Shown one piece after another: positions 1-64,000 of a stretch of 64,000 bases of DNA. A program made the position numbers and the translations under genes. The notes under the pieces are model-generated. The model was not told the DNA's origin, did not search any database, and worked only from the letters and a program-made list of their open reading frames with translations. How positions within the stretch are numbered: the stretch's first letter is position 1; every line of letters starts with the position of its first letter. This DNA comes from Candidatus Nanopelagicus limnes (GTDB taxonomy: Bacteria > Actinomycetota > Actinomycetes > Nanopelagicales > Nanopelagicaceae), in NCBI RefSeq assembly GCF_002287885.2, contig NZ_CP016768.2:1-64000 (forward strand). Reading direction: 5' to 3'.

Positions 1-7
1 TGGGTAG

Positions 8-1420
8 ATGGCAACGCTAGCGCAGGTTGATCTGCAAAAACTGTGGGATCAGGTGGTCTCCTCCGTCTCAACTCCGCAATACAGCGCATTTTTAGTTAGA
101 ACCAAACCACTGGGTTTACTACCAGGTGAAGATGGTTCAAATCTTTTGTTATCAGCTCCAGATCTTTTTACTAAGGATGTTTTAGAGACCCGACTTCGCG
201 CCATCTTAACTGAGGAGTTAAGTAACCAGTTGGGTGAGAAAATAAATATTGCAGTAACTGTTACAAGTGATGGTAAGTCTGAGAGCCAAGAAAATTTGCA
301 AAGTGATGATCAAGTTTTTCCAGATGCCCCAATTGAGGTCAAAGGTGGCACGGGACGAAACTCAACCTCATTAAATAACAATGAAAGTGCGCAGTTAAAT
401 CCAAGATATATTTTTGAAACTTTTGTTATTGGTGCCTCAAATCGTTTTGCCCACGCGGCCGCTGTTGCTGTAGCTGAAGCCCCGGCAAAGGCTTATAACC
501 CGCTGTTTATTTATGGTGATTCAGGCCTTGGCAAGACCCACCTTTTACATGCGATTGGCGCCTACGCCAAAGAGTTATATGGCTCAGTCCGGGTCCGTTA
601 TGTCTCATCTGAAGAGTTCACAAATGACTTTATTAACTCAATTCGCGATGATAAAGCTTCAGTTTTTCAAAAGCGCTACCGCGACCTAGATATTTTATTA
701 GTTGATGATATTCAGTTTTTAGAAAACAAGGAGCGAACCCAAGAGGAGTTTTTCCATACATTCAACACTTTGTATAACGCCAACAAACAAATTGTTATCT
801 CAAGTGATCGACCACCAAAACAATTAACTACTTTAGAAGATCGCCTTCGCTCCCGATTTGAGTGGGGTTTAATTACTGATATTCAACCACCAGAGCTTGA
901 AACTCGAATTGCCATTCTTCGCAAAAAAGCTGCGCAAGATAAATTAAACGCTCCTGATGATGTGTTGGAATATATTGCTAGTAAAATCTCAACAAACATC
1001 CGTGAGTTAGAGGGTGCGTTAATTCGTGTTACTGCCTTCGCCTCTTTAAATCGACAGGGTGTTGATTTATCACTGGCAGAGATCGTGCTTAAGGATTTAA
1101 TCCCAGAAGAGGGTGGCCCAGAAATTACTGGTCCAACCATCATGGCTCAGACCGCCTCCTACTTCTCACTAACAGTTGATGATCTTTGTGGCACCTCTCG
1201 CTCTCGGGTATTAGTAAATGCCCGGCAGATTGCGATGTATTTGTGTCGAGAGATGACTGAGCTTTCTTTACCGAAGATTGGCCAGGCTTTCGGAGGGCGT
1301 GATCACACAACCGTGATGCATGCTGATCGAAAGATTAGGCAGTTAATGGCAGAGCGGCGCTCTATCTATAACCAAGTGACTGAGTTAACCAACCGAATAA
1401 AGCAGCAATCTAAAAAGTAA
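8..1420 (+). CDS. dnaA: Chromosomal replication initiator DnaA
   Basis: Replication initiator ATPase that binds DnaA boxes at oriC and melts the origin. The 470-residue product has an N-terminal domain I (about 1-90), a poor-complexity linker (about 90-128), an AAA+ core with Walker [10 protein letters not shown] at about 170-178 and Walker B LLVDDIQF near 230-237, and a C-terminal helix-turn-helix carrying the DnaA signature [14 protein letters not shown]. The linker is much shorter than in high-GC actinobacteria such as Streptomyces. The ATG lies seven bases into the window, so the promoter is outside it. The origin region and dnaN follow directly, the usual actinobacterial arrangement. Confidence 0.98.
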
Positions 1421-1737
1421 GGTTTTAATACAACTAAATATTGAAAAGTTCTCCCCAAACCGATACCCCCAAGGTGGGGATAAGGTGTGGATAACTGTGG
1501 ATATTGCTGTTTATAAAGGGGTTTAGACCCCGCTTTAAACAGCTCACCCACAAGCTGCCCACAGTTTTTGGGGGTAACTTTATGCGGGGTGACCTGCGGT
1601 TTTGCCAACAGCCCACAGTTTTTGTTTTGGTTATTACTAACCACTATATATAAGGATTTAAGGGTGAATGGCTGCGAACTGTTGGATAAATCTTTAAGTA
1701 GTTAAGATTTTCAGATTAGTTAAGAAAAGGTGGACGG
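1421..1737. other. oriC: Probable chromosomal origin oriC (dnaA-dnaN intergenic region)
   Basis: A 317-bp non-coding gap between dnaA and dnaN, the standard place for an actinobacterial origin. It contains a consensus DnaA box on the minus strand (TGTGGATAA, 1486-1494), a near-box directly next to it (1496-1504) and one-mismatch or weaker boxes at 1475-1483, 1544-1552, 1555-1563 and 1609-1617. A hairpin-forming stretch lies at 1515-1536 (AAAGGGGT / ACCCC..TTT). The 14-mer GCCCACAGTTTTTG is repeated directly at 1557-1570 and 1611-1624. A TATATA element at 1645-1650 may be the -10 of a dnaN promoter. Origin function is inferred, not tested. Confidence 0.85.
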
Positions 1738-2865
1738 ATGAAGTTTGTAGTAGAACGAGATGACCTAGTTGACGCAGTCAATTGGGTTTCAAAGTCGATC
1801 TCAAACCGACCAATCACCACCGCACTCCTTGGTATAGTCATTGACGCCGCCGATGAAATAACTTTGTCCGGCTCAGATTTAGAAACAGCAGCAAAAGCAA
1901 AATTTAAAGCAGAAGTTTCTCAAAAAGGAAAAGTTTTAGTACCAGGAAGATTATTAGCTGAGATCTCTAGATCATTACCTGCTAAACCAATCACATTTAA
2001 CTTAGAGGGAAGCCGTGTTTTAGTTAGCGCAGGAAGCGCCAAATTCACATTGCCAACATTGCCACTAGTTGAGTACCCAACACTGCCGGAGCTACCAAGC
2101 GCCTCCGGTTCTTTAAACTCAGATCTTTTTGCAACCGCAGTTAATCAAGTAGCAATTGCAGCTGGTAAAGATGATTCCCTGCCAACACTAACTGGTGTAT
2201 TTGTTGAAATTAATAAAAACCAAATCACATTAGCCGCAACTGATCGATACCGCCTAGCGGTTAGAGAGTTAACATGGAGTGCGCAGGATGCAAACATCGA
2301 AACCACTTCATTATTACGCGCTCGCACATTAGCTGACGCCGCCAAATCTTTAATTGGTTCATCTCAAGTAACAATTGCCTTAGCGCCAGCAAACACAAAT
2401 GAAAAATTAGTTGGTTTCATATCAGATGGAAAAACCATGACATCAAGAGTGTTGGATGGCTCCTTCCCGCCATTTAGACACTTACTACCAAGTGAATCAA
2501 CCGCAGACGCCGTAATTGAAGTCGCACCATTTTTAGATTCAGTCCGGCGCGTGGCTCTAGTAACCGATAAAACAGTTCCCTTGCGTCTTAACTTTTCAAA
2601 TAACACCTTGCAATTAGAGGCTGGCACAGGCGATGAAGCACAAGCTAGTGAGAAATTAGATATCAATTACAAAGGCGAGGACATAAACATTGCCTTTAAT
2701 CCAACATTTTTAACTGATGGTTTAAATGCAATCAATACCGCATTTGTTCACATCACATTCACTGGTGCCAACAAACCCGCTGTTTTAACTGGTCAAACCG
2801 AAGCAACTAGCGCACCAATTACAAACTATAAGTATTTGTTAATGCCAATGCGTTACTCATCATAA
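1738..2865 (+). CDS. dnaN: DNA polymerase III beta sliding clamp
   Basis: Ring-shaped processivity clamp that tethers DNA polymerase III to DNA. The 375-residue length and the three consecutive clamp domains of about 120 residues match the family. The N terminus (MKFVVERDDLVDAV) and the C-terminal ending with YLLMPMR are typical. ATG at 1738 is preceded by an AAGGTGG ribosome-binding site at 1727-1733. It lies just downstream of the origin and 19 bp before recF, so it is likely co-transcribed with recF and dciA. Confidence 0.98.
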   Translation: MKFVVERDDLVDAVNWVSKSISNRPITTALLGIVIDAADEITLSGSDLETAAKAKFKAEVSQKGKVLVPGRLLAEISRSLPAKPITFNLEGSRVLVSAGSAKFTLPTLPLVEYPTLPELPSASGSLNSDLFATAVNQVAIAAGKDDSLPTLTGVFVEINKNQITLAATDRYRLAVRELTWSAQDANIETTSLLRARTLADAAKSLIGSSQVTIALAPANTNEKLVGFISDGKTMTSRVLDGSFPPFRHLLPSESTADAVIEVAPFLDSVRRVALVTDKTVPLRLNFSNNTLQLEAGTGDEAQASEKLDINYKGEDINIAFNPTFLTDGLNAINTAFVHITFTGANKPAVLTGQTEATSAPITNYKYLLMPMRYSS

Positions 2866-2884
2866 TTATCAACAATTTAAATTA

Positions 2885-3973
2885 GTGTTAATCACCAATC
2901 TAAACCTAACTAATTACCGATCTTATTCCTCACTAGATCTACCACTTACTAGTGGCATCTCAATATTTGTTGGTAAGAACGGTGAAGGAAAAACCAATAT
3001 TGCTGAAAGCATTCTTTATTTAACCTTCTTAAGCTCACACCGGGCTAGTGGAAATACCCCACTAATTAAACTAGGTAATCAAAGTGCTTACATTCGTGCC
3101 AAAGTGCAATACCCAGAGCGGGAGATTTTGGTTGAGTTAGAGATTAATAGCGAGAAAGCTAATCGAGCCAAAGTAAATCAAAATCAAGTTCGAAGTCAAA
3201 AAGAGATCTTTGGAATTGTTCAAACCATTTATTTCTCACCTGAGGATTTAGATATTGTGCGAGGGGATCCAAGTGAGCGCCGCAGATTCATTGACCAATT
3301 ATTAACTTTAAGATCCCCAAGGGCGGCCGGAGTTATCACCGATTATGACCGCGCAGTTAAACAGCGAAACTCATTACTTAAAACCAGAGCCTCAAATGAT
3401 GCGTTAATACCTTGGGATAAACAGGTCGCACAATTTGGAGGCGAATTAATAGCGCTGCGAATGGCGGCCCTAGTTGAGTTAAAACCCATATTTAATAATA
3501 TATATAAAGATATTTCAGATACTAAACCTGCTGAAATAATCTATAAATCAAGTATTGAAAATCCTTCTATTAACCCAAGTGAAAACAGTGAAAAAATAAT
3601 GGAGAAGCTAACTTTAAATAGAGGGGCAGAAACGGAACGTGGTCTTACTTTAACTGGGCCACACCGCGATGATTTAGTTTTAGCACTCGGTGATCACCTA
3701 GTTAAAGGTTATGCCAGCCATGGTGAATCCTGGTCGATTGCTTTATCTTTAAAACTTGCAACATATAATCTTTTAAAATCAGATGGCTTATCACCAATTT
3801 TAATTTTAGATGATGTGTTCTCTGAATTAGATGAGGATAGGCGAGAGAAGTTGGCTCAAATTGCGCAAAGCGCCGAGCAAACCTTAATCACTGTCGCAGT
3901 TGAAAATGATCTACCTAAATCAATTAAAGGCACAAGGCATTTAGTTAAGTCAGGCGTGGTGAGCAAATTATGA
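2885..3973 (+). CDS. recF: DNA replication and repair protein RecF
   Basis: SMC-like ATPase that helps load RecA at gaps. The 362-residue product has Walker A GKNGEGKT at residues 30-37, an ABC-type signature (SHGESWS, near 274) and Walker B LILDDVFSELD near 310. The start is GTG at 2885, with no clear ribosome-binding site, suggesting coupling to dnaN. The stop overlaps the start of dciA by 4 bp. The gnd gene that sits between dnaN and recF in some actinobacteria is absent here. Confidence 0.97.
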   Translation: MLITNLNLTNYRSYSSLDLPLTSGISIFVGKNGEGKTNIAESILYLTFLSSHRASGNTPLIKLGNQSAYIRAKVQYPEREILVELEINSEKANRAKVNQNQVRSQKEIFGIVQTIYFSPEDLDIVRGDPSERRRFIDQLLTLRSPRAAGVITDYDRAVKQRNSLLKTRASNDALIPWDKQVAQFGGELIALRMAALVELKPIFNNIYKDISDTKPAEIIYKSSIENPSINPSENSEKIMEKLTLNRGAETERGLTLTGPHRDDLVLALGDHLVKGYASHGESWSIALSLKLATYNLLKSDGLSPILILDDVFSELDEDRREKLAQIAQSAEQTLITVAVENDLPKSIKGTRHLVKSGVVSKL

Positions 3974-4425
3974 AAAATGATTTAGCAAAGGAACTATATA
4001 AGTTTTATCGATCAGGTTTTAGAAAGTTAAGAGCAAGTGGACAAGTGAGTATTGAGCGAACCAAAAATACCGACCCACAATCTTTAGAATCTGTGCTTTC
4101 TGAAGTAATCACAGGACGTAATTGGGGTAAAGGTTTTGCTGAAGGAAATTTATTTAGTAATTGGGAAGAGATTGTTGGAGTTGAAGTTGCTCAACACACA
4201 ACACCAATCTCATTAGTTGATGGCAGATTAACAATTCAATCCTCATCATCTGCTTGGGCAACTCAGATGCGATTGATGCAGGATGATTTACTTAAAACAA
4301 TATCAAATTCCGCGCCCGGTGCTTTAGTTGAACAGCTAAATGTGATTGGGCCTCACGCGCCAAGTTGGAAGCGAGGACTGCGCTCAATTCGAGGGGCCAA
4401 GGGGCCAAGAGACACCTACGGCTAG
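3970..4425 (+). CDS. dciA: DUF721 / DciA family replicative helicase loader
   Basis: DciA proteins interact with the replicative helicase DnaB in bacteria lacking DnaC/DnaI; this role is established for the family, including in mycobacteria. The 151-residue protein has the DUF721 core in its second half, with conserved features WxxIVGxxVAxHTxP and LTIQSSSSAWATQ. ATG overlaps the recF stop by 4 bp, indicating translational coupling. The position after recF and before gyrB is the conserved actinobacterial site for this family. Confidence 0.9.
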   Translation: MKNDLAKELYKFYRSGFRKLRASGQVSIERTKNTDPQSLESVLSEVITGRNWGKGFAEGNLFSNWEEIVGVEVAQHTTPISLVDGRLTIQSSSSAWATQMRLMQDDLLKTISNSAPGALVEQLNVIGPHAPSWKRGLRSIRGAKGPRDTYG

Positions 4426-4575
4426 TATCCACCCACAAAACTTCCTCAAAAGGGGCGCATTTATCCCCTAAAACCCTAATTTGAGTATTTCAACAGTTGA
4501 TCTACAGATAAGATTATGGGGTGTGCCGGTCAAAAAACGGCCAGATTCACTTATAGAAGAGTTTGGGGGTTATAG

Positions 4576-6570
<1,995 letters not shown>

Positions 6571-6572
6571 TT

Positions 6573-9056
6573 ATGGATAAAACATTTATAGATCACGAAG
6601 GTGAACATGGTAGAGATCGACAAGAATCTGTTGATCTACAAGTTGAAATGGCTAGGTCATACCTAGATTACGCAATGAGCGTAATTGTTGGCCGAGCACT
6701 TCCAGATATTAGAGACGGTTTAAAACCAGTACACCGCCGAGTTTTATATGCAATGTATGACGCTGGGTATCGACCAGATAAGGGTTATTACAAATCATCT
6801 CGAATTGTTGGAGATGTAATGGGTAATTACCATCCACATGGTGACACCGCTATTTATGACGCAGTAGTTCGTCTTGCTCAATTCTGGTCACTTCGTTATC
6901 CATTAATTGATGGCAATGGAAACTTTGGATCTCCTGGAAATGATCCAGCAGCAGCCATGCGTTATACCGAAGCTCGCCTAGCTCCTCTTGCAATGGAGAT
7001 GATGCGAGATATTGATGAAGAAACAGTTGATTTCATTCCAAATTACGATGGCAGATCACAAGAGCCAACTGTTTTACCATCCCGCTTTCCAAACCTTTTA
7101 GTTAATGGCTCTGCCGGCATTGCAGTTGGTATGGCCACCAACATCCCACCACATAATTTAAATGAGGTAATTGAGGCAACCTGTTTTGCATTAGAAAACC
7201 CAGAGCTGGAATCTGAAAAATTATTAGCTAAGTTGACGACAATTGTTAAAGGCCCAGATTTTCCAACTAAAGCATTAATTGTTGGACGGGGTGGAATTGA
7301 GGATGCTTACAAAACTGGCCGTGGTTCAATCATCATGCGAGCAGTTGTTGAGGTTGAAGAGATTAATAAGCGTACATGTCTTGTTGTTACTGAACTTCCT
7401 TATCAAGTAAACCCAGATAACTTAGCGTTAAAAATTGCAGAACTTGTTAAAGATGGCCGAATTAAAGGAATTGCAGATGTTAGGGATGAAGGAAATGAGC
7501 GCTTAGGCCAACGCTTAGTAATTGTTCTTCGAAATGATGCAGTTGCAAAGGTAGTTTTAAATAATCTTTATAAACACACTCAATTACAAGATTCCTTTGG
7601 CGCCAATATGTTGGCATTAGTAGATGGTGTGCCAAGAACATTACGTCTTGACGAGTTCATTCGTTATTACATTGAACACCAAGTTGAGGTAATTGTTAGA
7701 CGAAGTAAGTATCGATTAGTTGAGCGAGAAAAAAGAGCTCACATATTAAAAGGTTACTTAAAGGCACTGGATGCACTTGATGCGGTAATTGCATTAATTA
7801 GAGCAAGCAAGACTCCGGAAGAAGCACGCACTGGATTAATGAAATTACTTGAAGTAGATGAGCTGCAAGCGAACGCAATCTTAGATATGCAACTTAGAAG
7901 AATTGCCGCCCTTGAAAGACAAAAGATTATTGATGAACATGATGAGTTAATGGCTGATATCAAAGAGTTAAAAATCATCCTAGATAGCCCAGAAAAGCAG
8001 CGATTAATCATTAAAGATGAGCTAACCGAGGTTGGCAGTAAGTATGGCAATGACAGACGTACCCAAATTATTGCCGGTGATACTGACTTGTCAGTTGAAG
8101 ATTTAATTCCAGATCAAGATGTAGTGGTAACCATTACTAAGGGTGGATATTCAAAGAGAACAAAGGCAGATGCCTATCGCGCCCAAAAGCGCGGAGGTAA
8201 AGGCGTTAAAGGTGCGGCGTTAAAAACAGATGATGTTGTTGAGCATTTCTTTACCGCAAGTACTCATAACTGGTTGTTGTTCTTCACAAATAAGGGCCGG
8301 GTATATCGGGCAAAGGTTCATGAATTACCAGACGCAGGCCGTGATGCTAGAGGACAGCATGTTGCAAACTTGTTAGCTTTTAAGCCGGATGAAACAATTG
8401 CGCAGGTTATTGCGATTGAAGATTATCTAACCCAGCCTTATTTAGTAATTGCAACAAAGGCAGGAATTGTTAAGAAGACCCCACTACCTGAGTATGACTC
8501 ACCAAGAAGTGGCGGCTTAATTGCAGTCTCATTAAAAGCAAATGATGAAGTGGTCTCTGCAACTTTAGTGAGCGAAAAAGAGGAGTTGTTATTGGTTTCA
8601 AAGATGGGAATGTCACTTAGATTCTCTGCCAACGATGAAACCTTGCGTCCAATGGGACGAGGAGCAACTGGTGTTATTGGAATGAAGTTTAGAAAAGGTG
8701 ACAACTTATTAGCAATGGCTGCGATTAGTAGTGATAATAAAAATTATGTATTTACCGCAACTGATGGTGGTTATGCCAAGCGAACAAAGCTTGAGGAGTA
8801 TCGAAGCCAAGGGCGAGGCGGAATTGGTGTGAAGGCAGCAAAGATTGATGAAGACTCACGTGGTGTATTAGTTGGCGCAATGATCGTGCAGGAAAAAGAT
8901 GAGATCTTGGCGATCTCATCAGCTGGCACAGTTATGCGAACTCCACTGGCACAGATCCGTGAGACTGGCCGAGACACTTTAGGAGTCAGACTGGTTAACC
9001 TAGATCCAGGAATCTCAGTAGTATCTGTTACTCGCTTAGTTGATGATCTTGATTAA
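6573..9056 (+). CDS. gyrA: DNA gyrase subunit A
   Basis: DNA breakage-reunion subunit of gyrase. The 827-residue protein has the catalytic tyrosine at residue 131 ([10 protein letters not shown]). The quinolone-resistance-determining segment reads HGDTAIYD, with threonine where E. coli has Ser83 and aspartate kept at the Asp87 position. The C-terminal beta-pinwheel carries a GyrA box variant QKRGGKG (canonical QRRGGKG), which supports true supercoiling gyrase rather than topoisomerase IV. It is translated from an ATG two bases after gyrB. Confidence 0.98.
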
Positions 9057-9141
9057 GCGTAAAAACGAAAGAGGAATGAGGTAGAAAGAAAACCACTTTT
9101 GGTTTAGCAGTACTTCCTCAGGTAGCCTTCACCAGCAATAT

Positions 9142-9216
9142 GGGCCTATAGCTCAGCCTGGTTAGAGCGCTTCCCTGATAAGGAAGAGGTCTGTGGTTCA
9201 AGTCCACATAGGCCCA
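9142..9216 (+). tRNA. tRNA-Ile (anticodon GAT)
   Basis: A full cloverleaf: acceptor GGGCCTA pairs with TAGGCCC at 9209-9215, discriminator A at 9216, anticodon loop CTGATAA, T-loop GGTTCAAGTCC. The 3' CCA is not encoded. It sits 85 bp after gyrA and 15 bp before tRNA-Ala, a pairing often found after gyrA in actinobacteria. Confidence 0.97.
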
Positions 9217-9231
9217 CCCTGCACGCAATGC

Positions 9232-9304
9232 GGGGACCTAGCTCAATTGGTAGAGCACCGCCTTTGCAAGGCGGGGGTTAGGGGTTCGATTCCCCTGGTC
9301 TCCA
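9232..9304 (+). tRNA. tRNA-Ala (anticodon TGC)
   Basis: Acceptor GGGGACC pairs with GGTCTCC at 9297-9303, discriminator A at 9304. The anticodon loop is TTTGCAA and the T-arm GGGGTTCGATTCCCC. CCA is not encoded. Probably co-transcribed with the upstream tRNA-Ile. Confidence 0.97.
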
Positions 9305-9376
9305 CAATTATTTATATTTAAATTTTTAAATATAAATTATTTAATTTAGTAATTAATAAAGAGAGTGAGAAAACAA

Positions 9377-9886
9377 ATGGATCAAGCAAATTTCCACACC
9401 AGCATGGGCGATATTGTCATTGAACTATTTCCAAACCACGCACCTAAAACTGTTGCAAACTTTGTTGAGTTAGCAACCGGAGCAAAAGAGTGGGTAGATC
9501 CAAATATCGGCGAGAAGGTTAAAACTAATCTTTATGATGGAACTATTTTTCACCGCGTAATTCCAAACTTTATGATCCAAGGTGGAGATCCACTTGGCAG
9601 TGGCATGGGAGGTCCTGGTTATAACTTTGCTGATGAATTTCACGGTGAGTTAAATTTTGATAAGCCATACCTACTTGCAATGGCGAACGCTGGACCAAAC
9701 ACAAACGGTTCACAATTCTTCATTACTGTAGCGCCAACAGCTTGGTTAAATCGTAAACATTCAATCTTTGGTGAGGTTAAAGATGCGGCCAGCCAAAAGG
9801 TAGTGGACGCAATTGCTACTGTTAAAACTGGGGCAAATGACAAGCCAGTACAAGCTGTAAAGATAACTTCAGTATCTTTTAAGTAA
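9377..9886 (+). CDS. ppiA: Cyclophilin-type peptidyl-prolyl cis-trans isomerase
   Basis: Cytoplasmic cyclophilin that speeds proline isomerisation during folding. The 169-residue single-domain protein has the family core FHRVIPNFMIQGGDP, the segment MANAGPNTNGSQFFIT and the Trp in APTAWLNRKHSIFGEV. No signal peptide is seen. An in-frame GTG at 9365 would add four residues, but the ATG at 9377 is preferred because GAGAGTGAG at 9361-9369 then serves as ribosome-binding site. A rhomboid gene follows 6 bp later. Confidence 0.93.
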   Translation: MDQANFHTSMGDIVIELFPNHAPKTVANFVELATGAKEWVDPNIGEKVKTNLYDGTIFHRVIPNFMIQGGDPLGSGMGGPGYNFADEFHGELNFDKPYLLAMANAGPNTNGSQFFITVAPTAWLNRKHSIFGEVKDAASQKVVDAIATVKTGANDKPVQAVKITSVSFK

Positions 9887-9891
9887 TTTAA

Positions 9892-10413
9892 ATGTCGCAG
9901 AGTTTGACTAGAAACTTAGTCTTTTTTATCTCTGGTTGTTTTATATTAACCCTGCTGCAACCAAATCTTGAGTATGAGTTCGCACTCTATGGTGTTGCAA
10001 TTGAAAATGGGCAGTGGTATCGCTTGCTTACCGTTGCCCTTGTTCATGGCGGCTGGCTTCACCTACTCTTTAATATGTTGGCGCTATTCTCACTAGGAAC
10101 TGCAATTGAAAATTATTTAGGTAGAAACAAATACATTTTTATCTTAATTACATCTTTACTGTTTGGCTCACTCACCTCTTTCCTCTTTAACCCACTCACC
10201 TCAATTGCGGTTGGCTCCTCCGGCATGATCTTTGGTTTATTTGGCGCACTGCTTGTAATGGGAAAGCGGATGGGAGCCAATTTAAAAGAGGGTTTTGGGT
10301 TGATCGCATTAAACCTAGCTATTCCTTTTGTGATCCCAGGAATTGATTGGAAGGCTCATTTAGGCGGTTTAGTAGGAGGAGTTGTAGCAACAGTGATGGT
10401 TAAGCGAAAATAG
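9892..10413 (+). CDS. Rhomboid family intramembrane serine protease
   Basis: Polytopic membrane protease predicted to cut transmembrane substrates within the bilayer. The 173-residue product has about six hydrophobic segments. The GxSG active-site motif appears as GSSG in AVGSSGMIFG, and the catalytic histidine is in the last helix (AHLGGLVGG). An HGGWLHLLFNML segment matches the conserved N-terminal rhomboid helix. It follows ppiA by 6 bp; rhomboid next to cyclophilin near the origin is common in actinobacteria. The substrate is unknown. Confidence 0.92.
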   Translation: MSQSLTRNLVFFISGCFILTLLQPNLEYEFALYGVAIENGQWYRLLTVALVHGGWLHLLFNMLALFSLGTAIENYLGRNKYIFILITSLLFGSLTSFLFNPLTSIAVGSSGMIFGLFGALLVMGKRMGANLKEGFGLIALNLAIPFVIPGIDWKAHLGGLVGGVVATVMVKRK

Positions 10414-10445
10414 ATATCCACAGTAGTTATCCACCGTGTGGAGAA
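10414..10445. promoter_or_regulatory. Cluster of three DnaA-box-like sequences
   Basis: Between the convergent rhomboid and crgA genes lie ATATCCACA (10414-10422), TTATCCACC (10427-10435) and, on the other strand, TTCTCCACA (10437-10445). Each differs by one base from TTATCCACA. The last two also form a small inverted repeat (TCCAC / GTGGA), so a weak bidirectional terminator is an alternative explanation. Confidence 0.45.
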
Positions 10446-10459
10446 TTACAGCGTTGTAA

Positions 10460-10729
10460 TTAGTACCAGCGGGTGGCTAGTGAAAAGCCGATACCCACAA
10501 AACCAAAGCCAACCAACATGTTCCAAGCGCCAATGCCAGGGATTGGGTAGTTAGTTCCACTGATGTAGAAAATAACGATCCAGATCAGCCCGAAAATGAA
10601 GTTTGCGACCATTACGGGGGCAAGCCAGCTAGGAGATTCAAGCTTGTCATCCTCAGCAGCCATCTGCTCAATAACAGGAGCGATCTTCTGCTTCTTTTTG
10701 ACCTTATCGCGAACTTTTGACTTCGGCAT
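10460..10729 (-). CDS. crgA: Cell division protein CrgA
   Basis: Small actinobacterial membrane protein of the divisome, known in Streptomyces and mycobacteria to influence FtsZ-ring and septal peptidoglycan assembly. The 89-residue product starts with the typical basic leader MPKSKVRDKVKKK. It has two transmembrane helices (about 40-60 and 70-86), joined by a short GTNYPIPGIGAWN loop, and ends in the family-typical TRWY. It is divergent from pabA with a 27-bp gap. Confidence 0.95.
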   Translation of the reverse strand: MPKSKVRDKVKKKQKIAPVIEQMAAEDDKLESPSWLAPVMVANFIFGLIWIVIFYISGTNYPIPGIGAWNMLVGFGFVGIGFSLATRWY

Positions 10730-10756
10730 GGCAGCAGATTACTACACAATTGGCCT

Positions 10757-11395
10757 ATGAGCACCACTGCCCGCAAGATCCTAGTTATCGATAACTACGA
10801 CTCCTTTGTATTTAACCTTGTTCAATACCTGCAGCAATTAGGTGCTATTTGCACAGTAGTTAGAAATGATGCCATCAAGGTTAGTGAGGCAGATAAATAT
10901 GATGGTGTTTTAATCTCACCAGGACCTGGCACGCCAGAGGCCGCTGGAATAAGTATTGAGTTAGTTAAGTACTGCGCAGAAAAAAAGATCCCACTCTTAG
11001 GAGTTTGCCTAGGACATCAAGCAATTGGTGTTGCATATGGCGCAACTGTGTCCAGAGCGCCAGAGTTATTACATGGTAAAACTTCTGTTGTTACTCATAA
11101 AAATAAATCAGTGCTAGAAAATATCCCATCCCCATTTACTGCAACTCGCTACCACTCACTCGCAATTGAAAAAGATACCTTGCCAGATTCACTTGAGATA
11201 ACTGGAACAACTGAGTCAGGAGTTGTAATGGCTGTGCAACATAAAACATTGCCAATATATGGTGTGCAGTTTCACCCAGAGTCAGTATTAACTGAACATG
11301 GTTATCAAATGATTGGTAATTGGTTAGAGATTTGTGGTGATAAGGGCGCTCGCGCAAGATCTGAAGGATTATCTCCAGTTGTAATTAGAGCTTAG
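10757..11395 (+). CDS. pabA: Anthranilate / aminodeoxychorismate synthase component II (glutamine amidotransferase)
   Basis: Class I glutamine amidotransferase that supplies ammonia to a chorismate-using partner (TrpE or PabB). The 212-residue protein has the nucleophile Cys in GVCLGHQAIG and the His-Glu pair in VQFHPES. This crgA-pabA-pknB neighbourhood is conserved in actinobacteria. The sequence alone does not tell whether the partner is TrpE, PabB or both. The 3' end overlaps the convergent pknB by 4 bp. Confidence 0.93.
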   Translation: MSTTARKILVIDNYDSFVFNLVQYLQQLGAICTVVRNDAIKVSEADKYDGVLISPGPGTPEAAGISIELVKYCAEKKIPLLGVCLGHQAIGVAYGATVSRAPELLHGKTSVVTHKNKSVLENIPSPFTATRYHSLAIEKDTLPDSLEITGTTESGVVMAVQHKTLPIYGVQFHPESVLTEHGYQMIGNWLEICGDKGARARSEGLSPVVIRA

Positions 11396-12936
11396 TTTTT
11401 ATTAATTGTAATTGTCACAATACTGCCAATAGTTTTTGTAGCACCACCTTCTGGAGCTTGCGCAAGAATTTCACCAACTGGCTTACTTGGATCAAAAGCT
11501 GTGATCTCTCTAATTAAAAATCCTGCTTGAGTTAACACTGTTTTGGCGCCAATTTCATTTAATCCCACTAAAGAAGGAACCTGCACATTGCCACTTGCAA
11601 TTTCAAGTACTACGCCACTTCCTGCGGTAATGGTGGTTCCAGGGATTGGATTAATGCTGATTACAACTCCGGGTGCTTGATCTGAATCAACTGCAATAGT
11701 TTGTGAAATAAGCAGACCTGCTGAAGTTAATTTATATCTTGCATCCTCAAGGGATAAACCAATTAAACCAACTGGAACAGTGGTATTGCCTGGACCTTCT
11801 GAAATAGTTAATGTCACGCTACTTCCAGCGCTCACATCTGAGGTTGCAAGCGGTAATTGAGATGCAACTCGATTAATTGGAATTTTTGCATCAGGCGCCT
11901 TTTCGATGTTTACATTAAAGTTTTTAAGTAACGCCCTTGCTTCATCCTCAGTTAAACCAACAACATTTGGCACCTTAACTGTCGCGCCATTTGGTGAGGT
12001 GGCAAAGTAGCCAAAGGTAAGCAGGGCCAGTAAAGAAATAACAACAATTGATCCAGTAATTACTCTGCGCCGCGGAATAACCTTCTTAATCTTTGTTGTT
12101 ACTGGCTCACCTTTAATTACATGTTCTAAATCAGCAAGCATCGCCATCGCATCTTGGTAACGATGGGCTGGATCCTTGGCTAGAACTACTTCAAGTAATC
12201 GATCTATGTTTACATCTAACCCAGGTTTAATTTGTGATGCTGGTGTTACCTGCGCTGAAACATGTTGGTATGCAACTGATACTGGTGTATCTCCGGTAAA
12301 TGGTGGCCTGCCAGTTAGTAATTCATACATCACACAACCTAATGAATAAAGATCACTCCTGCCGTCCGCTACTTCACCAGTTGCTTGCTCAGGAGAAAGA
12401 TATTGAGCTGTGCCAACAACATTCCAAGTGCTTGTCATAGTGGCGCCAATGTCATCGGTGGCACGAGCAATACCAAAATCCATAACCTTAATATCACCAG
12501 AGTCTGTAATCATGATATTTCCAGGCTTTACATCTCTATGAACAATTCCTTTATTGTGAGAGTAATCAAGTGCTTGCAGAATGCCCTTGATTATTTCAAG
12601 TGATTTATGTTGAGAAATTTGTGTACTTTGCATTAATTGGCGAAGAGTTACACCACTTACTAACTCCATCACAATAAATGGTGAATCATTTTCTTCACCC
12701 GAGTCATAAACGGCAACAATTCCTGGATGATTTAATCCGCCGGCGGCGAGGGCTTCTTTTTTAAATCTAGCCACAAATGCAGGATCCTTAGCTAAATCTC
12801 TACGTAAAACTTTAATTGCTACCTCACGATTTAATCTGGTATCTAAACCTTGGTAAACATCTGCCATACCGCCGGTGCCGATCATCTGACCGACGCTGTA
12901 TCGACCACCTGCTAACTTATTAATTGGGCTATTCAT
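11392..12936 (-). CDS. pknB: Serine/threonine protein kinase with PASTA domains (PknB type)
   Basis: Transmembrane kinase linking cell-wall state to growth and division. The cytoplasmic kinase domain (about 12-275) has the glycine loop GTGGMADVY, Lys42 in VAIKVL, HRDVKPGN at 133-140 and DFG at 153-155. A basic stretch and one transmembrane helix (about 292-311) follow, then three extracellular PASTA repeats, whose ligands in the family are peptidoglycan fragments and lipid II. Mycobacterial PknB has four PASTA repeats. The start overlaps the 3' end of the PP2C gene by 8 bp, so kinase and phosphatase form an operon. Confidence 0.96.
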   Translation of the reverse strand: MNSPINKLAGGRYSVGQMIGTGGMADVYQGLDTRLNREVAIKVLRRDLAKDPAFVARFKKEALAAGGLNHPGIVAVYDSGEENDSPFIVMELVSGVTLRQLMQSTQISQHKSLEIIKGILQALDYSHNKGIVHRDVKPGNIMITDSGDIKVMDFGIARATDDIGATMTSTWNVVGTAQYLSPEQATGEVADGRSDLYSLGCVMYELLTGRPPFTGDTPVSVAYQHVSAQVTPASQIKPGLDVNIDRLLEVVLAKDPAHRYQDAMAMLADLEHVIKGEPVTTKIKKVIPRRRVITGSIVVISLLALLTFGYFATSPNGATVKVPNVVGLTEDEARALLKNFNVNIEKAPDAKIPINRVASQLPLATSDVSAGSSVTLTISEGPGNTTVPVGLIGLSLEDARYKLTSAGLLISQTIAVDSDQAPGVVISINPIPGTTITAGSGVVLEIASGNVQVPSLVGLNEIGAKTVLTQAGFLIREITAFDPSKPVGEILAQAPEGGATKTIGSIVTITINKN

Positions 12937-13705
12937 TAGCTGCCCCTAATTTTCTAACCTGATCAGATTGTTTATCTGCAGTAACTGCGCTCCAAATAAT
13001 TGTGATGTTATCTGGTGCTCCCTTAGATCTAACCTCTGAGATAAGTGATTGCGGGATGTTTTTATCCTCATTGGCTTCAATGATTTTACTTATCTCATAA
13101 TCAGATAAAACATTTGTTAATCCATCACTACATAACAAATACCGATCATCTTTTTTAATCTCAAAGCTAATTAAAATTGGATCTAAGCCAGAATCTCCCA
13201 TGAGCGCTTGGGTCAACAAAGAACGCTGCGGATGATCAAAGACCTCTTGCGGGGTTAGGCGTCCTTGATCTAGTAATTCTTGCATCACAGTGTGGTCATA
13301 ACTTAACTGCTCTAATTTATTATCACGGTAGCGATAACACCTTGAGTCACCAATATGTAAAAGCTCAATATTTTTATCAAAAATACTTAAGGCGGTTAAT
13401 GTAGTTCCCATACCGGCAAGATCAGGTTGCGCCTTACTTTTTTCTAGTATCTCTTGATCAATCTCATGGGTAATATTTAAAAATAGATCCTCACGTGAAT
13501 CATTATCAATTTTCTCATCCACAAGTACTGGTTGTAATTGAGATAGTGCGTTAATAGCAATGGCAGATGCCACCTCACCACCGGCGTGACCGCCCATGCC
13601 ATCTGCAACTGCAATCAAATTTGCGCAGGTAATGGCTGAATCCTCATTGCCCTCGCGCACTAAACCAAGATCAGTTTGGGCAAAGGAGTTAAACTGCCAT
13701 TTCAT
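12929..13705 (-). CDS. pstP: PP2C-family serine/threonine protein phosphatase (PstP type)
   Basis: Metal-dependent phosphatase expected to reverse PknB phosphorylation. Motifs include EGNEDS, VADGMGGHAGGEVAS, LHIGDSRCYR, SDGLTN and GAPDNITII, with metal-binding aspartates kept. The ATG at 13705 (MKWQFNSFAQ) is chosen over an ATG at 13774: it gives the normal family N terminus and leaves 51 bp to the divergent gene, whereas 13774 would overlap that gene. The 258-residue product lacks the transmembrane and extracellular tail of mycobacterial PstP, so it is probably soluble. Confidence 0.93.
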   Translation of the reverse strand: MKWQFNSFAQTDLGLVREGNEDSAITCANLIAVADGMGGHAGGEVASAIAINALSQLQPVLVDEKIDNDSREDLFLNITHEIDQEILEKSKAQPDLAGMGTTLTALSIFDKNIELLHIGDSRCYRYRDNKLEQLSYDHTVMQELLDQGRLTPQEVFDHPQRSLLTQALMGDSGLDPILISFEIKKDDRYLLCSDGLTNVLSDYEISKIIEANEDKNIPQSLISEVRSKGAPDNITIIWSAVTADKQSDQVRKLGAANE

Positions 13706-13756
13706 AGAGCCAATCTCACCACATATTTGATTTGAAAAAGAAAGGGCGACCCCCGC

Positions 13757-14443
13757 ATGCGAATCTATGCCCACCGCGGTGCATCTGGTGATTTTCCAGA
13801 AGGCTCAAAGGCTGCCTACTTGGGAGCGATTGAACAAGGCGCAGATGGTTTTGAGTGTGATGTGCGGCTGACAAAAGATAAGCAGATTATTTGCTACCAC
13901 GATAAAAATGCAAAGAGATTATCAAATCTTGATCTTGAGATTGCAAAGAGTACATACAGCCAATTAAAGGAGAGCATCAACCCATTTAGGTTAGATGAGC
14001 TGCTTGATCTTGCGATCTTAAATAAGAAGGATCTAGTAATTGAGTTTAAACACCCAGTTCCAACAAGGGGTGAAGTTGAAAAACAGGCGCATAAATTACT
14101 GGCTAGCAAAAGGGATGCGATCACAAAAAGTGGAATTGAAATACTACTTATCTCATTTTCTTATCTTGCCACATTACGAAACAAGAAAAGTACTGATAGC
14201 AGTGGCTTCCTAATTAATAGAAAAGTTTTAGCAAGATTTAATCCAACTAAATTTACAATGGCTCATATTGAAATTATTAAATCTGATCACTCATTTGTTA
14301 AAATTGAGAAAAGTAAAGGCAAGCAGGTAATTGCTTGGACAGTTAATGAGTTAAATGATCTAAAGCTTTGCCAAGAATTAGAGCTCTATGCGGTGATTAC
14401 AGATTATCCGGCGCGAGCACGAAAGCACCTGGGATACCCTTAA
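13757..14443 (+). CDS. ugpQ: Glycerophosphodiester phosphodiesterase
   Basis: Hydrolyses glycerophosphodiesters to glycerol 3-phosphate and an alcohol, recycling phospholipid head groups. The 228-residue GDPD domain has the HRG motif (AHRGASGDFPEGS), the metal ligands in FECDVRLTKD and the catalytic His in CYHDKN, and ends with the TDYPARA motif. There is no signal peptide, so it acts in the cytoplasm. It is 3 bp upstream of pheA and probably co-transcribed with it. The exact substrate is not determinable. Confidence 0.92.
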   Translation: MRIYAHRGASGDFPEGSKAAYLGAIEQGADGFECDVRLTKDKQIICYHDKNAKRLSNLDLEIAKSTYSQLKESINPFRLDELLDLAILNKKDLVIEFKHPVPTRGEVEKQAHKLLASKRDAITKSGIEILLISFSYLATLRNKKSTDSSGFLINRKVLARFNPTKFTMAHIEIIKSDHSFVKIEKSKGKQVIAWTVNELNDLKLCQELELYAVITDYPARARKHLGYP

Positions 14444-14446
14444 GCC

Positions 14447-15277
14447 ATGTCAATTAAGTATGCCTACTTAGGACCTGCCGGCACATTCACAGAGGCCGCT
14501 CTTCAAAAAATTACTACCCCAAGTGATCAGCTAATTGCATACGCAAATGTCACCGCAGCACTGGATGCGGTAAGAAATGGTGAGTGCCAAAAAGCACTTG
14601 TACCTATTGAAAACTCAGTAGAGGGTGTTGTTGCCAGAACCTTAGATGAGTTAGCAATAGGTCAACCCTTGGTAATTACCGCAGAAACTACATTGCCAGT
14701 GAGTTTTTCTCTGATGACACTAAGTAATACAAACTCAGCAGAGATTAAATCAATTGCCACTCACCCACACGCAGAATCACAATGTCGCTCATTTATTGCG
14801 AAGAATTATCCAAATGCCCAAGTTATTGAAAGCTCATCAACTGCTGCAGCAGCTAAAGGATTAAGCAAGGGTGATTACGACGCAGCAATTGCCGGATCAA
14901 ATGCTGCTAAAAATTATGACCTAAAGATTATTGCTGAAAATATTGGCGATAACACAGGGGCGGTAACAAGGTTTGTGTTGGTTGAAAAGCCTGGAAATCA
15001 ACCAAAGGCAACTGGTAAGGATCGAACTTCACTTGCTGTATTTATCGCACTAGATCACGCGGGAGCTCTCCTTGAGATATTAAATGAGTTTGCAAAACAT
15101 CAGGTCAACTTAACCTTTATTCAAAGCCGTCCAACTGGATCTCAACTTGGCCACTACCACTTCATCATTGATGCTGAGGGTCATGTTGAAGATAAGCCAA
15201 TTAGCGCAGCATTAGCTGGCTTAAAAGAAATTTGTGAGGATATTCGTTTTCTAGGTTCCTATCCCCAAGCAAAGTAA
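14447..15277 (+). CDS. pheA: Prephenate dehydratase
   Basis: Converts prephenate to phenylpyruvate in phenylalanine synthesis. The 276-residue monofunctional enzyme has the catalytic domain (about 1-185) with the TRF motif in GAVTRFVLVE. An ACT domain (about 195-272) follows for phenylalanine feedback; its usual ESRP motif reads QSRP here. No chorismate mutase domain is fused. serS follows after 18 bp. Confidence 0.95.
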   Translation: MSIKYAYLGPAGTFTEAALQKITTPSDQLIAYANVTAALDAVRNGECQKALVPIENSVEGVVARTLDELAIGQPLVITAETTLPVSFSLMTLSNTNSAEIKSIATHPHAESQCRSFIAKNYPNAQVIESSSTAAAAKGLSKGDYDAAIAGSNAAKNYDLKIIAENIGDNTGAVTRFVLVEKPGNQPKATGKDRTSLAVFIALDHAGALLEILNEFAKHQVNLTFIQSRPTGSQLGHYHFIIDAEGHVEDKPISAALAGLKEICEDIRFLGSYPQAK

Positions 15278-15295
15278 TCGGTAGGCTACTTTCAT

Positions 15296-16558
15296 ATGAT
15301 TGATTTAAAAGCGTTAAGAGAAAACCCAGATCTTTTTAGAAACTCTCAAAAAGTTCGGGGGGAAGATCCATCTGTAGTTGACCAATTACTTAAAGTAGAT
15401 GATGAGCGCAGAGTTGCAATTTCAGAGTTTGAAAGTTTAAGAGCTGAGCAAAACACATTATCTAAAGCAGTTGGCTCCGCTAAGGGCGATGAAAAAAACG
15501 CACTACTTGAGAATGCAAAACAACTTGCAACATCTGTAAAGGCAGCGGATTCTAAGCGGGCAGAGGCGGAAGAGCGTGCTAATAAAATTGCGCTGCTTAT
15601 TGCAAATTTAATTGATCCAGCAGCTCCTATTGGTGGGGAGGCTGATTTTAAAGTTATTGAACAGATTGGAACTCCAAGAGATTTTAAAAAAGAAGGCTTT
15701 GAACCAAAGGATCATGTTGAGATCGGCAAGATTATTAAAGCTATTGATACAGAACGTGGCGCCAAGGTGGCAGGTGCTCGCTCTTACTACTTAACAGGAC
15801 CTGGCGCACTCCTTGAATTGGCATTAGTTAATTACGCAATCTCACTTGCGGTAAAGGCAGGATTTATTCCAATGATTCCACCAGTTTTAGTAAAACCTGC
15901 CGCAATGGAGGGAACAGGATTTCTAGGACAAGCAGCAGAGAATGTTTATCATCTAAAAGAGGATGAGCTTTATTTGGTTGGAACCTCTGAGGTGCCACTT
16001 GCTGCATTTCATATGGATGAAATTTTAGATCAACTACCAATTAGATACGCCGGCTATTCACCATGTTTTAGAAGAGAAGCAGGCAGTTACGGCAAAGATA
16101 CCCGCGGCATTATTCGTGTTCACCAATTTGAAAAGGTTGAGATGTTTACATTTTGTAAACCAGAGGATGCGCAAGATGAGCATAAGAAATTACTCGCTTG
16201 GGAGAAAGCCTTCTTTGATTCACTTGATATTCCATACCGTGTTATTGATGTTGCAAGTGGTGATCTTGGTGCAAGCGCGGTTAGAAAATTTGATATTGAA
16301 GCTTGGATTCCAACCCAGGATGCCTATCGTGAGGTCACCAGCACCTCAAACTGCACCCAGTTTCAAGCACGCCGCTTAAATATTAGATATAAAGATGAGA
16401 AGGGCACAAAACCTGTTGCCACCTTAAATGGCACATTAGTCGCTGTGCCAAGAACAATTGTTGCAATCTTAGAAAATCATCAACAAAAAGATGGCTCAGT
16501 AAAGGTGCCAAAGGCTTTAATTCCATTTCTTGGGATGGATACTCTGGTTAGCGCGTGA
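15296..16558 (+). CDS. serS: Seryl-tRNA synthetase
   Basis: Charges tRNA-Ser. The 420-residue class II synthetase has the N-terminal coiled-coil arm (about 30-105). The catalytic core has motif 2 ([15 protein letters not shown]) and motif 3 ([15 protein letters not shown]). The stop overlaps the GTG start of the next gene by 4 bp. The pheA-serS-HAD order is common in actinobacteria. Confidence 0.97.
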
Positions 16559-17388
16559 GTGTTTTAAAAACAGTCACCGGCAAACGTCCTAAATTAATTG
16601 GCACAGATTTAGATGGCACAATTGTTGCCCATTACGGTTTTATCTCAGAGCGCACCAAAATAGCATTCGCTGCCGCCCATGCAGCTGGCATTCATATTTA
16701 CTTTGTTACGGGCCGTCCAATCAGATGGATGGCTGAGATAAAAGAAAACTTTAACTTTGGTTTAGGTATTTGTGGCAATGGCGCAATGCTTTATGACTTT
16801 ATAAATCAACAAATACTTGAAGAGTGGTTATTTTCAGTTGAAGCACAATTAGAGACTGCAAAGCGATTACGCAAAGTAATCCCATCAGTTACATTTGCAG
16901 TAGAGGTTAATCAACAGTTTCACCGTGAGAAGGCGTATGTGCCAAGGTGGGATATTGGAGCAGATAATGTTGGGGTTGAAAAAATAGAAGAGGCAATTAC
17001 CGCTCCTGCTTTAAAACTGTTAGCAAGATGCATAAACGGTGAATTATCATCCGATGAGATGTTGGCAATTGCAACCAAGGAGCTAGATGGCATTGCCTTT
17101 GTTACTCATTCAAACTCAACTGATTCTCTCCTTGAAATATCAGCGCATGGTGTTAGCAAGGGTGCAACATTGGCAAAGATTGCAGATCGTCATGGATTAA
17201 CTGCGGATGATTGTGTGACATTTGGTGATAATCCAAATGATTTTTCAATGCTCTCCTGGGCAAGTAGATCCTGGGCAATGGCGGATGGACATCCTGATTT
17301 GATGAAGTATGCAAAGTATCAAACTGATGCGCATCAAGAAGATGGTGTGGCAAAGGTGATTGAAAGGTTGCTAGAGCTTCCCGAATAG
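16555..17388 (+). CDS. HAD-superfamily hydrolase, Cof/YidA type
   Basis: Predicted small-molecule phosphatase. The 277-residue product has HAD motif I DLDGT (residues 18-22), the Cof-type C2 cap in the middle and motif [12 protein letters not shown]. The GTG start at 16555 overlaps the serS stop by 4 bp, so translation is coupled. Substrates of Cof-type enzymes vary (sugar phosphates, FMN precursors), and nothing here decides among them. Confidence 0.88.
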
Positions 17389-17438
17389 GTATTGCTTGAT
17401 TTTGGAGCACCACCACTATTGCAGGTAAGTTTGCCCAC

Positions 17439-17524
17439 GGAGGGCTCGCATAGCGGCCGAGTGCACCGGTCTTGAAAACCGGCAAGGGAAACCTTCGTGG
17501 GTTCAAATCCCACGCCCTCCGCCA
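17439..17524 (+). tRNA. tRNA-Ser (anticodon TGA)
   Basis: Class II tRNA with long variable arm. Acceptor GGAGGGC pairs with GCCCTCC at 17514-17520, discriminator G at 17521 and encoded CCA at 17522-17524. The anticodon loop CTTGAAA is closed by the stem CCGGT/ACCGG. Confidence 0.96.
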
Positions 17525-17608
17525 GATTTTTTAATTTGTGGTTGATTTCATATCCACTCAGCGCACTCTCACCTAGCGCTTACCAAATACCAAGAGCAAA
17601 CTTAGGCC

Positions 17609-18436
17609 ATGGCCTTACTGGATTCTAAAGTTGAAAAAACTGGCGTATTTTCCGCAGGCCGTGCCTTACTAACAGATAAAACTTTAAGAACAGATCGCTG
17701 GTGGTTACAACCTGCAATCACAGTTGCAGTTTTAGTTTCATTTATTATTTATGCAACTTTTAGGGCTTTTGAAAATAAGCATTACTTTGTTGAACCATTA
17801 ATTTCACCCTTTTACTCACCATGTTTATCAACCGCTTGTATTGAAGGGGCATCCCACTTAGGAACCCCAATCGGCACCATAACAATTGCTGGATTATTAA
17901 TTTCTCCAGCATTATTTATTTTGGTATTCCCATTAGGTTTTAGACTCACCTGTTACTACTACCGCAAGGCCTACTACCGATCATTTTGGATGTCACCACC
18001 TGCATGTGCTGTGGCAGAACCACACAAGAAGTACACAGGAGAGACTAGAGCGCCACTGATATTACAAAATGGCCATCGTTGGTTTTTCTACGCCGGCCTT
18101 GTCTTTAATGTTTTGCTTACCTACGACGCAGTAATCGCATTTAAAAATGAAGAAGGCCAATGGGGACATATGAGTGTTGGCACATTAGTTCTTCTACTTA
18201 ATGCAACCTTGCTCTGGCTTTACTCAGCCTCCTGCCACACCTGCCGTCACACAATTGGTGGCAGATTAAAGAACTTCTCAAAGCATCCAGTTAGATATAA
18301 AGCTTGGACAGTAGTATCAAAGTTAAATCACTACCACCCTAATTTTGCTTGGGTTTCACTTTTCGGTGTTGCACTAACTGACTTTTATGTCCGCCAGGTC
18401 TCAAGTGGGGCCATTACCAATTTCTACTTCTTCTAA
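17609..18436 (+). CDS. sdhC: Succinate dehydrogenase membrane anchor (cytochrome b subunit)
   Basis: Membrane subunit linking SdhAB to the quinone pool. The 275-residue protein has about five hydrophobic segments (near 35-52, 90-112, 155-175, 190-212 and 240-260). Several histidines (GHRWFFY, CHTCRH, NHYHPN) are candidate haem ligands. This single large anchor matches the actinobacterial type encoded directly before SdhA and SdhB. No separate sdhD is present. The family is inferred mainly from context and topology. Confidence 0.85.
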   Translation: MALLDSKVEKTGVFSAGRALLTDKTLRTDRWWLQPAITVAVLVSFIIYATFRAFENKHYFVEPLISPFYSPCLSTACIEGASHLGTPIGTITIAGLLISPALFILVFPLGFRLTCYYYRKAYYRSFWMSPPACAVAEPHKKYTGETRAPLILQNGHRWFFYAGLVFNVLLTYDAVIAFKNEEGQWGHMSVGTLVLLLNATLLWLYSASCHTCRHTIGGRLKNFSKHPVRYKAWTVVSKLNHYHPNFAWVSLFGVALTDFYVRQVSSGAITNFYFF

Positions 18437-18453
18437 GGGTTGGTGAATAAACA

Positions 18454-20352
18454 ATGAGTGAGAAAATTCCAATGGAGCGTCATAACTTTGATGTTGTTGT
18501 AATTGGCGCAGGCGGGGCTGGACTTCGGGCTGCTGTTGAAGCACGTGAGGCTGGATTGCGCGTTGCAATTATTTGTAAATCTTTATTTGGCAAAGCACAC
18601 ACAGTTATGGCAGAGGGTGGAATTGCTGCCTCTATGGGAAATGTGAATGAAAAAGATGGTTGGCAGGTTCATTTTAGAGACACAATGCGGGGCGGAAAGT
18701 TTTTAAATCATTACCGAATGGCAGAGCTTCATGCCAAGGAGTCTCCAGACCGCGTTTGGGAGTTAGAGCTTTGGGGCGCACTCTTTGATAGAACTGGTGA
18801 AGGAAAGATTTCACAACGTAACTTTGGTGGACATGAGTATCCACGTCTTGCCCATGTTGGTGATCGCACAGGTCTTGAGTTGATTAGAACGATGCAGCAA
18901 AAAATTGTCTCAATGCAACAGCAGGATAAAAAAGATCATGGGGATGCTGAAAGTTATCTAAAGGTATTTGCTGAAGTAACAATTACAGAAGTTTTAAAGG
19001 AAAATGGCAAGGTTGCTGGTGTTTATGGATATAGACGAGAAAATGGCAATGAAGTTTTATTTGAATCCCCTGCAGTAATTCTTGCAACAGGTGGGGTTGG
19101 CAAGACATTTAAAATTACATCAAACTCCTGGGAGGGCACAGGAGATGGTCACGCACTGGCTCTAAAAGCTGGTGGAAACTTAGTTGATATGGAGTTCTTA
19201 CAATTTCATCCAACTGGCATGGTTTGGCCGCCATCAGTACGTGGAATTTTGGTAACAGAATCTGTTCGTGGTGAAGGTGGTGTTTTAACCAACACAAAGG
19301 GTGAGCGGTTTATGTTCAAATACATTCCAGATGTATTTAAAGATAAGTACGCTGATAATGAGGCAGAGGCAGATCGTTGGTACTTAGATCAAGATAATAA
19401 TCGCCGTCCTCCTGAGTTATTGCCACGGGATGAGGTAGCAAGAGCGATTAACTCTGAAGTTAAAGCTGGCCGAGGAACTGAGCATGGCGGAGTTTTCCTA
19501 GATGTTTCAAAGCGAATACCAGCTGATGTAATTAAGAAGAGATTGCCATCGATGTGGCATCAATTTTATGAATTAGCGGGTGTTGATATTACAAAGGAGC
19601 CAATGGAGGTTGGTCCAACCTGTCATTATGTAATGGGTGGCGTTGAGGTAGATCCAGATACCGCAGCAGCTGTTGGAGTTCCAGGACTTTACGCCGCAGG
19701 AGAAGTTGCAGGTGGCATGCATGGTTCAAATCGTTTAGGTGGTAATTCACTTTCTGATCTTTTAGTTTTTGGCAGACGTGCTGGCGCAGGCGCTGCTGAG
19801 TATGTGAAAAATTCACAACCTGTGAAGGTAAGTGAAAAAAGTATTAGGGATGCAGCTGAAAAAATCGCTGCACCCTTTAAGAGAACCGGTGGGGAGAATC
19901 CATACACCCTTCACCAAGAGTTACAAGAGATCACCCATAACCTAGTTGGAATCATTAGAACTAAGAGTGAATTACAAGATGCCATTGAAAAGATCGCAGC
20001 AATTAGAAAACGCATTGAAAATGTTGCAGTAAGTGGAGATAGATTGTTTAATCCAGGTTTTCACCTCTCCTTTGATCTAGACAATATGTTGTTGGTTGCA
20101 GAGAGCACTGCAAAATCTGCGATAGTTCGAGAGGAATCCCGCGGCGGACACACAAGGGATGATTTCCCAGCGATGGATCCAAAGTGGCGATCACAAAATA
20201 ATATTGCAGCCTTTAATGGCAAAGAGGTAGTTGTTAAACAACAAAAACTACCTAAAATGCCAAATGAGTTATTTGATCTCTTTGATATCCACGAGTTAGA
20301 GAAGTATTTAAGCAAGGATGAACTACCAAATAATGCGGGGGTTAGATCATGA
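18454..20352 (+). CDS. sdhA: Succinate dehydrogenase / fumarate reductase flavoprotein subunit
   Basis: Catalytic FAD subunit oxidising succinate to fumarate. The 632-residue protein has the dinucleotide fold GAGGAG at 18-23. His49 in KAHTVMAEGG is the predicted covalent FAD attachment site. Substrate-site motifs HPTGMVWP and ESVRGEGG are visible, with a C-terminal GGHTRDD segment. It overlaps sdhB by 4 bp. Confidence 0.97.
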   Translation: MSEKIPMERHNFDVVVIGAGGAGLRAAVEAREAGLRVAIICKSLFGKAHTVMAEGGIAASMGNVNEKDGWQVHFRDTMRGGKFLNHYRMAELHAKESPDRVWELELWGALFDRTGEGKISQRNFGGHEYPRLAHVGDRTGLELIRTMQQKIVSMQQQDKKDHGDAESYLKVFAEVTITEVLKENGKVAGVYGYRRENGNEVLFESPAVILATGGVGKTFKITSNSWEGTGDGHALALKAGGNLVDMEFLQFHPTGMVWPPSVRGILVTESVRGEGGVLTNTKGERFMFKYIPDVFKDKYADNEAEADRWYLDQDNNRRPPELLPRDEVARAINSEVKAGRGTEHGGVFLDVSKRIPADVIKKRLPSMWHQFYELAGVDITKEPMEVGPTCHYVMGGVEVDPDTAAAVGVPGLYAAGEVAGGMHGSNRLGGNSLSDLLVFGRRAGAGAAEYVKNSQPVKVSEKSIRDAAEKIAAPFKRTGGENPYTLHQELQEITHNLVGIIRTKSELQDAIEKIAAIRKRIENVAVSGDRLFNPGFHLSFDLDNMLLVAESTAKSAIVREESRGGHTRDDFPAMDPKWRSQNNIAAFNGKEVVVKQQKLPKMPNELFDLFDIHELEKYLSKDELPNNAGVRS

Positions 20353-21110
20353 GTAAAAAAATAAAACTTAGAATCTGGCGCGGGGATGCAAAGGATGGCG
20401 CATTAAAAGATGTTGAGGTTGAGGCAAATGAGGGTGAAGTAGTCCTTGATGTAATTCACCGTGTGCAAGCAACTCAGATGGGCGACCTAGCGGTTCGCTG
20501 GAATTGCAAAGCTGGTAAGTGTGGTTCATGTTCTATGGAGATAAATGGCAAGCCACGCCTTGCCTGTATGACCCAGGTTGCAAATTTTGCAGAGGGTGAA
20601 ACCATCACCGTTACACCACTTAGAGCCTTCCCAGTGATTAAAGATTTAGTAACTGATGTTTCATTTAATTATAAGAAGGCGATGGAGGTTGAATCCTTCA
20701 CTCCTCCTGCTGGTTTAAAGGCAGGTGAGGTCCGAATGGCACAAGTTGATGTTGAAAGGTCACAGGAGTTTAGAAAATGTATTGAGTGCTTCCTATGCCA
20801 AGACACCTGCCATGTAATAAGAGATCATGAAGAAAATAAGAAGTCATTTGCTGGCCCAAGATTTTTCATCAGGCTAGCTGAGCTTGATATGCACCCACTT
20901 GATATCTTGAAAAACCGTAAACAAAAGGCGCAGGCAGAGCATGGTCTTGGGATGTGTAATATCACTAAATGTTGTACAGAGGTTTGCCCAGAGCACATAA
21001 AGATTACCGATAACGCAATTATCCCAATGAAGGAGCGGGTAGTTGATGTTAAGTATGACCCAGTTAGATGGCTTGGATCAAAAATTCGCAAACGTGAGGG
21101 TATTCTTTAG
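20349..21110 (+). CDS. sdhB: Succinate dehydrogenase iron-sulfur subunit
   Basis: Electron-transfer subunit of complex II. The N-terminal ferredoxin domain holds the [2Fe-2S] ligands Cys53, Cys58, Cys61 and Cys73. The C-terminal part has CIECFLCQDTC and CNITKCCTEVCPE for the [4Fe-4S] and [3Fe-4S] centres. Length 253 residues. The start is coupled to the sdhA stop (ATGA). Confidence 0.96.
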   Translation: MSKKIKLRIWRGDAKDGALKDVEVEANEGEVVLDVIHRVQATQMGDLAVRWNCKAGKCGSCSMEINGKPRLACMTQVANFAEGETITVTPLRAFPVIKDLVTDVSFNYKKAMEVESFTPPAGLKAGEVRMAQVDVERSQEFRKCIECFLCQDTCHVIRDHEENKKSFAGPRFFIRLAELDMHPLDILKNRKQKAQAEHGLGMCNITKCCTEVCPEHIKITDNAIIPMKERVVDVKYDPVRWLGSKIRKREGIL

Positions 21111-21113
21111 TAC

Positions 21114-21467
21114 GTGAATTTAATTATTCGCCTAATCGCTGGCGCACTCGCTTTTTGGGCAGCAACCTCTCTCCTTGATGGCATAAGCGTTAATGGTGGT
21201 GCCTGGAGCTATTTGTGGGTAGCTCTTTTATTTGGTCTAATAAATGGAGTTATTGGCTCATTAGTTAAGTTATTAACACTGCCCGCCATCTTATTATCTT
21301 TAGGGTTATTTGCTTTTGTAGTAAATGCTGCCATGTTGATGTTAACTGCCAGGTGGAGTAATCAATTAGATGTTATGGATTTTAAATCAGCACTCTTTGC
21401 ATCTTTACTAATCTCAATTGTTACCACAATTATTAACCGGGCATTTAAGAGTAAGAAGGCTTATTAA
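21114..21467 (+). CDS. Four-helix membrane protein of the phage holin family (PF04020-like)
   Basis: A 117-residue, very hydrophobic protein with four predicted transmembrane helices and a short basic tail (NRAFKSKKAY). The pattern (RLIAGALAFWAATSLLDGISV, LINGVIGSLVKLLTLP) matches the family named mycobacterial four-TM phage holin. Members sit in bacterial housekeeping regions and their cellular role is not known. GTG start at 21114, three bases after sdhB. No phage genes are near, so phage origin is unlikely. Confidence 0.75.
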   Translation: MNLIIRLIAGALAFWAATSLLDGISVNGGAWSYLWVALLFGLINGVIGSLVKLLTLPAILLSLGLFAFVVNAAMLMLTARWSNQLDVMDFKSALFASLLISIVTTIINRAFKSKKAY

Positions 21468-21470
21468 CAA

Positions 21471-21638
21471 ATGGGTGCTAATAATCAGATGGCTTGTGAT
21501 TTTTGTAGTGTTCCTTATGATCCAGTTGCAACTAGATGGCTATGCCCAAATTGTCATATGAAGACTAATTGTTGTGATGGGGCGCCTTGTGAGATTGTGG
21601 AGGTTAAAATTACAACGAGTGAATTAAAGATTACTTAA
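21471..21638 (+). CDS. Small cysteine-rich zinc-ribbon-like protein (55 aa)
   Basis: A 55-codon reading frame starting ATG GGT GCT, three bases after the preceding gene, and ending TAA at 21636-21638. The product has Cys pairs at 9/12 (CDFC) and 25/28 (CPNCH), followed by Cys34, Cys35 and Cys40, a spacing suited to zinc binding. It overlaps the convergent pepP 3' end by 8 bp. The conserved-looking cysteines and tight packing argue for a real gene. Function unknown. Confidence 0.75.
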   Translation: MGANNQMACDFCSVPYDPVATRWLCPNCHMKTNCCDGAPCEIVEVKITTSELKIT

Positions 21639-23091
21639 GTAGTTTTGCCATGTAAGCCTCAACCTCATCTGGGTGACGAGGAAGTGCGTTACTTAATATC
21701 TTGGCCCCTGATTCTGTAACTAAAATATCATCCTCAATCCGAACACCAATTCCTCGGTACTCCTCAGGGAACAATGTGTCATCTGGTTGAATATAAAAAC
21801 CAGGCTCAACAGTTAAAATCATGCCAGCCTCTAACACAGCTTCGGCGTACTGCTCTTTTCTAGCGTGTGCGCAATCATGGACATCAATACCTAAGTGATG
21901 TCCTGAGCCATGAAACTGCCATCTTCTATGTAAGCCATTTTCTTCCTTTAAAGATTCCTCAGCAGATATAGGAAGCACGCCAAGTTCTTCTGCCCCCTTT
22001 GCAATCTCAACCATGCAGGCAGCATGAAAATCTTTAAATTTTGCTCCTGGTTTAACAGCTGCTATTCCTGCTTGCTGGGCTTTATAAACAATCATATAAA
22101 TCTTGCGCTGTGCTTCAGTGAACTTTCCATTTACCGGAAAGGTTCTAGTTATATCTGCTGTGTAATGAGATTCAACCTCAACACCAGCATCAATTAAAAT
22201 TAAGTCCCCTGGCAACACATCTCCATCATTTTTAATCCAATGCAATACGCAAGCATGGGCACCGGATGCAACAATGCTTGGATAACCATTGTCATTTCCT
22301 TCTAATCTTGCTCTGCCATAAAAAGCAGCCTCAATTACTCGCTCACCTCTTGCCACCGATGTTGCTGCTGGAAAAACACGGACCATATCGGCAAAACCAC
22401 GAACTGATGCGTCAATTGCCTTTTGCATCTCATCAATCTCATACTTATCTTTAACAGCTCTCATAACTGAGATGTAATTTAAGAACTCTTTTTCACTTTC
22501 CGTATTTTCTTCAACCAACTTATCAATTGCAGAATCCTCACCACGGACTAGCAAAGTTTCTTTTTTGTCCTTTAAAAACTCTTCAATTGATTCAATTTGT
22601 CTAACCTTAATTCCATACTTTGTCTCAGTTTCTTCCAATGTCATTCTTCTGCCAACCCAAAACTCACCAAATCTTGTGTCCTTATAAAATTCACTGTCAT
22701 TTCGAGGTGACCTCGGGTGAATAAATAGCAATGCTTCATGACCTGATGTAGTTGGCTCCATTACAAATAATGAATCTGGCACACAATCTGATGCAACAAT
22801 TCCAGTAAACCAACTAAAAGCTGAGTTAGCTCTAAATTGGTAATCAGAGTCATTACTTCTTACCTTTAATGATCCTGAAGGGAAAATTAATCTCTTGCCA
22901 ACATATTGTTTAGACAATTTATCTCTGCGTAGTTGTGTGAAGGGAATTGATGGATGGGAAGAGATTCCTGTCAAAGGAGATGGCGCCCAGCCCTCTTTCA
23001 TAAACTCCGTCATTGCATCGGCAACTGGAATATCATGAGTTCGCACTTCAACACCCTTTTCATTATTGTTGGAATTACTACCTGAATTCAT
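21631..23091 (-). CDS. pepP: Xaa-Pro aminopeptidase (M24B family)
   Basis: Metallopeptidase that removes an N-terminal residue before proline. The 486-residue protein has an N-terminal AMP_N-type domain (about 40-185) and a pita-bread catalytic domain. Metal ligands are visible in LILIDAGVEVESHYTADITRTF, GSGHHLGIDVHD, LTVEPG and RIEDDI. It is probably transcribed leftwards from the 218-bp gap on its 5' side, which also contains the tRNA-Ser fragment. It is the last backbone gene before the island. Confidence 0.94.
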   Translation of the reverse strand: MNSGSNSNNNEKGVEVRTHDIPVADAMTEFMKEGWAPSPLTGISSHPSIPFTQLRRDKLSKQYVGKRLIFPSGSLKVRSNDSDYQFRANSAFSWFTGIVASDCVPDSLFVMEPTTSGHEALLFIHPRSPRNDSEFYKDTRFGEFWVGRRMTLEETETKYGIKVRQIESIEEFLKDKKETLLVRGEDSAIDKLVEENTESEKEFLNYISVMRAVKDKYEIDEMQKAIDASVRGFADMVRVFPAATSVARGERVIEAAFYGRARLEGNDNGYPSIVASGAHACVLHWIKNDGDVLPGDLILIDAGVEVESHYTADITRTFPVNGKFTEAQRKIYMIVYKAQQAGIAAVKPGAKFKDFHAACMVEIAKGAEELGVLPISAEESLKEENGLHRRWQFHGSGHHLGIDVHDCAHARKEQYAEAVLEAGMILTVEPGFYIQPDDTLFPEEYRGIGVRIEDDILVTESGAKILSNALPRHPDEVEAYMAKLLK

Positions 23092-23156
23092 TTGATAAGC
23101 CTACCTAAGAGGTGGTAATTGGCTAGAGGTGAGTAAACAGCGGTAATCTTGAGCAG

Positions 23157-23176
23157 TTGGAGACGTCGCATAGCCC
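23157..23176 (+). repeat. 20-bp copy of the tRNA-Ser(GCU) 5' end (left island boundary)
   Basis: TTGGAGACGTCGCATAGCCC here is identical to 54754-54773, where it is two leader bases plus the first 18 bases of an intact tRNA-Ser gene. Identity ends after the 20th base, and no remainder of a tRNA follows, so this is a fragment. With the intact gene 31.6 kb away it brackets the whole sugar cluster as a direct repeat, suggesting an attachment site or recombination scar. Confidence 0.8.
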
Positions 23177-23309
23177 CGACTATGAACTTCACTATATAAG
23201 CCTAATTCGGCACATGCCCAGTTTGTCAGGTTCATAACCGAGTTTGCTAGTTTGTATTGAAAGTAATGTCATAAATTTTCTAAAGCGCACAAATTCTAGA
23301 ATTAGCTTC

Positions 23310-24293
23310 TTAATTCAATCTTAAAATCACGTCTACTATTCTTGCTACACCAAAACCATCTATTTTGGTTAAAGCAGATTGCGATAATTCTTGCCTTAGT
23401 CCTCGGTCTATCACTAATCTTCTTATATTTTCAAAATTGAGATTAAAGCCACCCACAAGACTAAAGTGTCCTATACCAATCGCAATTTTATTATGTGTTT
23501 GAAATTCAAAATTATCTCTCTGATTATCAAACCCCAAAGCAATACCAAGTGGAAAACCACATGAGAGAAATTCCCAACTAGATGTTCCCGATAGAGTTAA
23601 AACTAGATCAGAATCAATTAAGTCTCTTTCAAGATAACTACCGATATTTCTTTGTGAAAATCTATAATCGAGCATGTGAAGCAAATTCTGTGCATTCGAA
23701 AATAATATTGCTTGAAACTGCTCGTCAAGTTTAATTAGTTCTCTTGCTACTTTTGGGACGAATCCTAATGGGTCAGTACCACCTCCAACCACTAGAATTT
23801 TAATTTGACCCTGAGCATTAATCTCACTTAATCTAAAGCGAATTTCTTTCAAGGATTTTCTAATAGGTATGTAGTTTAATCCACTTTTTAATTTATTGTT
23901 TGAAATTCCAAACTCCAGCCCTATCTGCTTATTAGTACCACAATGGATATAAAAATCTGCCAAATATTTTGGCGTTCCAATCTCAACAAGCGCAATAATT
24001 TTGAACCAATTTTCTTTTTTTAGAAAATTATGATTAGGGTTTATGGTGTAAGAATCTATTATTAATACATCTTGCATAGGGTTAAATACAAAATTCTCTT
24101 CCTTTACAAGTTTTATTCTCCCTATCATTTGCTCAAGTAGTTCAGTAAGCCACGGTAGACCAACAATATTTCCCACAAAAATAACATCAAGATTTTCCTC
24201 TAACATTTTTTCAATAATTGAATAAACTCGCATGACATGCCCAGAACCCATCTGGTCAGAAGCGTCAGCTCTAAAAACATATCTTCTTTTCAT
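23310..24293 (-). CDS. pseG: PseG-like UDP-sugar hydrolase (pseudaminic acid pathway)
   Basis: PseG hydrolyses UDP-2,4-diacetamido-2,4,6-trideoxy-L-altrose to the free sugar before PseI condensation. The 327-residue GT-B-like protein has the family N terminus FRADASDQMGSGHVMR, where the GxGH His is catalytic. A second Rossmann half has VVGGGTDP and TLSGTSSWE. It is divergent from pseB with a 65-bp gap, so the two promoters probably lie back to back. Sequence divergence from well-studied PseG, and the likely N-formyl substrate, leave exact specificity open. Confidence 0.82.
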   Translation of the reverse strand: MKRRYVFRADASDQMGSGHVMRVYSIIEKMLEENLDVIFVGNIVGLPWLTELLEQMIGRIKLVKEENFVFNPMQDVLIIDSYTINPNHNFLKKENWFKIIALVEIGTPKYLADFYIHCGTNKQIGLEFGISNNKLKSGLNYIPIRKSLKEIRFRLSEINAQGQIKILVVGGGTDPLGFVPKVARELIKLDEQFQAILFSNAQNLLHMLDYRFSQRNIGSYLERDLIDSDLVLTLSGTSSWEFLSCGFPLGIALGFDNQRDNFEFQTHNKIAIGIGHFSLVGGFNLNFENIRRLVIDRGLRQELSQSALTKIDGFGVARIVDVILRLN

Positions 24294-24358
24294 GTCAGGT
24301 ATACTGCTTTATATATCTTGTCATGAAGCAACTATATTATTGAATTAGGGAGGATACA

Positions 24359-25342
24359 GTGCAAATACTCGATAATGCTTCAATACTAATTACAGGTGGT
24401 ACTGGTTCAATAGGTCAAGCACTTGTAAGCCATCTCCTTCATAATTCCAAAGCTAGACGAATTATTATTTTTTCCAGAGACGAACTTAAGCAACATGAAT
24501 TACGAAAATATTTCAAGGATAATACTCGACTAAGGTGGTTTTTGGGTGACATAAGAGATCTGCAAAGATTGATACGTGCTTTTCATGGTGTTGACTTTGT
24601 CATACATGCAGCTGCGTTAAAGCAGGTTGATACAGGTGAATATAACCCAATGGAGTTTATAAAAACAAATGTGCTTGGAAGTCAAAACATAATTGATGCT
24701 GCAATTGAAACAAAGGTAAAAAAAGTCGTGGCTTTATCAACCGATAAGGCTTCTTCTCCAATCAATTTATATGGTGCGACTAAATTAACCGCGGATAAAC
24801 TTTTTGTTGCTGCAAATAATTATAGTATTTCTTACGGGACTGCGTTCTGTGTCGTGCGATACGGAAATGTAATGGGAAGCCGCGGTTCGGTCATTCCTTA
24901 TTTTCGCCAAATTGCAGAATCTGGAGAATCTATTCCTTTAACTGATATAAGAATGACAAGATTTTGGATCAGCATTCAGCAAGCTGTTGAATTTGTAGTT
25001 GAATCATTTGGAATTATGCAGGGAGGCGAGCTGTATGTGCCAAGAATTCCAAGCATGAAGCTCACGGATTTAGCAAAAGCAGTGGCACCAAATTCAAAAA
25101 TAATTGAAATTGGTATGCGCCCTGGTGAAAAACTACATGAAGAAATGATTTCGGCTGATGACAGCAGACGGGCAATTCTTGTTGGAAATCGATATGTAGT
25201 TACGCCTGTCATATCTGAATGGGGATATAAAGAACCCAGCGGAACTAGAATGGAAGAAGGTTCTGCATTTAGGTCCGACACAAATGATCTTTGGATGAGC
25301 GTTGATGAAATTAAATCCCATCTTACTAATTTTAGGCTGTAA
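24359..25342 (+). CDS. pseB: UDP-N-acetylglucosamine 4,6-dehydratase (inverting), PseB
   Basis: First enzyme of pseudaminic acid synthesis, making UDP-2-acetamido-2,6-dideoxy-L-arabino-hexos-4-ulose. The 327-residue SDR has GGTGSIG (cofactor), the catalytic STDKASSP segment and YGATK, and the family end motif RPGEKLHEEM. GTG start at 24359 with a strong AGGGAGG ribosome-binding site at 24347-24353. pseC follows after two bases. It heads an operon running at least to pseI. Confidence 0.93.
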   Translation: MQILDNASILITGGTGSIGQALVSHLLHNSKARRIIIFSRDELKQHELRKYFKDNTRLRWFLGDIRDLQRLIRAFHGVDFVIHAAALKQVDTGEYNPMEFIKTNVLGSQNIIDAAIETKVKKVVALSTDKASSPINLYGATKLTADKLFVAANNYSISYGTAFCVVRYGNVMGSRGSVIPYFRQIAESGESIPLTDIRMTRFWISIQQAVEFVVESFGIMQGGELYVPRIPSMKLTDLAKAVAPNSKIIEIGMRPGEKLHEEMISADDSRRAILVGNRYVVTPVISEWGYKEPSGTRMEEGSAFRSDTNDLWMSVDEIKSHLTNFRL

Positions 25343-25344
25343 AA

Positions 25345-26472
25345 ATGATCCCCTACGGCAAGCAATCTATATCGGAGGAAGATATTGCGTCGGTATCCAA
25401 AGCGCTTCGAGAAAACTTTTTAACAACAGGGCCCCTCGTAGAATTTTTCGAAAATGAAATTTCAAAAGTTGTAGGCGCGCCAGCCATATCTGTTTCATCA
25501 GGAACCGCCGCACTACATTGTGCATATGCAGCGATTGGAATAGAGCCTGGGGATGAAGTAATCACACCTCCACTAACCTTTATTGCGACCCAAGCAACAG
25601 CGGCACTCATGGGTGCGAAAATAGTTTTTGCTGATATTCAAGAAGATACTGGGAACATTGATCCCAAAGCTGTTGAAGCCGCCATTACAACTAGGACTAA
25701 AGCAATAGTAGCTGTTGATTACGCGGGCCATCCTGCAGATATGGATGAGCTAAGGTTAATTGCCGATAGACACAGTATCTATTTGATTGAAGATGCCTCC
25801 CACAGTCTTGGTTCAACCTATAAAGGCAGACCAGTTGGTTCACTTGCTGACCTAACTACTTTTTCATTTTTCCCAACAAAAAACATCACCACAGGTGAAG
25901 GCGGGGCTGTAAGTTCGCCGAAACCAGAGTTACTTGCAAAGGCTAAGAGTTTTTCACGGCAAGGACTTGTGAGAGATCCAAACAGTTTTATTCTGAATGA
26001 GGAAGGACCATGGCATCAAGAAGTTCATGAGTTCGGTCTTAATTACAGATTACCTGACATTCTTTGTGCCTTAGGGATAAGTCAATTGAGCAGAATTATT
26101 CATTTTAAGAGAATCAGGATGGATACCTTTAATTATTATGGCTCACTGCTTTCACATATTGATAATGTACGCATACCGATTATTAAAAGCTCCACCGAGC
26201 CAATGTGGCATCTGTACCCAATCAGGGTTAATGCGGATTCACGAAAAAGAGTATTTGAAGGATTAAGAACTTCAGGAGTAGGCGTGCAGGTTAATTACTT
26301 ACCCGCCCATTTGCACCCAGTATTTACAAAATATAGTCATATTGTTGGTCAATTTCCGGTAAGTGAGCTTTTTTATTCCCAGCAGATCTCGCTTCCTATG
26401 CATGTAGGAGTTAGTAAGAAGGAAATTGATTATATCTCAGAAACATTATTGAAGTTGATTTCTTATGAGTAA
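25345..26472 (+). CDS. pseC: UDP-4-amino-sugar aminotransferase, PseC
   Basis: DegT/DnrJ/EryC1 PLP enzyme that aminates C4 of the PseB product. The 375-residue protein has the PLP lysine at residue 179 in SFFPTKNITTGEGG and the DASHSLGSTYKG segment. Immediate position after pseB and resemblance to PseC support the assignment over other sugar aminotransferases. The stop overlaps the following formyltransferase by 8 bp. Confidence 0.92.
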   Translation: MIPYGKQSISEEDIASVSKALRENFLTTGPLVEFFENEISKVVGAPAISVSSGTAALHCAYAAIGIEPGDEVITPPLTFIATQATAALMGAKIVFADIQEDTGNIDPKAVEAAITTRTKAIVAVDYAGHPADMDELRLIADRHSIYLIEDASHSLGSTYKGRPVGSLADLTTFSFFPTKNITTGEGGAVSSPKPELLAKAKSFSRQGLVRDPNSFILNEEGPWHQEVHEFGLNYRLPDILCALGISQLSRIIHFKRIRMDTFNYYGSLLSHIDNVRIPIIKSSTEPMWHLYPIRVNADSRKRVFEGLRTSGVGVQVNYLPAHLHPVFTKYSHIVGQFPVSELFYSQQISLPMHVGVSKKEIDYISETLLKLISYE

Positions 26473-27250
26473 GAAAAAAATTGCATTATTTATTAATTCA
26501 AGATTAGGAATAAAAGTTCTAAAATATTTGCATTCTCAGCAAAACGCTTTGATCCAATTTATAGTGATTAATGAAGAAAATAAACGAAGTCAAGAGTTTC
26601 TAAAAGAACTAACTAATACGTTATCAAATTTAGATTCAGTCTATACAATAGTTGAGTATAACGATTTGGATTTAGAAAAACTCCCTGAATTCGAATATGG
26701 CGTTTCTGCGATGTTTGGTCATATAATTGAAGATAAATTAATAGACAAGGCAAAAAAAGACTTTGTGAATTTACACCCGTCCTTACTTCCTATTGGTCGG
26801 GGTGCAAACCCAATTTCTTGGTCTGTTATTGACAATAAACCTCAAGGTGTCACCATACATAAATTAACAAGTAAATTAGATGCAGGAGATATTTACGTTC
26901 AGGCTCAGGTTGACTTTAGAATCGAAGCCAATGCAGCTGCTATCTACGTCAAGTTAACGGAATCATTGCTTGGATTATTTGTAAACTTTTTTCAGGATTG
27001 GATTAGTGGAAATTTGATAGCAAGTAAGCAGCCTGAATTAGGGGTTTCTTCGCACCGGATTTCTGATTTGGAGTCGGTAAGAAAAATTGACGCCAAAGAG
27101 ATTCTAACAGCCGAGCAATTTGTCAGAAGAATTCAAGCATTGGACTTCAGTAATGGAACTTCCGCGGTTTTTCAAGATGCGACTGGTATAGAATGGAGCA
27201 TTAGATTATCCCTCGAGGCTAAAAATAAAACTTGGGGGGTTCCAGATTGA
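26465..27250 (+). CDS. Sugar N-formyltransferase in the PseH position
   Basis: A 261-residue protein of the methionyl-tRNA formyltransferase fold. Catalytic residues are visible: Asn102 and His104 in VNLHPSLLP, and Asp139 in KLDAGD. Its C terminus lacks the standard tRNA-binding domain. It lies between pseC and pseI, where pathways for diacetamido pseudaminic acid carry the acetyltransferase PseH; no PseH-like protein occurs in the window. The inference is transfer of formyl from 10-formyl-tetrahydrofolate to the 4-amino group of the PseC product, leading to a 7-formamido nonulosonate. Confidence 0.8.
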   Translation: MSKKKIALFINSRLGIKVLKYLHSQQNALIQFIVINEENKRSQEFLKELTNTLSNLDSVYTIVEYNDLDLEKLPEFEYGVSAMFGHIIEDKLIDKAKKDFVNLHPSLLPIGRGANPISWSVIDNKPQGVTIHKLTSKLDAGDIYVQAQVDFRIEANAAAIYVKLTESLLGLFVNFFQDWISGNLIASKQPELGVSSHRISDLESVRKIDAKEILTAEQFVRRIQALDFSNGTSAVFQDATGIEWSIRLSLEAKNKTWGVPD

Positions 27251-28272
27251 AACTAGTTACACAGAAGCCCTTATTTATAGCTGAGATTTCTGCTAACCAT
27301 CTTGGAGATTTTGAACGAGCCAAGAAATTGGTAACTGCAGCCATCGGCGCAGGAGCCACTGCGGTAAAATTCCAAACTTATACTGCTGCAACCATGACTT
27401 TGGATTTGAATACTCCAGAATTTAGAATTTCGGATGACCACGCTCTTTGGGGCGGAAAGAAACTCTATTCGCTTTACGAAAGTGCGCATACACCCTGGGA
27501 GTGGCACGAAGATTTGTTTAACTTGTGTAGGGAAAGAAGTGTTATTCCATTTAGTTCCCCCTTTGATTCAACGGCTGTTGACTTTCTTGAATCTTTGGGT
27601 GCACCCATGTACAAGATCGCATCAATGGAGACTGGCGACCACAAATTGATAAGAAGGGTGGCAGAAACTGGAAAGCCACTGATAATTTCCACTGGAGCGA
27701 CTGAATTAGAAGAGATTGATGAGTTAGTCGAAGTTGTGAGAAAAACTGGCAATTCAAACTTGACTCTATTAGTATGTACGAGTTCTTATCCGGCGAAACC
27801 AGCCGATGCGCACATTTTTCGAATGAAATTGTTAAGAGATAGATTCGGAGTAAAAGTTGGTCTTTCTGATCACACTTTAGGCATTGGCGTGAGCATTGCT
27901 GCAATAGCCCTTGGGGCAGTGGCTATTGAAAAACACATAACAATTAAGAGAAGTGATGGAGGGCCGGATGGAGCATTCTCGATGGAGCCTCACGAATTCA
28001 AACAATTGGTTGAAGAGGGAACTTCGGCTGCATTATCTCTTGGTTCAGAAAACTGGAGTATGCAAGAATCTGAAAGGGAATCTAGAAGAATAAGGCGATC
28101 TTTATATGTAGTTAAGGATGTACAAGCTGGAGAGACTGTTACTGAACAGAATATCCGCGCTATTCGTCCAGGAGGTGGAATAAAACCGAAGTACCTACCT
28201 AACTTAATTGGAAGAAAATTTCTTAAAGAAGTTCCTGCTGGAACTCCGCTAGATTTCCTCTTTATCGAATAA
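27247..28272 (+). CDS. pseI: Pseudaminic acid synthase (NeuB family), PseI
   Basis: Condenses the hexose with phosphoenolpyruvate to give the nine-carbon acid. It has a TIM-barrel NeuB domain (about 8-260) with AEISANHLGD, KFQTY, STGATE and EKHITIKRSDGGPDGAFS. A C-terminal SAF/antifreeze-like domain (about 275-338) has RRSLYVVKDVQAGE. The TTG at 27247 is preferred over a TTG at 27232 because GGGGGG at 27234-27239 is then a ribosome-binding site 7 bp upstream; it overlaps the previous stop as TTGA. It ends the left pse operon. Confidence 0.92.
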   Translation: MKLVTQKPLFIAEISANHLGDFERAKKLVTAAIGAGATAVKFQTYTAATMTLDLNTPEFRISDDHALWGGKKLYSLYESAHTPWEWHEDLFNLCRERSVIPFSSPFDSTAVDFLESLGAPMYKIASMETGDHKLIRRVAETGKPLIISTGATELEEIDELVEVVRKTGNSNLTLLVCTSSYPAKPADAHIFRMKLLRDRFGVKVGLSDHTLGIGVSIAAIALGAVAIEKHITIKRSDGGPDGAFSMEPHEFKQLVEEGTSAALSLGSENWSMQESERESRRIRRSLYVVKDVQAGETVTEQNIRAIRPGGGIKPKYLPNLIGRKFLKEVPAGTPLDFLFIE

Positions 28273-28308
28273 TTCTCAGAATGATTTAAACTGCGCACGT
28301 CATTTAGT

Positions 28309-29187
28309 CTACTGAGTATTTATACCTTTGCCAGACTTTTTTAATATTAGCCAAAGCAAACCTTTCGTATGAGCGAGTTGCATCTCTATTATCCAAAATA
28401 ACACTTCGACACTTGCCCCAATTAGAAGTTTGCCAGAACTCTTTTTAAGTAATCTAAAAAATCCCCAATAAGGAAAAATCTTGCTACGAAAACTTGTCAA
28501 CTGATTAAACCAGGCTAGTTCTTTTGAATTTGACGCACCATTTGATCCCAAGATCATTAGGCCTGACTTACTTCTATTTATGTTTCCAGCCTTGACAAGT
28601 CTGGCCAAGATAAGCCAATCCAATATTGCAATTTTGCTTGCAAAGATCTCTTTGGTGATTACATTACGAATTTCGTTCGTTCTGTAGATTGCGTAAAATA
28701 AACCATTCGATCGCCAGCAATTCTCTCTCAGGGTTCTTAGCCGATAACGTTGGCTTCCTCTTAATTCAAAAATAACTGGACTTTTTTGTTCCTCGTACTC
28801 CCAGTCCCAGCAATCTGGAGATGACGACCCCAATATAGAACTATCCACTTCTAGCTCAAGAACATTTGATTTTAAATAATCCCGACTCAGTACATCGTCA
28901 GCTGCTTGAAATTTAAAATATGGCCCCTCAGATTTTTCTAGAACAAAAATGAAATTATTCCATGCACCAATGTTTTCAGATTGTTGGTGAAGAGTTATTC
29001 GATCATCTAGCTCCACAAATTCTTGACAGATTTCACGAGTTAAATCAGTCGAAAAGTTATCTGAAATTAACAATTTCCATTCATCATAATCTTGACACAC
29101 AATAGATTCGAGTGTTTGTCTAATGGTATTTTCGCTGTTATATACAGGCATTCCAATAAATACTATCGGATTAGAAATAATCTCCAC
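28309..29187 (-). CDS. Family 2 glycosyltransferase
   Basis: GT-A fold transferase of 292 residues. The N terminus IGMPVYNSENTIRQTLESI and the acceptor/metal motif AADD near residue 100 (FKFQAADDVLSRDYL) are typical of GT2. A hydrophobic C-terminal stretch (about 255-280) suggests membrane association. It is convergent with pseI and divergent from the next oxidase gene. Donor and acceptor cannot be read from sequence. Confidence 0.85.
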   Translation of the reverse strand: MEIISNPIVFIGMPVYNSENTIRQTLESIVCQDYDEWKLLISDNFSTDLTREICQEFVELDDRITLHQQSENIGAWNNFIFVLEKSEGPYFKFQAADDVLSRDYLKSNVLELEVDSSILGSSSPDCWDWEYEEQKSPVIFELRGSQRYRLRTLRENCWRSNGLFYAIYRTNEIRNVITKEIFASKIAILDWLILARLVKAGNINRSKSGLMILGSNGASNSKELAWFNQLTSFRSKIFPYWGFFRLLKKSSGKLLIGASVEVLFWIIEMQLAHTKGLLWLILKKSGKGINTQ

Positions 29188-29245
29188 GCACGGATTGTAG
29201 TCTCTCTAAATAGATTATTTTGCCATGTGGTAGTTTCATTTCACT

Positions 29246-30448
29246 ATGCAGGAATTCAACAGCACGGACTACCTAGTAATTGGCTCCGGAATAATTGGTT
29301 TATCTATTGGAATCGCTTTACTTGAATCAAAACCCAAGATAAAAGTTTCCATTTTTGAAAAAGAGTCGAATCTTGGCATGCATGCATCCGGTCGAAATTC
29401 AGGAGTTATTCACTCTGGGTTTTATTATTCACCCGAATCTCTCAAGGCCAGGTTCTGCGCGGATGGCAATAGAGAATTAAAAGCTCTTTGCAAAGAAAAT
29501 AACCTTCTCTTGAAAGAAATAGGAAAAGTTGTCGTAACTTCAAACCTGAATGAAGTCGGAAGACTAGAAACTTTGTATCGTCGAGGCCTAGAGAACAAAA
29601 TTGAACTCGAACTCCTCGATGCAAATCTACTTAGTAAATTTGAGCCTGCTGCAAGAACTCATGGTAAATTTTTGTGGTCCCCAACTACTGCAATTGCAGA
29701 TCCAAGGTCAGTGATTGATTTTCTTGCTTTGAAGTTCAAGAAGCTGGGTGGAGTTATAATTACAGGCAATGAAGTTAAACTACGAGAGTTTAATGGGGCA
29801 GTTAAAGCATTCACTCAGAATAAGGAAATCCCCGCAAATTATTTCGTTAATGCTGCTGGAGTACACGCAGATCAAATCGCACGAAGCATAGGTATAGGCA
29901 CTGAGTTCGCATGCCTTCCATTCAAAGGCGTTTATAGAGTTTCTAGGAGATTGATTTCAAGTCCTAAAACTTTGATTTATCCAGTACCACATCCTATCAA
30001 TCCATTTCTAGGCGTTCATATAACTTTGACTCTTGATGGAGATATTAAAATCGGACCAACGGCAATGCCTCTATTTGGTCGGGAGCAGTATTCGGCAACA
30101 AATCATGTGGAATTTGGCGATATAAAGGATTCTTTGAAATCTATGTTGTCCCTAATAAAAGGGAAAGAATATGACTTAAGAGAAATTCTTAGAGGTGAAA
30201 TACCCAAAATAATGACTAAATTCTTAGTACGAGATATAGCAAGGATTGTTCCCGAAATTAAAGACGTTAAGCATTGGAAGAAACTAAAGCCAGGAATCCG
30301 CGCCCAGCTCGTTAATTTGGAATCAGGCAAACTTGAGCAAGACTTCATTGTGCGTAAATCCCATAATTCAATACACATACTTAATGCAGTATCGCCAGGC
30401 TGGACTAGTGCCTTGCCATTTGGGCGTTGGATAGCTAATTCTATTTAG
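29246..30448 (+). CDS. LhgO-like FAD-dependent oxidase
   Basis: A 400-residue DAO-family flavoprotein with the FAD fold GSGIIG at 13-18, the segment GMHASGRNSGVIHSGFYY, and a C-terminal SPGWTSALPFG. The closest recognisable family is L-2-hydroxyglutarate oxidase. In a sugar cluster, followed by a thiamine-diphosphate enzyme pair, it may oxidise a hydroxy-acid or sugar intermediate instead. It starts the rightward run that includes E1 alpha/beta. Real substrate unknown. Confidence 0.75.
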   Translation: MQEFNSTDYLVIGSGIIGLSIGIALLESKPKIKVSIFEKESNLGMHASGRNSGVIHSGFYYSPESLKARFCADGNRELKALCKENNLLLKEIGKVVVTSNLNEVGRLETLYRRGLENKIELELLDANLLSKFEPAARTHGKFLWSPTTAIADPRSVIDFLALKFKKLGGVIITGNEVKLREFNGAVKAFTQNKEIPANYFVNAAGVHADQIARSIGIGTEFACLPFKGVYRVSRRLISSPKTLIYPVPHPINPFLGVHITLTLDGDIKIGPTAMPLFGREQYSATNHVEFGDIKDSLKSMLSLIKGKEYDLREILRGEIPKIMTKFLVRDIARIVPEIKDVKHWKKLKPGIRAQLVNLESGKLEQDFIVRKSHNSIHILNAVSPGWTSALPFGRWIANSI

Positions 30449-30474
30449 CGTTATCCAGCTTTAAATTTTGAATT

Positions 30475-31356
30475 GTGAATATAATAGGGCCTATGAGCCA
30501 GCGCCTTGAACTTGCGAAAGAAATTCAACGGTCACGTGCGATTCAATTAGATATAAATAAAATGATTATCGCTGGAGAGTTCCAAATTCCTATTCATTTA
30601 GGGATTGGACATGAGGCAATTGCTACTTCATTAGTGAAAATACTTAGCGCAAAAGATAAGTTGCTGTTAACTCACAGGAATATTCACTACCACTTGGCTC
30701 TTGGGGCTTCAAAGAATGAATTAATTGATGAGTATAGATTAAAAGAGAGTGGTATTGCAGGTGGAAAACTTGGGTCGATGAATCTAATGAATCCAAAAGC
30801 GAGAAATATTTATACATCTAATATCCTAGGAAATAATTTAGCAGTTTCTTTAGGCGTTGGAATGGCATCTAAAATTAGAGGAGACGGCAGCGTAACTTGG
30901 GCTATAACTGGTGATGGAGCAATAGAAGAAGGAATCTTCTATGAATCAGTTCTTTTTGCCTCTTCAGTTGGGCTGCCTATAGTTTTTCTCGTGGAAAATA
31001 ATGAGTGGTCGCTTGGCACAAGTATCGCAGAACGTAGATCAGAAATAGACTTGAAAACTTTCGCAGGATCATTATCCGTTGATTTTTTGTATCTTAGCGA
31101 AAACAATCCAGAGAAATATGTCTATGAACTTGAAGCAGCCAGAAGGAATGTTGTTAAGTTAAGTAGACCGCTTATTATTGAAGTCGCAGTCCACTCTCTC
31201 GGGGGATTCTATAAAGAAGAAGAGTTAGGAAGTAAAAGATATATAAATTATCATGCTGGCGCTATTAGAATAGAAACCGATTCTAACAACGTTTTTGAGA
31301 GAAATTCTTCCGATCCAATGTTTGCTGTCCTAGACGACCTTGAGCTTGGCAAGTAG
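30475..31356 (+). CDS. Thiamine-diphosphate enzyme, E1 alpha-like subunit
   Basis: Resembles the alpha subunit of 2-oxoacid dehydrogenases such as acetoin or pyruvate dehydrogenase. The TPP motif runs from GDGAIEEG (Gly146-Asp147) to Asn175-Asn176. At 293 residues it is shorter than housekeeping E1 alpha (about 330-370). No E2 or E3 gene is nearby. GTG at 30475 is the longest start; ATG at 30493 (MSQRLELAKE), behind a closely spaced ATAGGG, is a good alternative. With the next gene it probably forms one enzyme, perhaps moving a two-carbon unit onto a sugar. Confidence 0.78.
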   Translation: MNIIGPMSQRLELAKEIQRSRAIQLDINKMIIAGEFQIPIHLGIGHEAIATSLVKILSAKDKLLLTHRNIHYHLALGASKNELIDEYRLKESGIAGGKLGSMNLMNPKARNIYTSNILGNNLAVSLGVGMASKIRGDGSVTWAITGDGAIEEGIFYESVLFASSVGLPIVFLVENNEWSLGTSIAERRSEIDLKTFAGSLSVDFLYLSENNPEKYVYELEAARRNVVKLSRPLIIEVAVHSLGGFYKEEELGSKRYINYHAGAIRIETDSNNVFERNSSDPMFAVLDDLELGK

Positions 31357-31360
31357 ATCA

Positions 31361-32326
31361 ATGGATATTTCATTCATACAATATATTAATAAGAAAATAA
31401 GAGATCAATTCTCAAATTATGAAGATTCAGTGATTTACGGCCAAAACATTGTTGCTGGGTCCAGAATTTCAGGACTTGGGGCGGGTCTTGAAGAAATCAA
31501 GGGTGTACACGCGATTAATACCACCAATGCAGAAAATTCATTGATGGGCTTCGGCTTCGGGTTGGCTATGTCTGGCGTTCCCTCATTATTTCTAATGAAG
31601 CAACATGATTTTGCACTCCTTGGAATTGATCAACTCACGAACACCACAAATGTTCTACGAAGTGGCCAGCTCTTGGCTCCCTTTGTAGTTCTAATGGTCG
31701 TAGTTGATAGTGGTTATGAAGGACCTCAAGCCAGTCTTAACAGCCTAGACGAATTTGCTTCGCTTACACGTGTGCCGGTTAACTTTTTATCTACTAAGGA
31801 GACTATTGATTTAGCATTCAAAAATGCAGAATTACCTGGATTACATTTATTGGCACTTAGCCAGAAAAATATGAAGAAATATGTTAATCATTCCTTTGTC
31901 GTATCCAAGGAATTTGAAGAAGCTATTTTGTATAAAGAAGATAATTCAAAAATTGAAGCATCTTGTATCGCAATTATTTTTTTTGGTGTAGAGATTTCTT
32001 TCATAGAGGGTGTTATAAGTAAAACTAACGGAAACGAATGTCCGTTTGATTTGTGGGTTATTTCCAGATTGTCGAAACTGAATGCAAGGTCTCACGTAAT
32101 CTCAGAATTGTTGAAATACAAAAAGATTATAATCATAGATACTGGAAAGTCTGAGATTCATTATTCTAGTGAACTTGCTTGGCTTTTAAGAGAAAAGGGG
32201 GGCAATATCCACAAATTTCAGCGTGAATCCTCGGCAATATGGACGGAAGTCTCTGCCGAGGAATTAGAATTTAGTGCGGATGAGGTTGTAGAGCTCATAG
32301 AAAAGTATACTGAAGATTTAAAGTGA
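31361..32326 (+). CDS. Thiamine-diphosphate enzyme, E1 beta-like subunit
   Basis: Transketolase-like beta subunit with a pyrimidine-binding domain (about 1-165; TTNAENSLMGFGFGLAMSG, where Glu of AEN would activate thiamine). A C-terminal domain (about 175-320) follows. ATG at 31361 is preferred to an upstream TTG at 31340, which would lengthen overlap with the alpha gene. The gap to the alpha stop is only 4 bp. It is more divergent than housekeeping E1 beta and has no E2 partner here. Confidence 0.75.
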   Translation: MDISFIQYINKKIRDQFSNYEDSVIYGQNIVAGSRISGLGAGLEEIKGVHAINTTNAENSLMGFGFGLAMSGVPSLFLMKQHDFALLGIDQLTNTTNVLRSGQLLAPFVVLMVVVDSGYEGPQASLNSLDEFASLTRVPVNFLSTKETIDLAFKNAELPGLHLLALSQKNMKKYVNHSFVVSKEFEEAILYKEDNSKIEASCIAIIFFGVEISFIEGVISKTNGNECPFDLWVISRLSKLNARSHVISELLKYKKIIIIDTGKSEIHYSSELAWLLREKGGNIHKFQRESSAIWTEVSAEELEFSADEVVELIEKYTEDLK

Positions 32327-32389
32327 ATTCGGAAACTTACAAGTTCGAATAGGAAGCAATGACTAAAAAATGCTCAAAGGGGAGAAATT

Positions 32390-33787
32390 TTGAAAGAAAC
32401 TATGCGAACATCTAAGAGGCTCCTTAACGCTAATGGTCCTTACGAACACGGTATTTGGGTTAATGGCAATATATCTCTGGAAAATGTTGAAGAGGGCGCT
32501 GGAACATATTTATTTTTTAAAAGATCATTCGACTTAGTCGAGAAAATATCCAATAAACTCTTAGAAATCTTCTCATATGAAGAATTGACGAATAAAACTA
32601 TTTTGGATATCGGATGCTATGACGCCTGGATCCTCCACCAACTCAATCTTCGATTCAATTTTAAACGCGCAGTTGGAGTAGAGCCAAGACTAAAAAACAT
32701 TCAAAAAGGGGAGTATGCTCGAATTCATTATGGAATTGAATCCAAAATGGAAATATTCCAGGGCAGCATAGATTCTATTGGGGAATTATTCCCAGAGACC
32801 TTATTTGATATAGTTCTATGCTTAGGAACCATTCATCATGTTGAATCAACGCCGGCGGCGATTACAAATATTTCTAAAAAATCTTCTGACATACTTTTTA
32901 TTGATTCAATGGTTATTGAAAAACCAGAGCGAGATGCCAGTAACATTTTACGTTTGTTGAATTTAAAAGATGTAGTCTATTTAAATTCTGAATATGAGTG
33001 GGCTATTGCTGCATTTAAGTTTGAAAGCCCTTATTTTGATGGAAGCTCTTTTAAAAATCAGATAGTAAATGTTCCAGAACAGAGACTTATTATCATGGCT
33101 TTGAGTTCACTGGGTTTCAAAATACTTGATGTCTCATCGCCCGAGGAGAATTTCTACACAAAAAGTTATCAAAAGCTGCGTGGGGTCAAGGAAAGTTTTG
33201 TTTTCGCGCGAAAGGAAGATGCAAAAGTCACAAAAAAAGAAAATTGGGTTGAAAAAGCTTCAGTTTACGAGTCAACTTTTACATTCACGACTGTAGATTT
33301 AGAATTTCTGCGCAAGTGGATTACGCAGCTTAATTTGAATGATTATTATGATTTTGTCTTGAAATCTGGAGATAACAAAAAAGTGCGCTTTAGATCGCGA
33401 ATATTTTTTCTCTATAGTAAAAAACCTACGGTAAAATCATGGAAGTTCCTGGTGAATAGACTTAAAATTTCCAAAGAGACTCTGGAAATCTTGACTAATA
33501 TTTCTAGAGCCCCAATAGACAAAATTTTGTTGGAAATCGCCAAACGGGCAATTAAAGATCAGAACTACGACGTCGCTGTGCTAGCGTTAGAAACTATATT
33601 AGATAGAGACAATGCAGACTGGCGATCGTTCTACAGATCAAGTTATCTCTTATCCATTATTTACTCGATCCAAAATGATAGTGTGAAACATCAAGAAATG
33701 ATTCAATTGTTGAGGATTTCAAACTCAGAATGGCCATTGAACCAGGAGGTGGGATTAGATTGGGCGCTGGCAAATCTGAATACTTAA
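32390..33787 (+). CDS. Class I SAM-dependent methyltransferase with C-terminal helical extension
   Basis: A 465-residue protein. Residues about 45-190 form a SAM-binding Rossmann domain with ILDIGCYDAWILHQL (motif I) and FDIVLCLGTIHHV (motif IV/post). The last 120 or so residues are helical and TPR-like (IAKRAIKDQNYDVAVLALETIL). The start is TTG at 32390, supported by AAGGGGAG at 32376-32384; the next ATG is at 32402. The substrate is unknown; the position suggests a sugar of this module. Confidence 0.72.
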   Translation: MKETMRTSKRLLNANGPYEHGIWVNGNISLENVEEGAGTYLFFKRSFDLVEKISNKLLEIFSYEELTNKTILDIGCYDAWILHQLNLRFNFKRAVGVEPRLKNIQKGEYARIHYGIESKMEIFQGSIDSIGELFPETLFDIVLCLGTIHHVESTPAAITNISKKSSDILFIDSMVIEKPERDASNILRLLNLKDVVYLNSEYEWAIAAFKFESPYFDGSSFKNQIVNVPEQRLIIMALSSLGFKILDVSSPEENFYTKSYQKLRGVKESFVFARKEDAKVTKKENWVEKASVYESTFTFTTVDLEFLRKWITQLNLNDYYDFVLKSGDNKKVRFRSRIFFLYSKKPTVKSWKFLVNRLKISKETLEILTNISRAPIDKILLEIAKRAIKDQNYDVAVLALETILDRDNADWRSFYRSSYLLSIIYSIQNDSVKHQEMIQLLRISNSEWPLNQEVGLDWALANLNT

Positions 33788-33870
33788 GGTTAATTTTTCA
33801 GTCAAATTTTATTGTGCTCAAATCGATATTTCACTGATAAAACTGCGACAACTACTGGATTGGCTGTGAA

Positions 33871-34329
33871 TTGATAGAAAATTTCAGACATATTGCTTTT
33901 TGTGTCGAAGATATTGACACTGCAACTGTCTTTTATAAGGAATTAGGTGGGACGCTTGTTTCGTCAGACTTAGAAGAAGGCGTTTTCATTGAAAGTTTGC
34001 TGGGCGTTCCTGGGGTCATCATAAAGACTTGTAAGTTACATTTTAAGGGAGGCGAACGGTTGGAATTGATGGAATTTGTTGCACCACAAAATAAGTTGGA
34101 TAGTGAATCCATGCCACAAACACTTATGACTAAAACAGGACTTCATCACATAGCTTTCACTGTAGACAATTTGGAAGTTGCGATTAATATTGTAATTGGG
34201 CATGGAGGCAAGGTAGTAGGTTCAGTTGTTAGACCAGATTCTGAACACTCGGTTCATGCCGTTAGGTCTAAGCACGTTTATATGATCGATCCATTTGGTA
34301 GTCTCCTTCACTTGGCTGAGGACATCTGA
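33871..34329 (+). CDS. VOC-superfamily (glyoxalase-like) protein
   Basis: A 152-residue vicinal-oxygen-chelate fold with two beta-alpha-beta-beta-beta units. Likely metal ligands are His8 (FRHIAF), Glu in LELMEF, His in LHHIAF and Glu in LLHLAED. Methylmalonyl-CoA epimerase and glyoxalase I share this ligand set, so epimerisation or isomerisation of a keto-acid or sugar is possible. The start is TTG at 33871 with a weak ribosome-binding site. A hairpin terminator follows 14 bp after the stop. Confidence 0.72.
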   Translation: MIENFRHIAFCVEDIDTATVFYKELGGTLVSSDLEEGVFIESLLGVPGVIIKTCKLHFKGGERLELMEFVAPQNKLDSESMPQTLMTKTGLHHIAFTVDNLEVAINIVIGHGGKVVGSVVRPDSEHSVHAVRSKHVYMIDPFGSLLHLAEDI

Positions 34330-34342
34330 CATGACATTCACT

Positions 34343-34376
34343 ATATTTGGCGTGATACACGAGCCAAATATTTTTG
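34343..34376 (+). terminator. Rho-independent terminator after the VOC gene
   Basis: Stem ATATTTGGC (34343-34351) pairs perfectly with GCCAAATAT (34363-34371), with an inner GTG/CAC pairing, followed by a run of T (34369-34375). It ends the oxidase-E1-methyltransferase-VOC unit and separates it from the heptose module starting at 34467. Confidence 0.75.
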
Positions 34377-34466
34377 CATTCTTATGAATGATTTCGATTT
34401 TTGTTATAGAATCAGTTTTCATAGTTAAAGCGCTTTCAATAAAGTAAAGGGAAGGTTGGAACCGAA

Positions 34467-35039
34467 TTGGCTTCACACCCTTATTTTGATTATTTGAAAG
34501 GCTTGCTATCGATTTCAGAGAGTGACTTAAATTCCGCCGCAGAAAGTATTTTAGAATGTATTTCAAACCAAAACTCCATCTGGATTATGGGAAATGGTGG
34601 AAGCGCAAGCACATCTGAGCATTTTGAAACAGATCTATCATTTATCCGAAAAGGTAATTCTTTTACAAAAACAAAAGTGTCGGCATTGACTGCTAATAGT
34701 TCGCTAATCTCAGCGATTGCAAATGATATTGGATATGAGAACATATTTTCTCACCAACTCTTTCGAAGGGCTGAATCTGGTGATTTATGCATTCTAATTT
34801 CGGCTTCAGGTAATTCAGAAAATCTCATTAAAGCCGCGAGTGCAGCTAAAGAAATTGGACTTCGTACTCTGGGGTTGCTGGGATTTGATGGTGGAAAATT
34901 AGGTCAAATCCTTGATAATTCTATAATTATTCGAACTGAAATAGGAAAATATGGGCCGGTAGAAGATATACATCTAACAATCTGTCATGCGCTCTCTGAA
35001 ATTGTCGGCCGTAAATTAGTTTCACCTGGTGCCCTTTGA
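34467..35039 (+). CDS. gmhA: Sedoheptulose-7-phosphate isomerase (SIS domain)
   Basis: First enzyme of heptose synthesis, converting D-sedoheptulose 7-phosphate to D-glycero-D-manno-heptose 7-phosphate. The 190-residue SIS protein has MGNGGSASTSEHFETDL and the second sugar-phosphate site ISASGNSENLI, plus the conserved C-terminal ICHALSEIV. The start is TTG at 34467 with GGAAGG at 34450-34455. Presence of hddA and an hddC-gmhB fusion downstream supports the heptose role. The stop overlaps the next start as TGATG. Confidence 0.88.
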   Translation: MASHPYFDYLKGLLSISESDLNSAAESILECISNQNSIWIMGNGGSASTSEHFETDLSFIRKGNSFTKTKVSALTANSSLISAIANDIGYENIFSHQLFRRAESGDLCILISASGNSENLIKAASAAKEIGLRTLGLLGFDGGKLGQILDNSIIIRTEIGKYGPVEDIHLTICHALSEIVGRKLVSPGAL

Positions 35040-36067
35040 TGAAAATCCTAGTCACTGGAAATCTTGGATATGTAGGGACGGTTACCTCGGTATATTTGAA
35101 AAATCAAGGGTACGATGTTACGGGATTAGACAATGGATTTTATAGAGACTGCATACTTGTTCCAATTGAAAATGAAATTTTTACGAAAAACAAAGACATT
35201 AGAGATGTAGAAGTATCTGATTTCACGGGCATAGATGTTGTTGTTCACTTGGCCGCACTTTCAAATGATCCAATTGGTGAACTTGATCCGAATCTCACTC
35301 TTGAAATTAACTATTTAGGAGCAGTTAGAACAGCCAAAATGGCAAATAAGGCTGGTGTAGAAAAGTTCATATTCATTTCTACTCAAAGTATCTATGGCAT
35401 ATCGTCGAGCTCTGAAGAATTGGATGAGGACAATTCCATAAAGAATCCTCAAACTGCCTATGCATCCAGCAAATGGAGAGCGGAGCAAGAAATTCTGGCT
35501 ATGTCAGACTCAAGTTTTATATCAACCGCACTTAGACCTTCGACTGTATTCGGCTGGAGTCCTCGGCTTCGATCAGATATCGTATTTAATAATTTAATTC
35601 TCACTGGGCTTAAGCAAAAAAGAATTGATGTACATTCAGATGGGACGCCTTGGCGGCCAATAGTTCATATTCTGGACTTAGCTCGGGCGATTGAGGTATG
35701 CATTAAGGCTAATAGCGAGAGAATTTCAGGACACTCATTCAATATAGGTGTTTTGAATGGAAATTTCACAGTGAAACAACTCGCTGAAGCAGCCCAGGAA
35801 TGTCTCGACGGAATTCCTATCGCTTTTAAAACAGAAAACATCGTTGACCCAAGAAGTTATAAAGTTTCATTCGAAAGAGCGCAAAAGGAATTAGGTTTCA
35901 CGGCTAAAGTGGGCCTGAATGCTGGCGGAGCTGAAATTGTTTTGGAATCTAAGAAATTAATTGGGGAAGGTATAGATCTTATGGACCGAAAAACTAATAG
36001 ACTTCTGCAAATAAAATACCTACTTGAAAATGGTCTTATTGATGGCAGTCTCAGATTTAAACAATGA
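35039..36067 (+). CDS. NAD-dependent epimerase/dehydratase (extended SDR)
   Basis: Sugar-nucleotide-modifying SDR of 342 residues, with cofactor motif GNLGYVG (7-13), catalytic Ser/Thr region STQSIYG and YASSK. The ATG at 35039 overlaps the gmhA stop. It lacks a clear dehydratase Thr-Asp-Glu pattern, so epimerase or reductase activity on the GDP-heptose is more likely than 4,6-dehydration. Exact reaction unknown. Confidence 0.8.
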   Translation: MKILVTGNLGYVGTVTSVYLKNQGYDVTGLDNGFYRDCILVPIENEIFTKNKDIRDVEVSDFTGIDVVVHLAALSNDPIGELDPNLTLEINYLGAVRTAKMANKAGVEKFIFISTQSIYGISSSSEELDEDNSIKNPQTAYASSKWRAEQEILAMSDSSFISTALRPSTVFGWSPRLRSDIVFNNLILTGLKQKRIDVHSDGTPWRPIVHILDLARAIEVCIKANSERISGHSFNIGVLNGNFTVKQLAEAAQECLDGIPIAFKTENIVDPRSYKVSFERAQKELGFTAKVGLNAGGAEIVLESKKLIGEGIDLMDRKTNRLLQIKYLLENGLIDGSLRFKQ

Positions 36068-37292
36068 TTACGTAACGATAGATAAGTGCCGGATTTGCAA
36101 TTCCTCAGAAATCGAAGAAATTCTGGATCTTGGTATTCAACCGCTAGCAAATAATCTTAGGGAAATTACCGATAGATCTGACGAGAAGAAATTTCCGCTT
36201 ATCCTCGTGCGGTGCAAGAACTGCACATCTATTCAATTGTCAGTTAATGTAAACCCAAAATTGATGTTTCAGGACTACTTATGGGTGACTGGAACAACAG
36301 AGACGGCACGTAAACACTGTGAAAATTTGGCCCAAGAAGTCATTAAGTATTCGATGGATACCGCAGGAGTGCTAGAAATTGGTAGTAACGATGGAACTTT
36401 ACTTAGGGAGTTTAGGAAATTAACTAGTGGTCAGATTCATGGGGTAGACCCAGCTAAAGAGATTTCTGATTCAGCGAGAGCGAATGGCATAAATATTCAT
36501 GCAGATTTCTTTAATTTGGATTTTGCAACCAGTTTTGAAAAAGTATTTGGAACAGTAGATATCGTAATTGCTAGAAATGTTCTTTCACACGTTCCAGACT
36601 TAATCAATGTAATGAACGGTATTGATAAGTTATTATCAGCTGAAGGAATCTTTATTGTTGAGTTTCATGAGGCATCAAGAATCTTGAATGAAATTCACTA
36701 TGACTCGATTTACCATGAGCATACTTTTTATCATTCAATAAAGAGTATGACCGAAGCCCAATCCAAAGTTGGTCTGATTCCTTTTGACATTATGGAAAGT
36801 CCAATTAGCGGTGGATCATTTGTTCTAATCTCCTCCAGGTCAGCAAGAGTGCCCAGCCAAAGACTGCTTGATGCAATAAAGAGAGAGGAATCACTTGGAG
36901 TTTTGAGTGAGGACGCTTGGCATAATTTCGCAACATTGGCCACTAAGAATTTAGAAGAAATTAATGAATTTTTGACATTAAACTCGGAGAAGAAGATCCG
37001 TGCATTTGGTGCTTCCGCGCGGAGCTCTACCTTAATGAATGCGATTGGCGAAAAAGCGAAAAGCCTTGAATCTATTGCTGATAATAATCCCTTGAAGTGG
37101 GGCAAGCTTTCACCGGGTAATCATTTGAGGATAGATTCACCTAAGATCGCAATCCAAAGTGACACCGAGATCGTTTTTATCTGCCCATTCAATTTCGAGG
37201 GCGAAATTGTTAAATACCTACGTGATGAACTGAAATGGCACGGAGAAGTTTTCTTGCCTCTCCCTGGACAACCAAGAGTTTATGCAATCTGA
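36042..37292 (+). CDS. NDP-sugar C-methyltransferase-like protein with N-terminal zinc site
   Basis: Three-part architecture known from TylC3/NovU-type deoxysugar C-methyltransferases: a zinc-binding N terminus (Cys16, Cys19, Cys58, Cys61), a SAM domain with VLEIGSNDGTLL, and a C-terminal Rossmann-like domain with GASARSSTLMN. It would add a methyl branch to a keto sugar. The ATG at 36042 is chosen; longer in-frame starts at 36024 and 36030 exist, deeper inside the previous gene. The overlap with the SDR is 26 bp. Confidence 0.82.
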   Translation: MAVSDLNNDYVTIDKCRICNSSEIEEILDLGIQPLANNLREITDRSDEKKFPLILVRCKNCTSIQLSVNVNPKLMFQDYLWVTGTTETARKHCENLAQEVIKYSMDTAGVLEIGSNDGTLLREFRKLTSGQIHGVDPAKEISDSARANGINIHADFFNLDFATSFEKVFGTVDIVIARNVLSHVPDLINVMNGIDKLLSAEGIFIVEFHEASRILNEIHYDSIYHEHTFYHSIKSMTEAQSKVGLIPFDIMESPISGGSFVLISSRSARVPSQRLLDAIKREESLGVLSEDAWHNFATLATKNLEEINEFLTLNSEKKIRAFGASARSSTLMNAIGEKAKSLESIADNNPLKWGKLSPGNHLRIDSPKIAIQSDTEIVFICPFNFEGEIVKYLRDELKWHGEVFLPLPGQPRVYAI

Positions 37293-37818
37293 AGCGAATA
37301 AGATGCAAATTGATGGCTTAAAAGTATATAAAGGTTCGACTTTCAGCGATTCTCGGGGAAAGTTTTCTCGAGTCTTTGACTCTGATTGGTTCTACGGTAT
37401 CGGATTTACACCGATGCAAATCAACGTCTCATCTAATCCTTACAAGCACACTTTGCGAGGAATGCATTTTCAGGTGGACGGTGAACCTGAAAGTAAATTA
37501 ATGACCCTCCTATCCGGTGTCGTTTTTCTCTCTTTAGTTGACCTTCGCCCTAAGGCGTTATCGTATTTGAATGTTTTTACCAAGGAAGTTTCTGCTGAGC
37601 AAGGTGAATCAATCTATATACCTGCTGGATGTGCTGCTGGTTGGATTTCACTGTCTAATGATGTGCAGATACATTACGTAATGAGTTCAAGATTTGAACA
37701 AAATAATTACGATGGATTTAAATTTGATGATCCTTTTTTTAGTATTCCCTGGCCGCTTAAGCCTGAAATAATCTCTGATCAAGATAGAAATTGGCCGAAT
37801 TTCCAAGAACGAAGCTAA
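37282..37818 (+). CDS. RmlC-like NDP-keto-sugar 3,5-epimerase
   Basis: Cupin-fold epimerase of 178 residues. The catalytic His is in TLRGMHFQ and the conserved DLR is in LVDLRP, followed by IYIPAGCAAGW. In GDP-heptose pathways of Campylobacter an RmlC-like enzyme epimerises C3/C5 of the 4-keto sugar; that fits the neighbours here better than rhamnose synthesis, because rmlA, rmlB and rmlD are not in the window. An alternative ATG is at 37303. Confidence 0.82.
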   Translation: MQSEANKMQIDGLKVYKGSTFSDSRGKFSRVFDSDWFYGIGFTPMQINVSSNPYKHTLRGMHFQVDGEPESKLMTLLSGVVFLSLVDLRPKALSYLNVFTKEVSAEQGESIYIPAGCAAGWISLSNDVQIHYVMSSRFEQNNYDGFKFDDPFFSIPWPLKPEIISDQDRNWPNFQERS

Positions 37819-38675
37819 TGAAAACTCTAATAACTGGGTCATCAGGATTTATCGGTAGAGCTCTATTGAAACAGAATTTATCAGGTGACTTACATGTAAC
37901 TTCTAGAGTTTCTACATCCTTGCCACCTGGGATCACAGGCCATTTTGGGGATCTAAGCGATCAAGAATTCTTAAAATATCTTGCAGAACAAAAATTTGAA
38001 CAGGTTATCCATTTGGCTTGGGAAGGATTGCCAAATCTTTCAGAAGAAAATAATTTAAGAAATTTAAAGATTTCTATAAAATTCCTTGAAATCTTGGCTT
38101 CCTCGGGGGTCAAAGATTTTCAAATCGCTGGTTCTTGCCTTGAATATGGTGATTTAACTGGCCAAATAAGTGAGGAAGTAATTGGCGAGAATCTTTCAGA
38201 TTTTGCCGCTACCAAAATAAAATTACTCGAATTTATTGCTGGTCTTGGAGTCACTTATAAATGGCATCGAATCTTTTTCTCCTATGGACCTTTTCAGCAC
38301 GATAATTCTCTCTTATCTTCGGCCTTCTTAAGCGCTAAGAACGGCGTTTCTCTTAAGCTCTATAATCCAAATATATCGAGGGATTTTGTTTATGTCGATG
38401 ATGTAGCAAGAGCCATGTCTCAATTAATTCAAACGCCCGGAGTAAGTGGAATCTTCAACATTGGAAGTGGTAAAGGTACCTTAGTCAAATATCTAGTCGA
38501 TGCTTTAAATTCCGAAATGGGCTTGGAAGTTCAGGATCAAGTATTTGAAGTTAGCCCCACCTTGACTGCCGATATCAAGAAAATTACCGAAACTTGCGGC
38601 TGGACTCCTAAAGTTTCAATTGAGCAAGGTGTCAAGAAATTTGTTGATTGGAAAGATTTGGGTACTGGAGAGTGA
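37818..38675 (+). CDS. Extended SDR with atypical active site (Phe-x-x-x-Lys)
   Basis: A 285-residue NAD(P)-dependent sugar epimerase/reductase homologue. The cofactor motif GSSGFIG is intact, but the catalytic Tyr is replaced: the segment reads FAATK with Phe129 and Lys133. Upstream Ser/Cys positions (AGSCLEYG) are kept. The ATG at 37818 overlaps the preceding stop (TAATG). Activity may be altered or use another residue. The stop overlaps the next GTG by 4 bp. Confidence 0.78.
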   Translation: MKTLITGSSGFIGRALLKQNLSGDLHVTSRVSTSLPPGITGHFGDLSDQEFLKYLAEQKFEQVIHLAWEGLPNLSEENNLRNLKISIKFLEILASSGVKDFQIAGSCLEYGDLTGQISEEVIGENLSDFAATKIKLLEFIAGLGVTYKWHRIFFSYGPFQHDNSLLSSAFLSAKNGVSLKLYNPNISRDFVYVDDVARAMSQLIQTPGVSGIFNIGSGKGTLVKYLVDALNSEMGLEVQDQVFEVSPTLTADIKKITETCGWTPKVSIEQGVKKFVDWKDLGTGE

Positions 38676-39847
38676 AAGCAGTTATTTTAGCTGGGGGACG
38701 TGGGGAACGCGTCCGACCGATTACAGACACTCTACCAAAACCACTTATTCCAATTAAGGGAAAGCCAATAATTGCCCATCAACTAGAACAACTCGAAAGA
38801 ATCGGCGTTAAGGAAGTTATTGTTTTAACCGGTTATTTGGCATCAAGCGTTAAATCATATTGCAATAATTTTAGAAGCGGCTTGAAAATAACTTGCATAG
38901 AAAGTGATCCAGATGACTCACCAGCCCAAAGGTTACTTCATAGCCGTAAAAAGATTGGGGATGATTTCTTACTTATTTATTGTGACAACTATATTTTAGC
39001 TGATGCCGATATAGATGCCGTCTTGCAGAGTGAATCTGGACTTACATTCCTCATAGAACCAAGGCCTGAGGGAAATATCTCAATAAATGAATATGGTTTA
39101 CCTAAATATGATGCAGGCAATAGAAAGCCTGAGAACAAATATGTAGAGCTTGGAAACATAAGAATTCAATCAGATAAATTCATGCAGATTGTGCATGAAA
39201 CCCAAGACCTACCTCTTGCTCTTCAGAGATTTAGCCTAGAACAAGATTGCGCAGCAGTAGAAATAACTGCTGGATTTTGGAGCGTTTCAAATCTTGCTCG
39301 ATATTTGAAGTTGATTAATGATAGAAAAATTGTTCTACTTGATCGAGATGGTGTTTTACTCGAGAAAATGCCAAGACGTGAATATGTCAAAAATTTTGAA
39401 GACTACCGTCCGATGAATGAGAACTGGAATGGGTTAAGGATTTTAGGAAAATCTGGGGTCGATTTTGTAATTGCGACAAACCAACCAGGGGTTGCTACAA
39501 GGGAAGTTTCTGAAACTTTCTTGTTGAGACTTCATCAAAAAATGGTGTCTGAAATGTTAAATACTGGGATAAACGTTCTAGCGGTATATGTGTGTAAACA
39601 TCACTGGAACGATAATTGTGACTGCCGAAAACCTGAGCCGGGAATGTTATTGAATGCGATTTCTGATTTTGATATTGATAGGGATGAGACTCTCTATATT
39701 GGAGACGACGATAGGGATCTATTGGCAGCAAAAGCAGCCAACATAGAAGGCTTATTGATTGGTAACGATCATTCAGGAAATTTCCACTATCCGAATACTG
39801 AAAGTGCCCTAAAGTCCATATTGGCTGCGATTGGGGCAGTAGAGTAA
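38672..39847 (+). CDS. Fused heptose-1-phosphate nucleotidyltransferase and heptose-1,7-bisphosphate phosphatase
   Basis: A two-domain 391-residue enzyme. The N-terminal part (about 1-220) is an NTP-transferase like HddC, with LAGGRGERVRPITDTLPKPL. The C-terminal part (about 222-385) is a HAD phosphatase like GmhB, with LLDRDGVLLE, the zinc loop CKHHWNDNCDCRKPEPGML and GDDDRDLLAA. Together they would dephosphorylate C7 and activate C1, giving GDP-D-glycero-D-manno-heptose. GTG at 38672 gives the canonical start VKAVILAGG. The domains are usually separate genes. Nucleotide choice (GDP) is inferred from HddA next door. Confidence 0.87.
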   Translation: MKAVILAGGRGERVRPITDTLPKPLIPIKGKPIIAHQLEQLERIGVKEVIVLTGYLASSVKSYCNNFRSGLKITCIESDPDDSPAQRLLHSRKKIGDDFLLIYCDNYILADADIDAVLQSESGLTFLIEPRPEGNISINEYGLPKYDAGNRKPENKYVELGNIRIQSDKFMQIVHETQDLPLALQRFSLEQDCAAVEITAGFWSVSNLARYLKLINDRKIVLLDRDGVLLEKMPRREYVKNFEDYRPMNENWNGLRILGKSGVDFVIATNQPGVATREVSETFLLRLHQKMVSEMLNTGINVLAVYVCKHHWNDNCDCRKPEPGMLLNAISDFDIDRDETLYIGDDDRDLLAAKAANIEGLLIGNDHSGNFHYPNTESALKSILAAIGAVE

Positions 39848-39851
39848 CCAG

Positions 39852-40844
39852 ATGGAATTTCAAAGCGTCTTGAGCATGGCACCACTCCGTATCAGTTTTC
39901 TCGGTGGTGGATCGGATATTCCTTCTTTCTATGAAAAAAGCCCTGGGTGCGTTGTTTCTGCCGCTATTGATAAATATGTCTATGTCCACATTAAGAGGCA
40001 TGACCCGCTTTTCCAAGAGCGTTACAGAGTTTCATATTCAGAAGTCGAGCACACAAAGAATCGTGATGAGATAAAGAACTCAATTGTTCGAGCATGTCTG
40101 GAATTGTTAAATATGGATGAACCCTTACAAATTTCAACATCGGCTGACTTGCCAGCAAATTCAGGACTTGGATCATCAAGTAGCTTTGCTGTCGCATTGC
40201 TTAACGGATTACATGCTATACGCGGTGAAGAAGTTAGCCCTGTGCAGATTGCTGAGGAAGCATGCCAGGCTGAAATTGGAATCCTTAAATCTCCCATTGG
40301 CAAGCAAGATCAATATGCCGCAGCTTTTGGTGGAATGAATTATTTTGAATTCCGTGAAAATGGTTCTGTGCAAATTGAGCCTTTGTACCTTTCGAGAACC
40401 GATACAGGTAGATTTTTAGAGAAGTCACTTCTTATTTGGACAGGGCAGAGCAGAAAAGCCGATGTGATACTTGGAGACCAAGCATCGAGAGCGGAATCGA
40501 ATTTCAACCAATTATTACAAATTACCGAATTGGCGAAGAGTTTCAAAGAATTATTACTAAATTCAAATCTAGACTGGGCCGAACTTGGTTCATTGATTTC
40601 TCAAGGTTGGAAACTAAAGCAGTCCTTTAGCGACAAAATTTCGACTGATGACGTTCGTGCCATTACCGCACAACTAGATGATTTGAATTGCTACGGATAC
40701 AAACTCTTAGGTGCTGGTGGCGGTGGCTTCATTTTTGCTATTTTTGATGAAATTAGTGACAAGAATTTGGAAGGTTTGAACGATTGGCGAACCTTTAGGC
40801 CCGCCCTTGACCATGCAGGTGCGCGGATTGTTTCGGTGAATTGA
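39852..40844 (+). CDS. hddA: D-glycero-D-manno-heptose 7-phosphate kinase (GHMP family)
   Basis: Phosphorylates heptose 7-phosphate at C1 to the 1,7-bisphosphate. The 330-residue GHMP kinase has the ATP loop LPANSGLGSSSSFAVALL and the C-terminal GAGGGGFIF motif; the N terminus PLRISFLGGGSD is typical of HddA. It lies 4 bp after the fusion gene, completing the GDP-heptose set with gmhA. GDP-heptose pathways use this kinase rather than HldE. Confidence 0.88.
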   Translation: MEFQSVLSMAPLRISFLGGGSDIPSFYEKSPGCVVSAAIDKYVYVHIKRHDPLFQERYRVSYSEVEHTKNRDEIKNSIVRACLELLNMDEPLQISTSADLPANSGLGSSSSFAVALLNGLHAIRGEEVSPVQIAEEACQAEIGILKSPIGKQDQYAAAFGGMNYFEFRENGSVQIEPLYLSRTDTGRFLEKSLLIWTGQSRKADVILGDQASRAESNFNQLLQITELAKSFKELLLNSNLDWAELGSLISQGWKLKQSFSDKISTDDVRAITAQLDDLNCYGYKLLGAGGGGFIFAIFDEISDKNLEGLNDWRTFRPALDHAGARIVSVN

Positions 40845-40846
40845 AT

Positions 40847-41770
40847 ATGAATAGCCAAAAGCAAACTTTAGTAATTACTGGTTCATGTGGTTTTGTCGGT
40901 GAAAAGCTCGCAACCAAGGCTATTGCCGAAGGATTCGATGTGATTGGCATTGATATTAAGAAAAGTACAAATCTGGATTGCAGACAACTAGAAATAAATC
41001 TCATAAGTCAGGACTTTTACGACAAAATTCCAGCAGGATCTACAATTATCCATTTGGCGTCTCTCTCTACCGATTCACTTTGCCGAGAAAATCCTATTTT
41101 GGCAATTGATGCAAATCTTCGGGCAACGTCATTGGCGCTCGAAAACGCAAAGAAATCAAATGCAAAGCACTTTCTATTTGCATCTTCAGAATGGGTCTAT
41201 CCAGAGCACCCAGAAGTTACTGAACAAAGAGAGAGCGATCACTTAGATTTAGCGGATCTTGACTCTCTCTACGCTATGACTAAATTATTTGGTGAATCCT
41301 TAATTAGATCTACTTCTTTAGTCCCCTACACAATCCTTAGATTCGGAATAGTTTATGGTCCACGAAAAATCCCTGGTTCTTCCGCTGAAAGTATCGCACT
41401 AAAGGTTTATTCAGGAGATGAGATAAGTGTTGGGTCTAAGGAAACGGCTCGCCGTTTCATTTTCATTGATGATCTAATTGCAGGAATCTTGCAAGCAGCT
41501 TCAAAGGGTCCCGATTTACTTGACACCAAGATATTGAATCTGGCTGGTTCGGAATTAGTGACTTTGGATCAGATTGTTTCTGCGACCAATGAAATACTTG
41601 GAGAGTCTTCGGTAATTATTGATAGTGGGAAAATGGCAAGCATAAGAAATCCGCTGATTGAAGAGATGTCAAAAATTTTAGAATGGAGTCCTAAGATAAA
41701 CATCCGACAAGGTCTAGAAAGTTGTCTAAAAGCTATGACTAGCGACAATGGAAAGGGGAAACATGAATAA
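40847..41770 (+). CDS. NAD-dependent epimerase/dehydratase (third SDR)
   Basis: A 307-residue extended SDR with GSCGFVG cofactor loop, SSEWVYP and an intact YAMTK catalytic pair. The ATG at 40847 is chosen over a TTG at 40841. It overlaps the next gene's start region. It probably sets a stereocentre or reduces the keto group of the heptose-derived sugar. Exact step unknown. Confidence 0.8.
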   Translation: MNSQKQTLVITGSCGFVGEKLATKAIAEGFDVIGIDIKKSTNLDCRQLEINLISQDFYDKIPAGSTIIHLASLSTDSLCRENPILAIDANLRATSLALENAKKSNAKHFLFASSEWVYPEHPEVTEQRESDHLDLADLDSLYAMTKLFGESLIRSTSLVPYTILRFGIVYGPRKIPGSSAESIALKVYSGDEISVGSKETARRFIFIDDLIAGILQAASKGPDLLDTKILNLAGSELVTLDQIVSATNEILGESSVIIDSGKMASIRNPLIEEMSKILEWSPKINIRQGLESCLKAMTSDNGKGKHE

Positions 41771-42497
41771 ACCATGGGATGAAGAGTTTGAGGTTTGGCG
41801 AAATAGTTTCTTAGAGATTCAAGCAAAAGATATAGAATTTAGCAATTTATCTAAAGCTTGGATGCAGAAAGCCGTAGATAACAAGTTTAGTTATCAGTTT
41901 GATTGGATGGGTGTACCAATTATTCAGATGCCTGGCGACCTCGTAATATTTCAAGAAATAGTTTGGAAAACACGTCCAGACCTAATAATTGAAACTGGAG
42001 TTGCCCGCGGTGGTTCGCTTATTTTTTGGGCTTCCATGCAGACGCTATGTGGAATAGATGGAAAAGTATTAGGGGTAGATATTGATATTCGAGATCATGC
42101 TAAAAGGGCAATTTCAGGATCTCAATTCAACCAACAGATACAACTATTGCAAGGCAGTTCAACAGACCTTGACGTTTTTGACGAAGTAAAAAAATTTGCA
42201 TCACCATTCAAGAGAATTATGGTTGTGCTAGATTCAAACCATACGCATGAACATGTTCTGGATGAATTAAAACTTTATGCCGATCTTGTTTCCCCCGGAT
42301 GCATGCTTTTAGTCCTGGATACCGTGATTGATGATTTGAATGTTGATCTGGATAGACCATGGGGACCTGGTGCAAGTCCGAAATCAGCTGTTATCGAACA
42401 CATGAAATCTAGGCAGGGCCTCTTCAAAAATTTGCCAGAATTTGAAAACAGAGCAACTCTTACAGTTGCACCTAATGGCTATTGGCTAAGATTGTGA
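41763..42497 (+). CDS. CmcI / rhamnosyl O-methyltransferase family protein
   Basis: A 244-residue protein of the cephalosporin-hydroxylase family, SAM-dependent O-methyltransferases including mycobacterial rhamnosyl methyltransferases. It has the SAM site LIIETGVARGGSLIFWAS, acidic GVDIDIR and metal-like DSNHTHEHV. The ATG at 41763 is preferred because AAAGGGGAA lies directly upstream; an ATG at 41748 overlaps more. It probably methylates a sugar hydroxyl. Confidence 0.82.
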   Translation: MNKPWDEEFEVWRNSFLEIQAKDIEFSNLSKAWMQKAVDNKFSYQFDWMGVPIIQMPGDLVIFQEIVWKTRPDLIIETGVARGGSLIFWASMQTLCGIDGKVLGVDIDIRDHAKRAISGSQFNQQIQLLQGSSTDLDVFDEVKKFASPFKRIMVVLDSNHTHEHVLDELKLYADLVSPGCMLLVLDTVIDDLNVDLDRPWGPGASPKSAVIEHMKSRQGLFKNLPEFENRATLTVAPNGYWLRL

Positions 42498-42525
42498 AAG
42501 CTAGAGTAAATTCTGCAAGAATTAT

Positions 42526-43422
42526 TCAAAACCTTTCAATTCTAGGGTCAGGTATTACACATTTAATTGATGAGTTAGGAATTACGCAAAGAGTCCTAAT
42601 TTGAGCATTAGCGGAAATGTAAAGTGCAAAAGATGACATCCCTACAACCAAATCACTTTTTGCTAGGTCTATTTCAAGCGAATTCTTGCTAACAAAATAG
42701 TTTAATTTCTCCTTTAGGCTGACTGGAATTAAAGATGTGTATTTTTCAGCCGTCTCTGAGGGGTGTGGTCTGATGGTCAATACAATATTTTGCAAATTAC
42801 CAAATTGATTTATTCGCTCAAGAAAATAAATAAAGCTTTCTTGCTCTGTATAACCATAAAAATTGGCATCACCATGCGTACGTTCGCAATTCGTCGATAT
42901 ATTTTCTCCAACAAAAAGAATCTGTAGTTTTGTTCTTACTTTATTGCCTAAATAACTGTGTCGCAATTTATAAACTTTGTTTATTACCTCGTCTAAATAA
43001 TAGTTATGGATTATCGATACTGGAATCTTACAAAAAGTTTTTAAAGCTAATTCCGAAGCAAAGTGATCAGTTACCCATATCTCATTGGGAAGGATTAATT
43101 GGTTTCTGTATAACAATCTTTCACGGTAATTAATCCAATGGTCTAATAAAACTACGCTGTGAGGACCTTCAAGATCTTTGAATCTTTTGAGTGCGCTAAT
43201 TTCAATGTCGCTAGCCCAGCTCGTTGTTGTGATGATTGAATTGGCTGAGGAAATTGCACTCTCAATTTTAATATTTTTAAAGGTTTCTATTTTCTTGCTG
43301 AATATTTCCAATGCGGGACCTTCAACTGAAAAAACAAATCTAGATTGATCTTCTTGCCGTGCCACCCAGCTCGACAAAACTTGTGCGCCACCTGCATCAT
43401 GTGCCACGATCAACGTCTTCAT
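42526..43422 (-). CDS. Putative GT-B-like glycosyltransferase, function uncertain
   Basis: A 298-residue protein not assigned with confidence. It begins with a Rossmann-like strand (KTLIVAHDAGGAQVLSSW) and has a second half with ILFVGEN, IRPHPSE and a late VVGMSSFALYISA. This order resembles the donor-binding half of GT-B sugar transferases and of capsule-type transferases (PHP motif). It is transcribed leftward, convergent with the methyltransferase and 13 bp downstream of the aminotransferase. Confidence 0.55.
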   Translation of the reverse strand: MKTLIVAHDAGGAQVLSSWVARQEDQSRFVFSVEGPALEIFSKKIETFKNIKIESAISSANSIITTTSWASDIEISALKRFKDLEGPHSVVLLDHWINYRERLLYRNQLILPNEIWVTDHFASELALKTFCKIPVSIIHNYYLDEVINKVYKLRHSYLGNKVRTKLQILFVGENISTNCERTHGDANFYGYTEQESFIYFLERINQFGNLQNIVLTIRPHPSETAEKYTSLIPVSLKEKLNYFVSKNSLEIDLAKSDLVVGMSSFALYISANAQIRTLCVIPNSSIKCVIPDPRIERF

Positions 43423-43435
43423 TTAAATATTTAGG

Positions 43436-44668
43436 TCACTTAACGTATTTAGCTAACACTGTTGCCATTGAATTAGCAATTTTACGAGAAGTTTGTCCTT
43501 TCAATGCATATCCACCCATATAGAATCCTAGATAAGAAACCTCTTGTAATTCTTCTGCAATTGGGCATAATCCCTTCGAATAATCTGTTTTAACAGTTTC
43601 GAGCGTCCATGGAAATCCGGTAGACCCATAAGCGATTTTTTGCTGAAAAATTGGTAAGAGATGTAGGTTTTGATATTTTGTGGAGATACCAAGAATTCCA
43701 TTTTTCTTTAGTTCTTCTGCAAGAATAAATTTGTTCACTCTCATTTTGTCTTTAACAATTTTAAGTGGGTAAACATAATACGCATGCGTATTTTCTTGCG
43801 GCACTTTTGGTGTAACGATACCAGGCAGATCCTTAAGAATTTGATTAAACTCTGACGCGTTTTCTTGTCTCTGGTTAACAATACTTTTCAGTTTCTTAAG
43901 TTGCTCTATGCCAATAGCCGCTTCAATTTCTCCCATTCTAAAATTGTAGCCAACGATATTTATGAGATTTTTTGAATTATCTGTCTCAATTACTGATTCA
44001 CCATGGTTTCTGATTAACCTAATCCTTTCCGCAAGGTCCGGATTGTTTGTGACAACCATCCCACCTTCACCAGTATGGATATGTTTATGATAGTTGAGAC
44101 TAAAAACTCCGATATCGGCTATAGTTCCTGCAAACTTGTTTTGATAAAGTGCTCCTGGTGCTTGGGATGTGTCTGATATAACCCTTAATTTATAACGAGT
44201 TGCTAAATTCATAATTTCAATCATTTCGCAAGATTGTCCGAATATGTCAACAGCTAAAATCGCCTTAGTTCTTGGGGTGATTTTGGAGGCGATACTTGTC
44301 GCAGAAATGCAAAAAGTGTCGGGATCTATATCTGCAAAAATCGGAATTGCATTCCAATGTAAAATTGCCATGGCAGTTGCTGACATTGTCCAAGGCGATG
44401 TTATAACTTCGTCTCCAGGTTCTATTCCGATGGCGCCTAGGGCTGCAATTAATCCAGATGTAGCCGAATTCACTGATAACGCATGATTTGTTTCAAAATA
44501 ACTTGCCCATTTTTCTTCAAATTCTTGAATCTTTTTACCGCCATTAAAGTCCGGATGTTTCGAACCCAGAAATCTTGAAAGCTCGCCTGATCTCATAACA
44601 GATTTCACGGCTCGCATCTCTTTCTTACCTATGCTGTTATGCGGTTCAAAGCATTTGTTAATGTTCAT
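43436..44668 (-). CDS. DegT/DnrJ/EryC1 sugar aminotransferase
   Basis: PLP-dependent transaminase of 410 residues, with SATSGLIAAL, the PLP-phosphate/ring contact DTSQAPGA and the lysine in SLNYHKHIHTGEGGM. It differs from PseC and is on the opposite strand, between a transferase and a Gfo/Idh oxidoreductase. Together with that oxidoreductase it could install an amino group on a second sugar nucleotide. Substrate not known. Confidence 0.87.
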   Translation of the reverse strand: MNINKCFEPHNSIGKKEMRAVKSVMRSGELSRFLGSKHPDFNGGKKIQEFEEKWASYFETNHALSVNSATSGLIAALGAIGIEPGDEVITSPWTMSATAMAILHWNAIPIFADIDPDTFCISATSIASKITPRTKAILAVDIFGQSCEMIEIMNLATRYKLRVISDTSQAPGALYQNKFAGTIADIGVFSLNYHKHIHTGEGGMVVTNNPDLAERIRLIRNHGESVIETDNSKNLINIVGYNFRMGEIEAAIGIEQLKKLKSIVNQRQENASEFNQILKDLPGIVTPKVPQENTHAYYVYPLKIVKDKMRVNKFILAEELKKNGILGISTKYQNLHLLPIFQQKIAYGSTGFPWTLETVKTDYSKGLCPIAEELQEVSYLGFYMGGYALKGQTSRKIANSMATVLAKYVK

Positions 44669-44700
44669 TTTTCCCTCTCATCAAAAAATCAATCCAATCC

Positions 44701-45657
44701 TTAAATGATGGGATTTAGAACAGAAATAGTTTGCAGGGCCCGCTCTCCTGAACAGACTGCGAATTTCTTACCACTTAAGTAATTGTTAATTTGATTTAGT
44801 ACATCGGTTTGTAATTCGCCTATTTCGATAGGAAATTCTTGTGCCATGGTCTCAAGCATACTATTATTTTTAAAAATTATATCGTTGATGCAATTTCTCA
44901 CCGTAAAACCACCTATCTCTCTACTCAATTCAAAACTAAAATCTTTGAAGAAAATTCTGAATCCATTTACTTTCGCTCCCCCGCATTCTATTGGCGTTAC
45001 ACTTACAGACCCATTTGGGAATAACAATATTCCGTGGGGGTTATCCGGGTCTGAATCGTCAAAATCTCGTGGGTTAAATCTAACAAACTTATCTGCTGGT
45101 CCCAATAAGAATTCGAGTAAGTTAACAAAATGCGAACCGTTATTTAGCAATCCTCCTTGATACCAGATGTTTCCACTGAAAGAACCAGATATATCCTGTT
45201 TATCTAGCCATTCTTTGAAATTCAATGTACCTTGGCTTGAATTTCTCATGTAATTCACGAAAAGCTTGGTTCCATTTTCTTGGCATAATCGGATGATTTT
45301 TGAAGCTTCTTCGACATTTTTAGCTAAAGGTTTTTCTATGAGGATTACTCGCAAAGTCTTAGCGCCTAATAGTTCTTCGACTAGGCTAAGTCTTACTTGA
45401 GTCGGGGTTGAAATGATAGCTAATTCTGGTGAAGTGCTTGTAAGCGCTTCATTAACATTGGCAAAACTTCTTGATATAAAGCTTTTTTCAAAAATTTTCC
45501 GTACGTTACTATCTGAATCTACTCCAGCGGCTAACTTAAAATTACGACTGTTGTTTACTGCCCCTGCGTGACTAAGTTTGGATTTTGAATCTGATCTCGC
45601 TAAGTCATACCCCATGCCCATTTTTCCAAGTCCTATAACGAGCGTAGAAATTTGCAA
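44701..45657 (-). CDS. Gfo/Idh/MocA family oxidoreductase
   Basis: NAD(P)-dependent sugar oxidoreductase of 318 residues. The N-terminal Rossmann domain has VIGLGKMGMGYD; EKPLAKN carries the conserved Lys, followed by a C-terminal beta-sheet domain. It is probably co-transcribed with the aminotransferase 32 bp downstream, suggesting oxidation then amination of a sugar nucleotide. Divergent from pseF. Confidence 0.82.
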   Translation of the reverse strand: MQISTLVIGLGKMGMGYDLARSDSKSKLSHAGAVNNSRNFKLAAGVDSDSNVRKIFEKSFISRSFANVNEALTSTSPELAIISTPTQVRLSLVEELLGAKTLRVILIEKPLAKNVEEASKIIRLCQENGTKLFVNYMRNSSQGTLNFKEWLDKQDISGSFSGNIWYQGGLLNNGSHFVNLLEFLLGPADKFVRFNPRDFDDSDPDNPHGILLFPNGSVSVTPIECGGAKVNGFRIFFKDFSFELSREIGGFTVRNCINDIIFKNNSMLETMAQEFPIEIGELQTDVLNQINNYLSGKKFAVCSGERALQTISVLNPII

Positions 45658-45746
45658 GAATTCTCCAATTTTTGACCAAATTTACAAGTTGAATCGTACT
45701 ATTGAGAAACACTATAGTTAGTACATTCCAGATGGAGACAAGCCAA

Positions 45747-46454
45747 ATGAATTCAAGAATTGCAGTTATTCCTGCAAGAGGTGGCTCCAAGAGACTACCC
45801 GGCAAGAATATACGCACGATGGAGGGAATCCCTCTTATCGGTCGGACCATTAGCTTACTCTTAGAAAGTAATTTTTTTGATGAAGTGTTTGTTACCACCG
45901 ATAATCAAGAGATTGCGAAAATTTCCAAGGAATTTGGTGCCACCATCCCATTTCTTCGAGACAAGAACCTCTCGGACGATTTCACTCCAACCCAACCTGT
46001 TATTAGTAATTTCTTATCTGAACTTAGCTCCAAATTAGCAATTGATCCTGAATTCTGCTGTTGTGTATATTCCTCGGCATTCATGCTTCCAAAGCATGTT
46101 TTTTCGGAAACATTCAATCTTTTGACTGCAAAAAACGATTGTGATTTTGTAGCGACCATTCTTAAATATTCGCACCCAATTCAAAGAGCAATGACTCTAA
46201 ATAAGGTTACAAACGCTGTAACTTTTTTGAATCCGGAAAATTTGGCTACTAGAACCCAGGATTTAGCTGAGACTTACTTTGATGCAGGTCAGCTATATTG
46301 GGGAAGAAGTAAGGCTTGGAAAGAAATGCGCCCTATTTTTGATAAAACAACCGTGGGCTATCCACTAGAATTGAACTCAGTTGTTGACTTAGATTCACAA
46401 GATGACTGGCTCAAAGCCGAAGAATTGTTCAAGGTTCGGAATTTTCAACAATGA
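45747..46454 (+). CDS. pseF: Pseudaminic acid cytidylyltransferase, PseF
   Basis: Activates the nonulosonic acid with CTP, giving CMP-pseudaminate. The 235-residue protein starts with the NeuA/PseF signature AVIPARGGSKRLPGKN and has TTDNQEIA and a C-terminal DLDSQDDW. The ATG at 45747 with GGAG at 45734-45737 is preferred over an upstream ATG at 45702. It lies about 17.5 kb from pseI, separated by the oxidase/E1 and heptose modules. Confidence 0.88.
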   Translation: MNSRIAVIPARGGSKRLPGKNIRTMEGIPLIGRTISLLLESNFFDEVFVTTDNQEIAKISKEFGATIPFLRDKNLSDDFTPTQPVISNFLSELSSKLAIDPEFCCCVYSSAFMLPKHVFSETFNLLTAKNDCDFVATILKYSHPIQRAMTLNKVTNAVTFLNPENLATRTQDLAETYFDAGQLYWGRSKAWKEMRPIFDKTTVGYPLELNSVVDLDSQDDWLKAEELFKVRNFQQ

Positions 46455-46496
46455 TTGAACCAATTACATCAAACTTAAGCCTAATTTTTTATTACT

Positions 46497-47225
46497 ATGA
46501 ATAATAGTAGTCTGAGATTTGCTGTACTCACATCTACAAATTTTCCACTTAAAGAGTACATCTTCGCAAAGCTTTTATCAGCGAATTTACTACCTGATGT
46601 TATATTTGCAAAAGAAAATGGAATTAATCAAACGGATCAAGGCTTACTAAAGAATCGATTTGAATCCCTGATAAGAAAATCAAATAATGGAAACACTTCA
46701 AATATGTTTTCAGAGGTAAACATCGCGACTTTTGGTGATCCCGAAGTGCAGAAAATTCTAGTCGAAAAAGATATTAAATTTGCAGTAAACCTTGGATTAG
46801 GAGAAAAATTGAAATCGAAAGATCTATTAGAACTCGACATGGGTGTTATAAGTTGCCATCCTGGGAGATTGCCAGATTATAGGGGTTCAATGTGTCCTGA
46901 ATGGGCTTTATTGCAAGGAATGCCAATATATAATTCCATTTTTAAAATGAATCATGAATATGACGAAGGACCAGTGTTGCTGGAAAAGGAAGTGGTATTG
47001 AATTATCCAATTAGTTATGAAGATTTCAGAACAAAAATCTTCACGGAAGGCGTAGAACTTCTTACGGAAGCCATTTCTTCATTGATTTCTTCCAAGCTAT
47101 CTACGGCTAATTTTAGGGACCAAGGTGTCGGCACTACATTTAGACCAATGAATTCTGATACGTTTAACACCATAAAAGAGAGATTTTTTACAATTGATAC
47201 TTCTAGTGAGGAAAGTTTAGAATGA
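46497..47225 (+). CDS. Second formyltransferase-family protein (catalytic Asn replaced)
   Basis: A 242-residue formyltransferase-fold protein with SCHPGRLPDYRG and MNHEYDEGP. His121 and Asp156 keep the normal 35-residue spacing, but the usual Asn two residues before the His is Ser119. It may be a divergent N-formyl or hydroxymethyl transferase. The stop overlaps the amidotransferase start by 4 bp (ATGA), linking it to the nitrogen-adding genes that follow. Confidence 0.7.
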   Translation: MNNSSLRFAVLTSTNFPLKEYIFAKLLSANLLPDVIFAKENGINQTDQGLLKNRFESLIRKSNNGNTSNMFSEVNIATFGDPEVQKILVEKDIKFAVNLGLGEKLKSKDLLELDMGVISCHPGRLPDYRGSMCPEWALLQGMPIYNSIFKMNHEYDEGPVLLEKEVVLNYPISYEDFRTKIFTEGVELLTEAISSLISSKLSTANFRDQGVGTTFRPMNSDTFNTIKERFFTIDTSSEESLE

Positions 47226-48373
47226 GTTTCAGTCTACCAATTCCAAATTTACAGTATTGCGTCCGTTGTTGCATGCCCGAAACAAACGAAGGCGTGGCCT
47301 TCGATAAATTTGGACAATGTTATGCCTGTATTTCGAGTGAGCAAAAAATAAGAATTGATTGGGTTTCAAGAGAATTGGAATTGCGAAAACTTTTGGATCA
47401 TTACAAGTCTTTAGAAAATGACTATGATTGTATTGTTCCAATAAGTGGCGGAAAAGACAGTACATTTCAATTACATGTACTTACCAAAGTATACAAAATG
47501 CGAGTCTTAGCAGTGACTTTTAGCCATAATTGGTTTACAGAGGTTGGTAAGTATAATCTTCAAAATGCAATAGAAAAATTCGACGTTGATCACATAATGT
47601 ATACACCATCCCGAAATCTAGTCAACAGGATTGCCAGGGAATCATTATTTACAATAGGAGACTCTTGTTGGCATTGTCATGCAGGAATTGGCGCTTTCCC
47701 GCTGAAAGTAGCTGTTGATTATAAAGTACCACTACTTATTTGGGGTGAATCAGTTTCTGAACTATCTGGTCGCTCTACTCTTGGAAATCCCATTATAAAG
47801 TTTGACAGAGATTATTTCTTGAAAGTTTCATCTAAAGTTAAGGCTGAAGTATTAGTTGGTGAGAGCTTGAATGAGAGAGAATTAAGACCTTTCGTTCCTC
47901 CCGAAGCCGAGGTCATAGAGAATTTGGGTGTAGTTGGAATACACCTTGGAGACTATCTTTTTTGGGATGATGAAAGGCAGATGGAATTTGTCCGCGACGA
48001 GTATGAGTGGAAGCAATCAAAAGTAGAGGGAACCTATAAGAATTATAAGAGTGTGGAATGTAAAATGGCAGGTGTCCATGATTATTCTAAGTTTCTTAAA
48101 AGAGGATTCGGAAGAGCCACCGATCATGCTTCTGCAGATATTCGCGCTGGATTATTGACGAGAGAACAAGCTTTTGAGCTAATTATGCAACATGACGGCA
48201 AGAGGCCAGATGCCCTAGATTTCTATTTGGAGATTACAGGGTTCACCGAAAATGAATTTGAGATAGTTTTGGCAAAATTTAGAGATGGTTTGAAGTTAAG
48301 AACTATGTCGGAAATGGAATTTACTTCACAGCTAAATAAGTATAGAGATGCTATAAAAAATAATGCAGAATGA
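47222..48373 (+). CDS. N-acetyl sugar amidotransferase (WbpG/PseA/LegA-like)
   Basis: PP-loop ATP pyrophosphatase-type enzyme that converts an acetamido (or formamido) group into an amidino group. The 383-residue protein has Cys13/16/17 (YCVRCC) and Cys33/36 (CYAC) at the N terminus and the PP-loop ISGGKDST at about 74-81. Family members modify nonulosonic acids (PseA in Campylobacter) or their precursors. It overlaps the following amidase by 11 bp. HisH/HisF-like ammonia suppliers used by WbpG are not in the window. Confidence 0.85.
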   Translation: MSFSLPIPNLQYCVRCCMPETNEGVAFDKFGQCYACISSEQKIRIDWVSRELELRKLLDHYKSLENDYDCIVPISGGKDSTFQLHVLTKVYKMRVLAVTFSHNWFTEVGKYNLQNAIEKFDVDHIMYTPSRNLVNRIARESLFTIGDSCWHCHAGIGAFPLKVAVDYKVPLLIWGESVSELSGRSTLGNPIIKFDRDYFLKVSSKVKAEVLVGESLNERELRPFVPPEAEVIENLGVVGIHLGDYLFWDDERQMEFVRDEYEWKQSKVEGTYKNYKSVECKMAGVHDYSKFLKRGFGRATDHASADIRAGLLTREQAFELIMQHDGKRPDALDFYLEITGFTENEFEIVLAKFRDGLKLRTMSEMEFTSQLNKYRDAIKNNAE

Positions 48374-49673
48374 AATCACTGATTTTTCAGAAATGAATAA
48401 ATTGATTCTAGAAAAAAAATTAAAGGTAAAAGAGTTGGCAGAAATGTCACTCGAACGTATTGATTTAGTTGACAAGAATATAAAGTCATTCATTCATTTA
48501 GACAAAGAGTTACTTTTTAGACAAGCTTCTAAAATGGATGATGAGGTTTCAGTTGGTAGATTTCGAAAGAATCTTGGGCTAACAATTTCGGTAAAAGACA
48601 ATATTTATGTTGACGGTTTAGGAATCGCGATGGGAACTGACCTCTGGAAAGTTGAAAAATCTGGCTTTGATGCGCGAGTTGTTAGTAATCTAAGGGCAAG
48701 CGGTGCGCTAATCATCGGTAAAACTAAAACGGCAGAATTTGCAATTCACAAGCCACCAGACACAAAAAATCCAATCGACAAAACGGCATCACCTGGAACA
48801 TCTTCGACGGGATCCGCTGCATCAGTGAGCGCAGACTTAGTAATGGCCAGTATTGGAACACAAAGTGCGGCTTCAATTATTAAACCGGCGAGTTATTGCA
48901 ATGTTATTGGGTTTAAACCATCATACGGTTTGATTCCAAGAACTGGAATTCTAAAAACTGCTGACACTTTAGATACCGTAGGTTTCTTTGCAAATGACCT
49001 CGATATTCTTTCGAAAGTTTTTACCTCTAGCTTAGTCAGTGGGATCGATCACCCCTTCAATAATATTGTCGAAAGAAATACTGGAGAAGATAAGACAGTT
49101 CGTATAGCGCCACTGCATAACTCCAATCTCTGCTCACCTCGCGTTCAAGAAGATTTCATTTCAAACTGCCAAAAATTATTCAAGTACAGCAGCTTTATTC
49201 AAATTGATTTGAATTTGAATGAGTTAATTGAGCAAGCGCGTTTAACACATAGAGCGCTGTATTACGGAAACGTAAGTTATTTTCTTGCGCAAGACCTAGC
49301 CATCAGTATAGGTGAATTAAGTGAAGAGTTACGGGAAGTTATTGAATTTGGAAATGGCGTCACATCCTCAGAATTAGAAGAGGCCCGCAATCAACAGGTG
49401 TATTTCGCATCCATATTAGATCGATATTTTGAACAAACTGATTTTATTATAACTCCGTCAACATTCGATGTCCCACCAGATTATGGAATTTCTGACCAGA
49501 TTAATGACTCATCTTTTTTTTGGACACTTTGTGGCAATCCAGCGATTAGCCTCCCGACTACAATTAGTTTGGATGGGCAAAGATTTGTCGGCTTACAGAT
49601 TATCGCTAGAAAATATAATGATTATGGTTTAATACATTTTGCAAGAAATTTACAAATGAAATGGGGAATATGA
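48363..49673 (+). CDS. Amidase-signature enzyme (GatA/FAAH-like)
   Basis: A 436-residue amidase with the Ser-cisSer-Lys triad visible: Lys78 (SVKDN), Ser147 (GTSSTGSA) and Ser171 (AASIIKPA). The 24-residue spacing between the two serines equals that in FAAH. Sequence between them is less glycine-rich than usual. No GatB or GatC is nearby, so it is not the tRNA amidotransferase. The overlap with the PP-loop amidotransferase suggests it releases ammonia for that enzyme or trims an amide on the sugar. Confidence 0.82.
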   Translation: MQNEITDFSEMNKLILEKKLKVKELAEMSLERIDLVDKNIKSFIHLDKELLFRQASKMDDEVSVGRFRKNLGLTISVKDNIYVDGLGIAMGTDLWKVEKSGFDARVVSNLRASGALIIGKTKTAEFAIHKPPDTKNPIDKTASPGTSSTGSAASVSADLVMASIGTQSAASIIKPASYCNVIGFKPSYGLIPRTGILKTADTLDTVGFFANDLDILSKVFTSSLVSGIDHPFNNIVERNTGEDKTVRIAPLHNSNLCSPRVQEDFISNCQKLFKYSSFIQIDLNLNELIEQARLTHRALYYGNVSYFLAQDLAISIGELSEELREVIEFGNGVTSSELEEARNQQVYFASILDRYFEQTDFIITPSTFDVPPDYGISDQINDSSFFWTLCGNPAISLPTTISLDGQRFVGLQIIARKYNDYGLIHFARNLQMKWGI

Positions 49674-50629
49674 TGTCAAGTATACGAAATTCTGGTCAGA
49701 TAAAAGAAATAAAGGAAATTTTGAATGCAGAATTGGGCTATTTTGGGAGTCCCAATACTAAGCACGATTCAGTTGAGTGTTCAATCTGTGAGTCCATCGC
49801 AAATTTTCTGTTTACCAAGAATGGTTTCGCTCTTTATAGGTGCTCCGATTGTGAGTTCCTATTCGCACCGATTAATACACCGAATAATTCAATTTCAGAT
49901 TTTTTTGAAAACTCAAAAGCCATTGACCTTTACACTAGTAAAGTGATTGAGAATGAGGCTGCAAGGAAATCTGCAATTTTTCGGCCTCTGGCTAAAAGAA
50001 TTATTGCTACTCATCCTGAGGCAAAGAAAATACTGGAGATAGGCTGTGGGGCTGGTTTATTACTGGATGAGTTGCGGTTGGCAGGGCTTGGCACCATTGA
50101 CATTCAGGGAGTTGAGGTCAATAGATTTGCCGCTGAAAGGTCGATCGAAAAAGGTCATAACATTTTCCCAGGAGCAATTGATGATTTTAAGGGCGAAAAT
50201 TTTGATGTTGTGGTGTTCTGGGCATTCCTTGATCACATTCCAGATCCACTAGCTTTGTTTAGAAGGATAAATGGGCTGCTGGGCAACGGTGGATTGCTTA
50301 TTTTCGGAAATGCTAATTACGCCGGTTTTGAAGCATCAATTATGGGTACTGAATCTCATATATATTCAGTACCTGAACGTCTGAGTTTCTTTACGCCAAG
50401 AACTTTAGAAATATTATGTCACGAAGCAGGTTTCAACAATACCTCTATAGAAGGTTCTGGAAACTTAGATCTTGAAATTGTGAAAGATTGGTGGGAAAAT
50501 AATCCTGAAATTCCTAAAAACGATTTTCTTTATTCTGTGATGAACAACCACGAGATTGCACAAAATTTCACGCTATTTTTGCAGAAAACACTGCTGACAA
50601 GTCACCTAACAGTGAATACCTGGAAATAG
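49670..50629 (+). CDS. Class I SAM-dependent methyltransferase with N-terminal zinc ribbon
   Basis: A 319-residue protein with CSIC near residue 38 and CSDC near 59, a likely zinc ribbon. A SAM domain follows with ILEIGCGAGLLLDEL and FDVVVFWAFLDHIPDP. Start choice is between adjacent ATG codons at 49670 and 49673, both just after ATGGGG; ATG at 49670 overlaps the amidase stop. The 3' end abuts a convergent gene. It is likely to methylate a sugar; target unknown. Confidence 0.77.
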   Translation: MMSSIRNSGQIKEIKEILNAELGYFGSPNTKHDSVECSICESIANFLFTKNGFALYRCSDCEFLFAPINTPNNSISDFFENSKAIDLYTSKVIENEAARKSAIFRPLAKRIIATHPEAKKILEIGCGAGLLLDELRLAGLGTIDIQGVEVNRFAAERSIEKGHNIFPGAIDDFKGENFDVVVFWAFLDHIPDPLALFRRINGLLGNGGLLIFGNANYAGFEASIMGTESHIYSVPERLSFFTPRTLEILCHEAGFNNTSIEGSGNLDLEIVKDWWENNPEIPKNDFLYSVMNNHEIAQNFTLFLQKTLLTSHLTVNTWK

Positions 50630-50630
50630 A

Positions 50631-52337
50631 CTAATCAGCTAAGTAGGAAGGAATATACCTGTAACGACCCACTGGATTTTCTAGGAATTCAAAGAATTCT
50701 TCTCTGACTTTTTCATCATGAACTGAATCCCATTTATTTCGCGTATATTTGAAAACATCCCGTGAGTCCCATTGTTTTTCATATCCACCTGATGACTCTA
50801 TCATTTCATCGTAATTTTTATAGAAAATATCTTTAGTATTTCTAATGAATCGCATAAAGTAATATTCCTGTATTTCTTTTAAGTCTATATCTATTTCAAA
50901 TGCATCCGGTTCTAGAATCATTCTTGTGTATTCTTCTATACTTGCTGGATGTAGATTAAACTTATAGCCAATATGTGGATTTACTCTAGAAGCATTTACA
51001 ACTTTCACGCCATGGTAGGCGTATTCAAACCCTACTGTGCCATACATTGTGAGAACTAGATCTACTTTGTTTGCTAAAATAGCAGTATGTGATGTTCTGG
51101 CACTTAAAATATTCCACCAAGGTTTACCCTCAGTCAATTCATTAAAAATATGTTTATCATCATCATTAAAGGCCGGATGTGGCTTTATGTACCATACAAA
51201 TTTTGACTTTTGTGCAATTTTGTCTAAGTAGTTAAACCAACTCACGAAGTCGGGGAAAAGATTATTTCCAAAACTATTCGGTCCGTCTGAGAAACAGTGC
51301 ATTGACACTAGTACATTAGTTTTTTGAAGGCTAAAAATTACCTGATCATCCTGTGGTTTAAAACCTGAAACCTCTCTGTGCGCACTATCTACGCCTTGAA
51401 CTCCAGAAAAAAGTTCCTCCAATTTTTGTTTTGCCAATGAAAGAGCTTTCTCCCTATTTTTACTATCTAATTCTTTGGAAAAGATTTCAGGGTATCTAAA
51501 GTATTCTGCATCATCATAGAAGTTATTCAGCGAAAGATAAAATGCCCTGTCTGGCATAATTATGAAACTTTTTATGTTAGAGCTTACTGCCACCCTTGAA
51601 GGGATGGCTTGGAAATAGCACGTGTGGCCTACATTGACTGAATTAACATCATATTGATCAAAGTAATCAATCCAATAAAGTGTCGTGAAACAAGATTCGT
51701 ATAGGAAGTTGAGCCATTCGTTATCATCAAGTTTTATTGTGCCTTTTCTGTAGGTACGCAGATATTGATCATAAATGAGGTCTCCAACCCATATACCCTT
51801 GATTGTAATTTTCAGAATGTCTTCCAAGCTGTGGATGCTTGAGATAATCTCACAAAAGATAATTTCTGTTTTTGACTTGTCTATGTTACGGGGTCTTATA
51901 AACGTTCTAACTCCCATGAATCTGTAGATTAAAACTTGAGATGAATAGTGACCCAGGAATAATCCTTTTGCCGACCAAGAAGCTTTTTCTTTAAAATTTT
52001 TTGCGGGCCAAGGCAAGTAGCAAACTACATTTCTTCCCTTGATTCTGCTATTTAGGATAAAATAATAAAAAGGTAAAAATGAAGATGCCTGGAAATTCAC
52101 TTCAATTAGATCTAGTTTTCTGTCGAGACCTATTGCTTTTTGTGCTTTGGGCTTTGTGAAGAATTCTATTTTTTTGAATAGAAATAATGCATGTCTAAGA
52201 TCCTCAAGATGTGGGAATTGAATCCCTAACCATTTTCTGGCCCGTGAGTAAAAAACTCCCATAATCAATACTTCCATCAATTCATATGTAATAAAATTTG
52301 TTGCGGTTAGTTTAGCGAATCCTGATATTGTCCGCAA
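50631..52337 (-). CDS. Capsule / surface polysaccharide biosynthesis-type transferase
   Basis: A 568-residue protein whose second half has YIKPHPAF and LTMYGTVGFEYAYHGVKVV, the pattern of GT-B-like capsule biosynthesis proteins. The start is uncertain: TTG at 52337 is the first usable codon, but coherent coding-like sequence (PFLYSFILQGKEKP and on) continues upstream in the same frame for about 100 bp without a start. ATGs lie about 20 and 25 codons inside. The 5' end may therefore have been altered by the rearrangement that truncated the neighbouring GT2 gene. Confidence 0.6.
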   Translation of the reverse strand: MRTISGFAKLTATNFITYELMEVLIMGVFYSRARKWLGIQFPHLEDLRHALFLFKKIEFFTKPKAQKAIGLDRKLDLIEVNFQASSFLPFYYFILNSRIKGRNVVCYLPWPAKNFKEKASWSAKGLFLGHYSSQVLIYRFMGVRTFIRPRNIDKSKTEIIFCEIISSIHSLEDILKITIKGIWVGDLIYDQYLRTYRKGTIKLDDNEWLNFLYESCFTTLYWIDYFDQYDVNSVNVGHTCYFQAIPSRVAVSSNIKSFIIMPDRAFYLSLNNFYDDAEYFRYPEIFSKELDSKNREKALSLAKQKLEELFSGVQGVDSAHREVSGFKPQDDQVIFSLQKTNVLVSMHCFSDGPNSFGNNLFPDFVSWFNYLDKIAQKSKFVWYIKPHPAFNDDDKHIFNELTEGKPWWNILSARTSHTAILANKVDLVLTMYGTVGFEYAYHGVKVVNASRVNPHIGYKFNLHPASIEEYTRMILEPDAFEIDIDLKEIQEYYFMRFIRNTKDIFYKNYDEMIESSGGYEKQWDSRDVFKYTRNKWDSVHDEKVREEFFEFLENPVGRYRYIPSYLAD

Positions 52338-52386
52338 CCACTTTAATGTTGTTATTAAAGGTTTTTCCTTGCCTTGTAGTATAAAG

Positions 52387-52605
52387 CTATAAAGAAATGG
52401 AGTGATTTTTGTTGATAATCTTAATTCTTGAATCCCTTTTTTCCAATTCTTTTAATTCCTCTTTTGAAATATCATCAGAACCGTCATTGATAAGTACGAG
52501 TTCGTCGATTTCTCGCATACTCTCAAGAATTGATTTTATTGATACATTTATAAATTGTGATCCGTTAAATAGTGGTGGCAACACAGAACAGGCTTGTTCT
52601 TTCAT
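52387..52605 (-). pseudogene. Truncated family 2 glycosyltransferase (N-terminal fragment)
   Basis: ATG at 52605 overlaps the upstream gene's stop (ATGA). The 72-residue product matches only the first part of a GT2 domain (FNGSQFINVSIKSIL, LVLINDGSDD, DSRIKIINK) and then stops, missing the metal-binding and acceptor parts. In another frame, sequence continuing into the downstream gene resumes directly after the stop, consistent with an internal deletion or frameshift. Probably non-functional. Confidence 0.75.
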
Positions 52606-53408
52606 TGCCTTTTCCAATCAGTGCCCTTACCTTTTTCAACCGCTATTAACGTAGGCATTATTCCACTTAGTTGTGGGTAATTTTTGTCATAACAAAACTT
52701 TGGACCTAAGAGCGAAAATGAATTGTTTGCCGCAAACCAGTTTAAATGACTTTCATCATGAAACCTGGCAATAATGTTCTTTGAAAGATCTTCTTGTATC
52801 CGTAAACTCAAAGAGCTGCATAAATCAATTATCGAACTCTTTTTCCCAAACCAAGTGGCACCACAGACATAAACCTTTCTGTCCTTTCTGGATACAAATG
52901 CTAAAGAAGCAGAATTATTCTCCCAAGATCCAATCCCCCCATTAAGTAGGTGAGATTTGAGGTCACTTAGAATATATCTTGGATTCCTCAAATAGAACAT
53001 GACTTTTGCAAATTTAGATGGCCTGAAATAGCCCGGGTGCCTGACCAATGCAATTTCATGGTTTGCAATCGCTTGGATTAAATCATTCTTAGTTAGTGAA
53101 CCTGCGAAAACCATATCGGCATCCAAATGCATGACAATTTCACCCTCAATCTTATCGGCAGTTTTTGCCAATAATTCATAGCGTAAGAGAGTTGGCATTG
53201 GCCAAGGCGAACTCTCGAATCGAACTGTTACAAGATTTACACCAAGTCTTTCAGCTACAGCCCACGGTATTTCGTCTTCTCGATTAGTAAAGAGAATCCA
53301 CTGGACATTAATGTCTTTATTTATAAATTTCTCAGCGGTACTTAGAAGTTCAAGCCAGAATTCGAGATAACGGTCAGTTGCAACCGAAAAAATAGTTAAA
53401 TCAGTCAT
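52602..53408 (-). CDS. Family 6 glycosyltransferase (ABO blood-group enzyme homologue)
   Basis: A 268-residue GT-A retaining transferase. GT6 enzymes add alpha-1,3-Gal or alpha-1,3-GalNAc. Visible hallmarks are the metal-binding DADM at 96-99 (DVDM in human ABO enzymes), HPGYF at about 124-128 and RFHDESHLNWF (HDESH at 217-221), matching the HDESHLN segment of ABO transferases. No transmembrane anchor is present, as in other bacterial GT6 proteins. The acceptor is unknown. Confidence 0.85.
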   Translation of the reverse strand: MTDLTIFSVATDRYLEFWLELLSTAEKFINKDINVQWILFTNREDEIPWAVAERLGVNLVTVRFESSPWPMPTLLRYELLAKTADKIEGEIVMHLDADMVFAGSLTKNDLIQAIANHEIALVRHPGYFRPSKFAKVMFYLRNPRYILSDLKSHLLNGGIGSWENNSASLAFVSRKDRKVYVCGATWFGKKSSIIDLCSSLSLRIQEDLSKNIIARFHDESHLNWFAANNSFSLLGPKFCYDKNYPQLSGIMPTLIAVEKGKGTDWKRQ

Positions 53409-53458
53409 TGGTGAAGAATAACTCTATTACCTAAAGTTAGGGCATAATTTGCACATAA

Positions 53459-54265
53459 ATGGCAACGTTTGGAGCAAAGAGCATTGACAACATGATAATT
53501 GTAGGAAATAGCAATTTGGAGAACAAGCCACCCCTTTTTACAATTATTACGGTTGTAAGAAACGGAGAACAAACCCTCGAAAGGTGTATTAAGAGTGTTA
53601 AGCATCAGACTTTTCAAGATTTCGAATATTTGATTATTGATGGGGCTTCTTCAGATAAAACTCACAAAATCATTAAGCAAAATTCGGACATTGTGGATTA
53701 TTCAATATCAGAAAAAGATGAGGGTCTGTATTTTGCAATGAATAAAGGTTTGAAACTCGCAAGAGGAAGTTATGTAGGAATACTAAATGCAGACGACATA
53801 TACTTGTCAAATACTTTGGAATTAGTACAAAATGCAATTAAAAAAAACCCTAACTGTGATGTAATTTATGGAGCGATGAGTTATTTTGACAAGCCAAATC
53901 AAATTTATTTTATTCATAGCGACGAGCTTTCTAAACGAATGATCTTCCATCCTACTTGTTTTATTTCAATTAATGCTTATAAAAAATTAGGATACTTCAA
54001 TACAAAGTATCAAGTAGCTGCTGATTATGATTTTATTTTACGTTGTCGCGATGCTCAGAAAAATTTTTTAGGCCTGCAAAATGTCTTAGCGACTTTTAGC
54101 GGGGACGGTATATCTGCAAAATTAAGATTTCGTTCGATATTTGAAACCAGTAAAATTCAGGCAAAATATAATTTTGAACCGAGATATCTTCAATTTTCAA
54201 AGCTTATGCGCATTCTTATTATAACTTATTTTAGGGCGTTCATAAATAAAATATTTGTTTCTTAA
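53459..54265 (+). CDS. Family 2 glycosyltransferase (WcaA/WcaE-like)
   Basis: GT-A transferase of 268 residues: TIITVVRNGEQTLERCIKSV, IIDGASSDKT, SEKDEGLYFAMNKG and the metal site LNADD. DEGLYFAMNKG is typical of the colanic-acid WcaE-type group. ATG at 53459; a second ATG at 53492 would still include the domain. It is the last intact island gene before the 490-bp non-coding stretch and tRNA-Ser. Confidence 0.85.
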   Translation: MATFGAKSIDNMIIVGNSNLENKPPLFTIITVVRNGEQTLERCIKSVKHQTFQDFEYLIIDGASSDKTHKIIKQNSDIVDYSISEKDEGLYFAMNKGLKLARGSYVGILNADDIYLSNTLELVQNAIKKNPNCDVIYGAMSYFDKPNQIYFIHSDELSKRMIFHPTCFISINAYKKLGYFNTKYQVAADYDFILRCRDAQKNFLGLQNVLATFSGDGISAKLRFRSIFETSKIQAKYNFEPRYLQFSKLMRILIITYFRAFINKIFVS

Positions 54266-54755
54266 AAAAGATTACGAGAGCACGCCGCTAGCGAAATTAA
54301 TAAATATAGAGCGAAACTATAGATGGCAGGTTATTGACTATTTTGGCGTTAAAATAAAAGTTTAATTGCCGGTAGTCTATTACAAGATCATATGTATTCA
54401 ACCTTTTTGTTCTGAGCGTTAGAGACATTTTTCATAAAGAAAAATTGAGACTGACTTCTGTGAATCAGACTGTTACAATACGTTAACCTATTAAGATTTG
54501 TATGCTTATATTATGTAGCATGAAAATAAGAGCCAATTTAATAACGGTTAAGCTTTTGATTGGGCGGAAAAAGCTTTAGATTTCACTCAAAAATGTTTTC
54601 TCCAGCAAACGATCCACCCAGTCTTAGTAAGATCGGAGAGTTAATTTACTATTCTGCACGTGCTTTGAACACTACTGTGCGGTTGTATTGAAATGCTAAT
54701 TCGAATAGGTTTTAATGCCCAATATGTATAAACTACTGTAAACTTAGTTAAAATT
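54266..54755. other. 490-bp AT-rich non-coding stretch at the right island edge
   Basis: No reading frame of recognisable protein was seen on either strand, and no tRNA. It is one of the longest empty gaps in an otherwise tightly packed window. It may be decayed island sequence plus the promoter of tRNA-Ser; TATAAACT and TGTAAACTTAG near 54727-54745 are possible -10-like elements but no convincing pair was found. Confidence 0.5.
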
Positions 54756-54773
54756 GGAGACGTCGCATAGCCC
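54754..54773 (+). repeat. Right copy of the 20-bp direct repeat inside tRNA-Ser(GCU)
   Basis: Exact match to 23157-23176. Here it spans two leader bases, the acceptor 5' strand and the beginning of the D-arm of the intact tRNA-Ser gene. It marks the right boundary of the sugar island. Confidence 0.8.
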
Positions 54774-54848
54774 GGTCTAGTGCGCCTCACTGCTAATGAG
54801 GTTAACCCCTAAAGGGTTTCGGAGGTTCAAATCCTCTCGTCTCCGCCA
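54756..54848 (+). tRNA. tRNA-Ser (anticodon GCT)
   Basis: Class II tRNA: acceptor GGAGACG pairs with CGTCTCC (54838-54844), discriminator G at 54845, CCA encoded at 54846-54848. The anticodon loop CTGCTAA is closed by CTCA-type pairing with TGAG. The long variable arm is TTAACCCCTAAAGGGTTT, and the T-arm GAGGTTCAAATCCTC. It is intact despite lying at the island edge. Confidence 0.97.
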
Positions 54849-54890
54849 ATAAACAAATGAATTAAGAAGTATTTGGAAATTGGGGGGGAG

Positions 54891-56198
54891 TTGCTTAACT
54901 TTAAAATTGCAATAGTTGGCGCAGGCCCGGCTGGCTATTTCACCGCCCAAGCATTCCAAAAAGCACAAAGTGATGAGCTTTCATTTTCAATAGACATGAT
55001 TGAAAGGCTTCCTACCCCTTGGGGATTAGTAAGAAGTGGGGTTGCGCCAGACCATCAAAAGATAAAAACAGTTTCTAAAGTTTTTGAAAAGATTGCTAAA
55101 GAGCCTAATTTTAGATTATTTGCCAATGTTGAGTTAGGTAAACATATCTATTTAAAAGATCTGCGAGATCAGTATGACGCAGTAGTTTTAGCGACTGGTG
55201 CTTCAAAGGGGCGAAAACTTGGTATCCCAGGTGAGGATTTAACTAATTCACTTTCTGCTGCAGATTTCGTGCCTTGGTATAACTCGCATCCAGATTATGT
55301 TCAAACACAGGTGGATTTATCTTGTGACACAGCAATTGTTATAGGAGCTGGAAATGTCGCAATGGATGTTGCACGAATACTTGCAATTGATCCAAGTGAA
55401 CTTGATCCAACTGATGTGGCAGAACACGCACTCATAAAATTAAAGCAAAGCAATATCCGAACCGTGATTATCTGTGGCAGACGAGGTCCTGAGCACGCCG
55501 CCTTTACCGCCCCTGAACTTCGAGATCTTCCTAAACTTGAAAACACAGATGTCTTTATTGATCCAAAGCAAATTGAAGAAGCAATTAAACACATTGAAGA
55601 AATGGAAGAAGTTGAGAAGGATCTTAAAAACAACATCGAAGCAATGAAAACTATTGCAGAGCATGAGAAAAAAGGCGTACCAAGAAAGCTAGAAATAAAG
55701 TTTTTATCAACACCACTTGAAATTAAAGGCAATGGCAAAGTTGAAGAGATTATTTTTCAGAAAAATAAAGTTGAAAACGGTAAAGTGATTACAACCAGTG
55801 AGACATTTTCAGTCAAAACTGGATTAGTTATTACAGCCATTGGCTATAACTCAATTGAATATCCGGGCATAAGTATTGAAAATGGGCGGATTACAAATAT
55901 TGCAGGACATGTTGAACACAATGTTTATGCAGTAGGTTGGGCAAAGCGCGGACCAACTGGCGTAATTGGCACAAATAAAAGTGATTCAAATGATGTAGTT
56001 GATTTAATCATTGAAAATCTAAAGGAGCCAAAGGCAAGTGAAGGAATTACTGGATTATTAAAATCAGGACATGAGGTAATTGATCAAATTGCTTGGGAAA
56101 AAATAAATGCCTCAGAGGTCATTTCAGGCGAAATTGCTGGAAAACCACGAGTAAAAGAAGTGGATTGGAGGCAGTTGATAAGTTTGGGTAGGTCTTGA
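54891..56198 (+). CDS. fprA: FprA-type ferredoxin/adrenodoxin NADP+ reductase
   Basis: FAD enzyme passing electrons between NADPH and ferredoxin, of the adrenodoxin-reductase-like FprA family found in mycobacteria. It has an FAD loop IVGAGPAGYFTAQ, the signature ERLPTPWGLVRSGVAPDHQKIK, an NADP loop VIGAGNVAMDVAR and ICGRRGPEHAAFTAPELR. The start is uncertain: TTG at 54891 gives the family-typical short leader (LNFKIAIVG), TTG at 54873 adds six residues. A backbone gene between tRNA-Ser and tRNA-Arg. Confidence 0.93.
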   Translation: MLNFKIAIVGAGPAGYFTAQAFQKAQSDELSFSIDMIERLPTPWGLVRSGVAPDHQKIKTVSKVFEKIAKEPNFRLFANVELGKHIYLKDLRDQYDAVVLATGASKGRKLGIPGEDLTNSLSAADFVPWYNSHPDYVQTQVDLSCDTAIVIGAGNVAMDVARILAIDPSELDPTDVAEHALIKLKQSNIRTVIICGRRGPEHAAFTAPELRDLPKLENTDVFIDPKQIEEAIKHIEEMEEVEKDLKNNIEAMKTIAEHEKKGVPRKLEIKFLSTPLEIKGNGKVEEIIFQKNKVENGKVITTSETFSVKTGLVITAIGYNSIEYPGISIENGRITNIAGHVEHNVYAVGWAKRGPTGVIGTNKSDSNDVVDLIIENLKEPKASEGITGLLKSGHEVIDQIAWEKINASEVISGEIAGKPRVKEVDWRQLISLGRS

Positions 56199-56231
56199 TA
56201 AATCGCTAGACTTCCGATCGCTTAATACTTT

Positions 56232-56304
56232 GCGCCCGTAGCTCAACGGATAGAGCATCTGACTACGGATCAGAAGGTTCGGGGTTCGAATCCCTGCGGG
56301 CGCA
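56232..56304 (+). tRNA. tRNA-Arg (anticodon ACG)
   Basis: Acceptor GCGCCCG pairs with CGGGCGC (56297-56303), discriminator A at 56304. The anticodon loop CTACGGA has A34, read as inosine after deamination. The T-arm is GGGGTTCGAATCCCT. CCA not encoded. Accessory glycosyltransferase sequence begins about 50 bp downstream. Confidence 0.96.
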
Positions 56305-56354
56305 CTGTCAATAAATACACAAATTAACTGATTTAATTTTAAAAATGAATAATT

Positions 56355-56617
56355 TCAGCGCAGGTTATATTTCAAAATACAGTAAATTGCTCTAAATCCA
56401 TCGCGCCAGCCAATTTTTTCCTATCAGCATAAGTTCTTCCGTAATATGAGATACCTACTTCATAAATACGAACATTCATCTTTGAAATACGTGCGGTAAT
56501 TTCAGGTTCAATTCCAAATGAATGGTTCAGACAGTCTATTGTTGGCCAGATCTCAATACTCGTTTCTGGTATACTACTTCTAAGCGATGTAAGTAAAAAA
56601 TATTTCAAAAGTTTCAA
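56355..56617 (-). pseudogene. Frameshifted C-terminal remnant of a GT2 polyprenyl-phosphate sugar transferase
   Basis: One frame encodes FGIEPEITARISKM and VRIYEVGISYYGRTYA, the characteristic C-terminal core of DPM1-like GT2 proteins. It then goes out of frame at the A6 run near 56414-56419. Shifting frame there restores IGWRDGFRAIYCILKYN and a stop at 56355-56357, exactly the expected ending. The N-terminal two thirds of the gene is missing. This is a decayed gene, not a functional small protein. Confidence 0.85.
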
Positions 56618-56655
56618 TTAAAATAGTACGACTTTAAGTAACAAGAATTTTTCAG

Positions 56656-57627
56656 TTATATCTTCAAAACATTTTCTATACGCAACTTACCCCGTTGTGA
56701 TTTCTCGAAATATAACTGGAAGAGCTCTGAAATAGTTGAGGATCGGCCCAAGTGTCTTAGCGCTATCAGCATAATGTCGAATAATGCGCCCTTTTTCAAC
56801 TTTAAGCTACTCTGAAAAGCAATTAGGTCATTCACTAAAAGTAGTTTACGTGATTCAGATTCTTCAAATTTTTCATAGTATTCAAATATAGATTGAATAT
56901 CTTCTAGGCATTTATAAAATAGGGATTTCTCCAGCGATATGCTTTTTAGTATTTTATTTTTCTGACTAATTGCCTTATTCCGATTTACGGATGTTGTCGA
57001 AGATTCAGAGATTCGGTAGTTCAAAAGCAGATTTGGAACAGTAATAATCTCACCAATTCTAGACATCCGCAACCATAATGATAAATCTTCGGCTAAGAAA
57101 TCCTCCTCTCTGTATCCACCAGATTCAATCACAGCTGTTTTCTTGTAAAAGGCACATGGATGAGCAGTTCTTAAATTATTAATGAGTGATAAAGCTGTAG
57201 GTACTGGTAGCAGAGGACTTGTTATCCTTCCATAATTCTTTCCATTGGAATCAATGAAGCGGTAATCTGCAAATATTGCAACAGCTTTAGAAGTGATCGC
57301 GGAGTATTGATGCTCAATTCTATTGTTGGAATATAGATCATCTACATCAAAACGCGCTATCCATTCATGTACTGATTCTTGTACTCCTAAGTTTAAGCAG
57401 GTAACCAATCCGATTCCTTTGGTGTTTATTAAATTAACATTTTGTGATCGTCTCTTCCAGCCAGTTAAGAAATTTTCTGACCCATCATCTGACCCATCAT
57501 TAATAAGTATAAGTTGATCGTTTGGTGATAGGTTCAATTCAAAGTAATTTTCTAATGCAGGAAGATATGACAAGCCATTTTTTATAGGCAACACAATGCT
57601 GACAGAGTTTTTAACATCTCTCATCAT
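56656..57627 (-). CDS. Family 2 glycosyltransferase
   Basis: A 323-residue GT-A transferase with VSIVLPIKNGLSYLPALENYF, LILINDGSDDGS, the metal site ARFDVDD and AEDLSLWLRM. It lies outside the tRNA-Ser-bounded island, downstream of tRNA-Arg, alongside a decayed transferase, so it belongs to a second small accessory patch. Acceptor unknown. Confidence 0.85.
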   Translation of the reverse strand: MMRDVKNSVSIVLPIKNGLSYLPALENYFELNLSPNDQLILINDGSDDGSENFLTGWKRRSQNVNLINTKGIGLVTCLNLGVQESVHEWIARFDVDDLYSNNRIEHQYSAITSKAVAIFADYRFIDSNGKNYGRITSPLLPVPTALSLINNLRTAHPCAFYKKTAVIESGGYREEDFLAEDLSLWLRMSRIGEIITVPNLLLNYRISESSTTSVNRNKAISQKNKILKSISLEKSLFYKCLEDIQSIFEYYEKFEESESRKLLLVNDLIAFQSSLKLKKGALFDIMLIALRHLGRSSTISELFQLYFEKSQRGKLRIENVLKI

Positions 57628-57712
57628 ACCCGTAATCCTTACATACTCATATCAAATGTGAATCAAAGAAGTTTAGCAAGAGTTTATTATACGTCAGATA
57701 GTTCAAATTTAC

Positions 57713-57731
57713 CCTAATATTTCAAATTAGG
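57713..57731. repeat. Short inverted repeat in divergent intergenic gap
   Basis: CCTAAT (57713-57718) and ATTAGG (57726-57731) flank a 7-bp spacer, in the 158-bp gap between the leftward glycosyltransferase and the rightward GNAT gene. Without a T-run on either side a terminator is unlikely; it could be an operator. Short enough to be chance in AT-rich DNA. Confidence 0.3.
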
Positions 57732-57785
57732 TTGATTTTAACGAGTTAATTGAATCTAATACTTTTTATTGAGTAGACTTTTTCT

Positions 57786-58496
57786 GTGATAAATACGGTA
57801 AGAGTTCAGCAGTTAAACACATTTAGTGACGCCAATCTTGCTCGCAGTATTTTTGATGAAACTTGGCAAGTGGATGCCGGAACTGAAATAACACCAAACC
57901 TTTTGCAGGCAATGGTCCACAGCGGTTCCTACTTAACTGGCGCTTTTATCGACGACAAAATAGTGGGCGCAGCGTTTGCCTTCCCAGCCACCAATGGTGG
58001 ATTACACCTTCACTCACACATGACTGCAGTCTTGCCAGAGTTTCGAGACAAAGGTGTTGGTTACGCTTTAAAGATTGATCAATGGAACTGGGCAAAGAAA
58101 AAGAATTATTCTCATCTTTCCTGGACCTTTGACCCATTGGTGAGGAGAAATGCAAAATTAAATATTGCAAAGCTTGGAGTGGATATTTCTGCATATCACC
58201 CTAATTTTTATGGTGAGATGCCTGATGCGCTAAATGCAGGGGATGAATCAGATCGTTTAATGGTTTCTTGGCGTACAGATATAGATGCACCAAAGGCAAG
58301 AGAGTTAATCACTGAGCCAGAAACAGGTGATATTTTGATTAAAATTCCAGAAGATATAGTTGCGATTAGATCTAAGAATCAAAGTGAGAGCATGAAATGG
58401 CGCAGGCAGGTTCGAGAACAATTCTTGGCTGCTTTTGAGAAAAATGGCAAAGTTGTTGGCTTTTCAGCAAATAATGAATATGTTGTGCGGATATGA
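57786..58496 (+). CDS. GNAT-family acyltransferase paired with menC-like gene
   Basis: A 236-residue predicted N-acyltransferase with a GNAT-like acetyl-CoA region TAVLPEFRDKGVGYALKIDQW (consensus Q/RxxGxG/A reads RDKGVGY). The 3' end overlaps the enolase-superfamily gene by 4 bp. In firmicutes a GNAT succinyltransferase paired with an N-succinylamino acid racemase takes part in D-amino acid conversion. That role is possible here, but the acyl donor is not readable. Confidence 0.78.
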   Translation: MINTVRVQQLNTFSDANLARSIFDETWQVDAGTEITPNLLQAMVHSGSYLTGAFIDDKIVGAAFAFPATNGGLHLHSHMTAVLPEFRDKGVGYALKIDQWNWAKKKNYSHLSWTFDPLVRRNAKLNIAKLGVDISAYHPNFYGEMPDALNAGDESDRLMVSWRTDIDAPKARELITEPETGDILIKIPEDIVAIRSKNQSESMKWRRQVREQFLAAFEKNGKVVGFSANNEYVVRI

Positions 58497-59596
58497 AAAT
58501 TAAAGAAGTTGAATTAAGAATTGTTCAACTACCCCTAGTAAGGCCGTTTAGAACCTCATTTGGCACCCAAGCTTCGCGTGAAGTTTTGATTGTGAAGGTA
58601 GTGAATGAGAATGGCACAACTGGATGGGCTGAGTGCGTGGCAATGTCTGAGCCTCTTTATTCACCTGAGTACACACACGCCTGTATTGATCTAATTAAAA
58701 GATTCTTACTTCCCGCACTAAAAAAGGCTGGTGATTTTAAAGCTGAAGATGTGGCAACAATTTTAAAACCATTCTTGGGTGGTCAGATGGCAAAAGCTGC
58801 TTTTGAAACTGCAATTTTGGATGCGCAATTAAGAGATGAAAAAAGATCACTTGCTGCTTACCTTGGTGCCACAAAAAGCAGGGTGGAGTGTGGTGTATCT
58901 GTCGGGATTGCAAATAATTTGGATGCTCTAATTGAAGAGGTTAAGTCTTATGTTGGCGCGGGCTATCGAAGAATTAAATTAAAGATTGAGCCAGGTTGGG
59001 ACATAGAAGCAGTTAAAACTATTCGAGAGATTTGGCCAGAGATTCCACTACAAGTTGATGCAAACCAGGCTTATTCAAGGGATGATGGAAAACACTTAGC
59101 AAAGCTGGATGAATTCAATTTGTTATTAATTGAACAGCCATTGGATGAACATGACATTTTAGGTCACGCACTTCTTGCTAAAGAAGTTAAGACACCAATC
59201 TGCCTTGATGAATCAATTATCTCTTTGCAATCTGCTCAAGATGCGTTAGCTCTGCAAGCTACAACTGTTATCAATATAAAACCAGGCAGGGTTGGTGGTT
59301 ACTTAGAGTCGGTAAAGATTCATGATTTGTGTGTTAAAAGTAAGATTCCAGTTTGGTGTGGTGGAATGTTAGAGACTGGTATTGGCAGAGCCGCTAATTT
59401 AGCTCTTGCAGCCCTTCCTGGTTTTACATTACCTGGGGATACATCAGCCTCTGCTCGCTACTTTAAGCAAGATATTACAACACCATTTGTGATGGATGAT
59501 GGTTATTTAACAGTTCCAACCGGAGATGGAATTGGTGTTACACCTGATATGAACTTCCTAGACTCAATTACCACCTCAAAAGAGGTAATTGTTTAA
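58493..59596 (+). CDS. menC: o-Succinylbenzoate synthase / N-succinylamino acid racemase (enolase superfamily)
   Basis: A 367-residue MLE-subgroup enolase-superfamily enzyme with the complete catalytic set: KxK at Lys162/Lys164, metal ligands Asp189, Glu214 and Asp239, and Lys263 on the opposite face. Length and motifs (SFGTQASREVLIVKV at the N terminus) match the OSBS/NSAR family, whose members catalyse menaquinone synthesis, racemisation, or both. No other men gene is visible here, and the coupled GNAT gene favours the racemase role. Confidence 0.82.
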   Translation: MKIKEVELRIVQLPLVRPFRTSFGTQASREVLIVKVVNENGTTGWAECVAMSEPLYSPEYTHACIDLIKRFLLPALKKAGDFKAEDVATILKPFLGGQMAKAAFETAILDAQLRDEKRSLAAYLGATKSRVECGVSVGIANNLDALIEEVKSYVGAGYRRIKLKIEPGWDIEAVKTIREIWPEIPLQVDANQAYSRDDGKHLAKLDEFNLLLIEQPLDEHDILGHALLAKEVKTPICLDESIISLQSAQDALALQATTVINIKPGRVGGYLESVKIHDLCVKSKIPVWCGGMLETGIGRAANLALAALPGFTLPGDTSASARYFKQDITTPFVMDDGYLTVPTGDGIGVTPDMNFLDSITTSKEVIV

Positions 59597-60830
59597 ATTG
59601 GCTAATCCAAAGATCGAAAAACTTCCTAAGCAAGCACGTGTCATGTTGCTTGGAATTGCCTTATCAGCACTCGGTAACGGCTTAGTACTTCCCTATACCT
59701 TTATCTATTTTCACAATATAAGAGGATTTCCAATTGCAGTAGCAGGACTTATTGCAAGTTATGGTGCATTTTCATCCCTTGCTATCTCACCATTGGTTGG
59801 AAACTTAATTGATAAGTGGGGACCAAAGCCAGTACTCATTACCTCATTACTTGTCAGCTTTGTTGGGTATTGCTCACTAAGTCAGGTTAAAACAATTACG
59901 CAAGCTTTTTTAGTAACAACAGTTTGTGCAACTGGTCAATCTGCAATGTGGCCATCACAAAATGCGATTTCAACAGAGTTAACACCTGAACATATGCGTG
60001 AGCGCATATATGGCGCACAATTTGCAATGTTAAATCTAGGAATTGGAATTGGTGGCTTAGTTTCATCTCTTGTTGTCACATTAGATAACCCAAGAACATT
60101 TGAGCTTTTATTTATTGGAGATGGCATCTCCTATCTTGTTTATCTTGTGGTGGTTTTAACCTTAAAAAATGTGGGTAGGCGAAGTGCGGATGAGCGAATT
60201 GAGCGGGCAAAGTTAGAGGGTGGCTGGGCAGACGTGCTAGCCGACAAAACCTTTGTGAAATTTTGGTTTGTGGCAATGTTTGCTGTTCTATTTAGCTATA
60301 GCCAATTAGAGGTTGGCTTCACTGCTTTTTCAACCTCTGTCTCAGGTTTAGCGCCAAGAGACTTAGCATGGGCATATGCAGTTAACACCTTTGTAATTGC
60401 AGCTTTTCAACTGTGGGTAAATAAACGGTTACTTCTTGTTAAGAGAAAAACCGCGATGTCTATTGCGGTACTTCTTTGGGCGGTTGCTTGGGTTTCCCTT
60501 GCATTAAGTGGAGTGATAAAAAGTAGCGCGTTATTTTTTGTTATTTTATGTCAATTTATATTCGCACTCGGTGAGATGATCTGGTCACCGATATTGCCAT
60601 CGGTTGTAAACCAATTAGCCCCAGAACATCTGCGGGGAAGGTATAACGCAGCAGGAACAAATGCTTGGCAGATCTCATTAATTGCTGGCCCTACCTTTGC
60701 CGGCACATTATTAGGATTTAATGCTCACTGGTATTGGCTGGCAGGCTTAATTGCAGGTTTACTTGTTATTAGCATTGCTGCTTCACGCTTAAAACTGCCC
60801 GATAGACCGGCAGTTAATATGTCAAAATAG
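59589..60830 (+). CDS. Major facilitator superfamily transporter
   Basis: A 413-residue, 12-helix MFS protein with the loop 2-3 motif GNLIDKWGPKPV (variant of GxxxDrxGrr) and a central basic loop after helix 6. TTG at 59589 overlaps the menC stop; TTG at 59598 is an alternative. It is translated with the GNAT-menC pair and followed 4 bp later by a second MFS gene. It may export or import the product of that pair. Substrate not determinable. Confidence 0.82.
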   Translation: MFKLANPKIEKLPKQARVMLLGIALSALGNGLVLPYTFIYFHNIRGFPIAVAGLIASYGAFSSLAISPLVGNLIDKWGPKPVLITSLLVSFVGYCSLSQVKTITQAFLVTTVCATGQSAMWPSQNAISTELTPEHMRERIYGAQFAMLNLGIGIGGLVSSLVVTLDNPRTFELLFIGDGISYLVYLVVVLTLKNVGRRSADERIERAKLEGGWADVLADKTFVKFWFVAMFAVLFSYSQLEVGFTAFSTSVSGLAPRDLAWAYAVNTFVIAAFQLWVNKRLLLVKRKTAMSIAVLLWAVAWVSLALSGVIKSSALFFVILCQFIFALGEMIWSPILPSVVNQLAPEHLRGRYNAAGTNAWQISLIAGPTFAGTLLGFNAHWYWLAGLIAGLLVISIAASRLKLPDRPAVNMSK

Positions 60831-60834
60831 CCAG

Positions 60835-62067
60835 GTGTTAACAAAAGAGGTTTTAGCTCACAAGTATGTGAAGCGATTATTTATCGCCCGCTTTATTTCA
60901 AATTTTGGAAATGGTATGGGGCCAATCGCACTTGCTTTTGGAATCTTAGCTTTACCAAATGGCTCCGCAAATATGTTGGGATTTGTATTGGGCACAACCA
61001 CAGTTGTCTTCTTACTTATGGCACCTTTCGGTGGGGTGATTGCTGATAAATATGGCAGGGCTCGAATGGTTGGCCTAACTGACATGGCAGCGGGCGCAGT
61101 TCTGTTCATACAAGTTTTCTACTTTGCAAAAGGTGAAGTGCCCCTAGCAATTCTTTTAATTACAAATGGATTTTTTGGTTTGATGTGGGGAATCTTCTGG
61201 CCAGCATTCTCAGGACTCATGCCAGCAGTTTTGCCGGAAGAAGGTTTGCAAAAGGGAAACGCGTTAAATGCTTTTATGACAAATGCCGGCGTAATTTCAG
61301 GAGCAGCGGTTGCAGGGATACTGATAGATATATTTGGCGTGGCATTTACCCTAGCAATTGATGCTGCTAGCTTTTTTATCTCAGGACTTATGATCTTTAC
61401 CTTTCGCCACCTAACACCAAGGGCGCAAAAGACTGAAAACACCATGCTTGATGACTTAATTCATGGCTGGAAGATATTTTTATCATTTAGATGGATTGTA
61501 ATTATCGTTTGCGCTTTCTCATTTATCGTTATGTGCTGGGCAGCTGCAGAGAATGTATTAGGACCGTTGATTGCACTTGAACACTTTAATGGCGCTAAAT
61601 CTTGGTCCTTTGTAATTACCGCTGAGTCAGCTGGATTAATAGTTGGTTCAATTATTGCAATAAAAGTAAAGCCTAAGTATCCAATGCGATTTTTAATGAT
61701 CTCATCCTTCACAATCACTTTTTATATTTGGTCAATGGCTAAACCACAATCACTTTTAATGATTGCATTTGGTGCTTTTCTATTTGGAATCACCTTAGAT
61801 CTTTGGGGAACACTTTGGTATACAGCTCTGCAGCGAAAGGTGCCAAGGGATTCACTCTCTAGAGTTTCTGCCTTTGATGCAATGGGTTCAATGATGTTCA
61901 GACCGGTAGGGCTTGCAATTGCCGCGCCACTTTCAACCTTAGTCGGCATTGAAAACTTTTTACAGATTTTAGCTGCGATCACCGTTGTTGCAATTGTGGT
62001 GCCACTTCTACATCCGCAGGTTAGAAATATGAGCTATGAAGATTTACCTAGAAAGGCTGATCGGTAG
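60835..62067 (+). CDS. MFS transporter (MFS_3 / efflux-like)
   Basis: A 410-residue protein with about 12 transmembrane segments and GGVIADKYGRARMV as the loop 2-3 signature. The first helix region RLFIARFISNFGNGM and overall look are close to drug/siderophore exporters of the MFS_3 group. GTG start at 60835 after CCAG. The 3' end overlaps the convergent GNAT gene by 34 bp. It differs clearly from the preceding MFS protein, so not a recent duplicate. Confidence 0.82.
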   Translation: MLTKEVLAHKYVKRLFIARFISNFGNGMGPIALAFGILALPNGSANMLGFVLGTTTVVFLLMAPFGGVIADKYGRARMVGLTDMAAGAVLFIQVFYFAKGEVPLAILLITNGFFGLMWGIFWPAFSGLMPAVLPEEGLQKGNALNAFMTNAGVISGAAVAGILIDIFGVAFTLAIDAASFFISGLMIFTFRHLTPRAQKTENTMLDDLIHGWKIFLSFRWIVIIVCAFSFIVMCWAAAENVLGPLIALEHFNGAKSWSFVITAESAGLIVGSIIAIKVKPKYPMRFLMISSFTITFYIWSMAKPQSLLMIAFGAFLFGITLDLWGTLWYTALQRKVPRDSLSRVSAFDAMGSMMFRPVGLAIAAPLSTLVGIENFLQILAAITVVAIVVPLLHPQVRNMSYEDLPRKADR

Positions 62068-62600
62068 TCCTTGCTACTCATTTCATAAATTTCTTCTAAG
62101 CCATCCTCTTCATCTATTTGCTCTCCTACTAGTTTAAAGCCAAGTTTTTTAATAATGTGTTGAGAAATTAAGTTATCTGGTGAGACGGTGTAGCGAAGAG
62201 TATTTACTGCTGGAGTATTTACAACCCAGCCCCACATGCCGTGAAGTAATTCCTGGCCATAGCCTTTACCTTGATAAGCCTTATCAACTCCAAAACCAAT
62301 CTCAATCATGCCATTTATATCTGGGCCATCATGAAATCCGGCGGATGCAATAATTATTTGCTCACTCTTTAATACCACTACGCGAAGTAAATAGTTTGCA
62401 AGCTCTGGATTTGCTGTAATTCTTGGAGCTCGATACTTAATTGGATTTGGATTGTTGGCAAAGTACTTAAGCGGATCAGTAAATCCTCGATTACTCCATA
62501 AAATTGGGTGAGCTAAATTCTGCACAAGTAGTGGGTATTCATCTGGCAGCACGGTATGCAGGTAAAGCCGGTTGGTCTCTATGGTGAGATCTTGATCCAT
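62034..62600 (-). CDS. GNAT-family N-acetyltransferase (RimJ/RimL-like)
   Basis: A 188-residue acetyltransferase with TNRLYLHTVLPDEYP at the N terminus, the acetyl-CoA loop YQGKGYGQELL (Q/RxxGxG) and VSPDNLISQHIIKKLGF. This layout is that of RimJ/RimL-type protein or small-molecule acetyltransferases. It overlaps the convergent MFS gene and is divergent from htrA. Confidence 0.85.
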   Translation of the reverse strand: MDQDLTIETNRLYLHTVLPDEYPLLVQNLAHPILWSNRGFTDPLKYFANNPNPIKYRAPRITANPELANYLLRVVVLKSEQIIIASAGFHDGPDINGMIEIGFGVDKAYQGKGYGQELLHGMWGWVVNTPAVNTLRYTVSPDNLISQHIIKKLGFKLVGEQIDEEDGLEEIYEMSSKDYRSAFLGKSS

Positions 62601-62692
62601 CTCTTAACTTTACTCCAGTAATTTCTCAGTTATCTCTCAAGTAAACTACCTACCATCTGGGTATTGATTTTATGACGTATAAGGGGATGAAT

Positions 62693-63805
62693 ATGAAAAA
62701 CGGTGCCGTTAAAGTGTTAATTGGATTTATCATTGGCGCAGTTTCAGTTGGTGGTTATGCAATAGCTATTCCAAATAATGTGCCGGTAGTTAAGGCTTGT
62801 ATTGATAATAAGACCAAAGCACTTTATGCCTCCACTAATGGCAGCTGTGCTAAGGGAAGAAGTGCCATAGATATCGGCGCAACTGGAGCAAATGTTAAAA
62901 GTATTGCTCAGTTAGTTTCACCCTCTGTAGTTTCAATTGAGGTTACCGCCCTTGCTGGCAATGGCACAGGCTCTGGTTCAATCTATAAATCCACCTCCTC
63001 CCTTTCATACATCATCACAAATAATCATGTGATTGAAAATGCCGCAAGTAGCGGCAAGATTGAGGTTGAGTTAAACAACGGTGATATCTACACCGCAAGT
63101 ATTGTTGGTCGTAACTCTGAGTATGACTTGGCAGTGATTTCAATTAATAAAGGAAATCTGCCAGAGATTCCAAGAGGCAACTCTGCCTCCCTCGCAATTG
63201 GGGATGTTGTAATTGCATTTGGGTCTCCCCTTGGATTATCTGGAACTGTTACTAGTGGAATTGTTTCGGCATTAAATCGGCCAGTAACAACTGGATCAAC
63301 AACAGCTGAAAGTTATATGGATGCAATTCAAACTGATGCTGCAATTAATCCTGGAAACTCAGGTGGTCCATTAGTTGACTCACAAGGCAGGGCAGTAGGT
63401 GTGAACTCAGCAATTGCAACACTTGGTTCATCCTTTGGCCCAAGCGGCAATATTGGTCTTGGTTTTTCAATTCCATTTAATCAGGCAATCAGAATTGCTG
63501 ATGAGCTAATCGCAACCGGTAAATCAACTAAACCATTTTTAGGTATTTCATTTGACCCAACCTTTACTGGAAACGGCGCAAAAATTGCAATTATCACTCC
63601 AGGACAAGCTGCAGATAAAGCAGGACTTAGCGTTGGAATGATTGTGAAAAGTATTGATGGTTTTAAGGTCAATGATGCAGTCTCTGCCATAGTAAGAATT
63701 AGAAGCCACGCACCAGGTGATCAAACGATTATGGTGGTTGAAACTACAGCTGGTGTATCAAAAACATTTAACATTACTCTAGGTTCATCCCCAGCGCTGC
63801 CATAA
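62693..63805 (+). CDS. HtrA/DegP-like S1C serine protease with PDZ domain
   Basis: Membrane-anchored periplasmic-side protease for misfolded proteins. One N-terminal helix (about 5-26) acts as signal anchor; the protease domain (about 70-260) has the triad His112, Asp145 and Ser223 (NPGNSGGP). A single PDZ domain (about 275-365) follows. Between anchor and protease is a short segment with Cys36 and Cys52 and the pattern CIDNKTKALYAS..GSCAKG, as seen in other actinobacterial exported proteins. The ATG at 62693 is chosen because AAGGGG at 62681-62686 lies six bases upstream. Confidence 0.92.
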   Translation: MKNGAVKVLIGFIIGAVSVGGYAIAIPNNVPVVKACIDNKTKALYASTNGSCAKGRSAIDIGATGANVKSIAQLVSPSVVSIEVTALAGNGTGSGSIYKSTSSLSYIITNNHVIENAASSGKIEVELNNGDIYTASIVGRNSEYDLAVISINKGNLPEIPRGNSASLAIGDVVIAFGSPLGLSGTVTSGIVSALNRPVTTGSTTAESYMDAIQTDAAINPGNSGGPLVDSQGRAVGVNSAIATLGSSFGPSGNIGLGFSIPFNQAIRIADELIATGKSTKPFLGISFDPTFTGNGAKIAIITPGQAADKAGLSVGMIVKSIDGFKVNDAVSAIVRIRSHAPGDQTIMVVETTAGVSKTFNITLGSSPALP

Positions 63806-63812
63806 GTTCTAT

Positions 63813-63853
63813 ACTCTCCTTAATAAGTTTTATTTGAATTTATTAAGGAGAGT
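63813..63853. terminator. 14-bp perfect inverted repeat after htrA
   Basis: ACTCTCCTTAATAA (63813-63826) and TTATTAAGGAGAGT (63840-63853) are exact reverse complements with a 13-bp loop, starting 7 bp after the htrA stop. It can act as a terminator for htrA. The right arm also contains AAGGAG, the probable ribosome-binding site of the next gene, so the hairpin could also limit its translation. Confidence 0.65.
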
Positions 63854-64000
63854 AATTATTAAAGCTGGTGAGAAGGTTGTAGGACTTGAGCTTCTTTCAG
63901 CTTTTTCTGGCGTATTAATAGCTGCGCAATCTAGGGTAAATGGAGCACTCTCAGATGAAATGGGTGACTCAGTAGAGGCTGCAATAGTTTCATTTTCCAC
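63834..64000 (+). CDS. DMT-family (YdcZ/DUF606-like) transporter, partial at window end
   Basis: The open frame to the window edge encodes LELLSAFSGVLIAAQSRVNGALSDEM and on, the typical first helix of YdcZ-type DMT transporters. TTG at 63834 gives the full family-like leader (MNLLRRVIIKAGEK). However, AAGGAG at 63845-63850 lies downstream of it and would instead suit ATT codons at 63855 or 63858. The start is therefore unresolved, and the 3' end is missing. Confidence 0.65.
   Translation, partial: MNLLRRVIIKAGEKVVGLELLSAFSGVLIAAQSRVNGALSDEMGDSVEAAIVSFS

Follow-up and report, generated by a model that had tools for sequence, protein, structure and literature searches.

A formyltransferase gene in place of pseH in the pseudaminic acid locus of Candidatus Nanopelagicus limnes

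In the canonical route to pseudaminic acid, PseC introduces a 4-amino group which PseH then acetylates. The locus of Candidatus Nanopelagicus limnes carries a formyltransferase gene, here called FT1, between pseC and pseI, which raises the question of which acyl group this amino group receives and which sugar is finally made. The window is the whole stretch of DNA analyzed, 64,000 nucleotides of a genome which consists of one contig of 1,238,108 bases; the genome was searched by family models and by protein. Genes of the window were assigned by NCBIfam models with curated cut-offs and FT1 by Pfam.

Gene set and gene order of the locus

The following pathway genes were found in the window.

23310-24293, minus strand: pseG-like UDP-sugar hydrolase (TIGR03590, E 4.7e-20, 72 bits, cut-off 153.6; GxGH motif present)
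24359-25342, plus strand: pseB, UDP-GlcNAc 4,6-dehydratase, inverting (TIGR03589, 464 bits, cut-off 408)
25345-26472, plus strand: pseC, aminotransferase giving UDP-4-amino-4,6-dideoxy-L-AltNAc (TIGR03588, 405 bits, cut-off 423.5)
26465-27250, plus strand: FT1, predicted sugar 4-N-formyltransferase in the PseH slot (PF00551, 62 bits, cut-off 26)
27232-28272, plus strand: pseI, pseudaminic acid synthase (TIGR03586, 446 bits, cut-off 340)
45702-46454, plus strand: pseF, CMP-pseudaminate cytidylyltransferase (TIGR03584, 245 bits, cut-off 206)

The row of pseB, pseC, formyltransferase and pseI described in an earlier note on this DNA was recovered at the same positions, with PseB and PseI above their cut-offs and PseC slightly below. 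The family call of PseC is backed by TIGR03588 scoring far ahead of other families and by 65-66% identity to PseC of syntenic relatives. FT1 overlaps both neighbors, starting before the end of pseC at 26472 and ending behind the start of pseI. The pseG-like gene and pseF were missing from the earlier note. The former is divergent from pseB at a distance of about 65 bases; TIGR03590 is its best family, and it has the place and orientation of pseG in two members of the same family, G115 and G080, with 33-35% identity. PseB (74-75%), PseC and PseI (66-72%) are also shared with these two genomes. pseI is the sole NeuB-family gene of the genome. Judged from the family matches, the pathway appears complete apart from PseH.

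The gene order in G115 is pseG(-) pseB(+) pseC(+) pseH(-) pseI(+) pseF(+), and because the order is the same, FT1 occupies the PseH position of this relative. In G080 the order is pseG(-), pseB, pseC, GNAT(-), PIG-L(-), formyltransferase(-), pseI and pseF, and in a congener (G015) a single frame (L065:6659-8086), divergent from pseI, encodes a PseH-PseG fusion. The genomes of the family relatives measure about 0.7-2.2 Mb. The claim that the slot between pseC and pseI holds a formyltransferase and not a GNAT holds good, with the Pfam match and intact N102, H104 and D139. Apart from PF00551 (Formyl_trans_N), FT1 gave no Pfam domain and no GNAT signal.

A PseH homologue elsewhere in the genome acting on the same sugar had been named as one observation that would overturn the formyl reading. 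With the PseH model, nothing in the whole genome scored above the cut-off (top match 20 bits against 93), and with PseH of the syntenic relative as query, nothing in the genome fell below E 0.02. The GNAT of the window at 62034-62600 was considered as an unrecognized PseH and rejected, as only its generic CoA-binding half matches a profile of five PseH-like GNATs from relatives.

Other parts of the surface-sugar island have a different relationship. The SIS, SDR and methyltransferase genes at 34467-37292 are 74-94% identical to those of another genome, G038, compared with 64-68% for the pse genes, so the island seems to be mosaic. In G038 (L068:1-2849) pseC is followed by genes for a WbqC-like protein and an SpsG-like hydrolase, with no PseH recognized nearby, and this is perhaps a third way of substituting the 4-amino group.

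FT1 among the known formyltransferases

When FT1 is aligned with 11 relatives, its catalytic N102, H104 and D139 show no variation. Its top sequence matches in PDB are the LgrA F domain (E ~3e-20) and PseJ (E ~2.5e-18), and other sugar formyltransferases rank lower. In the predicted structure (mean pLDDT 80), fold matches along nearly the full length were obtained with VioF, the F. tularensis 4-N-formyltransferase (4NV1), Rv3404c and WbkC (Z 21-23; TM by query 0.60-0.77), at 16-24% identity; those entries which are titled with a ligand carry TDP-Qui4N or GDP-perosamine. PseJ matches the core of the predicted fold (TM by target 0.71-0.73). Thus the catalytic triad and the fold which mark a sugar N-formyltransferase of the Formyl_trans_N family are both found in FT1.

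PseJ is the known enzyme to which the proposed role of FT1 corresponds. Reimer et al. reportedly described PseJ structures in 2018 and proposed a route to 7-formamido CMP-pseudaminate, which is said to have been rebuilt in vitro up to formylation. The PDB entries 6CI2, 6CI4, 6CI5 and 6EDK are the 'formyltransferase PseJ' of the Gram-positive Anoxybacillus kamchatkensis, and the title of 6CI4, in the part available, names a PseJ crystal soaked with UDP-4-amino-4,6-dideoxy-L-A..., taken here as the PseC product. Both proteins share the core NLH...P..W...GVTIH...D.G, and FT1 likewise belongs to a pse cluster whose genome has no PseH above cut-off; it probably formylates the pseudaminate precursor as PseJ does. 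PseJ differs in being a short chain of ~190 residues without C-terminal hairpin, whereas FT1, with 261 residues, is longer in its N-terminal part and carries a C-terminal hairpin like that of VioF. The two are 34% identical over 124 residues.

In the tree, PseJ, the LgrA F domains and short relatives formed one clade (support 100/99) with FT1 outside. Forcing FT1 into this clade was not rejected by the AU test (p 0.19). Grouping FT1 with L074 and L070, the two formyltransferases from pse clusters, was not rejected either (p 0.11), but it received no support in the tree. As the branch of FT1 is long (terminal length 2.3-2.8), its position in the tree is unsure. On the whole FT1 looks like the longer VioF-type 4-N-formyltransferases more than the short PseJ lineage.

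With only 34% identity to PseJ, and with enzymes of TDP-Qui4N and GDP-perosamine as the closest folds, homology does not fix the sugar specificity of FT1. FT1 might act on another nucleotide-linked 4-aminosugar, for example TDP-Qui4N or Fuc4N, with the pseudaminate precursor being acetylated by an unrecognized GNAT. The predicted fold matches to VioF, the F. tularensis enzyme and WbkC would agree with this, as would the Planomonospora relatives of FT1, which adjoin a different DegT aminotransferase. It is nevertheless an unlikely explanation: the FT1 frame overlaps both pseC and pseI, the top PseH match of the genome reaches less than a quarter of the cut-off, and the GNAT of the window resembles PseH in its generic half alone.

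The divergence of FT1 with its long end branch, together with the weak PseG match, could be taken to mean that FT1 is degenerate or vestigial, the precursor stays unformylated and the pathway is incomplete. Open overlapping frames, the intact catalytic triad and the presence of all other steps make this very improbable.

The GC content of FT1 is 35.1%, against 41.4% for pseC and 42.5% for pseI. Among the matches listed in 296 genomes of the order (FT1 alignment, E 1e-20), the others are as long as Fmt or PurN in their reading frames, and FT1 therefore looks recently acquired. With FT1 alone as query, no relatives were found in the genome contig and viral contig collections, and plasmid and phage searches gave distant formyltransferases and nothing closer.

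The predicted route and the genes downstream of pseF

We consider it probable, with good confidence, that the locus encodes a pseudaminate route which places an N-formyl and not an N-acetyl group on the 4-amino position supplied by PseC. PseB and PseC would convert UDP-GlcNAc to UDP-4-amino-4,6-dideoxy-beta-L-AltNAc, and FT1 would transfer a formyl group from 10-formyl-THF to N4 in place of N-acetylation. After removal of UDP by PseG, PseI would condense the 2-acetamido-4-formamido-trideoxy-L-altrose with phosphoenolpyruvate, and PseF would activate the resulting Pse5Ac7Fo as the CMP-sugar for a surface glycan. Compared with the canonical PseB-C-H-G-I-F route of Campylobacter, Helicobacter and G115, the remaining steps and the gene order are alike, with FT1 in place of PseH. 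The reading is directly supported by the gene set, the position and catalytic residues of FT1, the lack of a recognizable PseH in the genome and the PseH slot of the syntenic relative; the substrate of FT1, its product and the later steps are what we infer from these. Against it stand the weak PseG match (72 against 153.6 bits) and the low identity of FT1 to PseJ. The 7-formamido pseudaminate predicted in the earlier note emerges as the best-supported reading, given the synteny with G115 and other pse clusters with a formyltransferase near pseI, and Pse5Ac7Fo is its presumed product.

The final sugar may be further modified, since pseF lies 17 kb away beside three other genes.

46497-47225, plus strand: FT2, divergent formyltransferase-like protein with Ser for the catalytic Asn, SCHPG (PF00551, 29 bits; weak PDB matches)
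47222-48373, plus strand: WbuX/WbpG-type sugar amidotransferase (TIGR03573, 324 bits, above cut-off)
48363-49673, plus strand: GatA-type amidase (TIGR00132, 195 bits, below cut-off)

FT1 may act as proposed with Pse5Ac7Fo as a mere intermediate, FT2, WbuX and the amidase converting an N-acyl group to another group, for example an amidine, so that the displayed sugar is more elaborate. This is possible, though we hold it only tentatively. It is favored by the contiguity of the three genes with pseF on a single strand, the three frames overlapping each other, and by G115, which has HisH-like, HisF-like and WbuX genes behind pseF, the usual amidotransferase set. However, FT2 is very divergent and lacks the catalytic Asn (SCH against NLH in other formyltransferases), and nearby aminosugar genes at 43436-44668 could be its partners instead. 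A search of 200 other genomes of the order gave no match to FT2 at E 1e-12. HisH and HisF are absent from the pseF-FT2-WbuX-amidase cluster of the window, where the amidase stands beside WbuX instead; speculatively, the amidase may replace them as ammonia source. A further sugar modification by FT2 and amidine formation by WbuX are possible functions.

Formyltransferases in other pse clusters

A search with a DNA pattern of the active site in a collection of 84,980 species genomes gave 16 loci. One Omnitrophota MAG (L074) has pseB, pseC, an SpsF-like cytidylyltransferase, a pseG-like gene, a formyltransferase and pseI, and RI_26 (L070) has pseC, SpsF-like and pseG-like genes, a double formyltransferase frame, PIG-L and pseI. 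No PseH-like GNAT was found in the examined stretches of these two clusters. PseI scored above cut-off in 13 of 396 Actinomycetota genomes including the present one. Among the other 12, two have a formyltransferase directly before pseI, which is 47% identical to PseJ in one (L087) and 56% over 120 residues in the other (L089); in five (L088, L092, L095, L097 and L098) a PseH-like GNAT adjoins pseI. At L089:1-990 (G428) the PseJ-like formyltransferase and a PseH-like GNAT lie in a single open frame directly before pseI, possibly encoding a bifunctional enzyme.

A PIG-L deacetylase gene adjoins the formyltransferase beside pseI-type genes in G080 (L066:7402-8834), in an unclassified bacterium (L070:2717-5004) and in an archaeon (L076:116-2914). 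The formyltransferases of L066 and L070 are of the FHxG-motif type without the usual Asn. Such a pair may be a module which exchanges N-acetyl for N-formyl.

Formylated nonulosonates have been reported from other organisms. Pse5Ac7Fo, the product predicted here, occurs in a polysaccharide of the Gram-negative Pseudoalteromonas distincta KMM 638, where it is known from chemical structure, according to the passages of PMC3210612 and PMC7281560 which cite it. Halorubrum sp. PV6 likewise has a formylated nonulosonate, and its cluster includes a candidate formyltransferase gene (PMC6137143), but it is an archaeon, and its sugar is legionaminic acid with the formyl group at N5. Geobacillus flagellin islands carry Pse genes without PseH, and formyltransferases are present in some of them (PMC5109656). 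With the formyl-type route established by PseJ and Pse5Ac7Fo known, this locus is a further example and its chemistry is not new. The rarity attributed earlier to a formyl-type route in a small actinobacterium was thus overrated, as the PseJ step is established in Gram-positive Anoxybacillus and two of the 12 other PseI-positive Actinomycetota have a formyltransferase beside pseI.

What goes beyond the known chemistry is the possible recruitment of FT1 separately from PseJ. It is conceivable, although we would put it below an even chance, that FT1 is no orthologue of PseJ but a second formyltransferase for pseudaminate, long and VioF-like and independently recruited, which replaced PseH in situ in one family and feeds a module of FT2, WbuX and amidase (not HisH/HisF), leading to an undescribed N-acyl or amidine pseudaminate.

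The locus suggests that a one-gene swap at a fixed place of a conserved operon can alter which acyl group a surface nonulosonic acid bears on N7, within one family of actinobacteria with very small genomes. Such acyl swaps would change the outer face which is met by phages and grazers.
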